Source: Gemmataceae bacterium (GTDB lineage: Bacteria; Planctomycetota; Planctomycetia; Gemmatales; Gemmataceae). From it: 64,000 nt of DNA. Each line of letters starts with the position of its first letter. The stretch's first letter is position 1. The stretch spans positions 1 to 64,000 of the forward strand of contig JAIEMG010000008.1 of NCBI GenBank assembly GCA_019752375.1, read 5' to 3'. The position numbers and the translations under genes are program-made. The notes under the pieces are model-generated. The model searched no databases. It worked only from the letters and a program-made list of their open reading frames with translations, and was not told the DNA's origin. Shown here in pieces: positions 1 through 64,000 of this stretch.

Positions 1-1
1 C

Positions 2-421
2 GCCGGCCTCGGCTGGCAGTTCCGGGTCTGGGCCCACCGGCCGCAACGGATCGGCGAAGCGGCCCTGCTTGCCTGGATCAACGGCGGGATTTCGCTCAAG
101 CCCATGCGCCGCGGATGGGCCCTCTGGGCCGGGGTCCTTGTCGTACCACTCCTGGCGGTCTACGCGACGGGCATGGTCTTCGGCATGGTGGACACCGGCG
201 GCTATTTCAGCGAGCGCGACCCCGCCATGCAGCTGACGCTGGAAGCCGTGGCCCTGACGCTTCTGACCTTGCAGTTTATCGCTTACCTGTTGGGTCTGAA
301 TGCGTGGTACGCCAACTACCGGCCGGGGGAGTCCGGTCCGCTGCCGTCCGTCCTCGCGCTGCCGCCCAACGCCGAGCAGCCGCGTCGAGCCGCACCGACG
401 CCGACGGCCGGACGGCAGTGA
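2..421 (+). CDS. Membrane protein, C-terminal part (5' end outside window)
   Basis: The reading frame is open from the first bases of the window, so the N-terminus lies outside it. About 139 residues are visible. They include two hydrophobic stretches that look like membrane helices: one beginning GWALWAGVLVVPLLAVY and one beginning LTLEAVALTLLTLQFIAYLL. The tail is rich in Pro, Ala and Arg and is probably cytoplasmic or disordered. I do not recognise the family. An ATG at 104 lies just before the first helix, but the upstream frame reads like protein (AGLGWQFRVW), so I treat this as a truncated longer gene. Confidence 0.6.
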   Translation, partial: AGLGWQFRVWAHRPQRIGEAALLAWINGGISLKPMRRGWALWAGVLVVPLLAVYATGMVFGMVDTGGYFSERDPAMQLTLEAVALTLLTLQFIAYLLGLNAWYANYRPGESGPLPSVLALPPNAEQPRRAAPTPTAGRQ

Positions 422-727
422 TGGCGCGTCTGCGCTCGCCCCAAGGAAGAACCCGGGCGACGTCGCCCCTACCCGTTCACCCCGGACTTGTCGACAGGCG
501 AACCGACCGGTATGCCCGGCGTTATTCACCGACTTGACACGTTCCCACCTCCAGATCCCGAATCGCCGCTGGGCATGCGGTTTCGCCCGCAAGCAGGAAA
601 CCGGCGGTGGACGATACGCTACCTAGCCGTCCCGCGCGGCACTTACACCCCTATGTTGATCGCCGGAACCTGGAGTTCCGGCAGCCCCAGCGGGATGGAC
701 CCTGCCCCAATGGTTCATGGAGGAAGC
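422..727. other. Intergenic, no gene seen
   Basis: About 300 bp separate the truncated membrane protein from the secreted protein at 728. An 8-bp hairpin (GCCGGAAC / GTTCCGGC, 662-682) lies 45 bp before the start codon. No convincing promoter pair or coding signal was found. Frames that run through here continue into the gene at 728 but lack protein-like composition. Confidence 0.5.
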
Positions 728-1864
728 ATGCTCTGTCGCTTCGTCCGGCGTCATCCCCTATTGATGACGCTGTCCAGCGCAGCCTTGGTTGCGCTGACCA
801 CCGCCGCTCCCGCCCAGCAAGTCGCCGGCGGCAAACCGCAGAAGTGGTGCCCGCCGCCTGCGCCGCCCTGTGTCATGCCGGCGCCGATGATTCCCGACGT
901 CAAACCGGTCGAACCCAAGAAGGAAATCGACCCGAAGAAGGACCCCGAGGTCGCGCCGCCGGTCACGCCGCCCATGACCTCTGCCCTGCCGACCGCACCC
1001 GAGGCCGGCCAGGCGTTCGGTGGCGAGGGCTTTTCCGTTGCTACCAGCAATGTCGGCTACATCGACAATGCGGTGCCGATGACGCAGTTCCGCATCCGCG
1101 GCGACGCGGCCTACGGCAACAATCGGCCCGACCGCGCCGAGTTCTTCTATCCCAAGTGCGGCTGCTTCGCCATCGCGGGACTCGACCCGCGGGCCCCTGG
1201 CCCACCGCTGCCCGAACGCAAGGTGGACTACCAGGAAATTACCGCCTACCTCGAGCTCGCCTTGCCCGGCCAGCGTTTTTCGGGCTTCGCGGAAGTCCCG
1301 TTCCGGCTCATCAATCCCCAGGATAACGCCAATACTGCGGGCCTGAGCGACGTCATCGTTGGCTTCAAGTACGCGATCGTCGCCGACAAGGAGCGTTTCG
1401 TGACGTTCCAGCTTAAGACGTACATCCCCAGCGGCGATCCGGACCGCGGCCTGGGAACGGATCACGTCTCTGTCGAGCCGGGCATCCTGTTCTATCAGCA
1501 GATCGGCAAGCGCTTGCGAATTGAGGCCGAACTGCGTGACTGGATCCCGATCGGCGGCACCAACTTCGCCGGCAACGTCCTTCGCTACGGCGTGGGTGCC
1601 AGCTACGAAGTCTACGAAACGGAAAAGGTGCAGTTCTGGCCGGTGGTCGAGTTCGTCGGCTGGTCGGTGCTCAATGGCCAGGAATTCGATGGCAACACCG
1701 GCGCGGTCTTTGATGCGGGTGGCGACCAGATCACCAACGTCAAGGTCGGCCTGCGTACTTTCCTCGGTAAGCATGCCAGCATCTACGCCGGTTACGGCCG
1801 AGCCGTCACTGGTGCAGTGTGGTACAAGGACATGGCTCGTCTGGAACTGCGTTTGACGTACTAG
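728..1864 (+). CDS. Secreted, probably outer-membrane beta-barrel protein
   Basis: The protein has 378 residues. It starts with a classical signal peptide (MLCRFVRRH, then a hydrophobic stretch ending near TTAAPAQ). A Pro/Lys-rich linker follows, then about 280 residues of alternating polar and aromatic sequence typical of a barrel, ending in LELRLTY with a terminal aromatic residue. The ATG at 728 is preceded by GGAGGAAG at good spacing; the longer open frame upstream is not protein-like. The linker contains EPKKEIDPKKD, which could tether the barrel or pass the periplasm. It resembles transporter-like hypothetical proteins common in planctomycetes, but I cannot name a substrate. A hairpin terminator follows directly. 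Confidence 0.7.
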   Translation: MLCRFVRRHPLLMTLSSAALVALTTAAPAQQVAGGKPQKWCPPPAPPCVMPAPMIPDVKPVEPKKEIDPKKDPEVAPPVTPPMTSALPTAPEAGQAFGGEGFSVATSNVGYIDNAVPMTQFRIRGDAAYGNNRPDRAEFFYPKCGCFAIAGLDPRAPGPPLPERKVDYQEITAYLELALPGQRFSGFAEVPFRLINPQDNANTAGLSDVIVGFKYAIVADKERFVTFQLKTYIPSGDPDRGLGTDHVSVEPGILFYQQIGKRLRIEAELRDWIPIGGTNFAGNVLRYGVGASYEVYETEKVQFWPVVEFVGWSVLNGQEFDGNTGAVFDAGGDQITNVKVGLRTFLGKHASIYAGYGRAVTGAVWYKDMARLELRLTY

Positions 1865-1880
1865 ACGCAATCGGTCGAAT

Positions 1881-1932
1881 GCTTAGAGCCGCGGCGTACA
1901 GTTTCATGGGACTGCACTCCGCGGCTCTAAGC
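1881..1932. terminator. Bidirectional terminator-like hairpin
   Basis: A perfect 14-bp inverted repeat (GCTTAGAGCCGCGG, 1881-1894, and its complement, 1919-1932) has a 24-nt loop that can itself pair (CAGT/ACTG). It sits between two convergent genes, 17 bp after one stop and 18 bp before the other, and is followed by a short T-rich stretch. The position suits termination from both sides. Confidence 0.65.
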
Positions 1933-1950
1933 CCTTATTTGGCCCGAATT

Positions 1951-2421
1951 CTACTGAGCCGGGTAGACATACCCTACAACGCCCACATATCGGAATCCCG
2001 GTGCACCTTCCCCATTGGCGTCGGTCGTGTAGAGGTGCTGATCTACTCCAGGGCTATACCATTCGTACAGCGGCACTGTACTTCGCGCCTGTCGCGTGCC
2101 AACGTAACCGACAATCCCTTCCGCCTTGAGGCCGCCGATCTGTCGACCCGCGCTGTAAATGTGACCGTGTCCATCAAAGTGGCGGTACAGCGGCACAAAA
2201 CCGGGTCGCCGGGCCGGCTCCACGAAGAAGGGCGTCCCTTCATCCTGGAAGCCATTGCCCAGGGCGAAAAGCACCTCGTTTCCACTGTTCGTGTAGAGGT
2301 GATCGCCGGACTGAGGATGATAGAGCCGATGGACCGGTACGAGCTCGTACTGCTGAGCTTGGAGCGGAAGCGCGGTCGAGAGAGCGCCCAGCATAGTCGC
2401 GACGCAAAGTAAGGAACGCAT
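1951..2421 (-). CDS. Secreted DUF5648-type repeat protein
   Basis: The protein has 156 residues: a signal peptide (MRSLLCVATMLGALSTALPL) followed by about 130 residues with repeated units of the DUF5648 kind. Visible units are VHRLYHPQSGDHLYT, PLYRHFDGHGHIYS and LYEWYSPGVDQHLYTTD. Such repeats occur in secreted or surface proteins of unknown function. The start at 2421 is chosen because GGGAGGAGG lies 6 bp upstream; a start ten codons earlier lacks this site. The gene stands alone and converges on the barrel protein. Family assignment rests on recognising the repeat signature. Confidence 0.7.
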   Translation of the reverse strand: MRSLLCVATMLGALSTALPLQAQQYELVPVHRLYHPQSGDHLYTNSGNEVLFALGNGFQDEGTPFFVEPARRPGFVPLYRHFDGHGHIYSAGRQIGGLKAEGIVGYVGTRQARSTVPLYEWYSPGVDQHLYTTDANGEGAPGFRYVGVVGYVYPAQ

Positions 2422-2584
2422 GTTGACCTCCTCCCGTTGCTGTTTCATCAACTGAAACGTGCAAACGGTGCGCCCTTGCGCTCGGAATCATCGAGCCATG
2501 TCAATTCTTTCGTGCCATTGGATCTTGCCGACAACCGCTCCAGCCGGCAGAGCCTTCGCGGCAGGTGCGGAAAGCAGCGAAAGG

Positions 2585-3139
2585 CTACGTCCCGCCCTGC
2601 GCGGCACTGAGCCCGAGCAGAGTCATGGCGATGCGGCGCGGGGTCTCGCGGAACTGGCAGCCGATGCGCCAGCCGGTGCCCGTGGAGATGCAATAGCGGA
2701 CTTCTAGCTGAGCGGCCGGGCCGTCGTTGGGAGCGCCTTCTCCGCGGGCGAGCAGAACGCTGCCCTTGGCGACCTGCCGACTAATGAGGATCCCCAAACC
2801 GCCGTCGGAATAGTCGATGAGCCGGCCGGAGAAAATATCGGCTTCATCGGTGTTTGGTGCGAGCGTGACCGGCTTGCCACACGCCTGGAGTCGCGGAGCG
2901 GCGCGCTTCTCGGCGCCGCCGGGGACCTCGGAACGATCCCGGATCGCCACGGCCACGCCCTTCGCACCTTCCGCCTCGGCGAGTCGAGCGCACGCCTCGC
3001 GTTCGCGCAAGGTTGCTCGCCGGATGGCCTCGGCGACACGGTCCTTGAACTCTCCCACCAGGCCGCCCAGCCAGGCCAATTCCTCGTCGGACATGCATTC
3101 GTCAAGCTTTTCCACGGGAGAGGACCTCTGACTGCTCAT
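2585..3139 (-). CDS. PilZ-like domain protein
   Basis: This is a soluble protein of about 184 residues. The N-terminal half is charged and helical (EELAWLGGLVGEFKDRVAEA, then an Arg/Glu-rich segment). The C-terminal half looks like a PilZ barrel: IDYSDGGLGI fits the D/N-x-S-x-x-G motif, and VRYCISTGTGWRIGCQF resembles the last strands. PilZ domains usually bind cyclic di-GMP through an upstream RxxxR motif. I do not see a clean RxxxR, so ligand binding is uncertain. The start is also uncertain: Met codons at 3157, 3139 and 3097 are all possible and none has a good ribosome site. Confidence 0.55.
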   Translation of the reverse strand: MSSQRSSPVEKLDECMSDEELAWLGGLVGEFKDRVAEAIRRATLREREACARLAEAEGAKGVAVAIRDRSEVPGGAEKRAAPRLQACGKPVTLAPNTDEADIFSGRLIDYSDGGLGILISRQVAKGSVLLARGEGAPNDGPAAQLEVRYCISTGTGWRIGCQFRETPRRIAMTLLGLSAAQGGT

Positions 3140-3293
3140 CCTGAAACTGCAATCCATCCTATCGGTCGCTATCGTTCGTGGGAATGCGCTCCTGAATGGA
3201 GGTGCCAAACCTGTTTCAGCCCGACCGAGGAAGATCGCCAATGATCCAGTCGTTCCTCTACTCGAAACACTCGTTTGGGCAACACTCGGTCGG

Positions 3294-3346
3294 TAGCCCG
3301 ACGCGCCAGCGAGGGATAATTTGGCCCTCGCTGGCGCGTCGGGCTA
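3294..3346. repeat. 22-bp perfect inverted repeat
   Basis: Arms at 3294-3315 and 3325-3346 are exact complements around a 9-nt loop; the arm core is CCCGACGCGCCAGCGAGGG. It lies between the PilZ-like gene and the kinase gene, in a gap of about 320 bp that holds no other feature I can support. Confidence 0.8.
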
Positions 3347-3462
3347 ACGACCGCGCTCAAGCGTGCATAAACAGCTTTGCCCCCCCCAATGGATGGTTCG
3401 TCGTTTCGTCTGCGAAGGGCGCAGGAGCGGTCAAGGCGTTGAATGGCTGGTCGATGGGTGGC

Positions 3463-5232
3463 TCAGGGAATCAGTTCCGGGTCGATCCAGAGGCCATGGG
3501 CGCCGCCGGCCTTTCCGGACACCGACACTTCCAGCTTGAGGGTCCGGATGCCCTTCATGTCCACTTCGCAGAGATGGCTGTCGTCACTGGTGGAGACTGG
3601 CTCGGACTTCCACAGTTGCTTGCCGTTGCCCCAGACACGAAACGTCATCGGTGACATGCTGCCCTTGGAGGAATCGTTGATGGTCACTTCGCCGCGGAAT
3701 TTGCGATACGTTCCGTCCAATGCATAGGTGACACTGGCCGGACCATCAAAGCCCGGATGAAGGAGGATCCCGTGTCGGGCCGGCTTGCCCGCCGCACCGA
3801 GTGCATTCAGGTTTGGCTGTTTCTTCCCGTCCTTGAAAGGCGGCAACGGCCAGTTGGCCGATTCAACGGGCGTGAACCGGCTCAAGTACACGGTCGCGGC
3901 GGCCTCTGTCGTACCCGTATCCGGTTGCGTCGCCTGGGCGCGTACGCCGGTCGAGGGTTTGGCACGCGGAGGCAGGCTCAGCAGTCCCAGGCATGCGCCC
4001 GTGGTCAAGGCGAGCAGCAGGCCTGCCCCCACCAGCACCTTGTTCCGCCGTAGCGACGCCATCCGCAACGCAACTCGTTCCAGCGGCAGCCCGGCTGCCA
4101 TCACCTTGGCGCCGGATTCGACCTCGATTTGCTTTAATCGCTCCAGGACCTGCTCCGCCGACACCGGCCGGTCGCCTGGCTTCTTGGCCAGCATCTGCAC
4201 AATCAGGTCCGACAGCGCCCGCGGGATCGCGGGGTTGACGAGGTGAGGCGGCGTTGGAGTGTCCACCGCCAGGGCCGTCAAGACTGCCATCGTGTTGGCG
4301 GCCTGGAACGGCTCCTTTCCGGTGCAGAGGCAGTAGAACACCGCACCCAGGCTGAACAGGTCACTGCGGGCATCCAGGTCGAGGCCGCGCGCTTGCTCCG
4401 GCGACATGAACGACGGCGTTCCCATGATCGTGCCGGTCCGCGTCAGCCGTACGTCCTCATTGGCGAGTCGAGCCAGGCCGAAATCGAGGATCTTGACATT
4501 GCCGTGCGGCGCTTCCAGCCAGATATTGTCGGGCTTGATGTCGCGATGGATCAGGCCGTGCCCGTGGACCACGATCAGGCCACCGGTGATCTCTCGGGAA
4601 AGGCGAATGGCTTCGGGAATGTCGCAGGCCCCGCGCCGGTCAAGCCGGTCTCCCAGCGATTCGCCTTCCAGCAGTTCCATGGCCAGCCACACGACGCCGT
4701 TTTCATGTCCGGCCTGATAGACGGTCACCAGGTGCGGATGCTTGATCCCCGCCAGCGTGCGGGCCTCGCGCAGGAAGCGCTGGCCGCCGTCGGGATCGTC
4801 GTACACGTCCGGCTTCATGACCTTGAGCGCCACCGGACGGTCCAGAGAGCTGTCTTCGGCGTGAAAAACATACGCCATGCCGCCCTTGCCGAGCAGCCGG
4901 AACACGCGATAAATGCCCAGGCGCCCAAGTTCCCCGGGGGCCGTCGGCGGCAGCAGAAACGGGTACGAATCCACGGGCGCAGGAGCCTCGACGGGAGTCG
5001 CCATCGGAATTGCCACGGGCAGCGACTGACTGTCTTTCGGGGGAGTAGCGCCCGGCGGCAGCCGGATCGCCGCGAGGACAGGATCGAATTGCGTGTCCAG
5101 GCGCTGGGCCAGCGTCTCGCAACGAGGGCAGGCTTCCAGATGGTCGGCGACCTGGCCAAGGACTGGTTCGGGGAGATCGCCCAGCTGGAAGTCCCGCAAC
5201 TGCTGCTCGGACGGACAGGTGGTGGCAGTCAT
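3463..5232 (-). CDS. Receptor-like Ser/Thr kinase with NPCBM-like C-terminus
   Basis: The protein has 589 residues. Residues 1-45 hold a zinc-finger-like H-x3-C-x2-C (H31, C35, C38), as in anti-sigma domains. A Hanks-type kinase domain spans about 108-370: glycine loop GKGGMA, K137, HRDIKPDN at 229-236, DFG at 250 and SPEQ at 277. One membrane helix is at 399-420. The outer part, from about 447, ends with sequence typical of the NPCBM carbohydrate-binding module (TYRKFRGEVTIND, GLWIDPELIP). The start at 5232 has AAGGA upstream. It is divergent from an ECF sigma gene, so it probably controls that factor in response to an envelope signal. The link is inferred from context and from the known STK-associated ECF groups of planctomycetes. 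Confidence 0.85.
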   Translation of the reverse strand: MTATTCPSEQQLRDFQLGDLPEPVLGQVADHLEACPRCETLAQRLDTQFDPVLAAIRLPPGATPPKDSQSLPVAIPMATPVEAPAPVDSYPFLLPPTAPGELGRLGIYRVFRLLGKGGMAYVFHAEDSSLDRPVALKVMKPDVYDDPDGGQRFLREARTLAGIKHPHLVTVYQAGHENGVVWLAMELLEGESLGDRLDRRGACDIPEAIRLSREITGGLIVVHGHGLIHRDIKPDNIWLEAPHGNVKILDFGLARLANEDVRLTRTGTIMGTPSFMSPEQARGLDLDARSDLFSLGAVFYCLCTGKEPFQAANTMAVLTALAVDTPTPPHLVNPAIPRALSDLIVQMLAKKPGDRPVSAEQVLERLKQIEVESGAKVMAAGLPLERVALRMASLRRNKVLVGAGLLLALTTGACLGLLSLPPRAKPSTGVRAQATQPDTGTTEAAATVYLSRFTPVESANWPLPPFKDGKKQPNLNALGAAGKPARHGILLHPGFDGPASVTYALDGTYRKFRGEVTINDSSKGSMSPMTFRVWGNGKQLWKSEPVSTSDDSHLCEVDMKGIRTLKLEVSVSGKAGGAHGLWIDPELIP

Positions 5233-5369
5233 GGCGCGGTCCTTACGCACGGCAAGGGACGTGGTTCCTCGCCGGAAATTCATGGGCGAAATTCACCAAT
5301 TGATCGTATCCTACAATAACGGTGGAATGTGACAGCATTCCCCTTTCGAGGCAAAGAGGGCCGCGCCAC

Positions 5370-5954
5370 GTGCAGGACAGTTCCACCTCGCTGAGCTTGC
5401 TGGAACGGGTGCGCGACCGGAACCAGGCCGCCTGGAGCCGGTTGGTCTATCTCTATTCCCCGTTGATTCACCACTGGTGCCACAGCTGGGGCGTCCCCCC
5501 CGCCGATGCGGACGACCTGCGCCAGGAGGTCTTTCAATCCGTTGCCACTGCTCTGGACAAGTTCCACCGCGACCGGCCGGGCGACACGTTCCGGGGCTGG
5601 CTGCGCGTCATCACGCGTCGCAAATTCCTGGACCACTGTCGGCGCCGACAGGGCCAGCCCGCGGGCAAGGGCGGAACCGATGCCCACGTCCATCTGATGC
5701 AAGTCCCCGAGGCAGCGATTCCGGAAGGAGACGATCCGCCGGAACAGGTGCAGTCGCTCCACCATCGCGCCCTGGAGCTGGTGCGCAGCGAATTCGAGGA
5801 GCGAACCTGGCAAGCGTTCTGGCGCAGTGCGGTCGAGGGCCAGGCGCCGGTGGACGTGGCCCGCGACATGAGCATGAGCCCCGCGGCGGTGCGCAAGGCA
5901 AAATCGCGCGTGCTGCGCCGGCTGAAAGAAGAACTCGGCGAAGTGCTGGGATAA
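5370..5954 (+). CDS. ECF-type RNA polymerase sigma factor
   Basis: The protein has 194 residues with region 2 (RLVYLYSPLIHHWCHSWG through FRGWLRVITRRKFLDH) and region 4 (PVDVARDMSMSPAAVRKAKS, then RVLRRLKEEL). The GTG at 5370 is preferred because it aligns the N-terminus (DSSTSLSLLERV) with the paralogue at 11656; an in-frame ATG at 5322 adds 16 residues with no counterpart. It is divergently transcribed from the kinase at 3463-5232, a typical planctomycete pairing. No separate anti-sigma gene is seen; the kinase zinc-finger segment may do that job (inference). Confidence 0.85.
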   Translation: MQDSSTSLSLLERVRDRNQAAWSRLVYLYSPLIHHWCHSWGVPPADADDLRQEVFQSVATALDKFHRDRPGDTFRGWLRVITRRKFLDHCRRRQGQPAGKGGTDAHVHLMQVPEAAIPEGDDPPEQVQSLHHRALELVRSEFEERTWQAFWRSAVEGQAPVDVARDMSMSPAAVRKAKSRVLRRLKEELGEVLG

Positions 5955-6027
5955 CGTGTTGCCAGCGACTTTCCGATCGACTAACCTGCCTTTTATACTG
6001 GACGCGGGCCAAATCGGTACCTGGCAA

Positions 6028-6079
6028 GGTGGGCCAGACACTCTTGTCTGGCCAGCCAGACAAGAGTGTCTGGCCCACC
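6028..6079. repeat. 25-bp perfect inverted repeat, copy 1
   Basis: Arms at 6028-6052 and 6055-6079 are exact complements with only 2 nt between them; the core is GGGCCAGACACTCTTGTCTG. A second copy of the same sequence lies at 56196-56249. It is placed between the sigma gene and the oxidoreductase, where it could end sigma transcription, but no T-run follows. Confidence 0.8.
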
Positions 6080-6173
6080 GGTCACAGCCATTCTCTCCCG
6101 CGTGAAGTATACCACGTTTTCAACACACGGACCGCCCGCGCGGTTCGGTGGTTTCCTACCTGAAGGACGCATC

Positions 6174-7460
6174 ATGAGTGACTCTCCCGGAATTTCGCGC
6201 CGACGCTTCCTCGTGCAAGGCTCGGCACTCGCAGCGGGATTGGCGGTCGCGCCCGCCATCGCCGCGAATACCGACAAGAAGCTGGTCATCGGCGTCATGG
6301 GCCTGGGACGTGGCCTCGATCACGTCAAGGCGTGCGTCGGGCTGCCGGACGTCGAGATCGCCTACGTCTGCGACGTCGACGACAAGCGCGTGCAGCGGGC
6401 GCTCAACGTCATCAAGGAAGCGCAGCCCAAGCAGGCGAAGCCGACGGAAGGCATCAAGGACTTCCGCAAGGTCCTCGACGACAAGAACGTGGATGCGCTA
6501 ACGATCGCGGCGCCAAACCACTGGCACACGCCCGCCGCCATCCTCGCCTGCCAGGCCGGCAAGCACGTGTACGTCGAGAAGCCGGGGAGCCACAACGCTC
6601 GCGAAGGCGAGCTGATCGTTGCCGCGGCCCGCAAGCACAACCGCGTCGTCCAGATGGGCAACCAGCGCCGCAGCTGGCCGGCGGTCATCGAAGCCATCGA
6701 GAAGCTTCGTGGCGGCGCCATCGGCACCGTGCGCTCGGCACGTACCTGGTACAACAACAAACGTGGCACCATCGGCAAGGGCAAGCCCGCCGCAGTGCCT
6801 GCCGAGCTCGATTACGCCCTCTGGCAAGGCCCAGCACCAAAGCAGGAATACAAGGACAATGTCGTTCACTACCACTGGCACTGGCGCTGGCACTGGGGCG
6901 GCGGCGAGCTGGCCAACAACGGCATCCACGCGCTGGACCTGGCCCGCTGGGGCCTGGGCGTCGATTGCCCCAGCCGCGTCGTCTGCGGCGGCGGCCGCTA
7001 CCACTTCCAGGACGACCAGGAGACGCCCGACACCACGCTGGCTACCTTCGACTTCGGCGACAAGTTCGCCATCTGGGACGGCAGCAGCTGCCATGCACGT
7101 TCGGGCGAGAACCTGAATTTCGTCGTGTTCTACGGGGACAACGGCTCTCTGGCGCTCGGTGGCGGCGGTTCCTACAAGATCCTCGATCCCAAGGGCAAGG
7201 AGATCGGCACCGGCAAGAGCGACGCCGGCGACCGCAGCCACTTCGTCAACTTCTTCGACTGCATCCGCAACAGCAAGCGGCCGAACTCGGACATCGAAGA
7301 AGGCCAGAAGAGCACACTTCTCTGCCACCTCGGCAACATCGCCTTCCGCACCGGCCGCACCATCAACGTCGATCCGAAGACGCGCACGATCGTCAACGAC
7401 AAGGACGCGATCGCGCTTTGGGGCCGCGAGTATCAGAAGGAATGGGAACCGAAGGTGTGA
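6174..7460 (+). CDS. Gfo/Idh/MocA family oxidoreductase, Tat-exported
   Basis: The protein has 428 residues. The start (ATG 6174, GAAGGA upstream) gives a twin-arginine signal, SRRRFLVQGSALAAGLAVA. A Rossmann domain follows (VIGVMGLGRG), then the family EKPGSHN segment with its catalytic-type lysine, and the C-terminal sheet domain with GGGELANNGIHALDLARWG. Members are NAD(P)-dependent sugar or inositol dehydrogenases or related enzymes, and planctomycetes export dozens. The substrate cannot be read from sequence. It seems to be a single-gene unit. Confidence 0.9.
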   Translation: MSDSPGISRRRFLVQGSALAAGLAVAPAIAANTDKKLVIGVMGLGRGLDHVKACVGLPDVEIAYVCDVDDKRVQRALNVIKEAQPKQAKPTEGIKDFRKVLDDKNVDALTIAAPNHWHTPAAILACQAGKHVYVEKPGSHNAREGELIVAAARKHNRVVQMGNQRRSWPAVIEAIEKLRGGAIGTVRSARTWYNNKRGTIGKGKPAAVPAELDYALWQGPAPKQEYKDNVVHYHWHWRWHWGGGELANNGIHALDLARWGLGVDCPSRVVCGGGRYHFQDDQETPDTTLATFDFGDKFAIWDGSSCHARSGENLNFVVFYGDNGSLALGGGGSYKILDPKGKEIGTGKSDAGDRSHFVNFFDCIRNSKRPNSDIEEGQKSTLLCHLGNIAFRTGRTINVDPKTRTIVNDKDAIALWGREYQKEWEPKV

Positions 7461-7543
7461 TGCGATGGGTTCTCGCCAGCGACGTTTGAGAGGAACCGCG
7501 AGAGGATTATAATGGAAAGAGTCGAAGGTGGCGAGATCGGGCC

Positions 7544-7828
7544 ATGGAAGTCCGTTACTACCGCGACCCCGAGTCCGGTCTGCCTCACATTTCCGGACAT
7601 GGCGTGAGTGAGGCTGAGGTTGAATGGATTTTGGCGCACGCCGCCGAGGATGGCCCGTGCGCCAATAGTTCGCGGCAAGCCCTCGGCCAAACCCCAGCCG
7701 GGCGCTATTTGCGCGTGATTTACGTGCCCGATGAAGAGGGGCCTGGTGTCTTCGTGGTCACGGCCTATTTGCTTGCTGGCAAACAGCTCCAAGCGTTTCG
7801 GCGACGGCAGAGGAGACGCAAGCGATGA
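7544..7828 (+). CDS. DUF4258-like small protein, possible toxin
   Basis: The protein has 94 residues. It resembles the DUF4258/BrnT-like fold seen in toxin partners: RYYRDPESGLPHISGHGVSE, then a strand segment GRYLRVIYVPDE and a basic tail (RRRQRRRKR). It overlaps the next gene by 4 bp (ATGA), so the two are co-translated. The family match is by pattern recall; the toxin role is inferred from size, fold and pairing. No clear Shine-Dalgarno site was found. Confidence 0.55.
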   Translation: MEVRYYRDPESGLPHISGHGVSEAEVEWILAHAAEDGPCANSSRQALGQTPAGRYLRVIYVPDEEGPGVFVVTAYLLAGKQLQAFRRRQRRRKR

Positions 7829-8028
7829 CCGAGCAACGGTTCCCGGCTGGTTGGGACGCACAGCGCGTCCAGCGACTCCTCACTGAACTCGATGCGCGGA
7901 CAGATGAGGAGTGGGTTGCCGCGGACGAAGCGGCAGCCCTTGACGGCGGGGATCAGACGGTGGTGACAGTTCCCGCAGCCTTATTGCCTGACATTCGCAA
8001 GTTGCTCGCAGCCCATAAGACTGCGTGA
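7825..8028 (+). CDS. Small acidic partner protein, possible antitoxin
   Basis: The protein has 67 residues, is acidic, and begins MTEQRFPAGWDAQRVQRLL. It overlaps the DUF4258-like gene by 4 bp. The middle (LDARTDEEWVAADEAAALDG) is strongly acidic, as in antitoxins that mask a basic toxin. The C-terminal segment (TVVTVPAALLPDIRKLLA) resembles short partner proteins in many bacterial genomes. No DNA-binding motif is evident. Function is inferred from the pairing only. Confidence 0.5.
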   Translation: MTEQRFPAGWDAQRVQRLLTELDARTDEEWVAADEAAALDGGDQTVVTVPAALLPDIRKLLAAHKTA

Positions 8029-8060
8029 GTCCGCTCAAGCCACTCGCCGCTGCGGGATCG

Positions 8061-8975
8061 CTAATCTATTGCATTACTCCGCCTCGGCATCTCCTCCAAC
8101 TCTTCCACTGTCCGCGGCCAGTCATTCTTGAGTAGCCTGGACAGCGAACGATCCGCGAGCACCTTCCCGCCGGTCTGGCAGCGCGGGCAGTAGTTGGTTT
8201 CGTTCTCCGCATAGACGATGCGCTGCACCGGTGTCGCGCAGATCGGACACGGCTTGCCGAAGCGGCCGTGGACCGCCATGTCCTTGCGGAACGCCGTCAC
8301 GCCTTCCGGGAACTGGTTGCCGGCTTCCTCCCGCAGCCGGTGCGCCCAGGTCAGCAACGTGCGACGAATGGCATCGTGAAGTCGGGCGACGTCTGCTTCG
8401 GTCAGCTTCTGCGTCAAGGCCAGGGGAGACAGGCTGGCGGCATGCAGGATCTCGTCGGAGTAAGCATTGCCAATGCCACTGAAGAGACGTGGATCGGTGA
8501 GCGTCCGTTTCAACGTGTGGTTCTCGCGCCGTAAGGCTGCGGTAAACGCTTTCAGGTCGGCATCGATCGCTTCCAGGCCGCCGGGGTTGTGCGCCGCCAG
8601 CGCCTTCTCGCCGCGCGCCACGTAAAGCGCCGCACGCTTCTTACTGCCCGCTTCGGTCAGGGTCAGGCTGCCGTTCGGAAAATCGAATGCGGCCAGGCCA
8701 ATCTTGCCCGGAAGCTTGGCGCCGGGCTCCTTCCAGTGCAGGCGGCCGGCGATCATCAAATGGAGAATCAAGAACAGTTCGTCGTCCAGCGCGAAGACAA
8801 TGCGCTTCCCGAGCCGGCGCAGCTCACGAACACCCTTGCCCTCGGCGGCATCAATCGGCGGATCGACGGAGCGTAGGAGAAATGGACTGCTGAGACGGAT
8901 GCGACGGAGCGTTTGCCCCTGGACGCGTGGACGCAGGCAGTCGAGATAGACGACGATGTCCGGATACTCGGGCAT
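8061..8975 (-). CDS. Formamidopyrimidine-DNA glycosylase family protein (Fpg/Nei-like)
   Basis: The protein has 304 residues. The N-terminus MPEYPD keeps the Pro and Glu used by Fpg/Nei bifunctional glycosylases for base excision. RRLGKRIVFAL carries the conserved lysine of the beta-hairpin, and DPRLFSGIGNAYSDEIL is the helix-two-turn-helix segment. A zinc finger is formed by CPIC and CPRC. In classical Fpg the finger reads R-S/T-x-x-C; here the matching stretch is AENETNYCPRC, so the finger arginine is absent. This looks like a distinct subgroup, so the lesion preference may differ. It is followed 14 bp downstream by the second kinase's start region on the same strand side. Confidence 0.85.
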   Translation of the reverse strand: MPEYPDIVVYLDCLRPRVQGQTLRRIRLSSPFLLRSVDPPIDAAEGKGVRELRRLGKRIVFALDDELFLILHLMIAGRLHWKEPGAKLPGKIGLAAFDFPNGSLTLTEAGSKKRAALYVARGEKALAAHNPGGLEAIDADLKAFTAALRRENHTLKRTLTDPRLFSGIGNAYSDEILHAASLSPLALTQKLTEADVARLHDAIRRTLLTWAHRLREEAGNQFPEGVTAFRKDMAVHGRFGKPCPICATPVQRIVYAENETNYCPRCQTGGKVLADRSLSRLLKNDWPRTVEELEEMPRRSNAID

Positions 8976-8989
8976 GTGGATTGCCAGCC

Positions 8990-11239
8990 CTACTGCAAGA
9001 CCTTGTCCACGGGCTGGCCGTTAATGGTGCGCAGGCTCATGATGGCGTTCAGGATGCCGCGGTCGCGCTCCGGCACGTAGTCGCAACTGAGGCTTTGAAG
9101 CGGCATGTCCTTCAAGACGGCCAGGTCAGTCACCTGGGTGTTGCGGCAATTAAAGTTGATCAGCGGCATCTTCCTGAGCACGACGATACTGCGCACCGGC
9201 GTGCCTTGAATGTTGAGGAACCCGAGGTCTTTGCCGGCCAGCGGCGTCAGGTTATCCACCGATGTGAACACGCAGCTCACATGTTTGAGCGGCATGTCCT
9301 TCGTCGCTGCCAGGCTGTCCACTTTCGTCCGGTCGAAGCGGAGCAATTCCAGCGACATGCTCGCCAGCGGCGACAGGTCCTTGACATTCGTGTCGCCGAT
9401 GTCGAGATCGACGAGCTTGAGGCCTTCCAGGGGCCGCAGGTCCTCGACCGGACTCCTCGATACGAAAAGGCGCCGCAACGGCAGCTTCCGCAATGGCTTC
9501 AAGTCGGCGACCCGACTGTTGTCCACGAACAGCTCCTGGATGGCGGTTCCCTCGAGTTGCGAAAGATCTGAAACCATGCTCTGGGCCTTGGTGCCTCCGA
9601 TGCGCAGCTTGGTCATATCTCGCAGGGCCTTTAGCGGACGGAGGTGTTCTACCTTCTCCGTGTTCATGACCACTTCGACGACGCGGCCCTCGCTATCGAC
9701 CACGGGTGTCCAGGAGCCATCAAAATCGGAATTGAGCAGTTTCAGCCGATCGCGCACCGCCTGAACCAACTCCGCGCCGCGCAATGCAGTCGCCGCTTTG
9801 AGCCAAGCTTCATCCGATTGCACGACCAAGGGCTCGGGCACCGTCTGCTTGGAAGTCGTGGGCGCCACGCGAACCACGGCCGGCGTGCTTGGCGAGCGAG
9901 CCTGGTCGTTGAGCCATAGCGCGCCGGCTCCCAGTCCGAGCATGCCAAGCAAGACCAAGCCGACGAGAACCGGCTTCCAGGACCGGCGTCGCGGCAGGGA
10001 TGCCCGTCGCAGCGACGGCGGCGTGTGCTTGGCGGAGGGGTCCATCGCTCGCAAGGCCGTCAGCACCGCGCGCGCCGATGCCGGACGCTGCGCCGGGTCT
10101 TTGGAAAGCAAACGCATCACCAGGTCCGACAGGTCCGCCGGCACTTCGCGATTCAGTCGCAGGATCGGTCGCGGCTCCTTGAGCGCCAGCGCTCGCAGGA
10201 CCGCCATCGTCGTCTCCCCCTCAAAGGGCGAGAGGCCTGTCGCCACGTAGTAGAGCACGCAGCCGAAGCTGAACAGGTCGCACCGTGCATCGACGGGCTT
10301 GCCCTCGGCCTGTTCCGGCGCCATGTACGCCGGCGTGCCGAGGATGGTGTTCTCGCTGGTGAGACGCTGATCCTGCGAGGAGGCCAGGGCCAGGCCGAAG
10401 TCGAGGACTTTGAGGCGGTCGCTTTCCGACTCGAGCCAGATGTTGCCGGGCTTGATATCGCGGTGTACCAGACCATGTTCGTGAGCAACGACCAGGGCTT
10501 CGGCCAGCTCGCGCGCCAGGCGCAACAGCTGCGGTACGGTGGGCGGCCCGCCACGGCGCCGCCAGGCATCCAGGGTCTCTCCCTGGAGCAGTTCCATCGC
10601 CAGGTAGGGCACGTCACGGTCCTGGCCGACCTGGTACACGGTGACAATGTGATCGCTGCGCAGCGCGGCCATGGCCCTGGCTTCGCGCAGAAATCGCTGA
10701 CGAGAGCCAAAGTCCTGGGCAAGGTGCGGCTTGAGCACCTTGAGTGCCACGGGCCGCTGCAACTGTGTATCCTCGGCCTGAAATACCAATCCCATGCCGC
10801 CCTGGCCGAGCACTTTGATGACGCGATAATGTGCCAGCCAGCCCAATTCGCCGGGATCGCTCGGCGGCGCGAGGAATGCAAACGATTTGGCCTCTCCGCC
10901 ACGGGTGGGAGGGTCGAAGATGCTCTTGGAAATTCCGCCTCGGATCAGTGCCGAACGGGCATCGGAGCCACTCTGCACGTCGTTCAACGGCGCGCCAAGG
11001 CCGATGGGTTTGGTCCGCACCGTGGCGCCGCCATGCTCGTTGCCCGCGCGCGAATCGCGTACCGGAGCGGGTCGGCGCAAGGCATTGAGGACGGCATCGG
11101 TCTGGTGATCGAGCTGTTCGAGGTGGCCCGCGCATGCCGAGCAGTTTTCCAGGTGTTCGCGAAACGGCGCGAGCGCCTCTTCGGAGAGGCGGCCGAAATG
11201 GAAGTCCAGCCATTGCTCGGGCGTGGGACAGGAAGCCAT
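8990..11239 (-). CDS. Receptor-like Ser/Thr kinase with leucine-rich-repeat ectodomain
   Basis: The protein has 749 residues. Residues 1-40 carry H-x3-C-x2-C (H29, C33, C36), as in the kinase at 3463. The kinase domain covers about 138-400: GQGGMG, K167, HRDIKPGN at 259, DFG at 280 and APEQ at 307. One membrane helix lies at about 422-444. The outer region from about 490 has repeats such as LRPLKALRDMTKLRIGG and PLRKLPLRRLFVSRSP, typical of planctomycete leucine-rich repeats. The start at 11239 has GAAGGAAG upstream. It faces an ECF sigma gene (11656) across a gap of about 400 bp. It is a paralogue of the first kinase with a different sensor domain. Confidence 0.85.
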   Translation of the reverse strand: MASCPTPEQWLDFHFGRLSEEALAPFREHLENCSACAGHLEQLDHQTDAVLNALRRPAPVRDSRAGNEHGGATVRTKPIGLGAPLNDVQSGSDARSALIRGGISKSIFDPPTRGGEAKSFAFLAPPSDPGELGWLAHYRVIKVLGQGGMGLVFQAEDTQLQRPVALKVLKPHLAQDFGSRQRFLREARAMAALRSDHIVTVYQVGQDRDVPYLAMELLQGETLDAWRRRGGPPTVPQLLRLARELAEALVVAHEHGLVHRDIKPGNIWLESESDRLKVLDFGLALASSQDQRLTSENTILGTPAYMAPEQAEGKPVDARCDLFSFGCVLYYVATGLSPFEGETTMAVLRALALKEPRPILRLNREVPADLSDLVMRLLSKDPAQRPASARAVLTALRAMDPSAKHTPPSLRRASLPRRRSWKPVLVGLVLLGMLGLGAGALWLNDQARSPSTPAVVRVAPTTSKQTVPEPLVVQSDEAWLKAATALRGAELVQAVRDRLKLLNSDFDGSWTPVVDSEGRVVEVVMNTEKVEHLRPLKALRDMTKLRIGGTKAQSMVSDLSQLEGTAIQELFVDNSRVADLKPLRKLPLRRLFVSRSPVEDLRPLEGLKLVDLDIGDTNVKDLSPLASMSLELLRFDRTKVDSLAATKDMPLKHVSCVFTSVDNLTPLAGKDLGFLNIQGTPVRSIVVLRKMPLINFNCRNTQVTDLAVLKDMPLQSLSCDYVPERDRGILNAIMSLRTINGQPVDKVLQ

Positions 11240-11655
11240 GCGTACTTCCTTCGGGACGCGGGATGCGGAGCGCCGGGACAGGTAAGTCTTCTCGCCCCAT
11301 GCTATGGCAAAGCGATTGCCGGCGAAATAGGAATCTCGCCGCCGCCCCGACACTTGCTCGAACGGCGGCCGACAGCGCAGCCGCAAGACTGGCGGCAGCA
11401 ACGGCCGCACGGTTGGCACGAGAGCGACTTTCACGGAGTATACTCCTTCAAAGAGTCGACAGGACGTTGGAAGTCACGCCTGGCGCCGGGGCTACGAACA
11501 GGGAGCGGTAAGTTTTGTTGGCCTTTGCACGGCGCGCAGGCTCGGCGGCAGGGCGATGGGGAGTGCCAATTCGGCCATTCTCTGCTAAGGTAGACATCGT
11601 CCGGATGTAACACGTTCCGGGGCGAGTCGAGCGGGGAGTTGCTGAAGGGTTCACG

Positions 11656-12237
11656 ATGTCGCCGGGCCATTCAACTTCGCTCTCCCTGCTGGATCGAGTG
11701 CGGGCCAACGATCCCACGGCATGGCAGCGGCTCGTCTACCTCTACACGCCGTTGGTGGTCTACTGGTGCCGAAACTGGGGTGTGGACGGCGTCGACGCCG
11801 AGGACATTGCCCAGGACGTCTTTCACGGGGTTTCGGCCGGCCTGGCCAAGTTTCGTCACGACCGCACCGGCGACACCTTCCGCGGCTGGCTCCGGGGCAT
11901 CACCCGCAACAAGCTTCTCGACCATTTCCGCCGTCGCGACCATCAACCTCAAGCCCAGGGCGGCAGCGACGCTCAGCGCCGCCTTTCGCAGGTCGCCGAA
12001 ACCGACCAGGCCGAGGACTCCGACGAGCAGCTGTCCGGCCTCTATCACCGCGCCCTGGAGTTGGTCCGCGGCGAGTTCGAGGTGCGCACCTGGCAAGCCT
12101 TCTGGCGCTGCGCCGTCGAAGGCCACGCTCCCGCCGACGTGGCCGCCGACCTGGGTGTCACCGCCGCCGCGGTCCGCATGGCCAAGTCGCGGGTGCTGCG
12201 CCGGCTGCGTGAGGAAGTCGGCGATGTGATCGATTGA
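11656..12237 (+). CDS. ECF-type RNA polymerase sigma factor
   Basis: The protein has 193 residues and is clearly paralogous to the sigma factor at 5370: both begin with TSLSLL-x-RV and RLVYLY-x-PL and end in similar region 4 helices (PADVAADLGVTAAAVRMAKS). Region 2 includes FRGWLRGITRNKLLDHFRRR. It is divergent from the leucine-rich-repeat kinase, and no other anti-sigma candidate is nearby. The DUF1592 gene starts 124 bp downstream on the same strand and may be a target or be co-transcribed (inference). Confidence 0.85.
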   Translation: MSPGHSTSLSLLDRVRANDPTAWQRLVYLYTPLVVYWCRNWGVDGVDAEDIAQDVFHGVSAGLAKFRHDRTGDTFRGWLRGITRNKLLDHFRRRDHQPQAQGGSDAQRRLSQVAETDQAEDSDEQLSGLYHRALELVRGEFEVRTWQAFWRCAVEGHAPADVAADLGVTAAAVRMAKSRVLRRLREEVGDVID

Positions 12238-12360
12238 TCCGGCGAAGAAAATCCTGGCCAGCCGCGAATTGCTGCATTTATTCGCCGCCCTGACTCGCTC
12301 TTCTTCATGAAGCCAACGGAATCCGGCGACTGAAATGGTGCGTGCAAACGGGAGTTCCAC

Positions 12361-14727
12361 ATGCCCTGGCGGCAATCTACCGCGATTCTTGCCCTCGGGA
12401 TGCTCTGCGTCGCTGGCTGGCAGCGGTGGAAAGAGCCGGGGGCGGTGACAGCGGCCGAAGGTACCAAGCCCGCTGCGCATGACTTCGTTCGCGACGGCCT
12501 TGGCTTCATTCAGAAGCATTGCCTCCAGTGTCACGGCGAGAAAGCGCAGAAGGCCGGCCTGAGCTTGCACGGCTATCGGGACGAAGCTTCCGTCATGAAG
12601 GGCCGCAAGGTCTGGGACACCGTTGTCAAGATGGTCCAGTCGGGTGAAATGCCACCCAGGGATCGGCCCAGGCCGAGTGCGGAGGAAATCGAAGGGTTTG
12701 CGAAAGCCGTGCAAGGCGTCTATGTGCGCAACAGCAAGCCCGATCCGGGCCACGTCACCATCCGCCGCCTCAATCGCAACGAATACAACAACACGATCCG
12801 CGACCTGCTCGGTCTGGATTTCAACCCTGCCGAGAACTTCCCGGCCGATGGCGTCGGCTACGGCTTTGACAACATTGGCGACGTCCTGTCGCTCTCGCCG
12901 ATTTTGCTGGAAGGCTATCTGACCGCTGCCGAGAGCGTCGTGCGGCGCGTTCATGTCACTGCCCAGCGTGGGACGCAGATTTCCGCGCCCGGCTATCATC
13001 TCTTCCCCGCCACGGACGAGGCGCGCAAGGGAATGAAGGACTATTTTCGGCGCCTGGCGACCAAGGGCCAGTCCGCGTATCTGCGACTGCCGGCCAGCCA
13101 GGATGGCGAGTATGTCTTTCGCGGCCGCATCTACGGCAGCAAGGCGGGCGACGAACCCGTCAGGGCGGCGGTGCTCGTCAACGGCAAGGAAGTGCAGACG
13201 TTCGAGGTGAAGGCCGACAGCGCCAAGGGGGCCGAGAATTTTGAACAGAAGGTGCAGGTGCCGTCGACCGGCGCCGAAGTTTCCGTCGGCCTCGCGCTGG
13301 CCAACGAGTACAAGGACGACAAGGGCGAGCGCGTCCTGTGGGTCGAGTCCCTCACGCTGGTACCGCCCGCCGATTGCCGTCCTGCCGCGCAACGCCGCTT
13401 GTTCCCCGTGGACACCGCCAAGTCGCGCCCGCAGCAGACGGAGGAGATGCTCGCACGGCTCGCCACGCAGGCATACCGGCGGCCGGCAACTGCCGATGAA
13501 GTCGCGCGGCTGGTCAAGTTCGTGGAAACCTCCGTGGTCCGGGGAGTGAAATGGGAAACGGCCATGCAGCGGGCCGTGCAAGCAGTGCTCGTATCGCCCA
13601 AGTTCCTCTTTCGCATCGAATTGGACGACCGGCCCGACAGCGTCGACCCCCACCCGATCGACGAACATCAACTAGCTAGCCGGCTGTCGTACTTCGTCTG
13701 GAGCAGCATGCCGGATGAGGAGTTGTTTGCCCTGGCTGGCAAGAAACAACTGACCGCCAACCTCGATGGCCAGGTCCGGCGGATGCTGCAGGATCCCAAG
13801 GCCCGGTCACTGGTCGATCACTTCGCCATGCAGTGGCTACAGCTGGGCCGGCTGCAGCTGCTCACGCCCGACCCCAAGGTTTTCCCGACGTTTAACGAGC
13901 CCCTGCGGAAGGCCATGCTGAGGGAGACCGAGCTGTTCATGGAAGCAATCATGCGCGAGGATCGCAGCATCCTGGAGATCATCGACGCAGACTTCACGTT
14001 CCTGAACGAGCCGCTGGCACGGCACTATGGGATCGCCGACACCAATGGCAACCGCGTCGGCCAGGGTCCGGCCCGGGCGGCCGGCCAGTCCATCCGAGGC
14101 GACCAGTTTCAGCGCGTCCGCCTGGCTGACGGCGAGCGCGGCGGCATTCTCACGCAGGCAAGCATCCTGACGGCTACTTCGAACTCCACGCGCACCTCGC
14201 CGGTAAAGCGCGGCCACTGGGTGCTGGAGCAGATTCTGGGCACCCCGCCCCCGCCGCCGCCGCCCGATGTCCCCGCGCTTCCGGACACCGCCAAGGCCAT
14301 CGTGTCGGGATCGCTGCGGCAGCGGCTGGAGCAGCATCGGGCCAATCCCAACTGCGCCAACTGCCACGCCCGGATCGATCCCATCGGCTTTGCCTTCGAA
14401 AACTACAACGCCATCGGCGCCTACCGCACCCGGGATGGCGAGTTCCTCATCGACCCTTCGGGCAAGCTGCCTGACGGCAAGACCTTTCAAGGGCCGGGGG
14501 AGCTCAAGGCGATCCTCAAGGACAAGAAAAAGCTGTTCAGCCGCTGTTTGACCGAAAAGATGCTGACCTACGCGCTGGGACGGGGCGTCGAATTCTACGA
14601 CCAGCCAACCGTCGATCGCATTGCCGCGGCGCTGGGCCGCAACGAGCACAAGTTCTCCCTCCTGGTCACTGAAATTGCCCGGAGCGATCCCTTCCGGCTC
14701 CGTCGAGGAAAGGAACTGGCGAAATGA
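12361..14727 (+). CDS. DUF1592/DUF1588-family secreted protein with CxxCH motifs
   Basis: The protein has 788 residues with an N-terminal hydrophobic anchor. A cytochrome-like CLQCH motif at residues 54-58 (planctomycete-type C-x-x-C-H) is followed by the block order DUF1587 (TIRRLNRNEYNNTIRDLLGL), DUF1595, DUF1592 (QLASRLSYFVWSSMPDEEL), DUF1588 and DUF1585. The DUF1588 part holds CANCHARIDPIGFAFENY. It overlaps the DUF1552 gene by 4 bp (ATGA). This pair is a planctomycete hallmark whose biochemical role is unproven; heme binding and polymer degradation have been suggested. The two CxxCH motifs could each hold heme. Confidence 0.9.
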   Translation: MPWRQSTAILALGMLCVAGWQRWKEPGAVTAAEGTKPAAHDFVRDGLGFIQKHCLQCHGEKAQKAGLSLHGYRDEASVMKGRKVWDTVVKMVQSGEMPPRDRPRPSAEEIEGFAKAVQGVYVRNSKPDPGHVTIRRLNRNEYNNTIRDLLGLDFNPAENFPADGVGYGFDNIGDVLSLSPILLEGYLTAAESVVRRVHVTAQRGTQISAPGYHLFPATDEARKGMKDYFRRLATKGQSAYLRLPASQDGEYVFRGRIYGSKAGDEPVRAAVLVNGKEVQTFEVKADSAKGAENFEQKVQVPSTGAEVSVGLALANEYKDDKGERVLWVESLTLVPPADCRPAAQRRLFPVDTAKSRPQQTEEMLARLATQAYRRPATADEVARLVKFVETSVVRGVKWETAMQRAVQAVLVSPKFLFRIELDDRPDSVDPHPIDEHQLASRLSYFVWSSMPDEELFALAGKKQLTANLDGQVRRMLQDPKARSLVDHFAMQWLQLGRLQLLTPDPKVFPTFNEPLRKAMLRETELFMEAIMREDRSILEIIDADFTFLNEPLARHYGIADTNGNRVGQGPARAAGQSIRGDQFQRVRLADGERGGILTQASILTATSNSTRTSPVKRGHWVLEQILGTPPPPPPPDVPALPDTAKAIVSGSLRQRLEQHRANPNCANCHARIDPIGFAFENYNAIGAYRTRDGEFLIDPSGKLPDGKTFQGPGELKAILKDKKKLFSRCLTEKMLTYALGRGVEFYDQPTVDRIAAALGRNEHKFSLLVTEIARSDPFRLRRGKELAK

Positions 14728-16064
14728 CGACCAAGCCCATGTCCCGGCGCACCGTTCTGCGCGGGATCGGTGCCGCGATCTCACTTCCCTGGCTGGAGGC
14801 GATGGGACCACTGACGAACTGGGCCGCAGGCGCCGGCGCAGCGAAAGCCGCGCCCAACCGCATGGCGTTCCTCTACGTCCCCAATGGCAAGAATATGGCC
14901 GAATGGACTCCCAAAACCGAGGGGGGCGACTTCGAGCTATCGCCCATCCTGCAACCGCTCGCTCCCGTCCGGGATGACGTGCTGGTCCTGACCGGCTTGA
15001 CGGCCGACATGGCCCGCCCCAACGGCGACGGCGGCGGCGATCACGCCCGCGCCTTGACGGCCTTCCTGACCGGCGTTCAGCCCCACAAGACCGAAGGGGC
15101 CAACATTCGCGCCGCCATCACCGCCGACCAGGTCGCGGCCGCGCGCCTTGCCGACGAGACGCTGTTGCCGTCGCTGGAGATTGGCTGCGAGGCCGGCAAC
15201 ATGGCCGGTGGTTGTGACGCCGGCTACAGCTGCGTCTACGTCTCGACCATGGCCTGGCGCTCGGCGACGCAGCCGTTGCCCAAGGAGGTCAACCCCAAGC
15301 AGGTCTTCGAGCGCCTTTTCGGCGCCGGCGCGGACGGCCAGCGGGCCCAGCGCGACGACGTGCGTAAGAGCGTCCTCGACTTCGTCCGCGAGGACACGGG
15401 CGACCTGCGCCGACAACTGGGCATCGGCGACCAGCGCAAGCTCGACGAGTACTTCAGTGCCGTGCGCGACATCGAACAGCGGATCGCGCGTGCCGAGAAG
15501 ATGCCGGTCCCCAAGGCCCCCGACATGGCGAAGCCGGCCGGCATCCCAGCCAGCTATCCCGAGCACCTGCGCCTGATGTGCGACTTGATGGTGCTGGCGT
15601 TCCAGGCGGACATAGCGCGGGTTTGCACGTTCGTCCTGTCGAATGAAGCCAGCAACAAGACCTATCCGTTCATCGACGTGCCGGAAATGCACCACGAACT
15701 ATCGCACCACGACCGCAATCCCGCCAAGCTAGCGAAACTCAGCACCGTCAACAAGTTTCACGTCAGCCAACTGGCGTACTTGCTCACCAGGCTCCAGGCG
15801 ATCAAGGAGGGCGACGGCACGCTGCTGGATCACTGCATGATCGCCTACGGCAGCGGCAATTCGGACGGCAACGCCCACAACCACGACGACCTCCCGATTC
15901 TGCTGGCGGGAAAAGGCTGTGGGACGATCAAGGGCGGCCGTCATATCCGCTACCGGAAGGAAACGCCCCTCAACAACCTCTGGGTGGCCATGCTGGACCG
16001 GATGAAGGTTGATGTGCAGAAACTAGGCGACTCGACTGGGAGTTTACCGGGCCTGAGTGGTTAA
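14724..16064 (+). CDS. DUF1552 secreted protein
   Basis: The protein has 446 residues and begins with a twin-arginine-like leader (SRRTVLRGIGAAISLPWL). The body shows the DUF1552 pattern: AFLYVPNGKNMAEWTP, LTGLTADMARPNGDGGGDHA and, near the end, MIAYGSGNSDGNAHNHDDLP followed by GKGCGTIKGGRHIRY. The fold is related to alkaline-phosphatase-like DUF1501 proteins. It is translationally coupled to the DUF1592 gene upstream, so the two products probably act as a pair outside the cytoplasm. No enzymatic activity is established for the family. Confidence 0.9.
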   Translation: MTTKPMSRRTVLRGIGAAISLPWLEAMGPLTNWAAGAGAAKAAPNRMAFLYVPNGKNMAEWTPKTEGGDFELSPILQPLAPVRDDVLVLTGLTADMARPNGDGGGDHARALTAFLTGVQPHKTEGANIRAAITADQVAAARLADETLLPSLEIGCEAGNMAGGCDAGYSCVYVSTMAWRSATQPLPKEVNPKQVFERLFGAGADGQRAQRDDVRKSVLDFVREDTGDLRRQLGIGDQRKLDEYFSAVRDIEQRIARAEKMPVPKAPDMAKPAGIPASYPEHLRLMCDLMVLAFQADIARVCTFVLSNEASNKTYPFIDVPEMHHELSHHDRNPAKLAKLSTVNKFHVSQLAYLLTRLQAIKEGDGTLLDHCMIAYGSGNSDGNAHNHDDLPILLAGKGCGTIKGGRHIRYRKETPLNNLWVAMLDRMKVDVQKLGDSTGSLPGLSG

Positions 16065-16232
16065 GTCTGCTCGATTTTCGTTGCGCGTTTGTCTTGTTTC
16101 CCCACCGGCGAATCGAACAGGCTGCGCCACAGCGGTGGCACAAGTTGTTCGATTGTGTCCACCTTCGCGGGGTTTCCATCGAACCCGACAGTGTTAATTC
16201 ACCAGTCCTAGCTAGGCTTGGACTTAGGGTTC

Positions 16233-16288
16233 GGCTGGCACAGCCGGCCCTACATGAAGCTTTATCTGTAGGGCCGGCTGTGCCGGCC
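16233..16288. repeat. GGCCGGC-family inverted repeat
   Basis: The 22-bp arms (16233-16254 and 16267-16288) differ at one position. The core is GGCACAGCCGGCCCTAC, and it recurs at 17633, 23934, 43670 and 62897. It lies between two convergent genes and could act as a terminator for both. Confidence 0.8.
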
Positions 16289-16327
16289 ACACCGCCAGCA
16301 AGCTCCATTTCGAGACTTGACGGAGCG

Positions 16328-17386
16328 CTAGGTGATGTGCGCGCCTTGGGTCTCGACGTAGACCGCGTACAGCGACTGGCTGGCGGTCATGAAGAGACGG
16401 TTGCGCTTGACGCCGCCGAAGCAAACATTGCTGCAAATCTCGGGAAGCAGGATCTGGCCGATGCGCGTGCCGTCGGGACTGAAGATGTGGACGCCGTCGT
16501 AGCCGTCGCCGACCCAGCCGGCGCTGGACCAGATGTTGCCGTCCACGTCGGCGCGGATGCCGTCGGAGAAGCCGGCCTTGACGGTGCCGTCCTTCATCTT
16601 CAGGTTCATCGATACGAATTCCTTGCCCTTACCAACCTTGGTTGCGTCCACCACGTCGTACACCATGATGTTTTTCGGGGCCTTGTCGTAGTGGCTGGCG
16701 CCAGTGTCGGCAACGTAAAGCTTCTTGTAGTCGGGCGAGAAGCACAGACCGTTGGGCTTGAACATGTCATCGAGCAGTTTGTCCATCTTGCCGGTCTTGG
16801 GGTCGATGCGGTAGACCGCTTCCTTGATCTCCAGCGGGGCCTTGTGGCCCTCGTAGTTCATCAGCGACCCGTAGCCGGGATCGGTGAACCAGATGCCGCC
16901 GTCCGGATGGACGATTACGTCATTGGGCGCGTTCAGCGGCTTGCCCTGCCACTTGTCGGCCAGCACGGTGACCTTGCCGTTATGCTCGTAGCGGACGACG
17001 CGACGGTTGCCGTGCTCGCAGGCGATCTGGCGGCCCTCATAATCGAAGGTGTTGCCGTTGCTGTTGCCGGCCGGATTGCGAAAGACGCTGACGTGGCCGT
17101 CCTCGTCGAGCCAGCGGCGCTGGATGTCGTTGGGAATGTCGCTCCAGAGCAAGTACTTGCCGACGCCGTTCCACGCCGGGCCTTCCGCCCAAAGCATGTT
17201 CTTGTTCGAATACAGGCGCTGGATCGGCGTGTTGCCGATCTTGTACTTCTCGAAGCGCTTGTCGAGGACGATGATGTCCGGATCGGGGTAGCGCGGCGGC
17301 GGGGCATTCGGACCGTAATCGCGGGCCTGGGCGGTAGCGGTCAGGCTGGTCGCGGCAGCCGTGACGAGGAAATTGCGGCGGTTCAT
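16328..17386 (-). CDS. SMP-30/gluconolactonase family protein
   Basis: The protein has 352 residues and begins MNRRNFLVTAAATSL, a Tat-like leader. The beta-propeller sequence of the SMP-30/gluconolactonase/LRE family follows: WAEGPAWNGVGKYLLWSDIP, NAPNDVIVHPDGGIWFTDPG, KPNGLCFSPDYKKLYVADTG and AGFSDGIRADVDGNIW. These blocks carry the usual metal-binding Glu, Asn and Asp positions. Known members hydrolyse sugar lactones or related esters; the substrate here is unknown. I chose the start at 17386 because upstream residues read as non-coding. Confidence 0.88.
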   Translation of the reverse strand: MNRRNFLVTAAATSLTATAQARDYGPNAPPPRYPDPDIIVLDKRFEKYKIGNTPIQRLYSNKNMLWAEGPAWNGVGKYLLWSDIPNDIQRRWLDEDGHVSVFRNPAGNSNGNTFDYEGRQIACEHGNRRVVRYEHNGKVTVLADKWQGKPLNAPNDVIVHPDGGIWFTDPGYGSLMNYEGHKAPLEIKEAVYRIDPKTGKMDKLLDDMFKPNGLCFSPDYKKLYVADTGASHYDKAPKNIMVYDVVDATKVGKGKEFVSMNLKMKDGTVKAGFSDGIRADVDGNIWSSAGWVGDGYDGVHIFSPDGTRIGQILLPEICSNVCFGGVKRNRLFMTASQSLYAVYVETQGAHIT

Positions 17387-17989
17387 CGGGTGAGTTCTCG
17401 CGAGGGTCATCGACAGTGGAAGAGGCACGATGCCGGACGCATGATAACGGCGCGCCCGGCGGGAGGAAATGAATTTGCGGCAGCCTCGAGCCGCGAACTC
17501 GGGTCGAGGAACTGTATCGACTCGGTCGTTCGAGGCCCTGTCGTTTCGTGGACCGCCTATCGCGGCCCGGATCATATCTGAGAGTCTGTCCAATAAGGGG
17601 CAGGCACGCTCCATAGCCCCCGATTTCACGGAGGTTGCGGCCGGCACAGCCGGCCCTACAGGAAACGAGGCCGGTTGCGACGAAATTTTCCGGTCGTAGC
17701 CGAGGCTGCCCTCCGATTTCAGCCTCACGCCCGGCGGACTCCACAATCTAGTCCATGCCGCGGCAACTCACGACCGGATGTCATCAGGTTAACCGCGCGC
17801 CGCCCACCGCGCCGGAACTCGGCCCGGTGCTGAACCTGCCCATGCGAGGAAGTTGTTCGGCCGTCGGCGGGCGACAATTTGCCAAGGTGCTTGCATTGTC
17901 GGGTTTGCAGCGTTTAGTCTACAACGACCGGGCGCGACTCCCGAAACGGCCCGTGGATAGGCAAATCCCACCACGATGAAGGACTGGAC
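17387..17989. other. Intergenic with a decayed repeat element
   Basis: This gap of about 600 bp between divergent genes has no supportable gene. From about 17607 it holds a degraded relative of the MITE at 23900: GCTCCATAGC, then CCCGATTTCACGGAGG, then one GGCCGGC arm (17633-17660). The right half is not preserved. Confidence 0.5.
17633..17660. repeat. GGCCGGC-family repeat, single arm
   Basis: This is a half copy of the arm seen at 23930 and 62897, including the flanking GGTTGCGGCC. The opposite arm is missing; in its place the sequence reads AGGCCGGTTGCGACG. Confidence 0.6.
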
Positions 17990-19300
17990 ATGAAACTTCG
18001 CGCATTCGACTGGTGCCTGACAACATCCATCTTGCTAGCCAGCACTGCCTCAGCGCTGGCCGAGAACTGGCCGCAATGGCGCGGACCCAGCGGTAACAGC
18101 ATCAGCAGTGAAACGAAGTTGCCCACGGAGTTTGGGCCGAGCAAGAACCTGGCCTGGAAGGTGGCACTGCCCGGGATGGGCGGCTCCACCCCGATTATCT
18201 GGGACCAGCGGCTCTTCCTGACCGCGCAGGACGGCGACGACCTGGTGGTGCTTTGCTTCGATCTCACGGGCAAGCAACTCTGGAAAACCAAGGTCGGCGG
18301 CGGCAAGAAGAACTTCCGCAAGGATGAGGGCAACCAGGCATCACCATCGCCCTGCACGGATGGCAAGCACGTGTTCGCCTTTTTCGGTACGGGCGATTTC
18401 GCCTGCTGCGACTTCGAAGGGCGCGTTGTCTGGAACTTCAATGCCCAGGATCGCTACGGCAAGTTTGACATCCTGCACGGCATGCACGTCACGCCCTTGC
18501 TGGACGGCGACCGGCTCTACCTGTCGTTGCTGCACGCTGCCAGTGCGTGGGTCGTGGCCCTGGACAAGGCCACGGGCAAGGACGTCTGGAAGGTCGCTCG
18601 GCCCACCGACGGCAACTTCGAGGGGACGCATTCCTACGCTTCCCCGACCATGTACCGTAAAGGCGACACGGCCTACGTGGTGGTGCATGGCGCCGATTAC
18701 ACCACCGCTCACAATCTGAAGGACGGCAGCGAATTCTGGCGGCTGGGAGATCTCAATTCCAAGACGAAATACGATTCCACATTTCGCATGGTCGCCAGTC
18801 CGACGGTGACGTCCGACCTCATCCTCATCCCCACTTGCAAGTCGGGGCCGTTCGTCGCTCTCAAACCCGACGGGAAAGGGGTCATCAAGGCGGGCAGTCC
18901 GTTCGAGCAGTGGCGAATTCCCGGAGGCGGTGGGGACGTCCCGAACCGGACGCCGGATGTGCCTTGCCCGTTGATCCACGACGGGTTGGTCTATCTGGTC
19001 CGCGAGTACGCTCGCGATACGGGCGCCCTTTTCTGTGTCGATCTGAAGACGGGGAAGGAAGTCTATCACCAGAAACTCCCGCCGGTGCGCTACCGCGCCA
19101 CCCCCGTTCTCGCCGACGGGAAGATCTATCTCGTGGCCCGGGACGGCGTGGTCACCGTCATTCAGCCGGGGCGCGAGTTCAAAATCCTGGCGACCAACAA
19201 GATGGGCGATGAGATCGCCGCTTCTCCCGCCATTTCCCAGGGCCGAATCTACTTGCGCGGGTATCAGGCCCTTTATGCCCTCAGCGAGGGGGGCAAGTAG
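17990..19300 (+). CDS. Secreted PQQ-like beta-propeller protein
   Basis: The protein has 436 residues, with a signal peptide (to about ASALAENW) and repeated propeller blades of the PQQ/BamB-like kind. Examples are WPQWRGPSGNSIS, GKQLWKTKVGG, GKDVWKVARPTDG and VALDKATG. Such WPQWRG proteins are abundant in planctomycetes and bacteroidetes. They may be scaffolds or dehydrogenase-like proteins. No catalytic motif can be identified. It is a single gene that ends before the hairpin at 19381. Confidence 0.88.
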   Translation: MKLRAFDWCLTTSILLASTASALAENWPQWRGPSGNSISSETKLPTEFGPSKNLAWKVALPGMGGSTPIIWDQRLFLTAQDGDDLVVLCFDLTGKQLWKTKVGGGKKNFRKDEGNQASPSPCTDGKHVFAFFGTGDFACCDFEGRVVWNFNAQDRYGKFDILHGMHVTPLLDGDRLYLSLLHAASAWVVALDKATGKDVWKVARPTDGNFEGTHSYASPTMYRKGDTAYVVVHGADYTTAHNLKDGSEFWRLGDLNSKTKYDSTFRMVASPTVTSDLILIPTCKSGPFVALKPDGKGVIKAGSPFEQWRIPGGGGDVPNRTPDVPCPLIHDGLVYLVREYARDTGALFCVDLKTGKEVYHQKLPPVRYRATPVLADGKIYLVARDGVVTVIQPGREFKILATNKMGDEIAASPAISQGRIYLRGYQALYALSEGGK

Positions 19301-19380
19301 CTTGAGACACGACATGCCCCAACGCGCCGGACTCTGGATCTGGAGATAGTGGGTTCAAGACCGGCACTTGCTTTTTCGAC

Positions 19381-19410
19381 GCGAAAGGCCGAGAGTTCTC
19401 GGCCTTTCGC
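19381..19410. terminator. Hairpin between convergent genes
   Basis: A perfect 13-bp inverted repeat (GCGAAAGGCCGAG and complement) has a 4-nt loop. It lies between the convergent propeller and epimerase genes. The only T-run is on the wrong side for a classical terminator of the plus-strand gene, so the terminator role is likely but not certain. Confidence 0.45.
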
Positions 19411-19480
19411 AATGGGTGCCAGCATCGCGGCGGTACGAATTTTCCGCGGGCCGTGAAATCTCGAAATGATGGTGGCAGAC

Positions 19481-20500
19481 TCACTTGGCAGGCACCGCTG
19501 CCCGCAGTCCGATCAGCCAGCCCATCTGGCGAAACCAGTCCACCGCATCCGTCAGTGAGTGACTGACTGGCCGAGGCTGGAGCCGAAGCTCCTGCAAGCT
19601 GCGCTGCGCGTCGAAGTGCATGCGGCGCCGGGTCAGCTTGACGCCGGTCACCGTGGCGGCCGGCGAGCGGTGCGTGACCACGTCGGCCACGAACTCGCTG
19701 ACATACGCGGCGGCCAGGGCGACGCCATAGGGCACGCGCCAGCGCGGTTCGGGCAACCCGGTCAATCGCGCCAGCAGGCGAAACACCTCGCGAATGGAGA
19801 GGTTCTCGTGGCCGAGCAGGTAGCGGCGTCCGGTGCGGCCATGCTCGAGGGCGCGGATCATGCCGGCAGCCACGTCGCGCACGTCGATGAGGTTCAGCTC
19901 GGCATCGAGGTACTCGTTGCGCTTGCCGCGGCAGAAGTCGAGCATCATTTGCGTCGGCGGCGACCGGCCCAGGTCGCCGGGACCGACCGGCAGCGTCGGA
20001 TTGACGATGACAATCGGCGCGCCGCCGCGCGCCAGCCGAAACGCATACCGCTCGGCAAGGAACTTCGACCGGCAATAGGGACCGATGACGTCTGCCGTCG
20101 TGACCTGCTGATCCTCGGCGATGGGCGAAGTCTGCCGTGTCCGCGTCAGGATGCTCTCGGTGCTGGTGTGCAGAACGCGCTCGGCGCCCGCTTCGAGTGC
20201 GGTCTCAAGGACATGAACGGTGCCGAGGTAGTTCACCTGCCGAAAGTGCCCGCGCCGCTGCGCCCATAGGTGCGGATTCGCAGCCAGGTGATACACGTAC
20301 CGGCATCCGCGCATCGCTCGCAGGACCGCGTCGCGATCGCGAATGTCGGCGTGGATGACTTCGACGTCGTCCAGCGGCAGGTGCCCAAGCGGAGCACGCG
20401 GTCGTTCGAGGACGCGCACCGATTCACCACGGTCGAGCAGGTGCCGGACGAGATGGCTGCCGATGAAGCCGGCGCCGCCGGTGACGAGGGTTATTGACAT
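19481..20500 (-). CDS. hpnA: NAD-dependent epimerase/dehydratase, HpnA-like
   Basis: The protein has 339 residues. It begins with the extended-SDR nucleotide site VTGGAGFIGSHLVRHLL, and YCRSKFLAE holds the catalytic Tyr-x3-Lys. The stretches VNPTLPVGPGDLG, YLDAELNLIDVRDVAAGM and RYLLGHENLSIREVFRLLA match the hopanoid-associated sugar epimerase HpnA rather than general epimerases. HpnA has been linked to modification of hopanoid side chains. No squalene-hopene cyclase is in the window, so the hopanoid role rests on family resemblance only. The start is the Met preceding SITLVTGG at 20500. Confidence 0.7.
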   Translation of the reverse strand: MSITLVTGGAGFIGSHLVRHLLDRGESVRVLERPRAPLGHLPLDDVEVIHADIRDRDAVLRAMRGCRYVYHLAANPHLWAQRRGHFRQVNYLGTVHVLETALEAGAERVLHTSTESILTRTRQTSPIAEDQQVTTADVIGPYCRSKFLAERYAFRLARGGAPIVIVNPTLPVGPGDLGRSPPTQMMLDFCRGKRNEYLDAELNLIDVRDVAAGMIRALEHGRTGRRYLLGHENLSIREVFRLLARLTGLPEPRWRVPYGVALAAAYVSEFVADVVTHRSPAATVTGVKLTRRRMHFDAQRSLQELRLQPRPVSHSLTDAVDWFRQMGWLIGLRAAVPAK

Positions 20501-20528
20501 GAGAAGGCGTCCTTGCCCGATTCGGGCA

Positions 20529-20801
20529 CTACGGGCGAGCGCCGCGTCGGATCGACCAGACGCGTAGCACGTTGACAGTCTGTCCGTCCGACTCGATCCG
20601 GAACACGATGGCGAGAGGAGATTGAAAGAGGATGCGACGACCGTGCGGCCGCGATTCACTCGAGCCGACGGGATCGCGTTCGAGTTGCTGGTCGATCTGG
20701 TCGGTTGCCTTGGTAATCTCGGCGCGAAATGCGGAAGGGGCCTGTGTCCACATGTCGGCCAAGCCGTCCAGAGCCGTGTCTGCCCGGCGAACACGGAACA
20801 T
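20529..20801 (-). CDS. RelE/ParE-family toxin-like protein
   Basis: The protein has 90 residues, beginning MFRVRRADTALDGLADMW. The C-terminal strand block (RRILFQSPLAIVFRIESDG, then VLRVWSIRR) is the pattern of RelE/ParE toxins such as mRNA interferases or gyrase poisons. The upstream gene ends TAATG, so this gene starts inside its stop codon and the two are coupled with the antitoxin first. The usual positively charged C-terminus is present (RRGARP). Which toxin activity applies is unknown. Confidence 0.7.
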   Translation of the reverse strand: MFRVRRADTALDGLADMWTQAPSAFRAEITKATDQIDQQLERDPVGSSESRPHGRRILFQSPLAIVFRIESDGQTVNVLRVWSIRRGARP

Positions 20802-21043
20802 TATTGCTTCTCCAGACTCTTCAAGTGAGCCAGCACCTCGGCGGTCGTATACCACTTATCGGACCGCTCACTTTGCTGCAACTCCTCCTCGGTGTAGGGC
20901 GGTTCGGTAAGGTCCCACTCGGCGGGGTCGAGGACCGGAGTGATCCGAGCCACCACCTTTCCGGCTTCGTCGCACAGTTCCAATGGCTGGCTCAGGTCGG
21001 GCAATTTGCTTCGCAGGACTGCGTCGAGGGTAATTTTCGACAT
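20801..21043 (-). CDS. Antitoxin-like partner of the ParE-like toxin
   Basis: The protein has 80 residues and begins MSKITLDAVLRSKLPDLSQP. The N-terminal part (ELCDEAGKVVARITPVLDP) resembles small antitoxin-like proteins common in cyanobacteria and planctomycetes. The C-terminal half is acidic with an EELQQSE helix that could wrap the toxin. It shares the TAATG junction with the toxin gene. It lies next to a transposase remnant, in keeping with accessory DNA. Confidence 0.65.
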   Translation of the reverse strand: MSKITLDAVLRSKLPDLSQPLELCDEAGKVVARITPVLDPAEWDLTEPPYTEEELQQSERSDKWYTTAEVLAHLKSLEKQ

Positions 21044-21378
21044 GAGAGATGATCCTCCAGGAATTGAATGCGGCCTTCCCTATTAGAGCGAGTCGGGCTG
21101 CTCGAATCAATCGCTGCGGCTTTGCCAAAACACAATCGAGTGCAGGACCTACTTTGCAGCTGTAGGTAGAAAGAGGACGTGATTCGGATAGAATTTCGGG
21201 GACTTTCTCAGGGACCGAGCGAAGCGCGGACAGTTTCGAGTTCGGCGCTGGTAAAGAGCGGCGGAATAACGGTTTGCCGCCGGGATTTTTTTCCCTCAGC
21301 GTCCGCTCCTGAAACTGGGGACGCACGGATGCACGCCGTCGGCGTTGAAGAAGATTGTGCAAGCCGCGGGGCAGGTGA

Positions 21379-21840
21379 AGTCGCACGCCGTTTCGGGACT
21401 GGACGCCGATTGTGGATTTCGTCCATGCGTTGACGTATCTGTACGTGACGGCGACCCTGCTGGCAACCAGCGTGGCCGAGCGCTGGCAATGGTACGTCCC
21501 GTGGATGATGCTGGTGTGGCAGGGCCGGGTCGGCGAAGTGATCGCGGACATGGAGACCCGCCTGCAACGGCTGGAACCCATTCCGGCCGAAGGCCGACTA
21601 CCGCTGTCCCGGCGGGGCCTGCCGGACTCGTCGAGTATGGGGGAGTCGCTGATCAAGGAAATCAACCATCGCGTGAAAGGGACGGAGAAGTTCTGGGACA
21701 ATCCCGAAGGCGCGGAGGCAATCCTGCAAGTGCGCGCGGCCCTGTTGAACGACGACGACCGCCTGGCCGCCCACATCGAGAACCGCCCCGGTGCCACGTT
21801 CCGCCGCCACACGGCCAGGAAGCATCGGCAAGCTGCGTAG
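21379..21840 (+). pseudogene. ISKra4-type transposase remnant (C-terminal part)
   Basis: The frame reads PIVDFVHALTYLYVTATLL, then LVWQGRVGEVIADM and INHRVKGTEKFW, then EGAEAILQVRAALLNDD. This is the C-terminal signature of ISKra4-family transposases. An in-frame TGA at 21376 closes the frame, and upstream sequence (about 21220-21375) matches only in pieces and other frames. The N-terminal two thirds and terminal repeats are missing, so the element is dead. The gap from 21044 to here holds no other gene. Confidence 0.75.
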
Positions 21841-21913
21841 GCGTCACGAAATCGCAGATTGGGTCCTGCACTCTCGGCTTTTGTCTCGTCGGGACAGGGG
21901 TTTCGGAAACGGC

Positions 21914-22510
21914 ATGCGGTCCCTGGAATCGATCGATCAGGGTGTCTGGAACGGGATTCAGGCGCGACGAACGCCGTGGATCGATGCCGCATCGTTGACC
22001 GTGAGCCGCATCGGCTGGTGGCCGGTCCTCCTGGGCATCGTCCTGCTGGCCGCGTTTTGGCTCTGTCTGAAACGTCGCTTCTTCCCTGCTGGACTGGTGT
22101 TCGGGAGTTTCGTCGGGGCCGTGCTTCTGACGGCGGCAATGGCAGCGCTGATCCCGCGCGAACCGCCGGAAAATGTTGTCTATCCCTTGGAACACGTCGC
22201 GGGGAACTCAAGTTTCCCCAGCCCGGAGACGCTCGCCGCCACCGCAACCTTCCTGGCACTGGCCTTGGTGATGGGAACGATGCTTCCGGGCCGATGGCGC
22301 ATCGTCGCTTTTGGGGCGGCGCTGGTGCTCGCCGGCTTGGTGGGGCTGAGCCGACTGTTCATTGGCGTGTGTTACCCTTCGGACGTCATTGCCGGCTGGG
22401 TGGCGGGTCTGGCGTGGGCGCTGGTCTGCTTCGAGGTGCAGCAACGCGCCGCGTCATGGCCGTCTTCGATCGGCGCGCCCGAGCGGTTCGATGGCGGGGC
22501 ACGTTTCTAG
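21914..22510 (+). CDS. PAP2-like membrane protein lacking catalytic histidines
   Basis: The protein has 198 residues and about five hydrophobic segments. It follows the PAP2 phosphatase layout: a short N-terminal part, a helix, a loop with LIPREPP, then SSFPSPETLAA, and later LSRLFIGVCYPSDVIAGW. In active PAP2 enzymes these motifs read SFPSGH and SR-x5-H-x3-D. Here the first His is replaced in SFPSPE and the second is Cys in GVCYPSDV. Both catalytic histidines are therefore missing, and hydrolysis is unlikely. The ATG at 21914 follows the transposase remnant closely. Confidence 0.75.
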   Translation: MRSLESIDQGVWNGIQARRTPWIDAASLTVSRIGWWPVLLGIVLLAAFWLCLKRRFFPAGLVFGSFVGAVLLTAAMAALIPREPPENVVYPLEHVAGNSSFPSPETLAATATFLALALVMGTMLPGRWRIVAFGAALVLAGLVGLSRLFIGVCYPSDVIAGWVAGLAWALVCFEVQQRAASWPSSIGAPERFDGGARF

Positions 22511-23207
22511 CTAGGCGCTCCGCAAGTGTTCAGTTCCCCATGCTTCCCAGTGCAACTCATTACAGCATTGGGATTGCGGTGTGACAATGAAAGGCCCCCG
22601 TATCGCCATCATTGAGTGTTGGGCGTCGTCCCCGCCTGCCCGCCAAATGAAAAGCTCCGCCGGCAGTGTGCGCTGGCAATGCCCGATTACCAGAGCAACA
22701 CAAACCGACGGAGCATGACGCAGGTGGACGGCGCCCTGCGATAGAATTGCCACCATCCAAGGGAGTTAACGGATTGGCGCGGCCAAGCGGACACCAAAAT
22801 TGAAAAAGCGAAGCCATCTGGTCGCCGCTAACTTGACGGATTCCGCGCTTTCGATGCGCGCTATTTTGGCCGTTATTTAGGGACAGCAGATCGGTCCGTG
22901 AAGACTCACCAGCTCGTAGTGTCCGCACCATCGCAAAAAACCACGGTTGGATTCGGAGAGTGGTCGTGATGGCTTGCCAGGCCTATTGCACGTCGCCGTG
23001 GGCGGAGCAGGCGCAGGATCGGATCCATGGTCAATTCGTGCTTCTTGACAGGGTCTTCCTGCTCGAGGAGAATTTCTCATCGCGTCCCCTCTTTCAGACA
23101 GAGCCATCCCATTTACCAGGGAGTTCGCCCGTGCCTGCCCTTTCTCAAAGGATCCCCTGGCTGGAAACCGCCTCTGCCCAAAAAATGGCCCGGTGGAGAT
23201 GCCGCCG
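22511..23207. other. Intergenic, no gene recognised
   Basis: This is a stretch of about 700 bp without a protein-like frame on either strand. Its base composition is less GC-rich in parts (for example around 22790-22880) than in the neighbouring genes. It lies in the accessory zone between the PAP2-like gene and the DUF3592-like gene. No tRNA or clear repeat was found. Confidence 0.4.
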
Positions 23208-23786
23208 ATGTCGAAGATCAGGTGCGTCCATTGCGGCTCCGAAAACGATCCAAATGAATGCGCTGGCTATTGCGACGAATGCGGAAAGAAACTCGGAACC
23301 GTCCACTATCGCCCATCACTCTCGAGTCCCGTGTCATCCGCCAAGACTGGGAAGGGGAGGGGCAGAAACATATTATGGCTCTTCTTTATCATTCTGCCCC
23401 TCGTTGGGATCGCCGTCGGTATTTGGATGACGACCAACCACGTGTCATTCGCGGCTCAGGCAAGCCGAGCGGATGGCGTCGTCGTGCACAGCTTCCAACC
23501 GACGCGACGCTCGCTCCATCAGGTAACTGTCCGGTTCGTGGCGAACAATAGGTCCATCGAGTTTACGGACCATGTCTATACTTCACACAGCCCTGGTGAT
23601 CGACTTGCGGTTCTCTATCGTCCGGAAAATCCGGAACAAGCGCGGATCAAGTACGATGGTCTCTGGGAGGAGTATAAGCTCTCCTTCATGAGTATCGGCG
23701 GTGGCATTCTATTCTTGCTCGTGATTCTGAATTACTGGCGCAAGGACGTATCCCAGGAGTCGGAGGAGGGTGAAATGCTTCCATAG
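23208..23786 (+). CDS. Membrane protein with zinc ribbon and DUF3592-like domain
   Basis: The protein has 192 residues. It starts MSKIRCVHCGSEND, and CVHC and CDEC form a zinc-ribbon pair within the first 30 residues. Two membrane helices (ILWLFFIILPLVGIAVGIW and SIGGGILFLLVILNYW) flank a loop with TVRFVANNRSIEFTDHVYTS and GDRLAVLYRPENPEQARI. That loop is the DUF3592 pattern. Function is unknown. The start is chosen from GGTGGAG upstream of the ATG at 23208. GC content is lower than in neighbours, which hints at transfer. Confidence 0.7.
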   Translation: MSKIRCVHCGSENDPNECAGYCDECGKKLGTVHYRPSLSSPVSSAKTGKGRGRNILWLFFIILPLVGIAVGIWMTTNHVSFAAQASRADGVVVHSFQPTRRSLHQVTVRFVANNRSIEFTDHVYTSHSPGDRLAVLYRPENPEQARIKYDGLWEEYKLSFMSIGGGILFLLVILNYWRKDVSQESEEGEMLP

Positions 23787-23899
23787 GACTGGGGCTGCTT
23801 GAACTTGGAGCATCCCGGCATCGCCCCAGTCTGCAACCTGGACTGCTTGCCCGCCCTCCGCGATTGCCGAGACCGAGGGACCATGGACGGCGTCGGGAT

Positions 23900-24031
23900 T
23901 GCTCTGTAGAAAACCCCGATTTCGCGGAGGTTGCGGCCGGCACGGCCGGCCCTACAGGCCTACGTTTTTGTAGGGCCGGCTGTGCCGGCCACAACCGTAC
24001 GGTGCCTCAAAGCCTGGTTTTCTACAGAGCA
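23900..24031. mobile_element. MITE, 132 bp, 16-bp TIRs, 9-bp target duplication
   Basis: Terminal inverted repeats TGCTCTGTAGAAAACC (23900-23915) and its exact complement (24016-24031) enclose an inner GGCCGGC-family hairpin. The 9-bp sequence CGTCGGGAT flanks the element on both sides (23891-23899 and 24032-24040). There is no coding capacity, so it must have been moved by a transposase supplied elsewhere. Confidence 0.85.
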
Positions 24032-24040
24032 CGTCGGGAT

Positions 24041-24442
24041 CTGTTAGGGCGCCATTTTCGATCTGGAAGTTTGAAACGCCGCACCGTTCGGTTTTTCCGT
24101 TCCAGCCATCCGCCCGGCGACGGCCGGCACGATTCTGTCTCACATTGGCCGCGTTTGTCGATGAGGCAGTACAACGAGTGTGCCGCCGTCCCGGCACTTC
24201 TGCTTCGCTCGTTTCAATTAATTACCCGGACAACGGCCGTTCTGCCATCACAGCCACGTGAATCTGGAGTGAGGGGACGAGGTCCTTCCCCTCGGGACGC
24301 CCACGGTGATGGTCGCATTGCAGAATTCGATGTCGTTGGGAACCCGCACGGGCCGCGAATTGCAATAGATGTGCCGACAGAATTCCCAAGGGCGCTGGCA
24401 ACGAATCGCTGGAAGAGTTCGTTCGGAACGAAGTGCACGGAG
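24041..24442. other. Intergenic, no gene recognised
   Basis: About 400 bp lie between the MITE and the end of the hybrid kinase gene. Composition is mixed, with an AT-rich patch near 24215 (TTTCAATTAATTACC). No protein-like frame or clear hairpin was seen. Confidence 0.4.
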
Positions 24443-26557
24443 TTAGTGGACCGCAGGACTCTTGGTGAGCGTCGACAAGAGGGAGCGCAATTCATCCAGA
24501 TCAATTGGCTTGACCAAATGAGCATCGAATCCGGCTTCCTCCGATCGCTGTCGGTCGCTGTCTTGGCCGTAGCCAGTGATCGCTGCAATAAGCGCGTGCT
24601 TGAGACCGGGGTCTTGACGAAGCTGGCGCGCGACCTCGATGCCGCTCATGCCCGGCAAGCCAATATCCAGCAGGACCACCTCCGGCTGAAAAGCCTGGGC
24701 GAGCCGTATGGCCGAATTGCCGTCGTGCGCCATCCGCACATCGTGCCCGGATAGTTTTAGCACCATGGCGAGCGTTTCCGCGGAATCTTCGTTGTCGTCC
24801 ACCACGAGGACTCGACGGTTGGATTTCCATGATAGAGGTGCACCATTCGGCATGAGCCGGCTTGTTTCCGGCTGCTCGACCGGCAATGCGGGCAGTCGAA
24901 CGACAAACTCGCTGCCGTGGCCAGGACCGGCACTGAGCGCCTCGACCGAGCCGCCGTGAAGACTGACCAGGCTACGGACCAGCGTCAAACCGATGCCCAA
25001 GCCACCCTCGGAGCGGTCCAAGGAGCGGTCCGCCTGCATGAACAGGTCGAAGACATAGGGGAGCATGTCCGCCGGGATTCCGACCCCGGTGTCTCGAACA
25101 CGAATAACGATTTCGCCCGCCTCACGACAACAACTCAGCCAAATTGTCCCGCTTTCAGGGGTATACTTGGCGGCGTTGTTGAGGAGGTTTCCAAGTACTT
25201 GGCCGAGCCGTGTGGAGTCCGCTTCGAGCCACAGCGGATCCGCGGGCAATGCAAGACGAAGCTCATGTTTGCGCGCGTCGATCAGGGGCCGACTGGTCTC
25301 GACGGCACGGGCGATTACGGACGCCAATTCAACGCGTTCCTTGTGGAAGTTGATCTTGCCTCGCGTGATCCGCGACACGTCGAGAAGATCGTCCACCAGC
25401 CGTGTCAGCTGCGCGACCTGCCGCACAATCACCTCACGTGCCCATCGGTGTTCTGGCTCCGTGGCCCCGGCAAAATGCAGGACGGCCATCGCATTGCGGA
25501 TTGGGGCGAGTGGGTTCCGCAACTCATGCGCCAGCATCGCCAGGAATTCGTCCTTGCGTTTGTCCGCGACGGCCAGCGACTCGGCACGGCTGCGCAATTC
25601 GCGCTCCAGGCGCTTGCGTTCGGCCGCCATGCCCAGCACATTGGCAAAAGCCTGAAGAAATTGAACGTCGTCGGAGGTGAACTCGCGTCCCTCAACCGAA
25701 TAGACACCGAATACGCCCAGCGAATTACCGCTGTCCGACACCTTGGCCACGACTCCGCTGCGAATGCCGACAGTCTTGAGATTGGTCTGCGGCTCAAAGC
25801 GCGCTTCGCTGATGAAGTCCAGAATGACGACAGGTTCGGAGGCGCGCAGCACATACTCTGCCTGGGAACCTGGATCGACGGCGATGTCTGTCACGGTCAC
25901 GAAGCCTGACATCCCGGCTTGCGCCTGGAGGGCGAGTCGGCCGCGAGCAAGCAGTTCCCGCAGTTCGCCGTAGTCCGCGCCAAGCGCCTTTACGGCGAGC
26001 TTCACGGCTTCGTTCGCCAAGACGGAGAATTCAGCACCGCCCAGTGCCATCTGACTCAGGTCGGCGACCGCGGTCTGCTGTCGGGCGCGTGTCCTTAATT
26101 CGGTCTCGGCGCCTACCCGCTCCGTCACATCCTCGATCAACGTGATGGTGCCGGCGACGCCCTCCTCGCTTGTGATCGGTACGATCCGCACGCTCTGGTG
26201 CATCGTTGGCGCGTCGCCGCTGCTCGACGGCAACGCGATCAGATGCCCGTGCAAGCGCTGGGAAAGCACAATGGTTTGGCCTGTCAGCGCCTGCCGATAG
26301 CATTGCTCCAAACGTCCAGTGACCAATTCCGGGAACAATTCCAGGAGGTTGCGGCCAATGACCTGTTCGGCACGGAGACCGCTGTTGATTTCCAACCAGC
26401 GGCTCCAGCCAGTAATGGTCATCCGCGCGTCCGTCGTCAGAATGCCCCAGTCGGTGACCTGGTGCAGTCCGCGCAGGATCGCCTCGGTCAGTGCCAGCGG
26501 TTCACCCTCGATCGATTGGCCCATGGGTACCCCGCAAACTGTGGGCGCAAATGACAT
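24443..26557 (-). CDS. Hybrid sensor histidine kinase (PAS-GAF-HisKA-HATPase-REC)
   Basis: The protein has 704 residues without membrane segments. It has a PAS domain at about 25-150, a GAF domain at about 165-315 and a HisKA domain with H344 in MLAHELRNPLAP. The ATPase region contains GNLLNNAAKYTPES and GGLGIGLTLVRSL. A C-terminal receiver carries VLVVDDNEDS and LLDIGLPGMSG. It is the last gene of the chemosensory operon, starting 6 bp after cheC. It could link cytosolic redox or ligand sensing to that pathway, or be a co-transcribed neighbour. Met1 lacks a ribosome site, which fits translational coupling. Confidence 0.9.
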   Translation of the reverse strand: MSFAPTVCGVPMGQSIEGEPLALTEAILRGLHQVTDWGILTTDARMTITGWSRWLEINSGLRAEQVIGRNLLELFPELVTGRLEQCYRQALTGQTIVLSQRLHGHLIALPSSSGDAPTMHQSVRIVPITSEEGVAGTITLIEDVTERVGAETELRTRARQQTAVADLSQMALGGAEFSVLANEAVKLAVKALGADYGELRELLARGRLALQAQAGMSGFVTVTDIAVDPGSQAEYVLRASEPVVILDFISEARFEPQTNLKTVGIRSGVVAKVSDSGNSLGVFGVYSVEGREFTSDDVQFLQAFANVLGMAAERKRLERELRSRAESLAVADKRKDEFLAMLAHELRNPLAPIRNAMAVLHFAGATEPEHRWAREVIVRQVAQLTRLVDDLLDVSRITRGKINFHKERVELASVIARAVETSRPLIDARKHELRLALPADPLWLEADSTRLGQVLGNLLNNAAKYTPESGTIWLSCCREAGEIVIRVRDTGVGIPADMLPYVFDLFMQADRSLDRSEGGLGIGLTLVRSLVSLHGGSVEALSAGPGHGSEFVVRLPALPVEQPETSRLMPNGAPLSWKSNRRVLVVDDNEDSAETLAMVLKLSGHDVRMAHDGNSAIRLAQAFQPEVVLLDIGLPGMSGIEVARQLRQDPGLKHALIAAITGYGQDSDRQRSEEAGFDAHLVKPIDLDELRSLLSTLTKSPAVH

Positions 26558-26563
26558 CCGTGA

Positions 26564-27211
26564 TTACGCGTCGGGCAGCTTCGGGCTCGCGAGCGGTGGC
26601 ACCGCTCCTTCCGCCCAGGTCTCAATCGCCTGGAAGAGGATGTCCAGCGATGCTACGCCCAAGATCAGCACGAGGCATCCAGTCACCACGCTGCCGCGTA
26701 AACGAAACTTGGCTCCAACCAGCAGAGCGTGGCGCAACTCATCCTTGCCAATGACGAGAGACTTGAGCAAACCATTGAGCGCTTCCATGTGCAGTCGAGG
26801 CACGGTGAAAGAGAAATTCACTTGCAATACGTTGCCGAAAACACCCATGCACGAATTGAGCAGGATATTGCCGATTTCAGTGAGCACTTCCTTCGCCGAC
26901 GCTTCGAGGCGACGAGGAGGCGCATCTTCGCCTGTCAGGAGTGCCACGAGTTCCACCGCCCCCGCGTGGTTGAGCAACAGTAACGCATCACCGGCAACGG
27001 GCCCGGAGAAGACCTGGTGGACGGTCGCCACTTCGCCATTGACGAAGCGGGCCAGGGCCGCAGTCAACTCCGCGATTGGATGAACCGAGACTTCCGGCAC
27101 CTCGAGTTCGACACGATTGCCCGTCAGCTCCGATAGGGACGCTGCCGTGCGCGAGAAAGCGATGTTGATCAGCTCAGTCAGCGCATCTTTCTGGAGGTCA
27201 TTCAACTCCAT
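26564..27211 (-). CDS. cheC: CheC-like CheY-P phosphatase
   Basis: The protein has 215 residues with two copies of the CheC-type helix signature: LTELINIAFSRTAASLSEL near the N-terminus and AKEVLTEIGNILLNSCMG in the middle. Each carries the Glu and Asn used to attack phospho-aspartate, so this should be an active two-site CheC rather than CheX. The start codon overlaps the stop of the preceding cheY gene (TGATG). Its presence explains how the pathway can reset without CheZ. Residues from 180 onward contain an extra hydrophobic stretch (CLVLILGVASLDILF). Confidence 0.85.
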   Translation of the reverse strand: MELNDLQKDALTELINIAFSRTAASLSELTGNRVELEVPEVSVHPIAELTAALARFVNGEVATVHQVFSGPVAGDALLLLNHAGAVELVALLTGEDAPPRRLEASAKEVLTEIGNILLNSCMGVFGNVLQVNFSFTVPRLHMEALNGLLKSLVIGKDELRHALLVGAKFRLRGSVVTGCLVLILGVASLDILFQAIETWAEGAVPPLASPKLPDA

Positions 27212-27576
27212 CAATGAACCTCCTGCAGTGCCGCACTGACAGCCTGAAGCAACTGCTCGGGCACCAGCGGCTTCGTGATGAATCCACGCGCCCCGGCATC
27301 CTGTGTGAGAGTACGCGTGGACGTCTGAATGTCGGCGGTGGCGATGACCACGGAAGCCCGTGGATCGAGCTCGCGCAACTGCGTTAGCACATCAATGCCA
27401 CTCATCCCTTTCATCGTGATGTCGAGCACGACGAGGTCTGGCTTGACGAGGAAATACTGTTCCAGGGCCGCCATGCCGTCGTGCGCCTCAACGACCTCGT
27501 GACCGCCCGACTCCAGCACCCGGCGGGAGATGCGCCGCGACAACGCCGAATCGTCTACGACGAGAATCTTCGGCAT
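27211..27576 (-). CDS. CheY-type response regulator (second copy)
   Basis: The protein is a single receiver domain of 121 residues. ILVVDDSALSRR supplies the acidic pocket, VVLDITMKGMSG the phospho-acceptor Asp, and FITKPL the conserved Lys. It starts within the stop codon of cheB (TAATG) and ends within the start of cheC (TGATG), so the three are tightly coupled. It may be the output regulator or a phosphate sink. No output domain is attached. Confidence 0.9.
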   Translation of the reverse strand: MPKILVVDDSALSRRISRRVLESGGHEVVEAHDGMAALEQYFLVKPDLVVLDITMKGMSGIDVLTQLRELDPRASVVIATADIQTSTRTLTQDAGARGFITKPLVPEQLLQAVSAALQEVH

Positions 27577-28613
27577 TACAAGTTCTCCAGAATGGCTTCC
27601 GCCATCGCGCTGAGGGGAACACTACGATCGCTGAGGCCCGCCTCGACCACCGCACGCGGCATGCCGTACACCACGCACGTTTCTTCCGCCTCCGTCAGGA
27701 TCCGGCCACCCTGTGCCTTGACCCACGCGCCGCCCTGCACGCCGTCGCTGCCCATGCCAGTCATCACCACGCCAAGAACGCGGCTGCCGAACACATCCGC
27801 GGCCGAACGAAATAAAACGTCCACCGAAGGTCGGTGTGGCGTGTCGAGCGGCCGCAAATCCAGGTGGACGGCCACGGTTCCGTCGGAGCGGCGAACCAAC
27901 GTCATGTGGCGTCCGCCCGGGGCCAGCAGAATCGCTCCCGGAAGAAGGACGTCGTTTTCTGACGCCTCGGCAACCGCAAGCGAGGTTAATTCCGCCAGGC
28001 TGCGAGCATAGAGTTCAGTGTAGCCAACCGGCATGTGCAGGACTATGGCGACCGGGACGGGGAAGTCGGCCGCGAACTGAGGAATCAGGTACTTGAGTGC
28101 CTGCGGGCCGCCCGTGGAAATGCCGAGAACGACCACGTCGACCGCCGTGCCGCGGCCCTTGCGTCGCGGAGTCGACGGCCGTAGCGGAATCGACGCAGCA
28201 GCGGCTCGCGGCCGGGCGCGGGCGACGGCCTTGACCTTCTCCACTAGCTCGTCGCTGATCTCGAAGATGCGTTCCGTCGCCAGGGCGGTCGGTTTCTGCA
28301 CCAGATCGACGGCACCGGCCTCGAGGGCGCGGAGCATCATTTCGCTGGTTTCACTCGCGATGCTCAGCACGAGGACCGGCAAAGGCCGTCGCGACATTTG
28401 CTCGCGCAAGAACGCCACGCCGTCCATGCGCGGCATGACAAGGTCCAGCGTCACCACATCCGGGCTCAGTTCGCGAACTAATTCGAGCGCCTCTTCGCCA
28501 TCTCGGGCTGCTCCGACCACCTCGATGAACGGACTGCGCGACAGCATCTGCTTGACGACCTTGCGGACGTACGCGGAGTCATCCACAATCAGCACTCGCA
28601 CCACGCCATCCAC
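27576..28613 (-). CDS. cheB: Chemotaxis protein-glutamate methylesterase CheB
   Basis: The protein has 345 residues. It has a receiver domain (VLIVDDSAYVRK, phospho-acceptor D57 in VTLDLVMPRMDG), a linker, and the methylesterase domain with the catalytic triad S166 (GISTGGP), H193 (LHMPVGYTE) and D290 (MTGMGSDG). It removes methyl groups from, and deamidates, receptor glutamates. The GTG start at 28613 has AAAGGA at good spacing. Together with CheR it provides adaptation for the long receptor in the same operon. Confidence 0.95.
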   Translation of the reverse strand: MDGVVRVLIVDDSAYVRKVVKQMLSRSPFIEVVGAARDGEEALELVRELSPDVVTLDLVMPRMDGVAFLREQMSRRPLPVLVLSIASETSEMMLRALEAGAVDLVQKPTALATERIFEISDELVEKVKAVARARPRAAAASIPLRPSTPRRKGRGTAVDVVVLGISTGGPQALKYLIPQFAADFPVPVAIVLHMPVGYTELYARSLAELTSLAVAEASENDVLLPGAILLAPGGRHMTLVRRSDGTVAVHLDLRPLDTPHRPSVDVLFRSAADVFGSRVLGVVMTGMGSDGVQGGAWVKAQGGRILTEAEETCVVYGMPRAVVEAGLSDRSVPLSAMAEAILENL

Positions 28614-28653
28614 GAAGCGATCCTTTCGTCAGGCACGCGTTCCAATCGACTCC

Positions 28654-29496
28654 TCAGCGCTTGACGTACACGAACGCGCCGCCAATCTCCTGCAATTCGA
28701 AGTCGGTGGTGAGCCGCACCAGCGACTCGGAAACACCGATAAAGAGATGGCCGGGAATGGCCATGCTCGCCGCGAATCGTGCGACTGTTCGGGCAATCGC
28801 GGCAGCGGAAAAGTAAATAAATACATTTCGACAAAAAATGACCGATGCCCGAGCCAGGGACGCGACTTCGTCCTCTGCCAGGAGGTTGGCTCGTTCCCAC
28901 GTCACTTGCCGATGTATCGTAGCGACCACCCGCCACTTGCCATCACTCTCTTCGGTGAAATACTTCCGACGGAGACTGACCGGCAAGTTGCGAAACGCTC
29001 GTTCCCGGTAGACCCCTTGCCGTGCCCGCGCGAGGGCCGCGGAACTGCCGTCGCTGGCGCGAATCTCAATCGGCACCCGGTCCAGCCAACCGGCTTCATT
29101 CAAGGCCATCACGATCGACAGGGGCTCTTCGCCCGACGCACATGCCGCACACCAAATGCGCAACGGCATCGCGCGCGAAACGGCAAAGTGTTGCGCAACG
29201 ATGACGTCAACCAGCGCCCGCACCGCTTCCATCTCTCGCCAGAAGAATGTTTCCGGCACCGACAGCGCGTCCATGACCTGGAACCATTCGTCCTCCGCTC
29301 CGGGGCCGTACTTGAGGAGATAGTAGTAATCGAGGAAGGACTCAAATCCTCGTTCCTGCACCCGTGATGATAGCTTGTCCGCCAGCAGTTCGCGCTTTTC
29401 GTCCTCATACTGTAAACCCAGCCTCTCACGAATCAAGTCGCGCAGGATCGCGAACACGCTGGGTGGCAAGCTGATCCCATCGAAACGAGTCCCCAT
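28654..29496 (-). CDS. cheR: Chemotaxis protein methyltransferase CheR
   Basis: The protein has 280 residues. The all-alpha N-terminal domain is followed by the SAM-binding domain: PETFFWREMEAVRALVD, RIWCAACASGEEPLSIVMAL, then VIFCRNVFIYFSAAAIART. These are the standard CheR blocks. It adds methyl groups from S-adenosylmethionine to receptor glutamates. Its ATG overlaps the stop of the HEAT-repeat gene (TGATG), showing coupled translation. No TPR or pentapeptide-tether partner is visible on the receptor. Confidence 0.93.
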   Translation of the reverse strand: MGTRFDGISLPPSVFAILRDLIRERLGLQYEDEKRELLADKLSSRVQERGFESFLDYYYLLKYGPGAEDEWFQVMDALSVPETFFWREMEAVRALVDVIVAQHFAVSRAMPLRIWCAACASGEEPLSIVMALNEAGWLDRVPIEIRASDGSSAALARARQGVYRERAFRNLPVSLRRKYFTEESDGKWRVVATIHRQVTWERANLLAEDEVASLARASVIFCRNVFIYFSAAAIARTVARFAASMAIPGHLFIGVSESLVRLTTDFELQEIGGAFVYVKR

Positions 29497-31787
29497 CAAC
29501 GGCGACCCCCGCTGTCCGCTGTGCTCGGCGGCATGCCATGGGCGAACGCGGCAATGGCAGCGTGACGAACACCTGCATCCGCGTCCTCCAGTGCGGACGC
29601 AAGGAGCGGCCGAAGATCCACAACCTTTGTTCGGACCAATGCTCCAACGATGGCACGTCGCACGTCTGGGTTTTCATGCTGCAGCCCACGGGCAATGAGC
29701 GGCGCGTGATTCCTGCCGAGCCGAACCAATTCCTCCATGCAATTGGCGCGCCATATGGGTAACGCTGCCTGGTTCAGGAGGATGTCGACAGCCTCGGGCA
29801 GCGCCAGGCGCGCGAGAGCGGTAATAGCGGCTCGGACGACATGCCCATCGGGATTAAGGAGCGCCGGCCGGAGAGCGACAATCGCCCCATGCTGGCCGCT
29901 CTCGCCCAGCGCCAGAATCGCGGCTTCCCGTAGCGGGGATCCGGACAGATTCGCGGCAGCGAACAACGCTGGCAGCGCCTCGGCGCTGCCGCGCAGACCC
30001 AGAGCAGCAATGGCCGACCGTGCCACGTCAAGATTGGCATCCGCAGCCAGTTCGGCGAGGACGGCTATGTGGGCGGCGCCGGCGAGACGAACGATCGCCT
30101 CTACTGCGGCAACCCGTACCTGCGGCGCCAGGTCTTCACGGGTGAGCCGCGTCAGTGCCTGGACCGCACTATCGTCACCATGCCGCCCCAGCGACTGCGC
30201 TGCAAAGTAGCGAACCCAGGGGTCGGGGTCGTCCAGGGCGATTCGAAGCAGGGCTGTGACGGTTGGGTCGTCCGACTTTCCCAGGGCGCGCGCGGCAGCA
30301 ACGCGAACGCCTGCATGCACGTCGCCCATTTTCGACTGCAGGGCCGTCAGGGTGCGGGAGTCGTCCAGGTAGGGCAAGTGCTCAACCGCAGCGCGGCGGA
30401 CACTCACGTCAGGGTCCGCGCAGCACTGAAGCAGCGCGGTGACGCCATCGGGTGCGCCCACGTAGCCGATGACCCGTACCGCCGACTCGCGCACCCGCGG
30501 ATTGGGATCCGAGAGAAGGCGGGTCATGTCTGTTGCCGTTTCCGGGTGTCCCAGCGAATTGAGCGCGGAGACGACGGCCCGCCGAACGCTCGCATCGGGA
30601 TGCCCCAGCAAGGTTCTTAGCGGCACATAGGCGGACGCGTCGCCGACCAAGGCCAGGCTGCTGACGACTTCGGCGAGCAGGCCATCGTCCACTTCGAGCG
30701 CGTCGATCAAGGCCTGCACCGCGCGAGCGTCGCCGATCCGGCCCAGGGTCTGGACCACCATCTTCCGGGTCGTCGAGTCCTCGGCGCCAAGCTCCTGGAT
30801 CAACAAGGTTGTGATGGAAGAGCCGCGCCGCGCCAAGGCATCGGCCGCCAGGTCGCGGGCGGCCACCCGTGATAGAAGCTGAACCAACCCGTGGTCCACC
30901 GTGTCCCCGTCCAGCCAGCCGAGCACGACGGCCAGCGCGCGTAGCTTTGCGCCGTCGGAATGCGATAGGGCATCAAGCAGGTTCGCCAGGCCGGAAGCGT
31001 CGATCGACTGTCGGGCCAGGCCGACGACATAGGGGCCGTTTCCAAACGAGTCTTCATACCGCAGATGGATCGCGGCAAGCGCTTGCGCGATCACTTCGGA
31101 GGAGATGGCCGAATGGTTCAACTGCGCCGCCAGAGGACCGACTGCTTCTTCGTCGCCGAGTTGTCCCAGAGCCTCCGCCGCGGCAACTTGCAGCAGAGCG
31201 TCCTCCAGGAGTGGCACCAGGCGATAGCTGATCCGGGAATCGCCGATGGCGGCGAGCGCGTCGAGCGCGGGAAACGACAGGGCGAAGTCCCGGGCTTCGG
31301 CCATTTCGGTCAGGGCCTCGACTGCAGCGCCCGCGCGGAGTTGTTTGAGCGCTTCGATCGCGTGGAAGCGCACGTTGAGGTCAGGGTCGCTCAGCGCTCG
31401 CACCAGAGAAGGCACCGCACGCGGGTCGCCACGCGCGCCGAGCGTCAGCGCCGCGTAGATGCGCAACTCGACGTCATGGCCGGACAGGAACTCCAGAAGT
31501 GCCGTCGCGATCGCATCCGACCCGAGTTGAGCGAGTACCTGCATTGCCCCGTTGAGCACACCCAGATTGCGGTGGCCGACGGCCATGGCATTGAGCGCGG
31601 CGCGAACGGTGTCGGAGTTGGCGTGGCTAACAAGGCTTTCCGCGGCAGCGCGCCGGACCTGCCAGCTATCGTCCCCGAGCGAGACTACGAGTGAAGCGAT
31701 CGCTGCGGTGGTACGCTCGGCCGCCAGTGCCGCGACGGTACGCAGACGAGCCCGTTCGTCATTGACGACTCCATGCGGTTCACTCAT
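29496..31787 (-). CDS. HEAT-repeat (PBS-lyase-type) scaffold protein
   Basis: The protein has 763 residues and is built almost wholly of HEAT repeats of about 31 residues: for example DDSWQVRRAAAESLVSHA, DPDLNVRFHAIEALKQL and DPDPWVRYFAAQSLGRHG. I count roughly twenty units from end to end, with no signal peptide, membrane segment or catalytic motif. It is coupled at both ends: its ATG overlaps the receptor stop and its stop overlaps cheR (TGATG each). Such solenoids are protein-binding platforms; here it may bind the receptor array, CheR or both (inference). Confidence 0.9.
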   Translation of the reverse strand: MSEPHGVVNDERARLRTVAALAAERTTAAIASLVVSLGDDSWQVRRAAAESLVSHANSDTVRAALNAMAVGHRNLGVLNGAMQVLAQLGSDAIATALLEFLSGHDVELRIYAALTLGARGDPRAVPSLVRALSDPDLNVRFHAIEALKQLRAGAAVEALTEMAEARDFALSFPALDALAAIGDSRISYRLVPLLEDALLQVAAAEALGQLGDEEAVGPLAAQLNHSAISSEVIAQALAAIHLRYEDSFGNGPYVVGLARQSIDASGLANLLDALSHSDGAKLRALAVVLGWLDGDTVDHGLVQLLSRVAARDLAADALARRGSSITTLLIQELGAEDSTTRKMVVQTLGRIGDARAVQALIDALEVDDGLLAEVVSSLALVGDASAYVPLRTLLGHPDASVRRAVVSALNSLGHPETATDMTRLLSDPNPRVRESAVRVIGYVGAPDGVTALLQCCADPDVSVRRAAVEHLPYLDDSRTLTALQSKMGDVHAGVRVAAARALGKSDDPTVTALLRIALDDPDPWVRYFAAQSLGRHGDDSAVQALTRLTREDLAPQVRVAAVEAIVRLAGAAHIAVLAELAADANLDVARSAIAALGLRGSAEALPALFAAANLSGSPLREAAILALGESGQHGAIVALRPALLNPDGHVVRAAITALARLALPEAVDILLNQAALPIWRANCMEELVRLGRNHAPLIARGLQHENPDVRRAIVGALVRTKVVDLRPLLASALEDADAGVRHAAIAAFAHGMPPSTADSGGRR

Positions 31788-33871
31788 CACTTGTCTCGTC
31801 CGGGGCGTCGGCCGTTGCGACTGAGTCGTTCGGAAATCTCCAATAGGGCTTGCGTGCGTTCCTGGAGACTGGCCGCGGCGCGGCGCGATTCGACGGCGCC
31901 TTGCGCGTTCCGATCCGTCACGGCGCGGATTTCGCTCAAGCCGGCGACCACGGTCGCGGCGGCGGCGGAGTGCTCGCGGTTCGCCCGCGTGATGGAAACG
32001 ATCTGCTTGGAGATTGCTTGTGCGGCTGTGTTCACTTCCTTGGTCGCCCGTGTCTGCTCGGCAATCGCCTGCGCCATTTGACCCGACTCGCGTCGCATCC
32101 CCTCGACCGCGCGGCTGATCTGAGTCGCGGCGGTTGATTGTTCGGTCATGGCCTTGCTCACGTCGCCGGTAAGCCGGCTCAGCCGCTCCATTTCACGGGA
32201 AACCTCCTCGCCGGCCTTCGTTTGTTCGGCGAGGGCCCGCGCCACCGACGCGGCGCCCCGGCGCATCGATGTCACGGCTTGCGTAATCTCATTGGCGCCG
32301 ACCGCCTGCTCGGCCGCTGCCTTACGTACCTGGTCGGCCATGGTCCGGGTCGTTTGACCTGCCTTGATGATATCCCGCGCCGCGCGTCCTTGCTCATTGA
32401 TGGCCTGGCCGACTTGCTGAGCGATTTTGCGCATTTGCGCCGTGGACTGCACGATGCTCTGTGCCGTCTTGGATTGCTCGGCGGTTGCCTGGGCGACCTG
32501 CCGGGCCTGCGTCACCGTCGTGTTCACCGCCGACACCACATGCTGTCCCGCAGTCAGCTGTTCGCCGACGGCACGGCTGATCTGCGTGACAGCCTGCGAG
32601 GTTTCCTGCACACCGGCCAGGATTTTCTTCAATCCGCCCATGCCCCCCTCGGCGAGCTGACCGCTCTCCTCCGCGACCTTGAGTCCCTCGTTGCTCGTGG
32701 CGACGGCCTCCTGGGCAACCTCTTGCAACGACTTCACGATCGCCGCGATGTCCGCCGTAGCTCGCGCGGCGCGATCCGCCAGGTTGCGGATTTCCTCGGC
32801 GACGACGGCGAACCCTCGGCCCGCATCTCCAGCGCGGGCGGCTTCGATCGACGCATTGAGCGAGAGCAGGTTCGTGCGCTCCGCGATCAAATTGATCGTG
32901 TTGACGATGGTACCGATCTCGCTCGTCCGTTTCCCCATGTCGCGGATGACCGTTGTCGACTGTCCCATGGCCTCGCGAACGCGCGATAGACCTTGAATCG
33001 ATTTCTGGACGGCAACGCCGCCTTCCTCGGCGTCGCGCGTCATGCGGCGCGTACTTTCGTCCGCCTGCTTGGCCAGGTCGGCAACGGAGCGGATCGAGCG
33101 GTCCAATTCGGTCGCACTGGAGGCGGCACCCGTGGCAGCCTCCGTGATGCGCTCGGCGTTCTGGGCCACTCCGGCAATCGAGCGGGCCATCTCCTCGATC
33201 GACGTGGCGGAGCCCTCGACGGATACCGTCAGCGTTTCGGTCGTGGCGCCGACCTCCTCGATGGACGCGGCCATTTCGTTAATCGAAATCGCGGTCTTGT
33301 CGGCCGCGCCAGTCAACTCCTCCGCGTTCTTGGCGACGCCCTGAATGGAGCGGGTGATCTGTTCGAGTGCGGCAGCGGTTTGATTGACCGAGCCGTTCAA
33401 TGTTTCGGTGTCATTGCCGATGCTCTTGACCGACGCGGCGGTCTGGGTCAGGGCGGTCTTGATCTGGACGGCGGCAGTAGCTATCTCTTGCGCGGTTCCG
33501 GTGACCGCCTGGATCGACGCCGCGGTTTCCTGGATCGACGCCGCCGTCTCCTCCAGGTTGCCGACGTACTTCTTGGCACTCGCATTGACTTGCTCGATCG
33601 ATGCAGCCATCTCATTGGAGGAAGAGGCAAGCCCCTCGGCAGCGCTGGCGACGGCCGCCGCCTGAGTAGCGGTCTCCTTGATGGAGCTCGCCATTTCGTT
33701 GGTTCGGCCAAGGGTCTCGTCCAGCGAGCGAACCTGGGTGCGGGCGCCGTCGGCGACCTGTTCCGCGGTCCTTGCCAGGTCGCCGGCAGAGCTGGTTACC
33801 TGACCGGTCTGCTCGCGAAGGCGGGTGACGTCGCCGTTCAGGTTGGTGTCATCGTGGGGGCGCTTGGCCAT
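31787..33871 (-). CDS. Soluble methyl-accepting chemotaxis-type receptor, very long coiled coil
   Basis: The protein has 694 residues with no membrane helix, HAMP or recognisable sensor domain. The whole chain is Ala-, Ser-, Thr- and Glu-rich helical heptads. The conserved signalling tip ([20 protein letters not shown] and [11 protein letters not shown]) sits at about residues 328-360, with about 330 residues on either side. It would form a nearly symmetric antiparallel hairpin from end to end. It overlaps cheW by 23 bp. Its input may come from a partner, such as the HEAT protein, or from a ligand binding the bundle (inference). Confidence 0.92.
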
Positions 33872-34364
33872 GACTTGTCCTCGGGACCGAAGCGCCCGCA
33901 GGCGCCTGTACGTCCGGTTGCGTAAAATTCAGCAGCTCATCGACATCGAGGATGAGCACCAAGCGTTCGCCAATCTTGGCGATGCTGTGCAGATATTTGC
34001 CGTTCATGCCCGCCATCCCCTCCGGGGGAGGCTGAATCGCATCAGCAGGGATGGATACGAATTCCCGGGCGGCGTCCACGAGCAGACCGACGGTGCGTCC
34101 CGCATGACCGACGACGACCAGGCGTGTGCGCAGGTCGTGCGGCACCACCGGAAAGCCGAATCGCCGGCGCAGGTTGACGGCGGGCACGACCTCTCCTCGC
34201 GAAAAGACCACACCCTCCACGGCGGGTGGGGCATTAGGTACCGGCGTGATCTGTTCGACCATCTCCATCTGCCGCACGACGGCGCTGCGCAGGCCGTAGC
34301 TCGTGCCGGCTAGTTCAAACAGGATGAAGGTCTCTGTCGCGCTCGCGGTGCCGCTCTGAACCAC
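33849..34364 (-). CDS. cheW: CheW coupling protein
   Basis: The protein has 171 residues with the CheW fold: [60 protein letters not shown] and [13 protein letters not shown]. It bridges receptors to CheA in the array. The GTG start at 34364 is supported by AAGGAG 8 bp upstream. It carries a C-terminal extension rich in Pro and Ala. It lies between cheA and the receptor gene, overlapping the latter. Confidence 0.93.
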
Positions 34365-34375
34365 GATGCCACTCC

Positions 34376-36415
34376 TTAACGCGCCGTCGCGAGGGCAGGG
34401 CTCGCCAAAGCGTTGAGCCGTAGGTTGTCGCGTTTTCCTGATTGTCGACTGGAGCGTGCCAGGCCGGACGCGTCGAGGATGAGGACCGCGTGGCCGTCGC
34501 CCAATTCCGTGGCCCCCGCAATGCCCGACACGCGCACCAGCGGATCGGTCAGGGGCCGCACCACGACCTCGCGCAGTCCCAGCACCCGGTCCACCGCCAG
34601 GCCGACGGCCCGCAGGCCTTCGCCGGTAACCAGGGCGTACCGGACCTGTTGGGCCGCGCTGTCCAATCCGAAGTACTCGCTCAGCCGCATCAGGGGCAAC
34701 ACGCCCCCGCGATAGTACAGGACCTCATTGTTCTCGAGCACGGTCAACTCGGCGTCCTCGATCCGGATGACTTCGCGAATCGACACCTGCGGTACCGCGT
34801 ATCGCTGCCCCGCAATTTCCACGATGAGCGCGTCGGCGATGGCGAGGGTCAGAGGCAGCTGAATGGTGAACCGGGTGCCACGCCCGACCGTGGTATCGAG
34901 CGCCAACGAGCCGCCCAATTCCTCGACCGCGGTACGCACGACCGCCATGCCGACGCCCCGGCCGCTGGCTCGGTCCGCCACGTCCCGGGTGGAAAAGCCC
35001 GCAGCGCACAGGACGTCGAGCAAGCTTGCAGTCGGCGCCGTTTCGGCCGCGACGAGGCCCAACGTGCGGGCGCGGGCGAAGACGCGCTCAGCATCAATGC
35101 CCCGGCCATCATCCTCGACTTCGATGAGGATCGTCTCGCCTGTTGTACTGGCGCGAAGCGAGAGGTGGCCCTCCGGCGATTTGCCGCTGGCCGCACGGTC
35201 GGAGGACGTCTCCAGTCCGTGACTGACCGCATTGCGGACCAGGTGCAAAAGCGGGTCCATCATGCGTTCCACCACGAACTTGTCGATCTCCGTATCCTGT
35301 CCGCTCAATTCCAGGGCCACCTTCTTGCCGGATTCGCGTGTCAGGTCCCTGACGACGAACTGCATCCGGGCAAAGACTTCGCGCACCGGCACCATGCGCA
35401 CGCGCATCACTCCCTCGCGCAAGTCCCGAAGCTGACGCTCCAGTGCCAGATTCGTGTCCTGTAGGGTACGCCAATCCGCCGGCTGCATCGCCGAGCTGGC
35501 GCGTTTGAGGGTGTCGTCCAGGTGAGCGCGACTGATGACCAGCTCACCGACCATGCGCATCAGTTCGTCCAGCCGGGACAGGTCGACGCGCACCAGGTTG
35601 GAGCCACCGAGTGGCGAGACGGGCACCGGCGCGGCCGGCCGTTGCTCCGTGTCGCTGGGCAGTGCGGACTCGACCAACGCGTCGCCGGCTTTCGAGGTGG
35701 ACGCATAGGGCTCGTAGTGAATGCTGTCGCGCTCCCAAACAGCGAAGCTGCTTTCGGCGGCATTCGAGCGAACCACGAACCGGAATGCGATCCGACCCGC
35801 AACGTGCAGCAGAGGAATGGCCTGGACCACTTCGCCAACTGCTTGCAATCGCTCTCGAACGGTGTTGACGTTGACGCCACGTGCAGCCAATTCGGGCGTC
35901 GGCGCGAAGGTAAACTGCCACACGCTTTCGCCAGGGCGCAGAGGACCAATTTCGGGTTCGGGCAGCGTCGGTTCGTCGACGGGAGCACAGCTCGGCGACC
36001 CCTCTTCGAGAGACGCGAGAGCACTAAACCGATGGAGCAACGACGCAATGTCGGGTGGGGACGCACCTGCACGGCGCGCGGCGATCACTTGCTCCATCAT
36101 GATAACGCCAGCAATCAGACTCTCCAAACCGGACGTCGTGAGGATCTGGCGTTTGCGCAGGGCGCTGAGATAACTCTCCATCTGATGCGCCAGCTGCTCT
36201 GCCGCGCGCACATCGACCATCGCCGACAGACCTTTGATCGAATGGAAGCAGCGGAACAATTCGTCCAGCAGCAGCCGGTCCGGATTCGGCTGGCCGACGG
36301 ATGGCTCCAGTGCAAGCAAGCTTCGGCGCGCGACCCCGAGATGCTCCTCGCACTCGACAAAGTAGTCGTCGAGGAATTCCGCGAAAGGTCCATGAATTGG
36401 TTCGTCGAGCGCCAC
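34376..36415 (-). CDS. cheA: Chemotaxis histidine kinase CheA
   Basis: The protein has 679 residues. P1 contains the phospho-acceptor H58 in RCFHSIKG. A variable segment at about 160-240 (QFTFAPTPELAARGVNVN) resembles the substitute domain found in Pil/Frz-type CheAs instead of P2. Dimerisation (LDELMRMVGELVISRAHLDD), the ATPase (LLHLVRNAVSHGLE, DDGRGID, GRGVGMAVVRTAVEELGG) and a CheW-like domain follow. The GTG at 36415 is the only start before P1. It phosphorylates the two CheY proteins and CheB. Confidence 0.95.
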   Translation of the reverse strand: MALDEPIHGPFAEFLDDYFVECEEHLGVARRSLLALEPSVGQPNPDRLLLDELFRCFHSIKGLSAMVDVRAAEQLAHQMESYLSALRKRQILTTSGLESLIAGVIMMEQVIAARRAGASPPDIASLLHRFSALASLEEGSPSCAPVDEPTLPEPEIGPLRPGESVWQFTFAPTPELAARGVNVNTVRERLQAVGEVVQAIPLLHVAGRIAFRFVVRSNAAESSFAVWERDSIHYEPYASTSKAGDALVESALPSDTEQRPAAPVPVSPLGGSNLVRVDLSRLDELMRMVGELVISRAHLDDTLKRASSAMQPADWRTLQDTNLALERQLRDLREGVMRVRMVPVREVFARMQFVVRDLTRESGKKVALELSGQDTEIDKFVVERMMDPLLHLVRNAVSHGLETSSDRAASGKSPEGHLSLRASTTGETILIEVEDDGRGIDAERVFARARTLGLVAAETAPTASLLDVLCAAGFSTRDVADRASGRGVGMAVVRTAVEELGGSLALDTTVGRGTRFTIQLPLTLAIADALIVEIAGQRYAVPQVSIREVIRIEDAELTVLENNEVLYYRGGVLPLMRLSEYFGLDSAAQQVRYALVTGEGLRAVGLAVDRVLGLREVVVRPLTDPLVRVSGIAGATELGDGHAVLILDASGLARSSRQSGKRDNLRLNALASPALATAR

Positions 36416-36429
36416 GCCGCGTCCACCTG

Positions 36430-36801
36430 TCAGGGCAAGTTCATGAATTCGCGCACTCGGGAAGCCAATACCGCGGGATCGAACGGCTTGGTCAGGTACA
36501 GAGATGCCCCGCCGGTCAGTGCGGTGCCACGGCTGTCCTCGTCGCTCCGCGTTGTCAGTACGATGACCGGGATGCGCTCGTACATGGGATGGCGGCGGAC
36601 GAACTTCACGACCTCCAGGCCATGCATGTCCGGCATATTGAGATCGAGCGTCATGAGATCGATCGGCGCCAGCGCCAGGCGTTCGATTGCCTCAAGTCCG
36701 TTGGCGGCCTCGTGAAAGGCGACTTCAGTCAATGTGCGCAGCGACGCCATGACCATGCGGCGCATGGTCGCCGAATCATCCACGACGAGGATGTTCTTCA
36801 T
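36430..36801 (-). CDS. cheY: CheY-type response regulator, first gene of the chemosensory operon
   Basis: The protein is a single receiver domain of 123 residues: ILVVDDSATMRR, the phospho-acceptor in MTLDLNMPDMHG, and YLTKPFDP with the conserved Lys. The start at 36801 is the Met before KNIL, and the open frame upstream is not protein-like. It ends 14 bp before cheA. A promoter-like sequence lies just upstream (36832-36861). Confidence 0.92.
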   Translation of the reverse strand: MKNILVVDDSATMRRMVMASLRTLTEVAFHEAANGLEAIERLALAPIDLMTLDLNMPDMHGLEVVKFVRRHPMYERIPVIVLTTRSDEDSRGTALTGGASLYLTKPFDPAVLASRVREFMNLP

Positions 36802-36831
36802 TCTTCGGTCCGGTCCGACATCATCCCCATG

Positions 36832-36861
36832 AGCGTACGATCCGCGGCCTGACACTGTCAA
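36832..36861 (-). promoter_or_regulatory. Possible sigma-70-type promoter of the chemosensory operon
   Basis: On the minus strand TTGACA (36856-36861) is followed after 18 bp by TACGCT (36832-36837), which is 30 bp before the first start codon. The -35 box is perfect and the -10 box is poor. No other promoter-like pair was found close to the start. Confidence 0.4.
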
Positions 36862-37226
36862 TGACCGACAGAACATCGTCCGGTCGGTCAATTCTCTGCC
36901 GATTGCGCAACCCACCCAGGTGTTAAAGGTGTCTCGCGCGGCGATCTCAGATCCACGCGTCGGACGCGCACGAGCCGGCTGATGCAATGATTGGCCTGAG
37001 CGCGGGGACACCGCCAAGAGGGCGCGGAAGGAACGCCTCTGTCGGCCGCTATTTCATTAGTGAAACACTTCTTGATGACGGTTGAATTGACGGCTGCCAT
37101 AGCCGTGAGGCACATCCTGCTGCGACCTGCCTCTGCCGCGCTGAATAATTGTATGAAATCTGAATTCCGCGGAGCAAGGCCTGTCGGCGGTTCGGTGAGA
37201 TGCTCTCGCGCCTGCTCATCAGCAGT
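36862..37226. other. Intergenic, no gene recognised
   Basis: About 365 bp lie upstream of the chemosensory promoter. It contains an AT-richer part near 37140-37170 (AATAATTGTATGAAATC). It probably holds promoter elements, but none could be defined. No protein-like frame was found. Confidence 0.4.
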
Positions 37227-37520
37227 TCACGGCCGTGTCCGAACGGTTCGCTTCTTCGCGGGAATAACGACGGCAGGTGTGACGGTTGGCTCTGCAGCGG
37301 TTTCGCTGACCGCATCCTTGATCTTATGAACCATAGCGCTTGCGAAGTCCCCAAGTTTCTCGACAGCCCCTTCCGCGACTTCCATCATTTTTTCGGGCAA
37401 GCTCTCATCCTTACTCGCTGGAGCCTCGTCGTTCGGAAGTTTTTCCTTGCGCGCTGCTCGACGACGCCTTTTGCCTCTGGCCTCTTGCATGAGAGCTTTC
37501 CGTTCTCGATCCGATTGCAT
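37227..37520 (-). CDS. Small highly charged protein
   Basis: The protein has 97 residues. The N-terminal 30 are very basic (QEARGKRRRRAARKEKL). The middle has a predicted amphipathic helix (KMMEVAEGAVEKLGDFASAM), and the end is Pro/Val-rich with a basic tail. AAGGA lies 8 bp before the ATG at 37520, which supports translation. I do not recognise a family; DNA- or membrane-surface binding is possible from charge alone. Confidence 0.5.
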   Translation of the reverse strand: MQSDRERKALMQEARGKRRRRAARKEKLPNDEAPASKDESLPEKMMEVAEGAVEKLGDFASAMVHKIKDAVSETAAEPTVTPAVVIPAKKRTVRTRP

Positions 37521-37676
37521 TTGCCATTCCTTTCGAGCGAGTCGTGCCAGGCGATACCGCCATCAGATGCCCATGCAATTGGTGTGCCACGCTCGGGACT
37601 TTGAAGCAAATGGCAGAAGCATCCTATCCGTGGGCTCCTGGCAGAGCGGTCCGTCACCGCTAATCGGCTGGCAATT

Positions 37677-37974
37677 GTGCCCTCGGATCAGCCTGACTTC
37701 AGCCTGTCGATTGCGGAGGATCGCCTGCAGGTGCCGCGCGACGGGTCGATCGTGCTGCGTGTCCGCGCAACCCGCACGCGGTACGCCGGTCCGATCAAGC
37801 TGACGTTGCCCGGACTGGAGGAGCGGATGGTGACGGGCAACAAGATACCGGCCGGTGCCATCGACACACTGCTGTGCCTGAGTACACCCCAAGGCGCGGC
37901 GCCTTCCCAGGTCGTGGTGCGCCTGCTGGGCGAAAGCACCGATCCCAAGACAAAGGCCATGCAGGACGACATCG
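37677..37974 (+). pseudogene. Fragment of a secreted planctomycete repeat protein
   Basis: About 95 residues read like a piece of the large secreted proteins with PPC-type domains: DFSLSIAEDRLQVPRDGS, YAGPIKLTLPGLEERMVTG and NKIPAGAIDTLLCLSTPQGA. Neither a signal peptide nor the rest of the protein is present. The frame then runs into the 3' end of the permease gene on the other strand, where it loses protein character. It is best seen as a relic left by rearrangement. Confidence 0.5.
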
Positions 37975-40632
37975 CTACGCCGGCGGCGTGCCCTTGTCGA
38001 CCACTTCCTGCGGAATGGATGGCGGCGTCGTCAGGAACACCCGGCAGTGGGCCTGGCGCACCACCTGGGCGATCCAGTCGGGGAGAGAAAGTGTCTTGCC
38101 CACGGAGATCGCTTCGGGCAGCGAGATGACGATGACGTCGTATTGCTCGTCCTGGGCCAGAGTGACGATGGCCGCGGCTGGCTCGGATTTCACTTCGTGG
38201 AGCTTCAGTTCGCGGCCAAGGTTCCGCGCACGTTCCTGGTCCTGCTTGACCAGGTGATGTCCATTGTGCGGCTCGGAACCGGGCGGAATGAGCGGCAACA
38301 GGCCCAGCTGCACCTGTGGGTCGAGCATGGTCAACACGCTCTGGAACAGGTCGCTGCCGGCTGGACTGCCGTCGTAGACCAGCAGGACACGGTCGACGCC
38401 GACTCCCGCCGCCCGCAGTTCCGCGACGGATCGCGCCTTGCGCTCGCTGATCTTGGGGATGCGATTGCCGCCGGCCAGGTCGAGGTACATGTCGCGGTCG
38501 CGGGTCAGGATGCGCAGGGTGATCGGCGCCGGCTGACCGTTGTGCAGGTTGATCCAGTAAAAGGCGAACTGTTCCAGCTGCTCGTCGGCGGTGTACTTAT
38601 TGGATGCGCCGATGATCAATTCCTGGGCTTGCAGTTCCTTCGCGGTCTTCAGGACGGCGTGCAGGGGATTATTGGTAGGTACGATCAACGGATGGACCTG
38701 CTTCCCCGCCTTTTCGGCCCGCTGCACGACGGCGGTCATCAGCTGCTGATCGTAGCGGTCCAGCTCGTCTCCCACCGCGGAGGACTCGTTGGCGACGATG
38801 GACTTCGCGGTCATCACCACCACGTCGGTTGTTTCCGGGTCAGTCTCGCTCAGCGTCTTTTCCAGCATGTAGAGGTTCTGCGGCGAACGGATGGCTACCA
38901 GCTTACGGTAGGGCCGGGTCAGCCCCAGCGCCTGCGATGTCACTTCCTCGGCTGTGGCGGGACTGAACTGCTCCAGGTGCTCGTGCTGGGTACCTTTCCG
39001 CTGCCGTTCGAAGTAGCGTTCCGAGACGGTGAAGATCGTGAAGAACAGCGCGCCAAACGTCAGGCCGCCAATCGTGGCCACTTCCTTGGTCACCAGGTTC
39101 AGCACTGCGGTGATCAGGAGCACGATGAATACCAGTGCCAGCCCAATCGGCAACTCGACGCCGCCGACACGCAGGTTGCCGGGGAACTTGTACTCGCGCG
39201 GACGGGGGTCCTTGAAGCGCAGCACGACCATGGAGAACGCCTGGAAAACGAAGCTCCAGACCACGCCGAACGCATAGGCCTCGCCCAGCAGGTAGACGTT
39301 ACCCTGACTGAGGATGATGGTGAACAACTGCATGCCGACGATGAGGTTGAGCAGCCGGTAGGTCGTGCCGAAGCGAACGTGGGGCTTGAGGAACCAATCC
39401 GACAAGACGCCGTCCTCGGCCACACGATTCAGCACGCCGTTGGAACCGATGATCGATGTGTTGACGGCCCCGGCCAGGATCAGGAAGCCGACGACCGTGA
39501 CGAACGCATTGAGTAGCAATCGAGCCCACAGCGGCCCGATGACGTTCATCGCCAGGCCGCCGATCAGGTTATCGGAGTATTCCTTCATCCGGATGTCGCC
39601 GGGGATGAGGAGGACTGCCATGAAGCTGATGACGCCGGTCAGCAGCAAGCTGAACGCGAACACGATCAGCGCTGCCTTCTTGAAATTCGGCAGCTTGGGC
39701 GACTCTACCTCGCGATAGACCTGGGCAAGCGTTTCGTAGCCGCTCATGGACAGGACCGAATGCCCGAAGGCGATCATGATGCCGATGAAGCCAATGAAGC
39801 TCAGCCAGTTGGCCGGATGCCGGATGCTCTGCTCCCATTCCGCCGGCAGCAGGTGAGGTAGAAATCCGAGCGGGTCTTCCTGTTCTTGAAGGATCGGGTT
39901 GACCTTCGGCCTGGCCTCGTCACCGTGCTCTTCCCACTTCTTGCCCAGGTCTGGCTGCCAGGGGATGTGCTTGGTGGCGGCTCCCTGAATGGCCAGAGTC
40001 AGTCCGCACCAGCTGAACATGACCACTGCCATGATCATCGTCACCACGACGATTTGCAGGGCGCGCGTGCTGGACTCGTGGATGCCGCGCAGGTTTTGCC
40101 GGTAGAAGTACAGTGTGATCCCGCAAGCGATCGCGACGGAGCCCCAGCGTTTGACCAGGTCGCGGTTGGCGGCGTCGATGCGCAAGGATGCGTCGAGGAG
40201 CGTCAGAGAGTCCAGCCCCAGTCCAACGATGTACTGCCCCGCCGACACGCTGCTGATGGGGCCAGTGAGGATGTAATCGAACATGAGCGCGGAGACGGCC
40301 AGCTTGGCCATGAACGGCCCCAGCGCCTCGCGCACCACGCGGTAGACGCCGCCGCGGACGAACAAGCTGCAGCTCTCGATGTAGACGTTGCGCACGAAGT
40401 AACTGAAGAGCATGACGGCCAGGATGAACCATGGCGCCGCCGGCCCGATGGCCTGCTCCACGATGCCGCCGATGTAGTACGACGTGCTCGCCAGATCGCA
40501 CAGCACCACGGCGGCAGTGCGCCAGTACGAAATGAACGTGAACATCACGCTGCCGACGATGATCACCTGGGCCGGCCGCAACAAGGCGTTGGTCTTGCGC
40601 GGTGCGCCAGCAGCGCCGTCGGCAGTGGACAT
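37975..40632 (-). CDS. APC-family permease with universal-stress-like C-terminus
   Basis: The protein has 885 residues. The first 600 hold about 12 membrane helices of the amino acid-polyamine-cation family (for example VIIVGSVMFTFISYW and FVTVVGFLILAGAVNTSIIGSNGVLNR). The last 270 are soluble, with two USP-like regions: TTDVVVMTAKSIVAN with ELIIGASNKYT, and VDRVLLVYDGSPAGSDL with YDVIVISLPEAIS. The start at 40632 is the Met before STADGAAG. The fusion suggests transport controlled by nucleotide or stress binding in the tail. The substrate is unknown. Confidence 0.85.
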   Translation of the reverse strand: MSTADGAAGAPRKTNALLRPAQVIIVGSVMFTFISYWRTAAVVLCDLASTSYYIGGIVEQAIGPAAPWFILAVMLFSYFVRNVYIESCSLFVRGGVYRVVREALGPFMAKLAVSALMFDYILTGPISSVSAGQYIVGLGLDSLTLLDASLRIDAANRDLVKRWGSVAIACGITLYFYRQNLRGIHESSTRALQIVVVTMIMAVVMFSWCGLTLAIQGAATKHIPWQPDLGKKWEEHGDEARPKVNPILQEQEDPLGFLPHLLPAEWEQSIRHPANWLSFIGFIGIMIAFGHSVLSMSGYETLAQVYREVESPKLPNFKKAALIVFAFSLLLTGVISFMAVLLIPGDIRMKEYSDNLIGGLAMNVIGPLWARLLLNAFVTVVGFLILAGAVNTSIIGSNGVLNRVAEDGVLSDWFLKPHVRFGTTYRLLNLIVGMQLFTIILSQGNVYLLGEAYAFGVVWSFVFQAFSMVVLRFKDPRPREYKFPGNLRVGGVELPIGLALVFIVLLITAVLNLVTKEVATIGGLTFGALFFTIFTVSERYFERQRKGTQHEHLEQFSPATAEEVTSQALGLTRPYRKLVAIRSPQNLYMLEKTLSETDPETTDVVVMTAKSIVANESSAVGDELDRYDQQLMTAVVQRAEKAGKQVHPLIVPTNNPLHAVLKTAKELQAQELIIGASNKYTADEQLEQFAFYWINLHNGQPAPITLRILTRDRDMYLDLAGGNRIPKISERKARSVAELRAAGVGVDRVLLVYDGSPAGSDLFQSVLTMLDPQVQLGLLPLIPPGSEPHNGHHLVKQDQERARNLGRELKLHEVKSEPAAAIVTLAQDEQYDVIVISLPEAISVGKTLSLPDWIAQVVRQAHCRVFLTTPPSIPQEVVDKGTPPA

Positions 40633-40791
40633 GGAAGCAGTCTCAAAGGTCGCCGTGCGGGTCGCCACGGCAAGGGGGTGGTATGACCAGCGATTATAAA
40701 GGCCTAGCCGGGTTTGACAAGTTGCCGGTGGCCCGGGCGGCCTTTCGATCGTAAGAATAGGCAGCACACGTTACACGAGGGAGAGAATGCC

Positions 40792-41985
40792 ATGGCATCG
40801 CTGGATTTCAACGCGGACGACGCCGTGGCGCGCCTCATGCGGTTCCTGGCGATCGAGGGCATCACGGGACAGGAACAGGCGATCGGCCGCGACGTGGCAT
40901 CCGCCCTGGCCGAAGTCGGCGTGCCACGCAAGTCCATCCGCTTCGACGATGCGAACGCCCGCATTCCCTTGCCGACGCAAACCGGTAATCTGATCGTCAC
41001 CTTGCCGGGCACCCTGGATGGGCCCCGACGCCTGCTGATGACGCATCTCGATACCGTGCCCCTCTGCGCCGGCGTGAAACCAGACAAGCGCGGTAACCGG
41101 ATCGTGTCCGCAACCGGTACGGCCCTGGGCGGTGACAACCGCACCGGCGTCGCCTGCCTGGTGACGGTCGCCGCCGAACTGATCCGCCAGAGCCTGCCGC
41201 ACCCGCCGGTGACGTTGTTGTTCACCGTCCGCGAGGAAAGTGGACTTTGGGGAGCGCGGCACGTCAAGCTCGACGAGCTCGGTGGCCCGGTGGAAGGCTT
41301 CAATATCGACGGGCGCCTTGCCTCGGACCTGACCATCGGCGCCGTCGGCGCCGCACGCTGGGAGGCGGAGGTCCTGGGCAAAGCGGCGCATGCCGGAGCG
41401 CATCCCGAGAAGGGTATCTCGGCGACGATGGTCGCGTCGCTGGCGCTGGCCAGCATTCATCGCAGCCGCGTCTGGGGCAAGTTCAAGAAGGATGGTAAGC
41501 CAGGTACGTCCAACGTCGGGATCTTCGGCGGCAAGGACGGCAAGAGCGCCGGCGACGCCACCAATGTCGTCACCGATTATGCGTACCTGCGCGGCGAAGT
41601 CCGCAGTCACGACGCGAAAGTGGTGCAGCAGGTGACCGCGGAATACAAGCGCTGCCTGCAGGATGCCGCGAAGCGCGTGCGCGACGACAAGGGCCGCGCC
41701 GCCAAGGTGAAGTTCAGCGCTCGCCGCGACTACTATGCGTTTCGCATCAAGCCAACGGCTCCGGTGGTGCGCCATGCCCAGGCTGCGGCCGAGCGAATCG
41801 GCCTCACCCCGGCCCTGCGGATCAGCAATGGCGGCCTCGATGCCAACTGGATGGTGCGTCACGGCATTCCCACCATCACGTTTGGCGCCGGCCAGAATGC
41901 CATTCATACGGTCGATGAGTACGTCGACGTGCCCGAGTTCCTGACCGGCTGCCGAATGGCCCTGTCCGTGGCCACCATGCCGTGA
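40792..41985 (+). CDS. M20-family metallopeptidase (peptidase T-like)
   Basis: The protein has 397 residues. Metal and catalytic motifs of M20 are present: LLMTHLDTVP (first His and Asp), GGDNRTGVACLV (bridging Asp), TVREESGLWGA (catalytic Glu and ligand Glu), NIDGR, and a late IHTVDEYV with the last His. A dimerisation domain lies between, beginning GAARWEAEVLGKAAHAGAHPE. It should cleave short peptides or acyl-amino acids in the cytoplasm. The start at 40792 has GAGGGAGAG upstream. It is divergent from the permease. Confidence 0.88.
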   Translation: MASLDFNADDAVARLMRFLAIEGITGQEQAIGRDVASALAEVGVPRKSIRFDDANARIPLPTQTGNLIVTLPGTLDGPRRLLMTHLDTVPLCAGVKPDKRGNRIVSATGTALGGDNRTGVACLVTVAAELIRQSLPHPPVTLLFTVREESGLWGARHVKLDELGGPVEGFNIDGRLASDLTIGAVGAARWEAEVLGKAAHAGAHPEKGISATMVASLALASIHRSRVWGKFKKDGKPGTSNVGIFGGKDGKSAGDATNVVTDYAYLRGEVRSHDAKVVQQVTAEYKRCLQDAAKRVRDDKGRAAKVKFSARRDYYAFRIKPTAPVVRHAQAAAERIGLTPALRISNGGLDANWMVRHGIPTITFGAGQNAIHTVDEYVDVPEFLTGCRMALSVATMP

Positions 41986-42104
41986 TCACCGCTCGCGGCG
42001 AAGCACCGTTAAAAACGCACCACTTTCTTGTGGCATTGCGGCGGCGCTGCTACTCTGAGGGGAAGTCGCTCCGTCCGGTATCTGGATTCGAGGGGTTTTC
42101 TGAT

Positions 42105-42518
42105 ATGGCCACCCGCAAGACCATCCTCATCGTGGATGACGACCTGGAGTTGAGCGACGGCCTGCGCGTCGTCCTGGAAAGACAGGGGTTTCACGTCATT
42201 CAAGCGCGCGATGGTCAACAAGGCAAGCAGATGGTGTATCACCACCGTCCCGACCTGATGATTCTCGACATGATGATGCCGCGCATGGGCGGCTACCCGG
42301 TGCTCGAACACTTCCGCGGCAAGCCCGACGCGCCGCCCGTCATCATGATCACCGCCAACGAAGGCAGCCGCCACAAGGCTTATGCTGAATACCTGGGCGT
42401 GGTCGATTACTTGCGCAAGCCCTTTGCGATGGAACGCCTTCTGGAAAGCGTCCACAAGGCCCTGAGCGCGGGCAGCGCCGCCAAGGATGCGACCGGCGAA
42501 GACACGCCGAAAGAGTGA
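42105..42518 (+). CDS. Single-domain response regulator
   Basis: The protein has 137 residues: a receiver domain (ILIVDDDLELSDGLR, LMILDMMMPRMGG, YLRKPFAME) and a short tail rich in Ala and Lys with no output domain. The Met at 42105 begins ATRKTILIV; the longer frame upstream overlaps the peptidase stop and is unlikely. No histidine kinase is adjacent, so it is an orphan. It may receive phosphate from a distant kinase. Confidence 0.88.
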   Translation: MATRKTILIVDDDLELSDGLRVVLERQGFHVIQARDGQQGKQMVYHHRPDLMILDMMMPRMGGYPVLEHFRGKPDAPPVIMITANEGSRHKAYAEYLGVVDYLRKPFAMERLLESVHKALSAGSAAKDATGEDTPKE

Positions 42519-42534
42519 ACTCCAGCGAAATCCT

Positions 42535-42573
42535 CCTCGTTCCCACGCTCTCTGAGTGCGCGTGGGAACGAGG
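42535..42573. repeat. 14-bp inverted repeat, possible terminator
   Basis: The arms CCTCGTTCCCACGC (42535-42548) and complement (42560-42573) have an 11-nt loop, 16 bp after the response regulator stop. This may end that transcript; there is no T-run. Confidence 0.6.
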
Positions 42574-42617
42574 TTCCTGCATTTCCCTCCATCACTCAAG
42601 AGTGCGCATTTCACCGT

Positions 42618-42681
42618 CACCTTGTCACCTTGTCACCTTGTCACCTTGCCACCTTGCCACCTTGCCACCTTGTCACCTTGT
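42618..42681. repeat. Octanucleotide tandem repeat (CACCTTGY, 8 copies)
   Basis: Eight head-to-tail copies of CACCTTGT or CACCTTGC lie about 60 bp before the methyltransferase start. Units 4-6 carry C at the last base. Such tracts can change length by slippage; this one is outside the coding region chosen here. Confidence 0.9.
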
Positions 42682-42738
42682 TGCTTTGTCAGCCGCAAGC
42701 GTATACTGCCGCCGGACTCAAGGACGAGGAGGGTCGGC

Positions 42739-43656
42739 GTGCCGAAACAGCCAAAGTTCGTACCCAGCTACACGACACGCCTCGGGCGAGCGTATCACGC
42801 CGACTCCCGGGAGTTCCTGCGCCAGGTTCCCGACGACTCGGTCTCGCTGGTGATGACCTCACCGCCGTTTCCCCTCCGCCGCCAGAAAGCTTACGGCAAC
42901 GTCCCGGCCGACGAGTACGTCGAGTGGTTCTGGCCTTTCGCACAGGAAATCCATCGCATCCTGCGCCCTGACGGCAGTCTGGTGCTGGACATTGGCGGCA
43001 CGTGGAACCCCGGCATGGGGACGCGGTCGCTGTTCCAGTATGAACTCGTGATCCGTCTGGCCAAGCTGTTCCACCTGGCCCAGGAGTTCTACTGGTACAA
43101 CCCGTCGAAGTTGCCGACGCCGGCGGAATGGGTGACCATCCGACGCACGCGCGTCAAGGATGCGGTGACGACGCTGTGGTGGCTGTCGAAGACCGAAAAC
43201 CCACAGGCCGACAATCGCCGCGTGCTCAAGCCCTACAGCCCGTCCATGAAACGGCTGCTGAAGAACGGCTATGATCGGGCGATGCGGCCTTCGCAGCACG
43301 ACATTGGCCCGCACTTCCAGCGCGACAACGGCGGCGCCATTCCGCCGAACCTGCTGTCGATCCCCAACACGCGCTCCAATGATCCCTACATCCACCGCTG
43401 CAAGGCGGCCGGGCTGACCATTCATCCCGCCCGCTTCGTGGCGGAGGTTCCCGCGTTCTTCGTCCGCTTCCTGACGGAAACCGACCAGCTCGTGGTGGAC
43501 CCGTTCGCGGGCAGCAATATGACCGGCCAGGTCGCGGAAGAGATGGGGCGCAAGTGGATCAGCATCGAGATGAACGCGGACTACGTGGCCAGCTCGCAGA
43601 TGCGTTTTCCAGATGCGGTGCCGGGCGCTGGCCGCCCCGCGGCCAAGGCGGGATGA
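42739..43656 (+). CDS. DNA methyltransferase, probably N4-cytosine type, orphan
   Basis: The protein has 305 residues. The catalytic motif is TSPPFPLRRQKAYGN, where S-P-P-F is typical of N4-cytosine enzymes related to M.PvuII. The SAM-binding motif DPFAGSNMTG comes at the C-terminal end, the order of the beta class. The GTG at 42739 is chosen because GAGGAGGG lies upstream. No restriction endonuclease gene is adjacent, so it is either a regulatory orphan or the survivor of a lost system. The target sequence cannot be predicted. Confidence 0.85.
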   Translation: MPKQPKFVPSYTTRLGRAYHADSREFLRQVPDDSVSLVMTSPPFPLRRQKAYGNVPADEYVEWFWPFAQEIHRILRPDGSLVLDIGGTWNPGMGTRSLFQYELVIRLAKLFHLAQEFYWYNPSKLPTPAEWVTIRRTRVKDAVTTLWWLSKTENPQADNRRVLKPYSPSMKRLLKNGYDRAMRPSQHDIGPHFQRDNGGAIPPNLLSIPNTRSNDPYIHRCKAAGLTIHPARFVAEVPAFFVRFLTETDQLVVDPFAGSNMTGQVAEEMGRKWISIEMNADYVASSQMRFPDAVPGAGRPAAKAG

Positions 43657-43669
43657 TCGACGAGGATTC

Positions 43670-43725
43670 GGCCGGCACAGCCGGCCCTCCATGGGGCTCA
43701 CATTGTAGGGCCGGCTGTGCCGGCC
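43670..43725. repeat. GGCCGGC-family inverted repeat
   Basis: The arms (19 bp, 43670-43688 and 43707-43725) are perfect, with an 18-nt loop. The copy starts 14 bp after the methyltransferase stop. It lacks the outer TIRs seen at 23900. Confidence 0.8.
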
Positions 43726-43846
43726 GCACTTCTACTAACCCCATTTCCAGCTTGGACACAACGCACCGACTTGAATTTCAAACGGCATTGATCGCGATGG
43801 GTTCCCAACCGTCGAAGCGCCGCACCGGGTGTGTTAAGATTCATTC

Positions 43847-44602
43847 ATGCTTCCCGCCCGACATCCGACCGGCATCATTGGTCTCACCTTTCTGCTGAGC
43901 CTGCTGCTCTTTGCACTGGGCACGGCGGCAGCGGTCTACCTCTATCATCAGCATGCGGTCAGTGCCGATATCCTTAGCGAAAACGTCGGCAGCCGCCGGG
44001 TGGCCGGCGAGCTGGAAGGCACGTTGCAGGACCTCATCGCCGGCCAGTTCCGCAATGATCTCTTTTACCGCATCGGCGTCTTTACCATCGACTTGCCGCC
44101 CCTCCGCGAACGCCTTGAGGACCTGCCGTTGCTGGTCGATCACTTCCTGCGTCGATTCAGTTACGAGCTGCACAAGGACGTCAAGCAGATCGCGCCGGAC
44201 GCGCTCGAGCTCCTGCGCCGGCACCCATGGCCAGGCAACCTGCGCGAGCTGCAAAGCGTGCTGAAACGCGCCATCCTGGCCACCACGGGCCCGGTGCTTC
44301 TGCCCGATTTTCTGCCCGACGCGCTGCGTGCTTCCGATCCACCGCTGCCGGCGACGTCCGGCAAGTCTTTCTCGGACGCTTTCATTGTCGAACGCTTGCA
44401 AGCAGGTGCCGAAAACCTCTACGCGGAATCGCTGGCCTTGATGGAGCGACAGTTGATCGTGCGCATTCTGGAACACACCCAGGGCAACCAACTCCAGGCG
44501 GCACGCATTCTCGGCATCACGCGCAGCAGCCTGCGCTTCAAGATCCGCGCGCTGGGAATCACCATCGAACGCGCCATCGCAGCCGATGACGAAACAGGCT
44601 GA
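43847..44602 (+). CDS. Chimeric protein: kinase-type membrane N-terminus fused to sigma-54 activator C-terminus
   Basis: The protein has 251 residues. Residues 1-64 look like the N-terminus of a sensor kinase: a membrane helix (GLTFLLSLLLFALGTAAAVYL) and SENVGSRRVAGELEGTLQDL. From residue 65 the sequence switches to the end of an NtrC-type AAA+ domain (AGQFRNDLFYRIGVFTIDLPP, HPWPGNLRELQ), followed by a Fis-type helix-turn-helix (NQLQAARILGITRSSLRFK). Walker A, GAFTGA and Walker B are all missing, so it cannot remodel sigma-54 polymerase. It may be an anchored DNA-binding protein or a dead relic of a deletion. Confidence 0.75.
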   Translation: MLPARHPTGIIGLTFLLSLLLFALGTAAAVYLYHQHAVSADILSENVGSRRVAGELEGTLQDLIAGQFRNDLFYRIGVFTIDLPPLRERLEDLPLLVDHFLRRFSYELHKDVKQIAPDALELLRRHPWPGNLRELQSVLKRAILATTGPVLLPDFLPDALRASDPPLPATSGKSFSDAFIVERLQAGAENLYAESLALMERQLIVRILEHTQGNQLQAARILGITRSSLRFKIRALGITIERAIAADDETG

Positions 44603-44616
44603 GCGGCCTGTCTCAC

Positions 44617-45630
44617 TCACCGTGTGCAAACGCTCCCGTCCGCCTGAAAATGAACGGTCCCGGACCGCCAGCGCAGCGGCGGCGGCTCCCGGCCCTCTAC
44701 GAGGCACAACATCGCCTCGGCAAGGTTCTCCCGCGCCAGGGCGCGGAGGCCGACATACGACGTTGTCAGCCGGGGATTCACCTCGATGACGCGGTCGCCC
44801 CGACCATCGGCAGATTCCCCCAGCACCAGGTCGACGCCAACGTATCCTCGAAGCCCCGGAACGGTCTCGACCGCGCTCCGCGCTAACCGAGTCGCGCGCT
44901 CCGCCAACCCGGCCGGCAGCGGCGTCCAGCCACCCTGGTAGTGAAATCGTCCGTCGTTGGACAATTCCTGCGCCGTCGCCGGCAGCGGCAGAAAGCCGCC
45001 CGCACCGATCAGAAAAGCAACACTGGCTGCGAGTCCCCGGACCCACGGCTGCAGCAGCAACTCTCCGGTCCATCCCTCCTGTCGGCTCGCTGCGACGCAG
45101 TCGGCAATCTCGCGCGATTCGTGCAGCAGAAACGTGGCCTGCGAGCCCGCGCCGTCGCGCGGCTTGAGCACTGCGGGCAACGAGAACGTCGCTGGCATCG
45201 TCCCCATGCCGAGCAAATGACATTCCGGAGTCGCCACGCCATGTTTGCGAAGGTACTGGCTCAGGGCCAGCTTGTCCGCGGTCAAACGCACCGCCGACGA
45301 GGAAGGACCGAGCAGTCGTCCACCCGCTTCCTCGACCCAGCGGCAGCGTTCGTACAGGATGCCATCCAACTCCGGGGCGACGACCAGCGTGTAGTCGGCT
45401 GCCGCCGCTTCCCGGCGAAAGGCATGCTCTTCCTGATCCTTGCTGACGCGCCGACACGGCCAAGCTGCGGGCTCGGCAGCCATCGTCGCCAGAAGGGTTG
45501 TGACTTCGACGCGTGTCAGCGCAGCGAAATCGCGCATCACCGCATCGAGCATGGCCCAGCCCTCGGTTGCCAGGGAGGCATTGCCGATATCGTGGGCACA
45601 GGTGTATTCGTAGACGAAGATGCGAAGCAT
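44617..45630 (-). CDS. mfnD: ATP-grasp ligase, MfnD-like (tyramine-L-glutamate ligase)
   Basis: The protein has 337 residues. It starts MLRIFVYEYTCAHDI, typical of this ligase group. The ATP-grasp core is visible in LTADKLALSQYLRKHGV, LPAVLKPRDGAGSQ, ELLLQPWVRG and DRVIEVNPRLTTSYVGL. MfnD joins glutamate to tyramine in methanofuran biosynthesis. The assignment is strengthened by MfnE- and MfnF-like genes nearby. It is divergent from the GntR gene and separated from it by about 210 bp. Start at 45630; no ribosome site is clear. Confidence 0.75.
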   Translation of the reverse strand: MLRIFVYEYTCAHDIGNASLATEGWAMLDAVMRDFAALTRVEVTTLLATMAAEPAAWPCRRVSKDQEEHAFRREAAAADYTLVVAPELDGILYERCRWVEEAGGRLLGPSSSAVRLTADKLALSQYLRKHGVATPECHLLGMGTMPATFSLPAVLKPRDGAGSQATFLLHESREIADCVAASRQEGWTGELLLQPWVRGLAASVAFLIGAGGFLPLPATAQELSNDGRFHYQGGWTPLPAGLAERATRLARSAVETVPGLRGYVGVDLVLGESADGRGDRVIEVNPRLTTSYVGLRALARENLAEAMLCLVEGREPPPLRWRSGTVHFQADGSVCTR

Positions 45631-45765
45631 GACGGGAAGGATAGCACAAGGGTGAGAGCCTTTGTCACGCACCCACATATAGCGCGACGTTCGAGCGCCG
45701 GATGGCCGATCGGTCGCTTGAGCAGCGGGCGAACAAACTCTACCGTAATGGCTCACACATTTTCT

Positions 45766-45793
45766 TTGACACGTCCACTCCTTCCATTAAGAT
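45766..45793 (+). promoter_or_regulatory. Promoter of the GntR regulator gene
   Basis: TTGACA (45766-45771) and TAAGAT (45788-45793) are separated by 16 bp, about 45 bp before the ATG at 45839. The -35 box is perfect. The -10 box overlaps the palindrome described in the next entry. Confidence 0.55.
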
Positions 45794-45804
45794 GTCTGAC
45801 ATCT
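45790..45804. promoter_or_regulatory. Palindromic operator candidate for the GntR regulator
   Basis: AGATGTCTGACATCT is a perfect palindrome around a central T. It overlaps the -10 box and the likely start of transcription of the GntR gene, which fits autorepression. FadR/FCD-type regulators often bind short GT-N-AC-type palindromes of this size. Confidence 0.6.
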
Positions 45805-45838
45805 GCTGTCAAACCCGTTTAGCCCGGAAGGATACCGA

Positions 45839-46561
45839 ATGAAGCTGGAACCGATTGCCCGGCAGTCGCTGGTCGACGTCGTCGCCGAGCGCATCCGCGG
45901 GTTGATCGACCGAGGCCACATGGAACCCGGCGACCGCCTCCCTGGCGAGCTCGACTTGGTGGAACAACTCCAGGTCAGCCGCCCGGTGCTGCGTGAGGCG
46001 ATTAGCCGGCTCGAAAGCGTTGGTCTGGTCACCGTGCGACGCGGGCGCGGCATCTACGTCGGCGACCGGGGCAGCCTGTCCAGTTGCGTCAAGCTGGTGC
46101 GTACGGCGATGAGCATTGCGCCCAAGGAAGTGCTGCGGCTCACGGAGCTGCGCACAGCGATTGAAGTCCACGCGGCCCGGCTGGCGGCCGAGCGCGCGAC
46201 GCCGGAAGAGGTGGTCGAGCTGGAGGAACTGTGCCGACAGATGGATCGCGAAGACGTGGACCATCTCGAAGCCATCGAGTTCGACTTCCGGTTCCATCGC
46301 AAGATCGTCGCCATCACCGGCAACGAGATGATGGAGAACATCATGCACGTCATCCACGAGTTCGTGATGGCCGGCATGATCCACACCACGCCGAATCCGC
46401 GCAATCGCCGCAACAGCAAGGCCCTCCACGGCGCCATCCTCGACGCCATCCGCTCCGGCGACGCCGAGGCCGCTGAAAAGGCGATGAAAGCTCACATGGG
46501 GATGGTCTCCCTGCGCCTGGAGGAAGCCGACGAACGCCGCAAGCAGCCGGCGGTGCGTTGA
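45839..46561 (+). CDS. FadR-type GntR transcriptional regulator
   Basis: The protein has 240 residues. The winged helix is at 1-75: IARQSLVDVVAERIRGLID, then LPGELDLVEQLQVSRPVLRE and LESVGLVTVRRGRGIYV. An FCD ligand domain follows, with the metal-binding type residues in FDFRFHRKIVAITGN and HGAILDAIRSGD. GGAAGGA lies before the ATG. It sits between mfnD and mfnF, so it probably regulates the C1 cofactor genes or their use. The ligand is unknown; FCD proteins bind small organic acids. Confidence 0.88.
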   Translation: MKLEPIARQSLVDVVAERIRGLIDRGHMEPGDRLPGELDLVEQLQVSRPVLREAISRLESVGLVTVRRGRGIYVGDRGSLSSCVKLVRTAMSIAPKEVLRLTELRTAIEVHAARLAAERATPEEVVELEELCRQMDREDVDHLEAIEFDFRFHRKIVAITGNEMMENIMHVIHEFVMAGMIHTTPNPRNRRNSKALHGAILDAIRSGDAEAAEKAMKAHMGMVSLRLEEADERRKQPAVR

Positions 46562-46574
46562 TTCTCCCCCGTCG

Positions 46575-46652
46575 TTTGTCACGCGTATCGAGATTGCGGG
46601 TTTGTCACGCGTATCGAGATTGCGGGTTTGTCACGCGTATCGAGATTGCGGG
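46575..46652. repeat. Three perfect 26-bp tandem repeats
   Basis: Three identical 26-bp units run head to tail (46575, 46601, 46627); each begins TTTGTCACGCGTATCGAG. They lie between the GntR stop and mfnF start, 57 bp before the latter. The first ten bases, TTTGTCACGC, also occur at 45661 upstream of mfnD. Confidence 0.9.
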
Positions 46653-46709
46653 GACGCCTACGATGGGGCACACACATCGGATCCTCGGCGTGCTTCGCCG
46701 CCCTTGCGA

Positions 46710-47723
46710 ATGAGTAACCTTGTGTCGTGTCAAGTTCTCGGGTTGGACATTGGCGGCGCCAATCTCAAGGCGGTGCATGCCGCGGGCGTCACGCGGACGC
46801 AGCCCTTCCATCTCTGGCGTGCCCCAAGCGACCTCCCCGACGCATTGCGGTCCCTCTTGCGCGAGATGCCGGCGCACGATCATCTTGCCGTCACCATGAC
46901 CGGTGAGCTGTGCGATTGTTTCAGTACGAAGCGTGAAGGAGTGCACGTCATCCTCGACGCTGTCCGGGCCGTCGCCGGCTCGGCTCGCGTGAGCGTGTGG
47001 CGGACCGACGGCCGCTTGGTTGATCTGGCAACCGCACGGGACGCACCACTGCTTGTTGCCGCAGCCAATTGGCTGGCCCTGGCAACCTTCGCCGGGCGAT
47101 GGGCGCCGCACGGCCCGGCTTTGCTGCTCGACATCGGCTCGACGACGACCGATATTATTCCATTGATGAACGGCGAGCCAGCGCCCAGCGGCCGGACCGA
47201 TCCCGAGCGATTGAATTCGGGCGAACTGGTCTACACCGGCGTCAGGCGGACGCCGCTGTGTGTCCTGCTGCCCGATCGGACCGCGGCCGAACTCTTCGCC
47301 ACGACACTCGATGCATACCTCCTCCTCGGTCAGCTTCCGGAAGCGCCTGGGGATACGCACACCGCGGACGGGCGACCGGCGACCCGCCTGGCTGCCCACG
47401 GACGCCTCGCCCGGATGCTTTGCGCGGACGTCGAGACCTGTTCGGAAGCCGAACGCCTGGCGCTGGCACGCCATGCTGCCATCGCGCAGAAATCGCTGAT
47501 TTGCAAGAGCATCGATGCCGTCGTGCATCGTATGGGCCACAGCCCACACACCGTGATCGTCGCCGGCAGTGGCGAGTTCCTGGCCCGGGACGTGGCAAGC
47601 GGCATGCGTTGGTTTCCTTCGGCGCGGCTGGTGTCTCTTGCCGACATGCTGGGGCCGGATGCCTCCACGGCGGCCTGCGCCCACGCACTGGCCGTGCTTG
47701 CAGCGGAGATGAGCGTTGCGTGA
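46710..47723 (+). CDS. mfnF: MfnF-like H4MPT/methanofuran pathway protein
   Basis: The protein has 337 residues of the hydantoinase/ASKHA-like fold. The N-terminal phosphate loop is VLGLDIGGANLKAVHA, MTGELCDCF follows, and LLLDIGSTTTDIIPL is the second phosphate motif. RTPLCVLLP and TVIVAGSGEFLARDV are typical of the group annotated as H4MPT-linked C1 transfer proteins, now MfnF, which couples the furan unit to gamma-glutamyltyramine. The start at 46710 is the Met before SNLVSCQ. The stop overlaps the start of the next gene. Confidence 0.8.
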   Translation: MSNLVSCQVLGLDIGGANLKAVHAAGVTRTQPFHLWRAPSDLPDALRSLLREMPAHDHLAVTMTGELCDCFSTKREGVHVILDAVRAVAGSARVSVWRTDGRLVDLATARDAPLLVAAANWLALATFAGRWAPHGPALLLDIGSTTTDIIPLMNGEPAPSGRTDPERLNSGELVYTGVRRTPLCVLLPDRTAAELFATTLDAYLLLGQLPEAPGDTHTADGRPATRLAAHGRLARMLCADVETCSEAERLALARHAAIAQKSLICKSIDAVVHRMGHSPHTVIVAGSGEFLARDVASGMRWFPSARLVSLADMLGPDASTAACAHALAVLAAEMSVA

Positions 47724-48285
47724 CGGCAGCCAAGACTTGGTGGTCGTCAAAGTCGGCGGCAGTCTCTTCGACCTGCCGGACCTGGGAACCCGGCTCCGTT
47801 CCTGGATCGGCCACTTGAAGGCCGCGCGAGTGCTGGTGGTGCCCGGCGGCGGCGGTACGGCGAATGTCGTCCGCGACTGGGACCGCTGCCACCGACTGGG
47901 TGAAGAAGCAGCCCACTGGCTCGCCCTGCACGCCATGACGATGAACGCGCGGTTCCTGACGGAGCTGCTCCCCGAAGCCAAAGTTGACGTGAAGGCTGCC
48001 GAAGGTCTCACGATACTTGACGCCTACGCCTTCGCTCGCGCCGACGAAGGCAAACCGGATTGCTTGCCGCACTGTTGGGAAGTGACGAGCGACGCCATTG
48101 CCGCGCGGACGGCGCTCGTCCTCGGCGCGGTCCGATTGATCTTGCTCAAATCGGTCGACGTCCCTGGTGATGTGGACTGGTGCGAGGCGAGCGAGCGCGG
48201 CTTTGTGGACCGATTCTTCGGGCGGCTCGTGTCCGGCAGGAAACTCGACGTACTCGCCGTCAACCTGCGCACCTGGCAGCCGTGA
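47716..48285 (+). CDS. mfnE: Amino acid kinase-family protein, MfnE-like
   Basis: The protein has 189 residues and an amino acid kinase-type fold: VVVKVGGSLFDLPD at the N-terminus, VLVVPGGGGTANVVRDWD, then ALHAMTMNARFL and SDAIAARTALVLGAVRLILLKSVD. MfnE phosphorylates a furan-methanol phosphate precursor of methanofuran. It begins with a TTG that overlaps the end of mfnF by 8 bp. The protein is shorter than usual amino acid kinases, which is normal for the MfnE group. Confidence 0.75.
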   Translation: MRDGSQDLVVVKVGGSLFDLPDLGTRLRSWIGHLKAARVLVVPGGGGTANVVRDWDRCHRLGEEAAHWLALHAMTMNARFLTELLPEAKVDVKAAEGLTILDAYAFARADEGKPDCLPHCWEVTSDAIAARTALVLGAVRLILLKSVDVPGDVDWCEASERGFVDRFFGRLVSGRKLDVLAVNLRTWQP

Positions 48286-48345
48286 GCCCGTGGTGAAGGA
48301 TTTTATCGGGTTGCTGTGAGACTCTTCCTTGCGACATAAAAAGGG

Positions 48346-48562
48346 GACCGAATCTGCTGCTATGAAAATAGGCGACACCTCTAAGCTTCCGTCCACCGAA
48401 TGCAGCCCATTTTCACGAACTCAGGGTGCCGCGCCGGCATGAAGACTCTGTAGAAAATGTACTATTCCGGCGAGCGGGGCGTGTGAATGCCCCGGTTTTG
48501 CCACCTTAACCGGGGCGTTCACACGCCCCGCTCGCCAGGCTTTCTACAAAGCAGACCGAATC
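48346..48562. mobile_element. Degraded MITE-like element with 9-bp flanking direct repeat
   Basis: GACCGAATC occurs at 48346-48354 and 48554-48562. Between them lie a decayed left end (TGCTGCTATGAAAA), an internal CTCTGTAGAAAA (48446), a long inner inverted repeat (CGAGCGGGGCGTGTGAA against its near-complement from about 48514), and a right end TTTCTACAAAGCA. The right end matches the TIR of the MITE at 23900. The element fills most of the gap between mfnE and the CitG-like gene. Confidence 0.55.
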
Positions 48563-48581
48563 GCGATACCACCCTGCCGCG

Positions 48582-49448
48582 TCAGCGGCCGAACATGGAC
48601 TCCGGTGGGAATGGCGACGGCAAAGACAAAAATCCAGTCCGCAGCGCGACGAACAGCGAAGCGCAGACCAGGTCGGCCGTCGTGCCCGGATTGCGGCCCG
48701 GTTTTGCACGCATCCAGCCGTCCAGCTCCTGCCAAGCCGTCCGCGCGGCGTCGGTGTGCGGCCAACCGTGGTCCAGAACCGCACGCGCTCGGCGGCTGGC
48801 ATCCACGGCTTCGTCCATGCCCAGCTTGCGTGCGATCAGGCTGTCGGGGTTCGCATCCAGCATGCGGAGCTGGCAGAAGCAGATTGCCGCTTCAAGCCTT
48901 CCCGTTCGATCCATTTCCGAAGCGAGTGCAGGAACACCGACGTTGAACACCTCTTGGAAGTTGTTGGCGTACTGCCGGGCGACCAGGTCGCGATCAGCGG
49001 CCAAGGTCATCACCTCACGCAGCGTTTGCGTCGGCACGCTCGCCACGTCCTGTTCGGCCGCCTGACCCAGGCCCGAGGGCTGCGCCAGGCGGATCGCCTC
49101 ATAGACAATCCGCGCATCATCGATGGAGAGGCCAGCGAGCAATGCGGGCAGGCCGGAGCGCAACTCAGCGTCGGCAGGCACCGCCGCCAAGGGCGCCAGC
49201 AGCAGGATCGTGCCAAGATGCGGGTTGCCGGCCACCACCCGGCGCATGGCGCGTACGGCTTCCAGCACCGTTTGGCCCACGGAATTCCGCGGGGCATCGT
49301 TCAGGATTGGCGCGAAGGCAGCGGCACTGGCCAGGAAATGTTCGCAGCGGAGGGTGCCCAGGTCGTGGTTAGGCGTTGCGTCGCCGGCCTTGGGAGCCGT
49401 CACTTCCCACAAGCAGGCCGTGTAAGCCCAGTCGCCGATCGAGGGCAT
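48582..49448 (-). CDS. Triphosphoribosyl-dephospho-CoA synthase-like (CitG family) protein
   Basis: The protein has 288 residues. The blocks VTAPKAGDATPNHDLGTLRC, LEAVRAMRRVVAGNPHLGTI, LLLAPLA and GRNPGTTADLVCASLFVALR match the CitG family. CitG makes the prosthetic group of citrate lyase, but no citrate lyase is present. Homologues are regularly found in H4MPT clusters of methylotrophs and planctomycetes, where the role is unsettled. It starts at 49448, right after the RimK-like gene; the spacing of 1 bp shows operon structure with mch. Confidence 0.75.
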   Translation of the reverse strand: MPSIGDWAYTACLWEVTAPKAGDATPNHDLGTLRCEHFLASAAAFAPILNDAPRNSVGQTVLEAVRAMRRVVAGNPHLGTILLLAPLAAVPADAELRSGLPALLAGLSIDDARIVYEAIRLAQPSGLGQAAEQDVASVPTQTLREVMTLAADRDLVARQYANNFQEVFNVGVPALASEMDRTGRLEAAICFCQLRMLDANPDSLIARKLGMDEAVDASRRARAVLDHGWPHTDAARTAWQELDGWMRAKPGRNPGTTADLVCASLFVALRTGFLSLPSPFPPESMFGR

Positions 49449-49449
49449 G

Positions 49450-50313
49450 TCACTTCCCCCGATCCTCGCCGGCAAAGAAGCGGAGCATTGCGGCGGCAAC
49501 GTCGATCCCGGTCACGGGCGCCAGGGCGCGCCAGCCGGGCACCGCATTGACCTCCAGGACATACCACTCGCCGCAGGGACCAGGCAACAAATCGACGCCG
49601 GCGGCCACGGCACCGACTGCCTCTGCCGCGCGCAAGGCGAGCGCCTCTTCCTCGTGCGTCACATCGACTTTCTCAGCGGATCCGCCCTGGGCGACGTTGG
49701 TGCGCCAGTCGCCGCGTGCCGTTCGGCGCATGGCGGTAAGCACGCGGCCGCCCAGCACAAAGACACGCAGGTCCCAGCCGGGATGCGCGATGTACTTCTG
49801 GAGGTACAGGACGCACTGCGTCCGCTCCAGGGTGCGAAACGTGCGCCAGGCCATGTCCGGATCGCTGACGCGCACCATGCCGCGGCCCTCGGAGCCGAAG
49901 AGCGGTTTGACGACGACATCGCCGCCGAGCGTTTCATACGCTTCCAGCGCGGCGTCGGCATGCTGGCAGACGATCGTCGGCGGCACCAGTAGGCCGGCGC
50001 CTTCCAGTCGGGCGCTGGCGAGGTACTTGTCGACGCAGGCTTCGACGGCCGCGGGCGGATTCAGGACACGGATGCCGCGCGCCTGCAGCCGGTGCAGTAC
50101 GTCCATGCGAAAGACGACCTGCTCCAGCGAGCCCGGCGGCATGGTGCGCACCACAACGCCGTCGAATCCGGTAAGCGAATCGCCTGGAATCCCGGCGCCC
50201 GCGGTGACGCGCCGGAAATCAACGGCAACGGCCTCATGGCCGAGCAGCGCCGCGGCCCGCTGCAGGTCGCGGACGTGCCAGCCATCGCCACCCGCCAGGA
50301 TTGCCCAGCGCAT
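49450..50313 (-). CDS. RimK-like ATP-grasp ligase of the H4MPT cluster
   Basis: The protein has 287 residues. ATP-grasp elements are VEACVDKYLASARLEGAGL, VVVKPLFGSEGRGMVRV, LYLQKYIAHPGWDLRVFVLGG and EWYVLEVNAVPGWRALAP. It belongs to the RimK/MptN-like glutamate ligases, which add glutamate to proteins or pterin cofactors. Next to mch, a role in finishing the H4MPT-type cofactor is a fair inference. The ATG at 50313 lies 2 bp past the mch stop. Confidence 0.78.
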   Translation of the reverse strand: MRWAILAGGDGWHVRDLQRAAALLGHEAVAVDFRRVTAGAGIPGDSLTGFDGVVVRTMPPGSLEQVVFRMDVLHRLQARGIRVLNPPAAVEACVDKYLASARLEGAGLLVPPTIVCQHADAALEAYETLGGDVVVKPLFGSEGRGMVRVSDPDMAWRTFRTLERTQCVLYLQKYIAHPGWDLRVFVLGGRVLTAMRRTARGDWRTNVAQGGSAEKVDVTHEEEALALRAAEAVGAVAAGVDLLPGPCGEWYVLEVNAVPGWRALAPVTGIDVAAAMLRFFAGEDRGK

Positions 50314-50315
50314 GT

Positions 50316-51272
50316 TCAACTCATGAATGAGAGGAGCAGCACGTTCGGATCGACGCGGCCAAATGCATGAATCCTGCCCGTTTTCAGGTTGTGAAAGACC
50401 ACTTCAGCGGGAGAGAAAAGCAAGGGGTCAATCTTGTAGAAGTCCTGGCCGTACCGGGCAAAGATCTCGGCGAACGGGGCGCCGTGGTCCTTCGAACCGC
50501 TGGACGGTACTTTCGGCCCCAACTCGGCGATCTGATCGTCGTCGGCGCGGACCCAGAGAATGACGCGGCCGCCGTAAAGGATCGCATCATTCGTGCGGCC
50601 AATCGCCTGCAAGCCCTTGGTCGCTACTGGCGGCAGAGGAGCAGTACCGAAGCCGGATACCACCTGGGACAGATTGAACTTGAGCTCATGCAGCTTGTGA
50701 AGGGTCGTCTCCAGCGACCGGGCCACCACCTGGACGTTGCCCGCCTGGCTGGACGCCGGCGCGACCAGGAGCGTGAGCTTCGCGGGCGGCAGCTTCAGGC
50801 TTTCCGCAATGTGCGCGACGACCTTGGCGTCCGGCACCTGGCCCGACTCCAGCACGCCGACGGCGACCGGCGGTTGCTCCTTACCTGGAATGTGGTTGAA
50901 CAGCTCTTCCTTGCCGTACGCCGCCCGCATGGGCCCCGAGCCCATCGCGAAGAAGTCGCCGACGCTCACCTGCCATCCCGCGTATTGCGATGCCATGCAC
51001 GCCAGCACCGGTGCATCGCTCGACACCTGGACGTGCGCGCAGGGCAAGCCGCCCACGTCGCCAGGAATGAGCGAGACCTCGGCCAGGTTCGCAAGGCATA
51101 CGCGGGCCAGCGCCAGGCCGGCCTGCAAGCCGCCTTCGGTGTTGATGCCGCAGTTCAGGATGCGGGCGCCATTCGCGGCCGGCTCGACCTTGATGCGCAG
51201 GGCCTCTGCATTGGCGGCCATGTGATCGGCCAGGCGGGAGGCTCGTTCGTTGAGCGTGGGGGACGTGGCCAC
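50316..51272 (-). CDS. mch: Methenyltetrahydromethanopterin cyclohydrolase
   Basis: The protein has 318 residues, the usual Mch length. Conserved stretches include ILNCGINTEGGLQAGLALARVC, MASQYAGWQVSVGDFFAMGSGPMRA, APASSQAGNVQVVARSLET and NDAILYGGRVILWV. The enzyme interconverts methenyl- and formyl-H4MPT in formaldehyde or C1 oxidation. It is the first gene of a three-gene minus-strand unit with the RimK-like and CitG-like genes. The match is strong. Confidence 0.92.
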   Translation of the reverse strand: MATSPTLNERASRLADHMAANAEALRIKVEPAANGARILNCGINTEGGLQAGLALARVCLANLAEVSLIPGDVGGLPCAHVQVSSDAPVLACMASQYAGWQVSVGDFFAMGSGPMRAAYGKEELFNHIPGKEQPPVAVGVLESGQVPDAKVVAHIAESLKLPPAKLTLLVAPASSQAGNVQVVARSLETTLHKLHELKFNLSQVVSGFGTAPLPPVATKGLQAIGRTNDAILYGGRVILWVRADDDQIAELGPKVPSSGSKDHGAPFAEIFARYGQDFYKIDPLLFSPAEVVFHNLKTGRIHAFGRVDPNVLLLSFMS

Positions 51273-51429
51273 TCGGGGCTCCTTTCTCGGGGCGGCGTTA
51301 CTTCAGTGGGATGATGGAGGAGAACATATCCGCCGGCCCGCCGAGGGCCAAGCAGGAAAGCCGCTCGCACCGTAAAAATCCTGTGGCGGCAAGGGATGCC
51401 TATATCATGATTCTGACTGAATTAACACT

Positions 51430-51585
51430 CTCGTACCCAAGCTCCGGCTTGGGTACGCACGACCGAGAAGCTCTAGCTTCTTGCCGTGAATGGCTTGCGT
51501 GACTCGACGCTGCCTGTGTAGTGTCACGTTCCGAGAAGCTGGAGCTTCTCGGTCGTGCGTACCCAAGCCGGAGCTTGGGTACGAG
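51430..51585. repeat. Long inverted repeat, 52-bp arms
   Basis: Arms at 51430-51481 and 51534-51585 match at 51 of 52 positions around a 52-nt spacer. Each arm contains a smaller palindrome (GTACCCAAGC/GCTTGGGTAC) and AGAAGCTNNAGCTTCT. It lies between the divergent mch and cax genes and accounts for most of that gap. Confidence 0.88.
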
Positions 51586-51610
51586 AATGATTTGGTAGTG
51601 GCAGAGGGGC

Positions 51611-52774
51611 ATGGCGATGGACGTACCCCAGGGACAAACCAGCCCTCCCCCGAAGGCCTCGCTGCTGGCCCGCCTGACTCGCTCCCCTCTCTACTGGCTG
51701 CTTGTGGCGTTGCCCGTGGCCGTGATCCTGGAGCGGATGCACGCCGCGGACTTGTGGGTCTTCATCGCATCCGGCGTGGCGATCATTCCGCTGGCCGGCT
51801 TGATGGGTCGCGCCACGGAGAACCTGTCCGAATCCCTGGGCCCCGGCATTGGGGGCTTGCTGAATGCGACCTTCGGCAATGCGGCTGAGCTCATCATCGC
51901 CCTGATGGCGCTCGCGAACGGCCCAACGATGTATCCGCTGGTGAAGGCATCGATCACCGGGTCAATTATCGGCAACGTCTTGCTCGTGCTTGGGGCTTCA
52001 TTCCTGGCCGGGGGCCTGCGCTTCCCACGGCAGACATTCAACCGAACCGCGGCGGGCATGGGTTCGACCCTCCTGGCCCTGGCCGCCATCGGCCTCATCA
52101 TGCCGACGCTGTTCTTCTATCTGCATCAAGCTGGTGGGACACTCACCCCCGAACAATCGAAGAACATCGAGTTCCTGTCCGAAGAGATTGCCGGCATCCT
52201 GGCGGCAATCTATGTGCTCAGCCTGGTCTTTTCGCTGGTAACACACCGCCATCTCTTCGATCCACCCGGAGGGCCGGAAGCGACCACCGGAAGCCACGGT
52301 CCAGAATGGAGCCGGCGCACGTCCATCCTCGTTCTGCTGGTGGCGACGGCCGGAGTCGCATGGATGAGCGAGATGCTCGTCGGCTCCGTCGAGCATGCCG
52401 GAGAAGCGCTGGGCATGACCCGCGTTTTCCTGGGCGTAATCGTGGTCGCGGTCATCGGCAATGCCGCCGAGCACTCGACCGCGGTGCTCATGGCGCTGAA
52501 AAACAAGATGGACTTGGCCGTCAACATCGCGGTCGGCAGCAGCCTGCAAATTGCCCTGTTCGTCGCCCCGGTCCTGGTGTTTGCCAGCATGGGCATGGGA
52601 CACGCGGTCCCTCTTGACCTTCACTTCACCCTGCTGGAGACGATCACGGTCGTCCTCACCGTCGGCGTGCTGGCGCTGGTCTGCCAGGACGGCGAAAGCC
52701 ACTGGATGGAGGGCGTCATGCTGCTTGGCGTCTATGCCATCGTCGCGCTGGCGTTCTATCACCTGCCTGAGTAG
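51611..52774 (+). CDS. cax: Calcium/proton antiporter (CaCA/Cax family)
   Basis: The protein has 387 residues with about 11 membrane helices. Two inverted signature repeats are visible: [20 protein letters not shown] in the first half and [19 protein letters not shown] in the second, followed by [16 protein letters not shown]. The acidic residues in these repeats bind Ca2+. It exports Ca2+ in exchange for protons across the inner membrane. The ATG at 51611 and a second one at 51617 are both possible. No regulator is adjacent. Confidence 0.92.
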
Positions 52775-53012
52775 CAACAATTCCGCACAATCCGCGAACC
52801 TCGTAATATCTGTGCGCCACTGACGAATAGAATTGGAGCGGCCTGCGCCAGGAGTCAGAGGGCAGGAGTCAGGAATCAGGTGGCAGGAATCAGGCACAGT
52901 GGAATTCAAAATCCATCATTACTCCTGCCTCCTGATCGCTGACACTTGTCTTTTGCCCCTGATTCCCTCCCTCCCGATCGTTGTCTTCTGATCCCTCACT
53001 CCGGAGGTTTCC

Positions 53013-54617
53013 ATGAATCCAATGAATCTGCTTGCCGGCGGTGCGTTGCTCGGTGTGTTGGCCGGGTGTTGGGACAAGGTCAAGGCCGTGAGCTGGAAAC
53101 TCATCAGTCTGTTCATCCAGCAAGTCGAGATCCCCTCTGAAGCAGCCCACCACGCCCTGGTTGCCTACCTCGTCAAGCACTACAAACGCTCGCGTTTCTA
53201 CGATCGCATGTACGGCGCGACCTATGAGCACCAACGCGACGGTCGCTATGGACTGGTTGCGTACGAACTCTTCGGCAGTCGCAGCGTCGTCTTCTGGAAT
53301 GGGTGGCGACCCTTTGTCTTCACCAATCAACAGGAAAACAAGAAGCCGAATACGACGCCGAGCAATCCCTGGGGCTACGGTGAGGAATCGAGCGCCCTCA
53401 AAATCTACTCCACGATTACGTTTCTGCGCGGGACGGTCAATGTGGAAGCCATCGTTCGCGACGCCTGCGCCGAGCGCAACCAATCGACCTGGACCGTGTC
53501 GGAAGACGATGAAAAAGCCAAGAATCGCTTCTTTATCCACTACGTCCCCAAGATCGGCGACGCCAACCACTCCGAGGAAAATGCCAACAGCGGACTGGCG
53601 TGGTATCAGCAGGGGCACTATCGCTTGCTGGCTCATCGCGCCGAGGACCTGGGCAAGGCCCGCAGCCGAACCGGGAGTGCCGTCGAGACCCTGATCTTCC
53701 CGCGCCGCATCAAGGACCTGATCAAGGAAATCGAGCTGTGGCGCAACAATAAGAGCTGGTACCTGGAGCGCGGCATCCCCTGGAAGCGCGGCTGGCTTCT
53801 GTATGGCCCTCCAGGCACGGGCAAGACCGCCCTAGCCCGCGCCTTTGCCGAAGACTTGAACCTGCCGATCTACGTCCTGAACCTGGCCGAGATCAGCAAC
53901 CACGGCCTCATGCACGCCTGGAGCAGCATGCAGGTGAACGTGCCGTGCATCGCCCTGATGGAAGACATCGACAATGTCTTCCACGGCCGGGAAAACGTCT
54001 CGCGCCGCCACGGCATGATGAGCATGTTCATGCCGCCGAAGAAGGACGACGACGGCGACAAGGCCCCGATGACGCCGTTGACCTTCGATTGCCTGCTGAA
54101 CTGCCTGGACGGCGTGGAACGCTCGGACGGCGTCTTCACGATCATCACCACCAACGCCATCGACAAGATCGACTCGGCCCTGGGCCAGCCGCGTCGCCTA
54201 CCGGACGGCACCATGGAATTCATCTCGACGCGCCCCGGCCGCATCGACAAGGCCATCGAGCTGACCTACATGGAAGTCGAAGACAAGAAGCGAATGGCCC
54301 AACGCATCCTCGGCACCTACCCCGCGGAGCACGAGGCAATGCTGGAGTTCGTCGAGCGCTATCCCGACTTGCAGGAGACGCCGGCCCAGTTCCAGGAGCG
54401 CTGCGGCCAGATCGCACTCGCTTGCTTCTGGAAAGAAAAAGAAGAAGTCAAGCGACTGCGCGAGCGACGTGCCCGTTCGGTCATCCCGGCCCTTGCCGAC
54501 GTGGACGAAACTTGGCTGTGCGACTGGTTTCCGTTCATGAACGGGGTGATCAACCCACAACGGCGCGCGGAGGAAGAGCGGACGACGGCTGGCGCGGAAG
54601 AGAAGCAAAGTGCGTGA
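53013..54617 (+). CDS. BCS1-like AAA ATPase
   Basis: The protein has 534 residues. A short hydrophobic N-terminus (LLAGGALLGVLAGCW) is followed by about 220 residues like the BCS1 N-terminal region (VYELFG-type loop). The AAA domain contains GWLLYGPPGTGKTALARAFA, CIALMEDIDNVF, a middle insertion rich in Asp and Lys, and FTIITTNAIDKIDSAL followed by RPGRIDKAIELTYM. BCS1 is best known as the mitochondrial Rieske translocase; bacterial homologues of unknown role exist. The start has GGAGG upstream. It stands alone. Confidence 0.85.
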   Translation: MNPMNLLAGGALLGVLAGCWDKVKAVSWKLISLFIQQVEIPSEAAHHALVAYLVKHYKRSRFYDRMYGATYEHQRDGRYGLVAYELFGSRSVVFWNGWRPFVFTNQQENKKPNTTPSNPWGYGEESSALKIYSTITFLRGTVNVEAIVRDACAERNQSTWTVSEDDEKAKNRFFIHYVPKIGDANHSEENANSGLAWYQQGHYRLLAHRAEDLGKARSRTGSAVETLIFPRRIKDLIKEIELWRNNKSWYLERGIPWKRGWLLYGPPGTGKTALARAFAEDLNLPIYVLNLAEISNHGLMHAWSSMQVNVPCIALMEDIDNVFHGRENVSRRHGMMSMFMPPKKDDDGDKAPMTPLTFDCLLNCLDGVERSDGVFTIITTNAIDKIDSALGQPRRLPDGTMEFISTRPGRIDKAIELTYMEVEDKKRMAQRILGTYPAEHEAMLEFVERYPDLQETPAQFQERCGQIALACFWKEKEEVKRLRERRARSVIPALADVDETWLCDWFPFMNGVINPQRRAEEERTTAGAEEKQSA

Positions 54618-54655
54618 GCGCTGGCTTTGACGCGTCCGCCAAGGCCGAGAGAATC

Positions 54656-54760
54656 GTAGGGTGCGTCAAGCGTACTCGCGCGGACGCACCGGACCTTGCA
54701 ACCACATGACGTCTTCGCAAGGTCCGGTGCGTCCGCGCGAGTACGCTTGACGCACCCTAC
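54656..54760. repeat. Perfect inverted repeat, 44-bp arms
   Basis: Arms at 54656-54699 and 54717-54760 are exact complements with a 17-nt loop. The core includes GTACTCGCGCGGACGCACCG. It lies between the convergent BCS1-like and DUF1501 genes and should block read-through both ways. Confidence 0.9.
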
Positions 54761-54770
54761 AAACCACACG

Positions 54771-56144
54771 CTAGAACAACTCATCGATCGCCTTGCCGTC
54801 TTCGATCATCGAGATCGGCCGGCCGCTGGGGTGGTTGAACTGCACCTTTTGGTCGATGTCGAGGACTTGCAAGATCGTGGCCATGAAGTCCTGGGGCGAG
54901 ATTGCCTTGGACTTGGGATAGCCGCCGCGGTCGTCCGATTCGCCAATGATCTGCCCCATCTTCAAGCCGCCGCCCATGAACGCCAGCGGATTCAGGCCGG
55001 CCCAGTGGTCGCGGCCGGTCGAGCTTTCCTTGGCGTTGTTGTAGTTGCCGATGCGTGGCGTGCGGCCGAACTCGCAGGTGATGACGAGCAGGATGTCGTT
55101 GGTCAGCCCGCGTTCTTTCACGTCTTGAATAAAGGCATCGACGGCATGGTCCAACGGCGGGCAGAGCTTCTTGCAGCCGGGAATAATTCCGTCGTGATGG
55201 TCCCAGTAGCCGTTGTTCAGCGTGACAAACGTGGAACCCGCCTCGCACAGCCGCCGGGCCAACAATAGTTCCTGACCGAGGCCTTCGCCATAGCGTTCCT
55301 TGGTCTTTTCGTCTTCCCTTGACAGGTCAAATGCTTCCTTGGCCTTGCCCACCAGCACGTTGACGGCCTGCTGCGTGAAGCCGTCCATCCCCTTCATGAC
55401 GCCGCTTTGATCGAGCTCGCGGTCGAGGGTGTCGAAGGCGCTGAGCAAGGTGCGGCGGTCGCCGAGCCGCTCGGGAGCGATCTTCAGGCCCATGTTATTG
55501 AGCATCTGATTGTTCGAGCCCTTGAGGCCAACGCGGAAGGGTGCGTAGGCCTGGCCAAGCCAGACCGCGTCGTCGCCAGGGTAGCCGCCGTGGTTGCTCA
55601 GGATACGGACGTTGGTCGGCACGCCCGTGGTTTGATTGATCGGTCCCTTGCAGCGGGCGACGACGGAGCCGATGGAGGGGCTCTGCTGCGGGATCACCGG
55701 CGCCTTGCCGAGGAACTCGGGCGGCCAGGGATAGCCGGTTTTCACCCAGTGCGTGGCGCCGCCGTGGTCGCCGTCCTTGTGGGTGAACGACTTGACAATC
55801 GCCATCTGGTCGGCCAGCTTCGCCATCTTCGGCAGCAGGCTGCAGAAGTCGATGCCGGCCATCGGCGTCTTGGTCGAGCCGAACAGACAGCGGTATTCCT
55901 TGGGCGCATCCATCTTGGGGTCAAACGTCTCGAACTGCGACGCGCCGCCGTCGAGGAACAGCAGCACGACCGACGGAGTCTTCTTCGCCGGCTTGCTCGG
56001 TTCGCTGGCGTTGGCGCGAATGCGCAGCACCTGCGGCAGCGTGATGCCGCCAAAGAGGCCCAGGGTGCCGATCTTGAGGAAGTCGCGGCGCGTGCTGCCG
56101 TCGCACTTGCGGCGTTGCGGGCGTGGGTCGATCAGGTCCAGCAT
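54771..56144 (-). CDS. DUF1501 secreted protein (downstream copy)
   Basis: The protein has 457 residues. The Tat leader is STRRDFLKIGTLGLFGG. The DUF1501 blocks follow: VVLLFLDGGASQFETFDPKMD, GHGG-type HKDGDHGGATHWVKTGYP, and near the end VITCEFGRTPRI and RDHWAGLNPLAFMGGGLKMG. The fold is alkaline-phosphatase-like. It lies downstream of another DUF1501 gene on the same strand, without the usual DUF1549/PSD1 cytochrome partner. Function is unproven. Confidence 0.9.
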   Translation of the reverse strand: MLDLIDPRPQRRKCDGSTRRDFLKIGTLGLFGGITLPQVLRIRANASEPSKPAKKTPSVVLLFLDGGASQFETFDPKMDAPKEYRCLFGSTKTPMAGIDFCSLLPKMAKLADQMAIVKSFTHKDGDHGGATHWVKTGYPWPPEFLGKAPVIPQQSPSIGSVVARCKGPINQTTGVPTNVRILSNHGGYPGDDAVWLGQAYAPFRVGLKGSNNQMLNNMGLKIAPERLGDRRTLLSAFDTLDRELDQSGVMKGMDGFTQQAVNVLVGKAKEAFDLSREDEKTKERYGEGLGQELLLARRLCEAGSTFVTLNNGYWDHHDGIIPGCKKLCPPLDHAVDAFIQDVKERGLTNDILLVITCEFGRTPRIGNYNNAKESSTGRDHWAGLNPLAFMGGGLKMGQIIGESDDRGGYPKSKAISPQDFMATILQVLDIDQKVQFNHPSGRPISMIEDGKAIDELF

Positions 56145-56195
56145 CGGTCTTCCCCTTGTCAGAGAGGCAGGTCGGCGTGCGGGTTACGCTTAGCA

Positions 56196-56249
56196 CGGTG
56201 GGCCAGACACTCTTGTCTGGCCGGCCAGACAAGAGTGTCTGTCCCACCG
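56196..56249. repeat. 27-bp inverted repeat, copy 2 of the 6028 family
   Basis: The arms (56196-56222 and 56223-56249) abut and differ at one position. The sequence is nearly the same as at 6028-6079 (GGGCCAGACACTCTTGTCTG). It lies between the two DUF1501 genes. Confidence 0.8.
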
Positions 56250-56265
56250 AATAGACTGTGGTAAC

Positions 56266-57591
56266 TCAAACCAGCTCCGCAATCGGCTCGCGCTCGTCGA
56301 GCAGGTACATCGGTCGGCCCATGAAGTCCGGCAACGTCGTCTCGGGATCGATGCCGAGCACGCGATACAGGGTCGAAAGCACATTCGACGGCGTGTAGAC
56401 CGTGCCCTTGGAACGCTCGGCCCGCAGTCCGGTGTCGCCGACGACCTGGCCCATCTTCAAGCCACCGCCGGCGATGAAGACGTTGCCTGCCGGCGCCCAG
56501 TGGTCCCGGCCGCCGGTCTTGTTGATCTTCGGGGTGCGGCCAAATTCTCCCCAGACCACCACGGCCACGTCTTTGTCGAGACCTCGCTCATAAATGTCGG
56601 TCACCAGTGCATGGACCGCCTTGTCGTACTCGGGAAGCTTGCGGCGCAGGTTGCTGAAGTTCGTCTCGCTCTTCTGATCGCCGCCCGCGTGAGTGTCCCA
56701 ATCGCCGCCGGGGAACATCGTACCGGCCGCGGAGCAAGTCACCACGCTGACGCCGGCTTCCACCAGGCGCCGGGCTTGCAGGAAGCGGGTCGCATTCTTG
56801 CCGTAGTGGTCGCGGACCTGCTGCGATTCCTTGTTGATGTCGAACGCGTCGCGCACCTTCGTCGAGCTGATGATCTCCAGTGCCCGCTGGTTGAACGTGT
56901 CCATGCCGCCGATGTCGCCGGCGCGGGTATCGATTTCCCGGTTGAGGTTGTCGAACGCCTTCAGGAGCTGCTTCCGATCGGCCAGCTGCGTGGCGTTGAC
57001 GTCCTTGTGCAAGCTGAGATTGCTCATCGCCTGCCCGCCGCTGAACGGCTTGTGGGCGGCTCCCAGGTACGCCGGATCGCCCGGATCGCTGCCGTTCTCG
57101 CCGCCGAGGGAGACATAGTGCGGCATGCCATTGGCGCCCGCGCCGCCCCGCATCCGGCTGACCACGGAGCCAAAGACCGGCCGCTTGGTCGGGCCGCCCA
57201 AGGAGCCGCGCATCAGCATCTCGGCGCTGTGGGTATCCACGCTCTGCAAGCCGCGGACGATGGAAAACTTGTCCGCGATCTTGGCCTGCAGCGGCATCAG
57301 CTCGCAAATGTCCATCCCGGCGACATTGGTCTGGATCGGCTTGAACTCGCCGCGGAACTCGACCGGCGCGTCCGGCTTGAGGTCGTACATGTCGATATGG
57401 CTGGGTCCACCCGGCAGGTAGACCATGATGATTGACTTGGGCGTCGCCTTCTCCTCGGTGGCGCCGACTGCCTTGAGCCGAAGCAGGTCGCTGAGGGTGA
57501 GAGCGCCCAGACCAAGAGCGCCGACCTTGAAGAACTCGCGGCGCGAGACGCCGTCACAGGGCCGATGGCTGGATTCGAGGAAAGTGAGCAT
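56266..57591 (-). CDS. DUF1501 secreted protein (upstream copy)
   Basis: The protein has 441 residues with the Tat leader SRREFFKVGALGLGALTL. DUF1501 blocks are IIMVYLPGGPSHIDMYDLKPD, VRGLQSVDTHSAEMLM, VVTCSAAGTMFPGGDWDTHA, VVVWGEFGRTPKINKTGGRD and FIAGGGLKMGQVVGDTG. It is related to the downstream copy, but only distantly. The start is the Met before LTFLESSH at 57591, because upstream sequence is not protein-like. It follows trpE on the same strand after a gap of about 240 bp. Confidence 0.9.
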   Translation of the reverse strand: MLTFLESSHRPCDGVSRREFFKVGALGLGALTLSDLLRLKAVGATEEKATPKSIIMVYLPGGPSHIDMYDLKPDAPVEFRGEFKPIQTNVAGMDICELMPLQAKIADKFSIVRGLQSVDTHSAEMLMRGSLGGPTKRPVFGSVVSRMRGGAGANGMPHYVSLGGENGSDPGDPAYLGAAHKPFSGGQAMSNLSLHKDVNATQLADRKQLLKAFDNLNREIDTRAGDIGGMDTFNQRALEIISSTKVRDAFDINKESQQVRDHYGKNATRFLQARRLVEAGVSVVTCSAAGTMFPGGDWDTHAGGDQKSETNFSNLRRKLPEYDKAVHALVTDIYERGLDKDVAVVVWGEFGRTPKINKTGGRDHWAPAGNVFIAGGGLKMGQVVGDTGLRAERSKGTVYTPSNVLSTLYRVLGIDPETTLPDFMGRPMYLLDEREPIAELV

Positions 57592-57828
57592 GTCCGGTCT
57601 CCGCGGGCAGGTGGGACGCGTAGGTGGCGGGTGATTCAACCATGTAGTGCAGTTCGGGGGGCGGACAAATGCCAAATCGGAATAAAATCGCAATTTATTG
57701 CACTATATGGACTTGCAGGAATTAACTTGCCAGGCGTCGGCGGCATCACGCCACCACCCGTGCGTTGGCGAACTGAGTCGGCGAAAGTAGCGAGTGGTCC
57801 CGGTAAGGCAGCGGGCGTCGACAAAACC

Positions 57829-59301
57829 TCACAGCTGTGTCTCCGCCATCTCCACCGCCCGCAACAGGCCCATCGCCTTGTGTTCCGTCTCTTCGCGCTC
57901 GCGCTGAGGCACGCTGTCGGCGACGATGCCGGCACCAGCTTGCAGGTAGGCGGTCTGGCCCATCAGGACCATCGTTCGCAGCGCGATGCAGGTGTCCATG
58001 TTGCCGCTGAAATCGATGTAGCCGACGGCGCCGCCATACGGCCCGCGTCGGTGCGGTTCCAGCTCGTCGATGATCTCCATCGCCCGCACCTTGGGGGCGC
58101 CGGACAGCGTGCCGGCCGGCAGACAGGCGCGCAGGGCGTCGAACGAGGTCTTGCCGGGCTGGAGCTGGCCTTCCACGTTGCTGCAGATGTGCATGACGTG
58201 GCTGTAGCGCTCGACGGCCATCACGTCGCTCAGCTCCACGGTGCCGTAGCGGGCCACGCGGCCCACGTCGTTGCGGCCCAGGTCCACCAGCATGATGTGT
58301 TCCGCCCGTTCCTTCGGGTCGGCAATCAGCTCCGCGGCCAGGCGGATGTCTTCCTCCTCGGTCTTGCCCCGGCGTCGAGTGCCGGCCAGTGGACGGATGG
58401 TGACGCGGTCGCCCTCCACACGCACCATGATCTCCGGCGAAGCGCCCACCAGGCAGAGCGGCCCCATCTTCAGGTAAAACATGAACGGGCTGGGATTGAT
58501 GACGCGCAGCGTGCGATAGATATCGAACGGCCGCGCCCGCGTCTCGGTCTGAAAGCGCTGGCTGAGGACCACCTGGAAAATGTCGCCGGCCCGGATGTAC
58601 TCCTTGCACTTTTCGACCGCGGCCTCGTACGCGGCCGGCGCGAAGTTGGAGCGATAGGCCATGTGGGCGTCGCCCGCGGGGGCGACGTCAGTCAGCTGCA
58701 AGTCGGCGACGCCTTGCTGCAGCCGTTCGACCAGCCGATCAACCCGGCCGCACGCCTCTTCGTAGCAGCGCTTCAAGTCCTTGGGATCGACATGTGCATG
58801 GGCGACGGCGGCCACGGTCTTGTTGATGTGGTCGAAGATCACCATGCGGTCATAGAACGCGAAGCAGAGGTCGGGCAGCCGGCGGTCGTCCGGCGGCGCC
58901 TTGGGCAAGTGCTCCACGTAGCGCACCGCATCGTAGCCCGCGTACCCGACTGCACCGCCGCAGAAGCGCGGCAGGCCCTGGACGTGCGGAGCGCGATACT
59001 TCGCCAGCGTTTCTTCCAGGAGCCGCAGCGGATCGGGATGTTCGAACTCCTCGTTCCCCAGCCGCACGCGGTGGTCGAAGGCCTCGAAGCGCAAAAACGG
59101 CCCGGCGCCAAGGAAGCTGTAGCGCCCCACGCGCTCGCCACCGACGACGCTCTCGAAGAGAAACGACCACTCGCCTTCCTGGATCTTGCAGAACGCGGAC
59201 ACCGGCGTCAGAGTGTCGCCAATGAGCTGCCGATAGACCGGCACGACGCTGGCGTTCCGGGCCAGGGCGGCGAATTCGTCAAAGGTGGGACGATAACGCA
59301 T
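57829..59301 (-). CDS. trpE: Anthranilate synthase component I
   Basis: The protein has 490 residues. The N-terminal domain has a variant of the Trp-feedback motif ([19 protein letters not shown]). The chorismate-binding domain contains [72 protein letters not shown], and [20 protein letters not shown]. It makes anthranilate from chorismate with a glutaminase partner. No trpG is adjacent. The start at 59301 is chosen over a Met five codons earlier. Confidence 0.92.
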
Positions 59302-59321
59302 GCACAGGTACTCCACGCCAC

Positions 59322-59538
59322 AATGGCACGCGGAGCTGGCGCCACGCGGACTGCGTGCGCGGATTTCCGCGGATCAAACAGACACCTGTCACTTCTCAAA
59401 GGCAGGGGAAGAAATGAACCACGGATTACACGGACAAGAGTCCCTATCCGTGTTATCCATGGTTCATTTCTTCCCCCTGGTTTTTATCCGCGAGAATCCG
59501 CGCATGCAATCCGCGTGGCGCCAGCTCCGCATGCCATT
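59322..59538. repeat. Large imperfect inverted repeat
   Basis: The left arm (59322-59434) and right arm (59447-59538) pair over about 90 bp with scattered mismatches and one extra block of about 20 nt on the left. Inner parts include GGAAGAAATGAACCA and CACGGATTACACGGA. It fills the gap between the thiolase and trpE and probably uncouples their transcription. Confidence 0.75.
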
Positions 59539-59544
59539 CTTCGC

Positions 59545-60702
59545 TCACATCGCTTCAAAGATCGTCGCAATCCCCTGTCCGGCCCCGATGCACATGGTCG
59601 CCAGGCCGAACTTGGCGCCGCGCTGGCCCATCGCGTGAATCAGCGTCGTTGCGATGCGCGCTCCGCTGGCGCCGAGCGGATGGCCGATGGCCAGGGCGCC
59701 GCCATGGACATTCACTTTGTCCGGATCAATTTCGAGCAGCTTGATGACCGCCAGCGCCTGGGCCGCGAACGCCTCGTTGATCTCGACCAGCTCGATGTCC
59801 TTGAGCGCCAGGCCGGCGCGTTGCAGGGCCTTGTGGGTCGCCGGCACCGGGCCAATGCCCATGACCGAGGGATCGACGCCGGCCACCGCCATCGACCGGA
59901 TGCGTGCCTTCGGCTTCAATCCCAGCTCCTTGGCCCGCTCGTCCGACATGATAAGCAGGGTGGCGGCGCCGACGTTCAACGGGCTGGCGTTGCCGGCGGT
60001 CACCGTGCCGCCGTCGGGCATGAACGCCGGCTTGAGCGCGCTCAGCGCTTCGACGGTCGTGTCGCGGCGGATGCACTGGTCCTGTGTCAGCAAGCGGCGC
60101 CGGCCCTCTTCGTCGCGCCCCCAGGTGGGAATGACCTCCGCGGTGAACCGTCCCTGATCGGTCGCCTCGGCGGCCAGGCGATGGCTGCGGAAGGCGAATT
60201 CGTCCTGCTCGCGGCGGCTGATGCGGTACTTGCGGGCCAGGTTCTCCGCGGTCAGGCCCATGTTGAGCACGGCCGGCGAGTGGCGGTAGAAGAAGTGCGG
60301 ATTGGGATTGAAGCCTGCTTCCATCGGAATGTGCTGCATGTGCTCGACGCCGCCCGCCAGCTGCACGTCCTCGCAGCGCGCCGCGATGCTCTGGGCCGCC
60401 TGGTTGATCGCCTGCAAGCTGGACCCGCAGTTGCGATTGACCGTCACGCCGCCGACTTCAATCGGCATGCCGGCAATGAGGGCCGCCATCCGCGCCACGT
60501 CATACCCTTGTTCCCCCTGCTGGTTGACGCAGCCCCAGTGAATGTCCTCGATTTCCGAAGCGGGCAGCTGGACGCGCTCCAGGATTGCTTTCATCAAGTC
60601 AGCCGAGAGATCATCGGCTCGCACGTCGCGGAAATAGCCCTTCTCGGCGTGCGCTCGCGCAATCGGCGTCCGCACGGCTTCAATGACGACGGCGTCTCGC
60701 AT
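59545..60702 (-). CDS. Acetyl-CoA acyltransferase (3-ketoacyl-CoA thiolase)
   Basis: The protein has 385 residues. The nucleophile Cys is in VNRNCGSSLQAINQA; the remaining catalytic residues are in NEAFAAQALAV, GGALAIGHPLGASGARI and CIGAGQGIATIFE. It cleaves 3-ketoacyl-CoA (beta-oxidation) or condenses acetyl-CoA. The start at 60702 has AGGAGG upstream and begins MRDAVVIEAVRTP. It is divergent from the CocE-type hydrolase. No hydratase/dehydrogenase subunit is adjacent, so pathway placement is open. Confidence 0.9.
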   Translation of the reverse strand: MRDAVVIEAVRTPIARAHAEKGYFRDVRADDLSADLMKAILERVQLPASEIEDIHWGCVNQQGEQGYDVARMAALIAGMPIEVGGVTVNRNCGSSLQAINQAAQSIAARCEDVQLAGGVEHMQHIPMEAGFNPNPHFFYRHSPAVLNMGLTAENLARKYRISRREQDEFAFRSHRLAAEATDQGRFTAEVIPTWGRDEEGRRRLLTQDQCIRRDTTVEALSALKPAFMPDGGTVTAGNASPLNVGAATLLIMSDERAKELGLKPKARIRSMAVAGVDPSVMGIGPVPATHKALQRAGLALKDIELVEINEAFAAQALAVIKLLEIDPDKVNVHGGALAIGHPLGASGARIATTLIHAMGQRGAKFGLATMCIGAGQGIATIFEAM

Positions 60703-60913
60703 GGGAATTCCTCCTGGGGGCGATCCAGAAGAATTGTATTCATCGAGGCATGTGAAACCTACGGCACAATGTCGCGGGTGGGCGCACAAGCTCACGTGGG
60801 GACGCGGTTTCGAGCCGTGTACTGGAAGCGTCGGAACGAGATTGCGTGCAGCCTCGCCGGCTGGCACTATGGTGGGGCAAGGTCCCTGCCCCACCCCAAG
60901 CGAGTGCGCCACG

Positions 60914-62824
60914 ATGAAAACCGCCTCCCTCCGCTCCGTCTTACTGTCCCTCTTCGCGATGGCCCTGTTGCCGGTTCCATCCATCGCCCAAAGCCCGGAA
61001 CAGGCCAAGGATGCCGCCAGGGACCAGATCAAGGAGCAGTACACCAAGTACGAGTATCGCATCCCCATGCGCGACGGCAAAAAGCTCTTCACCGCCGTCT
61101 ACGTGCCCAAGGATGATACGCAGAAGTTTCCGATCTTGCTAAAACGCACGCCGTACAGTTGCAAGCCTTATGGCGCCGACCAGTATCCCAATAGCGTCGG
61201 ACCGTCGCCTTTGTTCAGCAAGGCGGGGTACATCTTCGCCATCCAGGACGTTCGCGGCCGATGGATGTCGGAAGGCGAATTCGTCAACATGCGGCCGCAG
61301 ATCGCCAAGAAGAACGGCAGCAAGGACGTCGACGAAAGCACCGACACGTATGACACCATCGAGTGGCTCATCAAGCACTTACCGAACCACAACGGCAGGG
61401 TCGGCCAGTATGGCATCTCCTATCCCGGCTTCTACACCGCGGCTGGCATGATCGACGCCCATCCCGCGCTCAAGGCGTCGTCGCCGCAAGCTCCGGTGAT
61501 CGACTGGTTCATGGGCGACGACTGGCATCACAACGGCGCCCTGTTCTTGCCGCACATTTTCAACTTCATGGCCAACTTTGGCCATCCCCGGCCGGAGCCG
61601 ACCAAGAAGTCGAAACCGCCCTTCGAGCACGACATGGTGGACGGCTACAAGTTCTTCCTCGAGCTCGGACCGCTGCCGAACGCCAATGCGCGCTACTTCA
61701 AGGAGAACATCGCGTTCTGGAACGAGGCGATGAAGCACGGCACTTACGACGAGTTCTGGCAGGCGCGCAACCTGCGGCCGCACATCAACAAGATCAAGCC
61801 CGCGGTGATGACCGTCGGCGGCTGGTTCGATGCGGAAAACCTCTTCGGCGCCCTGGAGACGTTCAAGCGTGTGGAAGCGACCAGCCCGAGCAATACCAAC
61901 CACCTCATCATGGGCCCGTGGCTGCACGGCGGCTGGGAGGGCGGCCGAGGCGACGGCGATTCGCTCGGCCACGTCAAGTTCAACGCCAAGACCTCCGAGT
62001 TCTACCGCGAGAAGATCGAATTGCCGTTCTTCGAGTTCCACCTGAAGGGCAAGGGCGAGCAGTCCCTCCCCAAGGCGTGGGTCTTTGAGACGGGCACGAA
62101 TCAATGGCGCCGGCACGATTCCTGGCCGCCGAAGAAGGTCGCCGCGAAGTCTCTGTATCTCCGAGCCAACGGCAAGCTGGCGATGGAGGCACCAGCCGAG
62201 TCCGACGCTGACGGCAACCACGACGAATATGTCAGCGATCCAGCCAAGCCAGTGCCGTTCATGGACAAGATTGCGATCGGCATGGCGGCCGAGTACATGG
62301 TGGGCGATCAACGCTTCGCCGGCCGCCGTCCCGACGTACTGGTCTACGAAAGCGACGTGTTGCAGGAAGACCTGACGATCGCCGGCCCGCTGCAGGTCGA
62401 ACTGCATGTTTCCACGTCCGGCACCGATTCGGACTGGATCGTCAAGCTAATCGACGTCTATCCGGACGATTTTCCCGATCCCAACCCGAACCCGGCCGGC
62501 GTGCGCATGGGAGGCTTCCAGCAGCTGGTGCGTGGGGATGTGATGCGCGGCAAGTTCCGCAACAGCTTCGAGAAGCCGGAGCCGTTTGTCCCGAACAAGC
62601 CGACTGCGGTGAAGTTCACGGTCCCCGACAGCTACCACACATTCCGCGGCGGCCATCGGATCATGGTGCAGGTCCAGAGCACCTGGTTCCCGCTGGTGGA
62701 CCGCAATCCGCAGACGTTCGTGGACATCTACAGCGCCAAGGACACGGATTTCAAGAAGGCGACGCAGCGCGTGTATCGCACCCGCGAGATGCCCTCGCGC
62801 GTAACGGTGCTGGCGGCGCCGTAG
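60914..62824 (+). CDS. Secreted CocE/NonD-family hydrolase (peptidase S15-like)
   Basis: The protein has 636 residues with a signal peptide ending near PSIAQS. The S15 hydrolase core has the nucleophile in GQYGISYPGFYTA, an acid in VGGWFDAENLFG and a histidine in MGPWLHGGWEGG. A C-terminal jelly-roll domain follows (ADGNHDEYVSDPAKP, FRGGHRIMVQVQST). Family members cleave X-Pro dipeptides, acyl esters or cephalosporin side chains; the substrate here is unknown. The ATG at 60914 is chosen because it begins the signal peptide. Confidence 0.88.
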   Translation: MKTASLRSVLLSLFAMALLPVPSIAQSPEQAKDAARDQIKEQYTKYEYRIPMRDGKKLFTAVYVPKDDTQKFPILLKRTPYSCKPYGADQYPNSVGPSPLFSKAGYIFAIQDVRGRWMSEGEFVNMRPQIAKKNGSKDVDESTDTYDTIEWLIKHLPNHNGRVGQYGISYPGFYTAAGMIDAHPALKASSPQAPVIDWFMGDDWHHNGALFLPHIFNFMANFGHPRPEPTKKSKPPFEHDMVDGYKFFLELGPLPNANARYFKENIAFWNEAMKHGTYDEFWQARNLRPHINKIKPAVMTVGGWFDAENLFGALETFKRVEATSPSNTNHLIMGPWLHGGWEGGRGDGDSLGHVKFNAKTSEFYREKIELPFFEFHLKGKGEQSLPKAWVFETGTNQWRRHDSWPPKKVAAKSLYLRANGKLAMEAPAESDADGNHDEYVSDPAKPVPFMDKIAIGMAAEYMVGDQRFAGRRPDVLVYESDVLQEDLTIAGPLQVELHVSTSGTDSDWIVKLIDVYPDDFPDPNPNPAGVRMGGFQQLVRGDVMRGKFRNSFEKPEPFVPNKPTAVKFTVPDSYHTFRGGHRIMVQVQSTWFPLVDRNPQTFVDIYSAKDTDFKKATQRVYRTREMPSRVTVLAAP

Positions 62825-62866
62825 TTGGCTCGCAGCGAGTCCGCAGACTCAACCGGCTGGGTGCCA

Positions 62867-62981
62867 TGCTCTATAGACAACCCTGATTTGACGACTGTTG
62901 CGGCCGGCACAGCCGGCCCTACTTGTAGGGCCGGCTGTGCCGGCCGCAACCGTATCTCAACGCGCGGTTTTCTTCGGCGCA
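62867..62981. mobile_element. MITE-like element, degraded relative of 23900
   Basis: The left end TGCTCTATAGACAACC matches the 23900 TIR at 14 of 16 bases; the right end GGTTTTCTTCGGCGCA matches at 13 of 16. Between them is a perfect 26-bp GGCCGGC-family hairpin (62897-62922, 62925-62950). No clear target duplication remains. Confidence 0.65.
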
Positions 62982-63003
62982 ATGCCACCCGGATTTTTCC
63001 TCT

Positions 63004-63849
63004 TCATGCTGGCATGAAGCTCAAAATCAGGTACCGCAGCAATCCGATGCGTGTGCTGAACTCCACGCGCCGAATCACCTCCTCTGCTTCATCCGGATGC
63101 GGTGCAACGCGACGAACCAGCGGGCGCAGGACGCGATAGCTCGGCATCGTGCCTGCCGTGATGTCCTCCTTGCGCAACAGCCTTAATCCGGCGGCGTGGG
63201 CCAGGCGCCGGTATGCGGTAAACGTGCAGCGCATGTCACTGGGGCCGTAGAGGCGTGTCACGATGGGCTTGAACCGACGGTCGAAGTAGTCCCACAGGAT
63301 CGGGATCATCACGCGCGGCACGAAATCGCTCAGGGCCAGCCGCCCGCCAGGGCGCAAGACGCGGCGCGCTTCGGCGAAGAAGCGATCGCGACCGGGAAAA
63401 TGGAAGATCGCCTCGACCGCCAGCACCACGTCGAACGACGCATCCGCGTAGGGCAGGCGACAGGCGTCCGCGGCCACGAAATGGACCTGGTTTCCTGTGC
63501 GGGCCGGTACCTGTTCACGGGCACGGACCAGTTGTCGGCCGTCGATGTTGACCCCGTGCAGATCCATGCCGGCGAAGCGGTGATTCAAGTCCGCGAGCGT
63601 GCCGCCAAAGCCACAGCCCACGTCCAGCACGCGCTGTCCGTCGCGAACACCGGCCGCCGTCGCCACTCGACGTGCCAACCGTTCCGCGGCCACGGCATAA
63701 TCCTGAACGGAACCATCGGCCTGTGCCGGCCGGTCCCAGTAGCCCCAGTGGACATGACGGCCAAATGCGACGGTAACCTCAGCGTCGCCGTCGCGGAGCG
63801 ATTCCAGGATACGATCGAAGTAAGGCAGCGGTACCGGTGTTTGCGTCAT
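63004..63849 (-). CDS. SAM-dependent methyltransferase, UbiE/sterol-type class I
   Basis: The protein has 281 residues. SAM motif I is RVLDVGCGFGGTLADL, with VNIDGRQLVRAREQ as motif post-I, ADACRLPYADASFDVVLAVEAIFHF and ARRVLRPGGRLALSDFVP. The N-terminal YFDRILESLRDGDAEV and HWGYWD are typical of methyltransferases acting on lipids, quinones or small natural products (for example gamma-tocopherol-type). GTAGGA lies 8 bp before the ATG at 63849. It starts 11 bp after the next gene's stop, so the two are probably co-transcribed. Confidence 0.85.
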   Translation of the reverse strand: MTQTPVPLPYFDRILESLRDGDAEVTVAFGRHVHWGYWDRPAQADGSVQDYAVAAERLARRVATAAGVRDGQRVLDVGCGFGGTLADLNHRFAGMDLHGVNIDGRQLVRAREQVPARTGNQVHFVAADACRLPYADASFDVVLAVEAIFHFPGRDRFFAEARRVLRPGGRLALSDFVPRVMIPILWDYFDRRFKPIVTRLYGPSDMRCTFTAYRRLAHAAGLRLLRKEDITAGTMPSYRVLRPLVRRVAPHPDEAEEVIRRVEFSTRIGLLRYLILSFMPA

Positions 63850-63859
63850 CCGGACATTC

Positions 63860-64000
63860 CTACTCATAGCCGCTGAACAGCAAGGCGAGCATCGCGGAAT
63901 TGACGAACGCATGCGCCGTCCACGGCGCCAGCAGCGTTCCGGTCCGTGCGTAGACGCTCGTCAGGATCAGGCCCATTGCCAGGTAAGCCGGCGCATTCCA
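63860..64000 (-). CDS. CPBP-family intramembrane protease, C-terminal end (partial)
   Basis: Reading from the window edge on the minus strand gives 46 residues: AYLAMGLILTSVYARTGTLLAP, then TAHAFVNSAMLALLFSGYE and a stop. TAHAFVN is the last conserved motif of CPBP (CAAX/bacteriocin-processing) proteases with its metal-type histidine. The rest of the gene lies beyond 64000. It is placed directly upstream of the methyltransferase. Confidence 0.7.
   Translation of the reverse strand, partial: WNAPAYLAMGLILTSVYARTGTLLAPWTAHAFVNSAMLALLFSGYE

Follow-up and report, generated by a model that had tools for sequence, protein, structure and literature searches.

The 132-bp element at 23900–24031 of the window (the whole 64,000-nt stretch of Gemmataceae DNA analysed here) is a genuine MITE, with 16-bp TIRs and a 9-bp target-site duplication (TSD), both perfect. 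It is most probably (about 85%) a non-autonomous element mobilised by an IS5-family DDE transposase acting in trans, with a passenger REPIN inside it and a palindromic target. The span given for it in the initial annotation, 23891–24040, consists of the 132-bp element plus the 9-bp copies of its duplication. Its parts, the genes on either side and the related copies in the window are as follows.

Ends at 23786: DUF3592 protein gene, converging on the gap that holds the element
23891–23899, no strand: left copy of the target-site duplication, 9 bp, CGTCGGGAT
23900–23915, plus strand: left TIR, TGCTCTGTAGAAAACC, an IS5-type end identical to the ends of the Paludisphaera borealis insertion sequence
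23916–23930, no strand: left subterminal arm, CCGATTTCGCGGAGG, which type-A siblings also have just inward of this TIR
23931–23994, no strand: tail-to-tail pair of GTAG-type REPs, a REPIN-like hairpin, with GTAGGGCCGGC..GCCGGC on both strands
24016–24031, minus strand: right TIR, exact reverse complement of the left TIR
24032–24040, no strand: right copy of the target-site duplication, CGTCGGGAT
Ends at 24443: hybrid histidine kinase gene, on the opposite strand to the DUF3592 gene
17618–17675, no strand: truncated element of the window element's subtype, lacking its TIRs
48444–48553, no strand: degenerate relative, its ends resembling the TIRs (4 and 1 mismatches) and its interior formed by another palindrome, GGCGAGCGGGGCGTGTGAACGCC
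62867–62981, no strand: degenerate sibling belonging to the window element's subtype; 2 and 3 mismatches in its TIRs, TSD absent

The perfect 16-base TIRs, the 9-bp duplication and the GGCCGGC-family inner hairpin that had been annotated are all present at these positions, the hairpin being the GTAG-type REP pair. A scan of the whole window found no second case of a perfect 16-bp inverted repeat with perfect 9-bp direct-repeat flanks, and none occurred in 20 dinucleotide shuffles of the window. The element is short and non-coding between its paired TIRs, with no transposase gene inside.

Many related copies are scattered through the genome, which is known from an 8.46-Mb assembly (391 contigs, completeness 92) that is evidently a bin from a metagenome. 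The genome-wide TIR search suggested in the initial annotation gave 148 matches at three or fewer mismatches, versus 11 for a control in which the pattern was read backwards, so other copies do exist. Ends were paired on sites fetched from the pattern searches, with nearly all listed sites included; this gave at least 47 paired elements, 75–349 bp long. Among the 47 pairs listed, the 9-bp flanks are identical in 17 and differ by a single mismatch in nine (26/47 with at most one), agreement that any one copy would reach by chance with a probability of about 1 in 10,000. In another 21 cases a TIR end faces the end of its contig at a distance of 43–152 bp; the assembly therefore breaks within elements, and more copies exist than were counted. 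Families of this kind can thus also break assemblies. The GGCCGGC subtype was confined to this genome in a search of other genomes of the family, and a DNA search against plasmids found no match to the window element.

The length of the duplication had been proposed as a clue to the family of the element, and it does point to an insertion sequence (IS) of the IS5 family whose 16-bp ends are the same. Among 58 other genomes searched, one, that of Paludisphaera borealis, a member of the class, has these ends at a spacing of ~970 bp; the IS is found there both on plasmid NZ_CP019083.1 and on the chromosome. Its seven full copies range from 959 to 971 bp, and four of the seven have perfect 9-bp duplications. 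Their open frame is about 306 aa long; it matches both Pfam DDE_Tnp_1 (PF01609, 60.6 bits) and NCBIfam transpos_IS5_2 (NF033579, 148.9 bits, cut-off 140), and contains YGQRWQVETVNSMLK, presumably the Y(2)R(3)E(6)K signature of IS4/IS5-type transposases. Of 398 genomes of the class, 42 contain relatives. Where the ends of these could be read, the termini are (T/G)GCTCTGT(A/T/C)GAAAACC-like, and in many cases the 9-bp duplications are perfect. Another planctomycete MAG (contigs JAFAHT, equated with G135 on the basis of coinciding end positions) has a 78%-identical transposase together with 131-bp MITEs that carry exactly the same TIR. The IS903-like subgroup (GGCTTTGT-type ends, about 1 kb, 9-bp TSD) is a candidate placement that fits in length, TSD and TIR resemblance, but the named annotated relatives are the haloarchaeal ISHla2/ISHxa2. 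Judged by sequence, the ends and duplication of the window element are those of an IS5-family insertion sequence.

The P. borealis IS and the window element have identical 16-bp TIRs and a 9-bp TSD in common. They differ in that the IS is autonomous (971 bp, with its transposase of about 306 aa), and subterminal similarity is absent; the idea that the MITE arose from a known IS through internal deletion was rejected, the shared sequence being the TIR only. In the proposed mechanism, an IS5-family DDE transposase would recognise 16-bp ends of the form (T/G)GCTCTGT(A/T/C)GAAAACC and cut the target with a 9-bp stagger, and the element would be mobilised as a TIR-to-TIR unit by transposase acting in trans, presumably in this organism as well. 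A similar pair is found in Acinetobacter, where the 113-bp MITEAba12 has 16-bp TIRs in common with ISAba12, a roughly 1-kb IS with a DDE transposase, and a 9-bp TSD, and where identity to the IS is likewise confined to the TIRs (PMC6382973). The MITEAba12 TIR, GGCTTTGTTGCACAAA, resembles the (G/T)GCTCTGTTGAAAACC variants of the family described here. However, ISAba12 co-resides with MITEAba12, whereas no such IS was found in the window's genome; no trend in TSD sequence was seen for MITEAba12, whereas the present family has a strong target preference; and the interiors here are several different REPIN-like palindromes.

A matching transposase had been expected in the same genome, but none was found in the 92%-complete MAG by protein search or with PF01609 (Pfam) or NF033579 (NCBIfam); this result does not amount to absence from the genome, since multicopy IS are often lost from fragmented MAGs. 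The DDE_Tnp_1 genes present were rejected as partners. The only intact-looking one, an IS5-family IS of about 0.9 kb (L139:1456-2364), has unrelated ends, AGAGCGCCTAAAAAAA, and the remaining DDE_Tnp_1 genes have no matching TIR nearby. If an IS of ~970 bp with TGCTYTGTAGAAAACC ends occurs in the species, the MITE/IS pair would be complete.

A variant compatible with the preferred explanation is that the family is a relic, its transposase lost from the lineage and its copies immobile. This is possible, at somewhat worse than even odds. The failure to find a transposase in the 92%-complete assembly points that way, as do the many copies with decayed ends or flanks and the closest sibling of the window element, which is only 94% identical; against it, several copies retain perfect TIRs and TSDs, and with 21 contig ends inside elements the assembly could have missed a multicopy IS. 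The recent movement proposed for the window element receives a similarly mixed answer: its perfect TIRs and TSD fit, but with the nearest sibling at 94% no recent burst of the subtype is visible.

Whether or not the family is still active, its copies have arrived by insertion. The main landing site is a second dispersed family, palindrome R (AGAGTCTGTCCGAAAAGGGGTCAGGCACCGTTG ... CAACGGTGCCTGACCCCTTTTCGGACAGACTCT), about 69–91 bp long (for example L191:1490-1580), with 60 half-sites found genome-wide; many MITE copies occupy one R arm. The copy at C229 reads GGTCAGGCA-element-GGTCAGGCA, and removing the element and one GGTCAGGCA restores an R with 96% identity to an uninterrupted copy of R, which is direct evidence for insertion with 9-bp duplication. 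Such empty-site paralogues, together with the many copies and their 9-bp duplications, bear out the identification of the window element as a MITE. Both arms of a single R are sometimes occupied (C52, C21). In a few copies the 9-bp flanks are inverted instead of direct, e.g., GGTCAGGCA ... TGCCTGACC, and these may have arisen by an extra step, recombination between elements in both arms of one R. For the window copy, a joined-flank search for the empty site in 94 other genomes of the family found no homologous locus, only weak pieces of 31–67 bp.

Insertion favours AAnG-(9 bp)-CnTT. At 14 insertion sites outside R, half-sites have A at position -5 in 23/28 cases, A at -4 in 22/28 and G at -2 in 21/28 (binomial p against window composition, 4e-13, 7e-12 and 3e-6, respectively). 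IS and MITE sites in other genomes have similar A-rich positions -5 and -4; the window site itself is without the strong A/T flanks. R (AAAAGGGGTCAGGCACC) fits the target preference, which accounts for its frequent use. In the proposed mechanism, the target of insertion would be a palindrome of roughly the form A A N G N (9 bp) N C N T T, regenerated each time, so that the favoured GGTCAGGCA in the R arms would gather arrays with exact 9-bp spacers. Arrays with such spacers are found at C5:23162-23646 (three consecutive elements) and C10:49705-49943 (two). Rebuilding of a favoured 9-bp target at each insertion would be a simple reason for the nesting and arrays of palindromes in this genome.

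TTAATGGCATTCGGGTCGGGAG is a further repeated target sequence hosting several insertions, seen in the L014 and L041 flanks (..CTCCCGACCCGAATGCCATTAAC..). Two closed genomes of another family also have the ends TGCTCTGTAGAAAACC (L067:453-3561 in G050; L072 and L070 in G054), with AAAGGTGTCAGGAA-like flanks, again the GTCAGG target, and with remnants of broken transposases within or next to them.

The inner hairpin of the window element has arms at 23929–23956 and 23969–23996 with 93% complementarity, and the folding energy of the whole strand is -93.8 kcal/mol (z = -13). A hairpin this stable, located in a 656-bp gap between two convergent genes, might be read as a fixed or selected regulatory palindrome (a terminator or RNA-processing hairpin), the window copy serving as a bidirectional terminator. 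This is quite unlikely as an account of the family, since insertion is evident from dispersed copies that differ in TSD, from nested insertions and from empty-site paralogues; termination may be a secondary role of the window copy. An Rfam scan of the element's region matched no family.

The interior of the window element, at 23931–23994, is an inverted, hairpin-forming pair of GTAG-tagged REPs (for the class definition, see PMC3733652), and the same pair, of the GGCCGGC type, occurs free of TIRs in the window at 16229–16292 and 43666–43729. Siblings with the same ends have other interiors, here assigned to classes by reading the sequences. Type B, with GGCGAGCCGGGAGCGTGAGCGACCGG, accounts for eight of the pairs listed, and type C with its variants, marked by CCCTCGTTACCGGGC, for 18; GGCGAGCGGGGCGTGTGAACGCC is found in two, in one case combined with a type-A half. 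Types A and C have in common the TIR and a similar stretch of ~15 bp (CTGNTTTCACGGAGG), after which the interiors diverge; the type-C subterminal arm, CTGGTTTCACGGAGG, resembles the CCGATTTCGCGGAGG of the window element. From this pattern, the interior seems to have been exchanged within a conserved frame. The type-B GGCGAGCCGGGAGCGTGAGCGACCGG palindrome pairs also flank a gene for a 191-aa Y1 transposase at C330 (L198:1157-1985), in what looks like a RAYT arrangement. No RAYT flanked by type-A REPs, the type of the window element, was found in the genome.

That the whole unit is itself a REPIN moved by a RAYT, with the TGCTCTGTAG ends as the outer part of the REP palindrome, would suit the REP pair inside and the RAYT-type genes of the genome, one of them flanked by type-B REPINs, but is highly improbable and largely refuted by the 9-bp target duplications, a DDE-transposase signature, and by the IS5-family gene that the same ends bound in other genomes; moreover, REP pairs exist without these ends, and unrelated interiors have the same ends.

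For a MITE moved in trans by an IS5-family transposase, the interior would be a passenger REPIN rather than a deleted transposase gene. With several REPIN-like palindrome families in one frame, a REPIN could be spread either by its own RAYT or by the IS5-type ends, and RAYTs presumably moved REPINs into or out of the frame. A tentative extension of this is an element with two engines, in which the REPIN within an IS5-type frame would be exchanged again and again through RAYT-driven insertion, and the resulting families would spread in their DDE-transposon shell and then nest at regenerated 9-bp targets. REPINs are attributed to RAYTs (PMC3116915), usually to these alone, and an IS5-type transposase is a likely second vehicle for them.

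Known REPINs and GTAG REPs with RAYTs resemble the present case in the inverted GTAG REP pair and in the existence of free copies (PMC3116915, PMC3733652), as well as in the RAYT-like gene flanked here by another interior type, type B. The difference is that the REPIN here is enclosed by IS5-type ends with a 9-bp TSD. GTAG-15 of A. variabilis is similar in that a REP dimer is regularly set in a longer palindromic frame, but no IS link was reported for that frame, whereas the one here consists of IS5-type TIRs (PMC3733652). In Porphyromonas gingivalis, another class of repeat is likewise reported to form the interior of a MITE (PMC4596501); there it is a tandem minisatellite, and here interchangeable REPINs. 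The open literature searched contained neither a case in which one IS5-type frame, with a defined target, holds several families of REPIN-like palindromes nor a named Planctomycetes MITE of this kind.

The longer type-C elements have further palindromes nested in the loop. Three of them, at L020:1501-1728, L058:274-565 and L016:1168-1516, contain the long palindrome GACAGCTGAAAAAGTC..GACTTTTTCAGC and consist of at least three palindrome layers.
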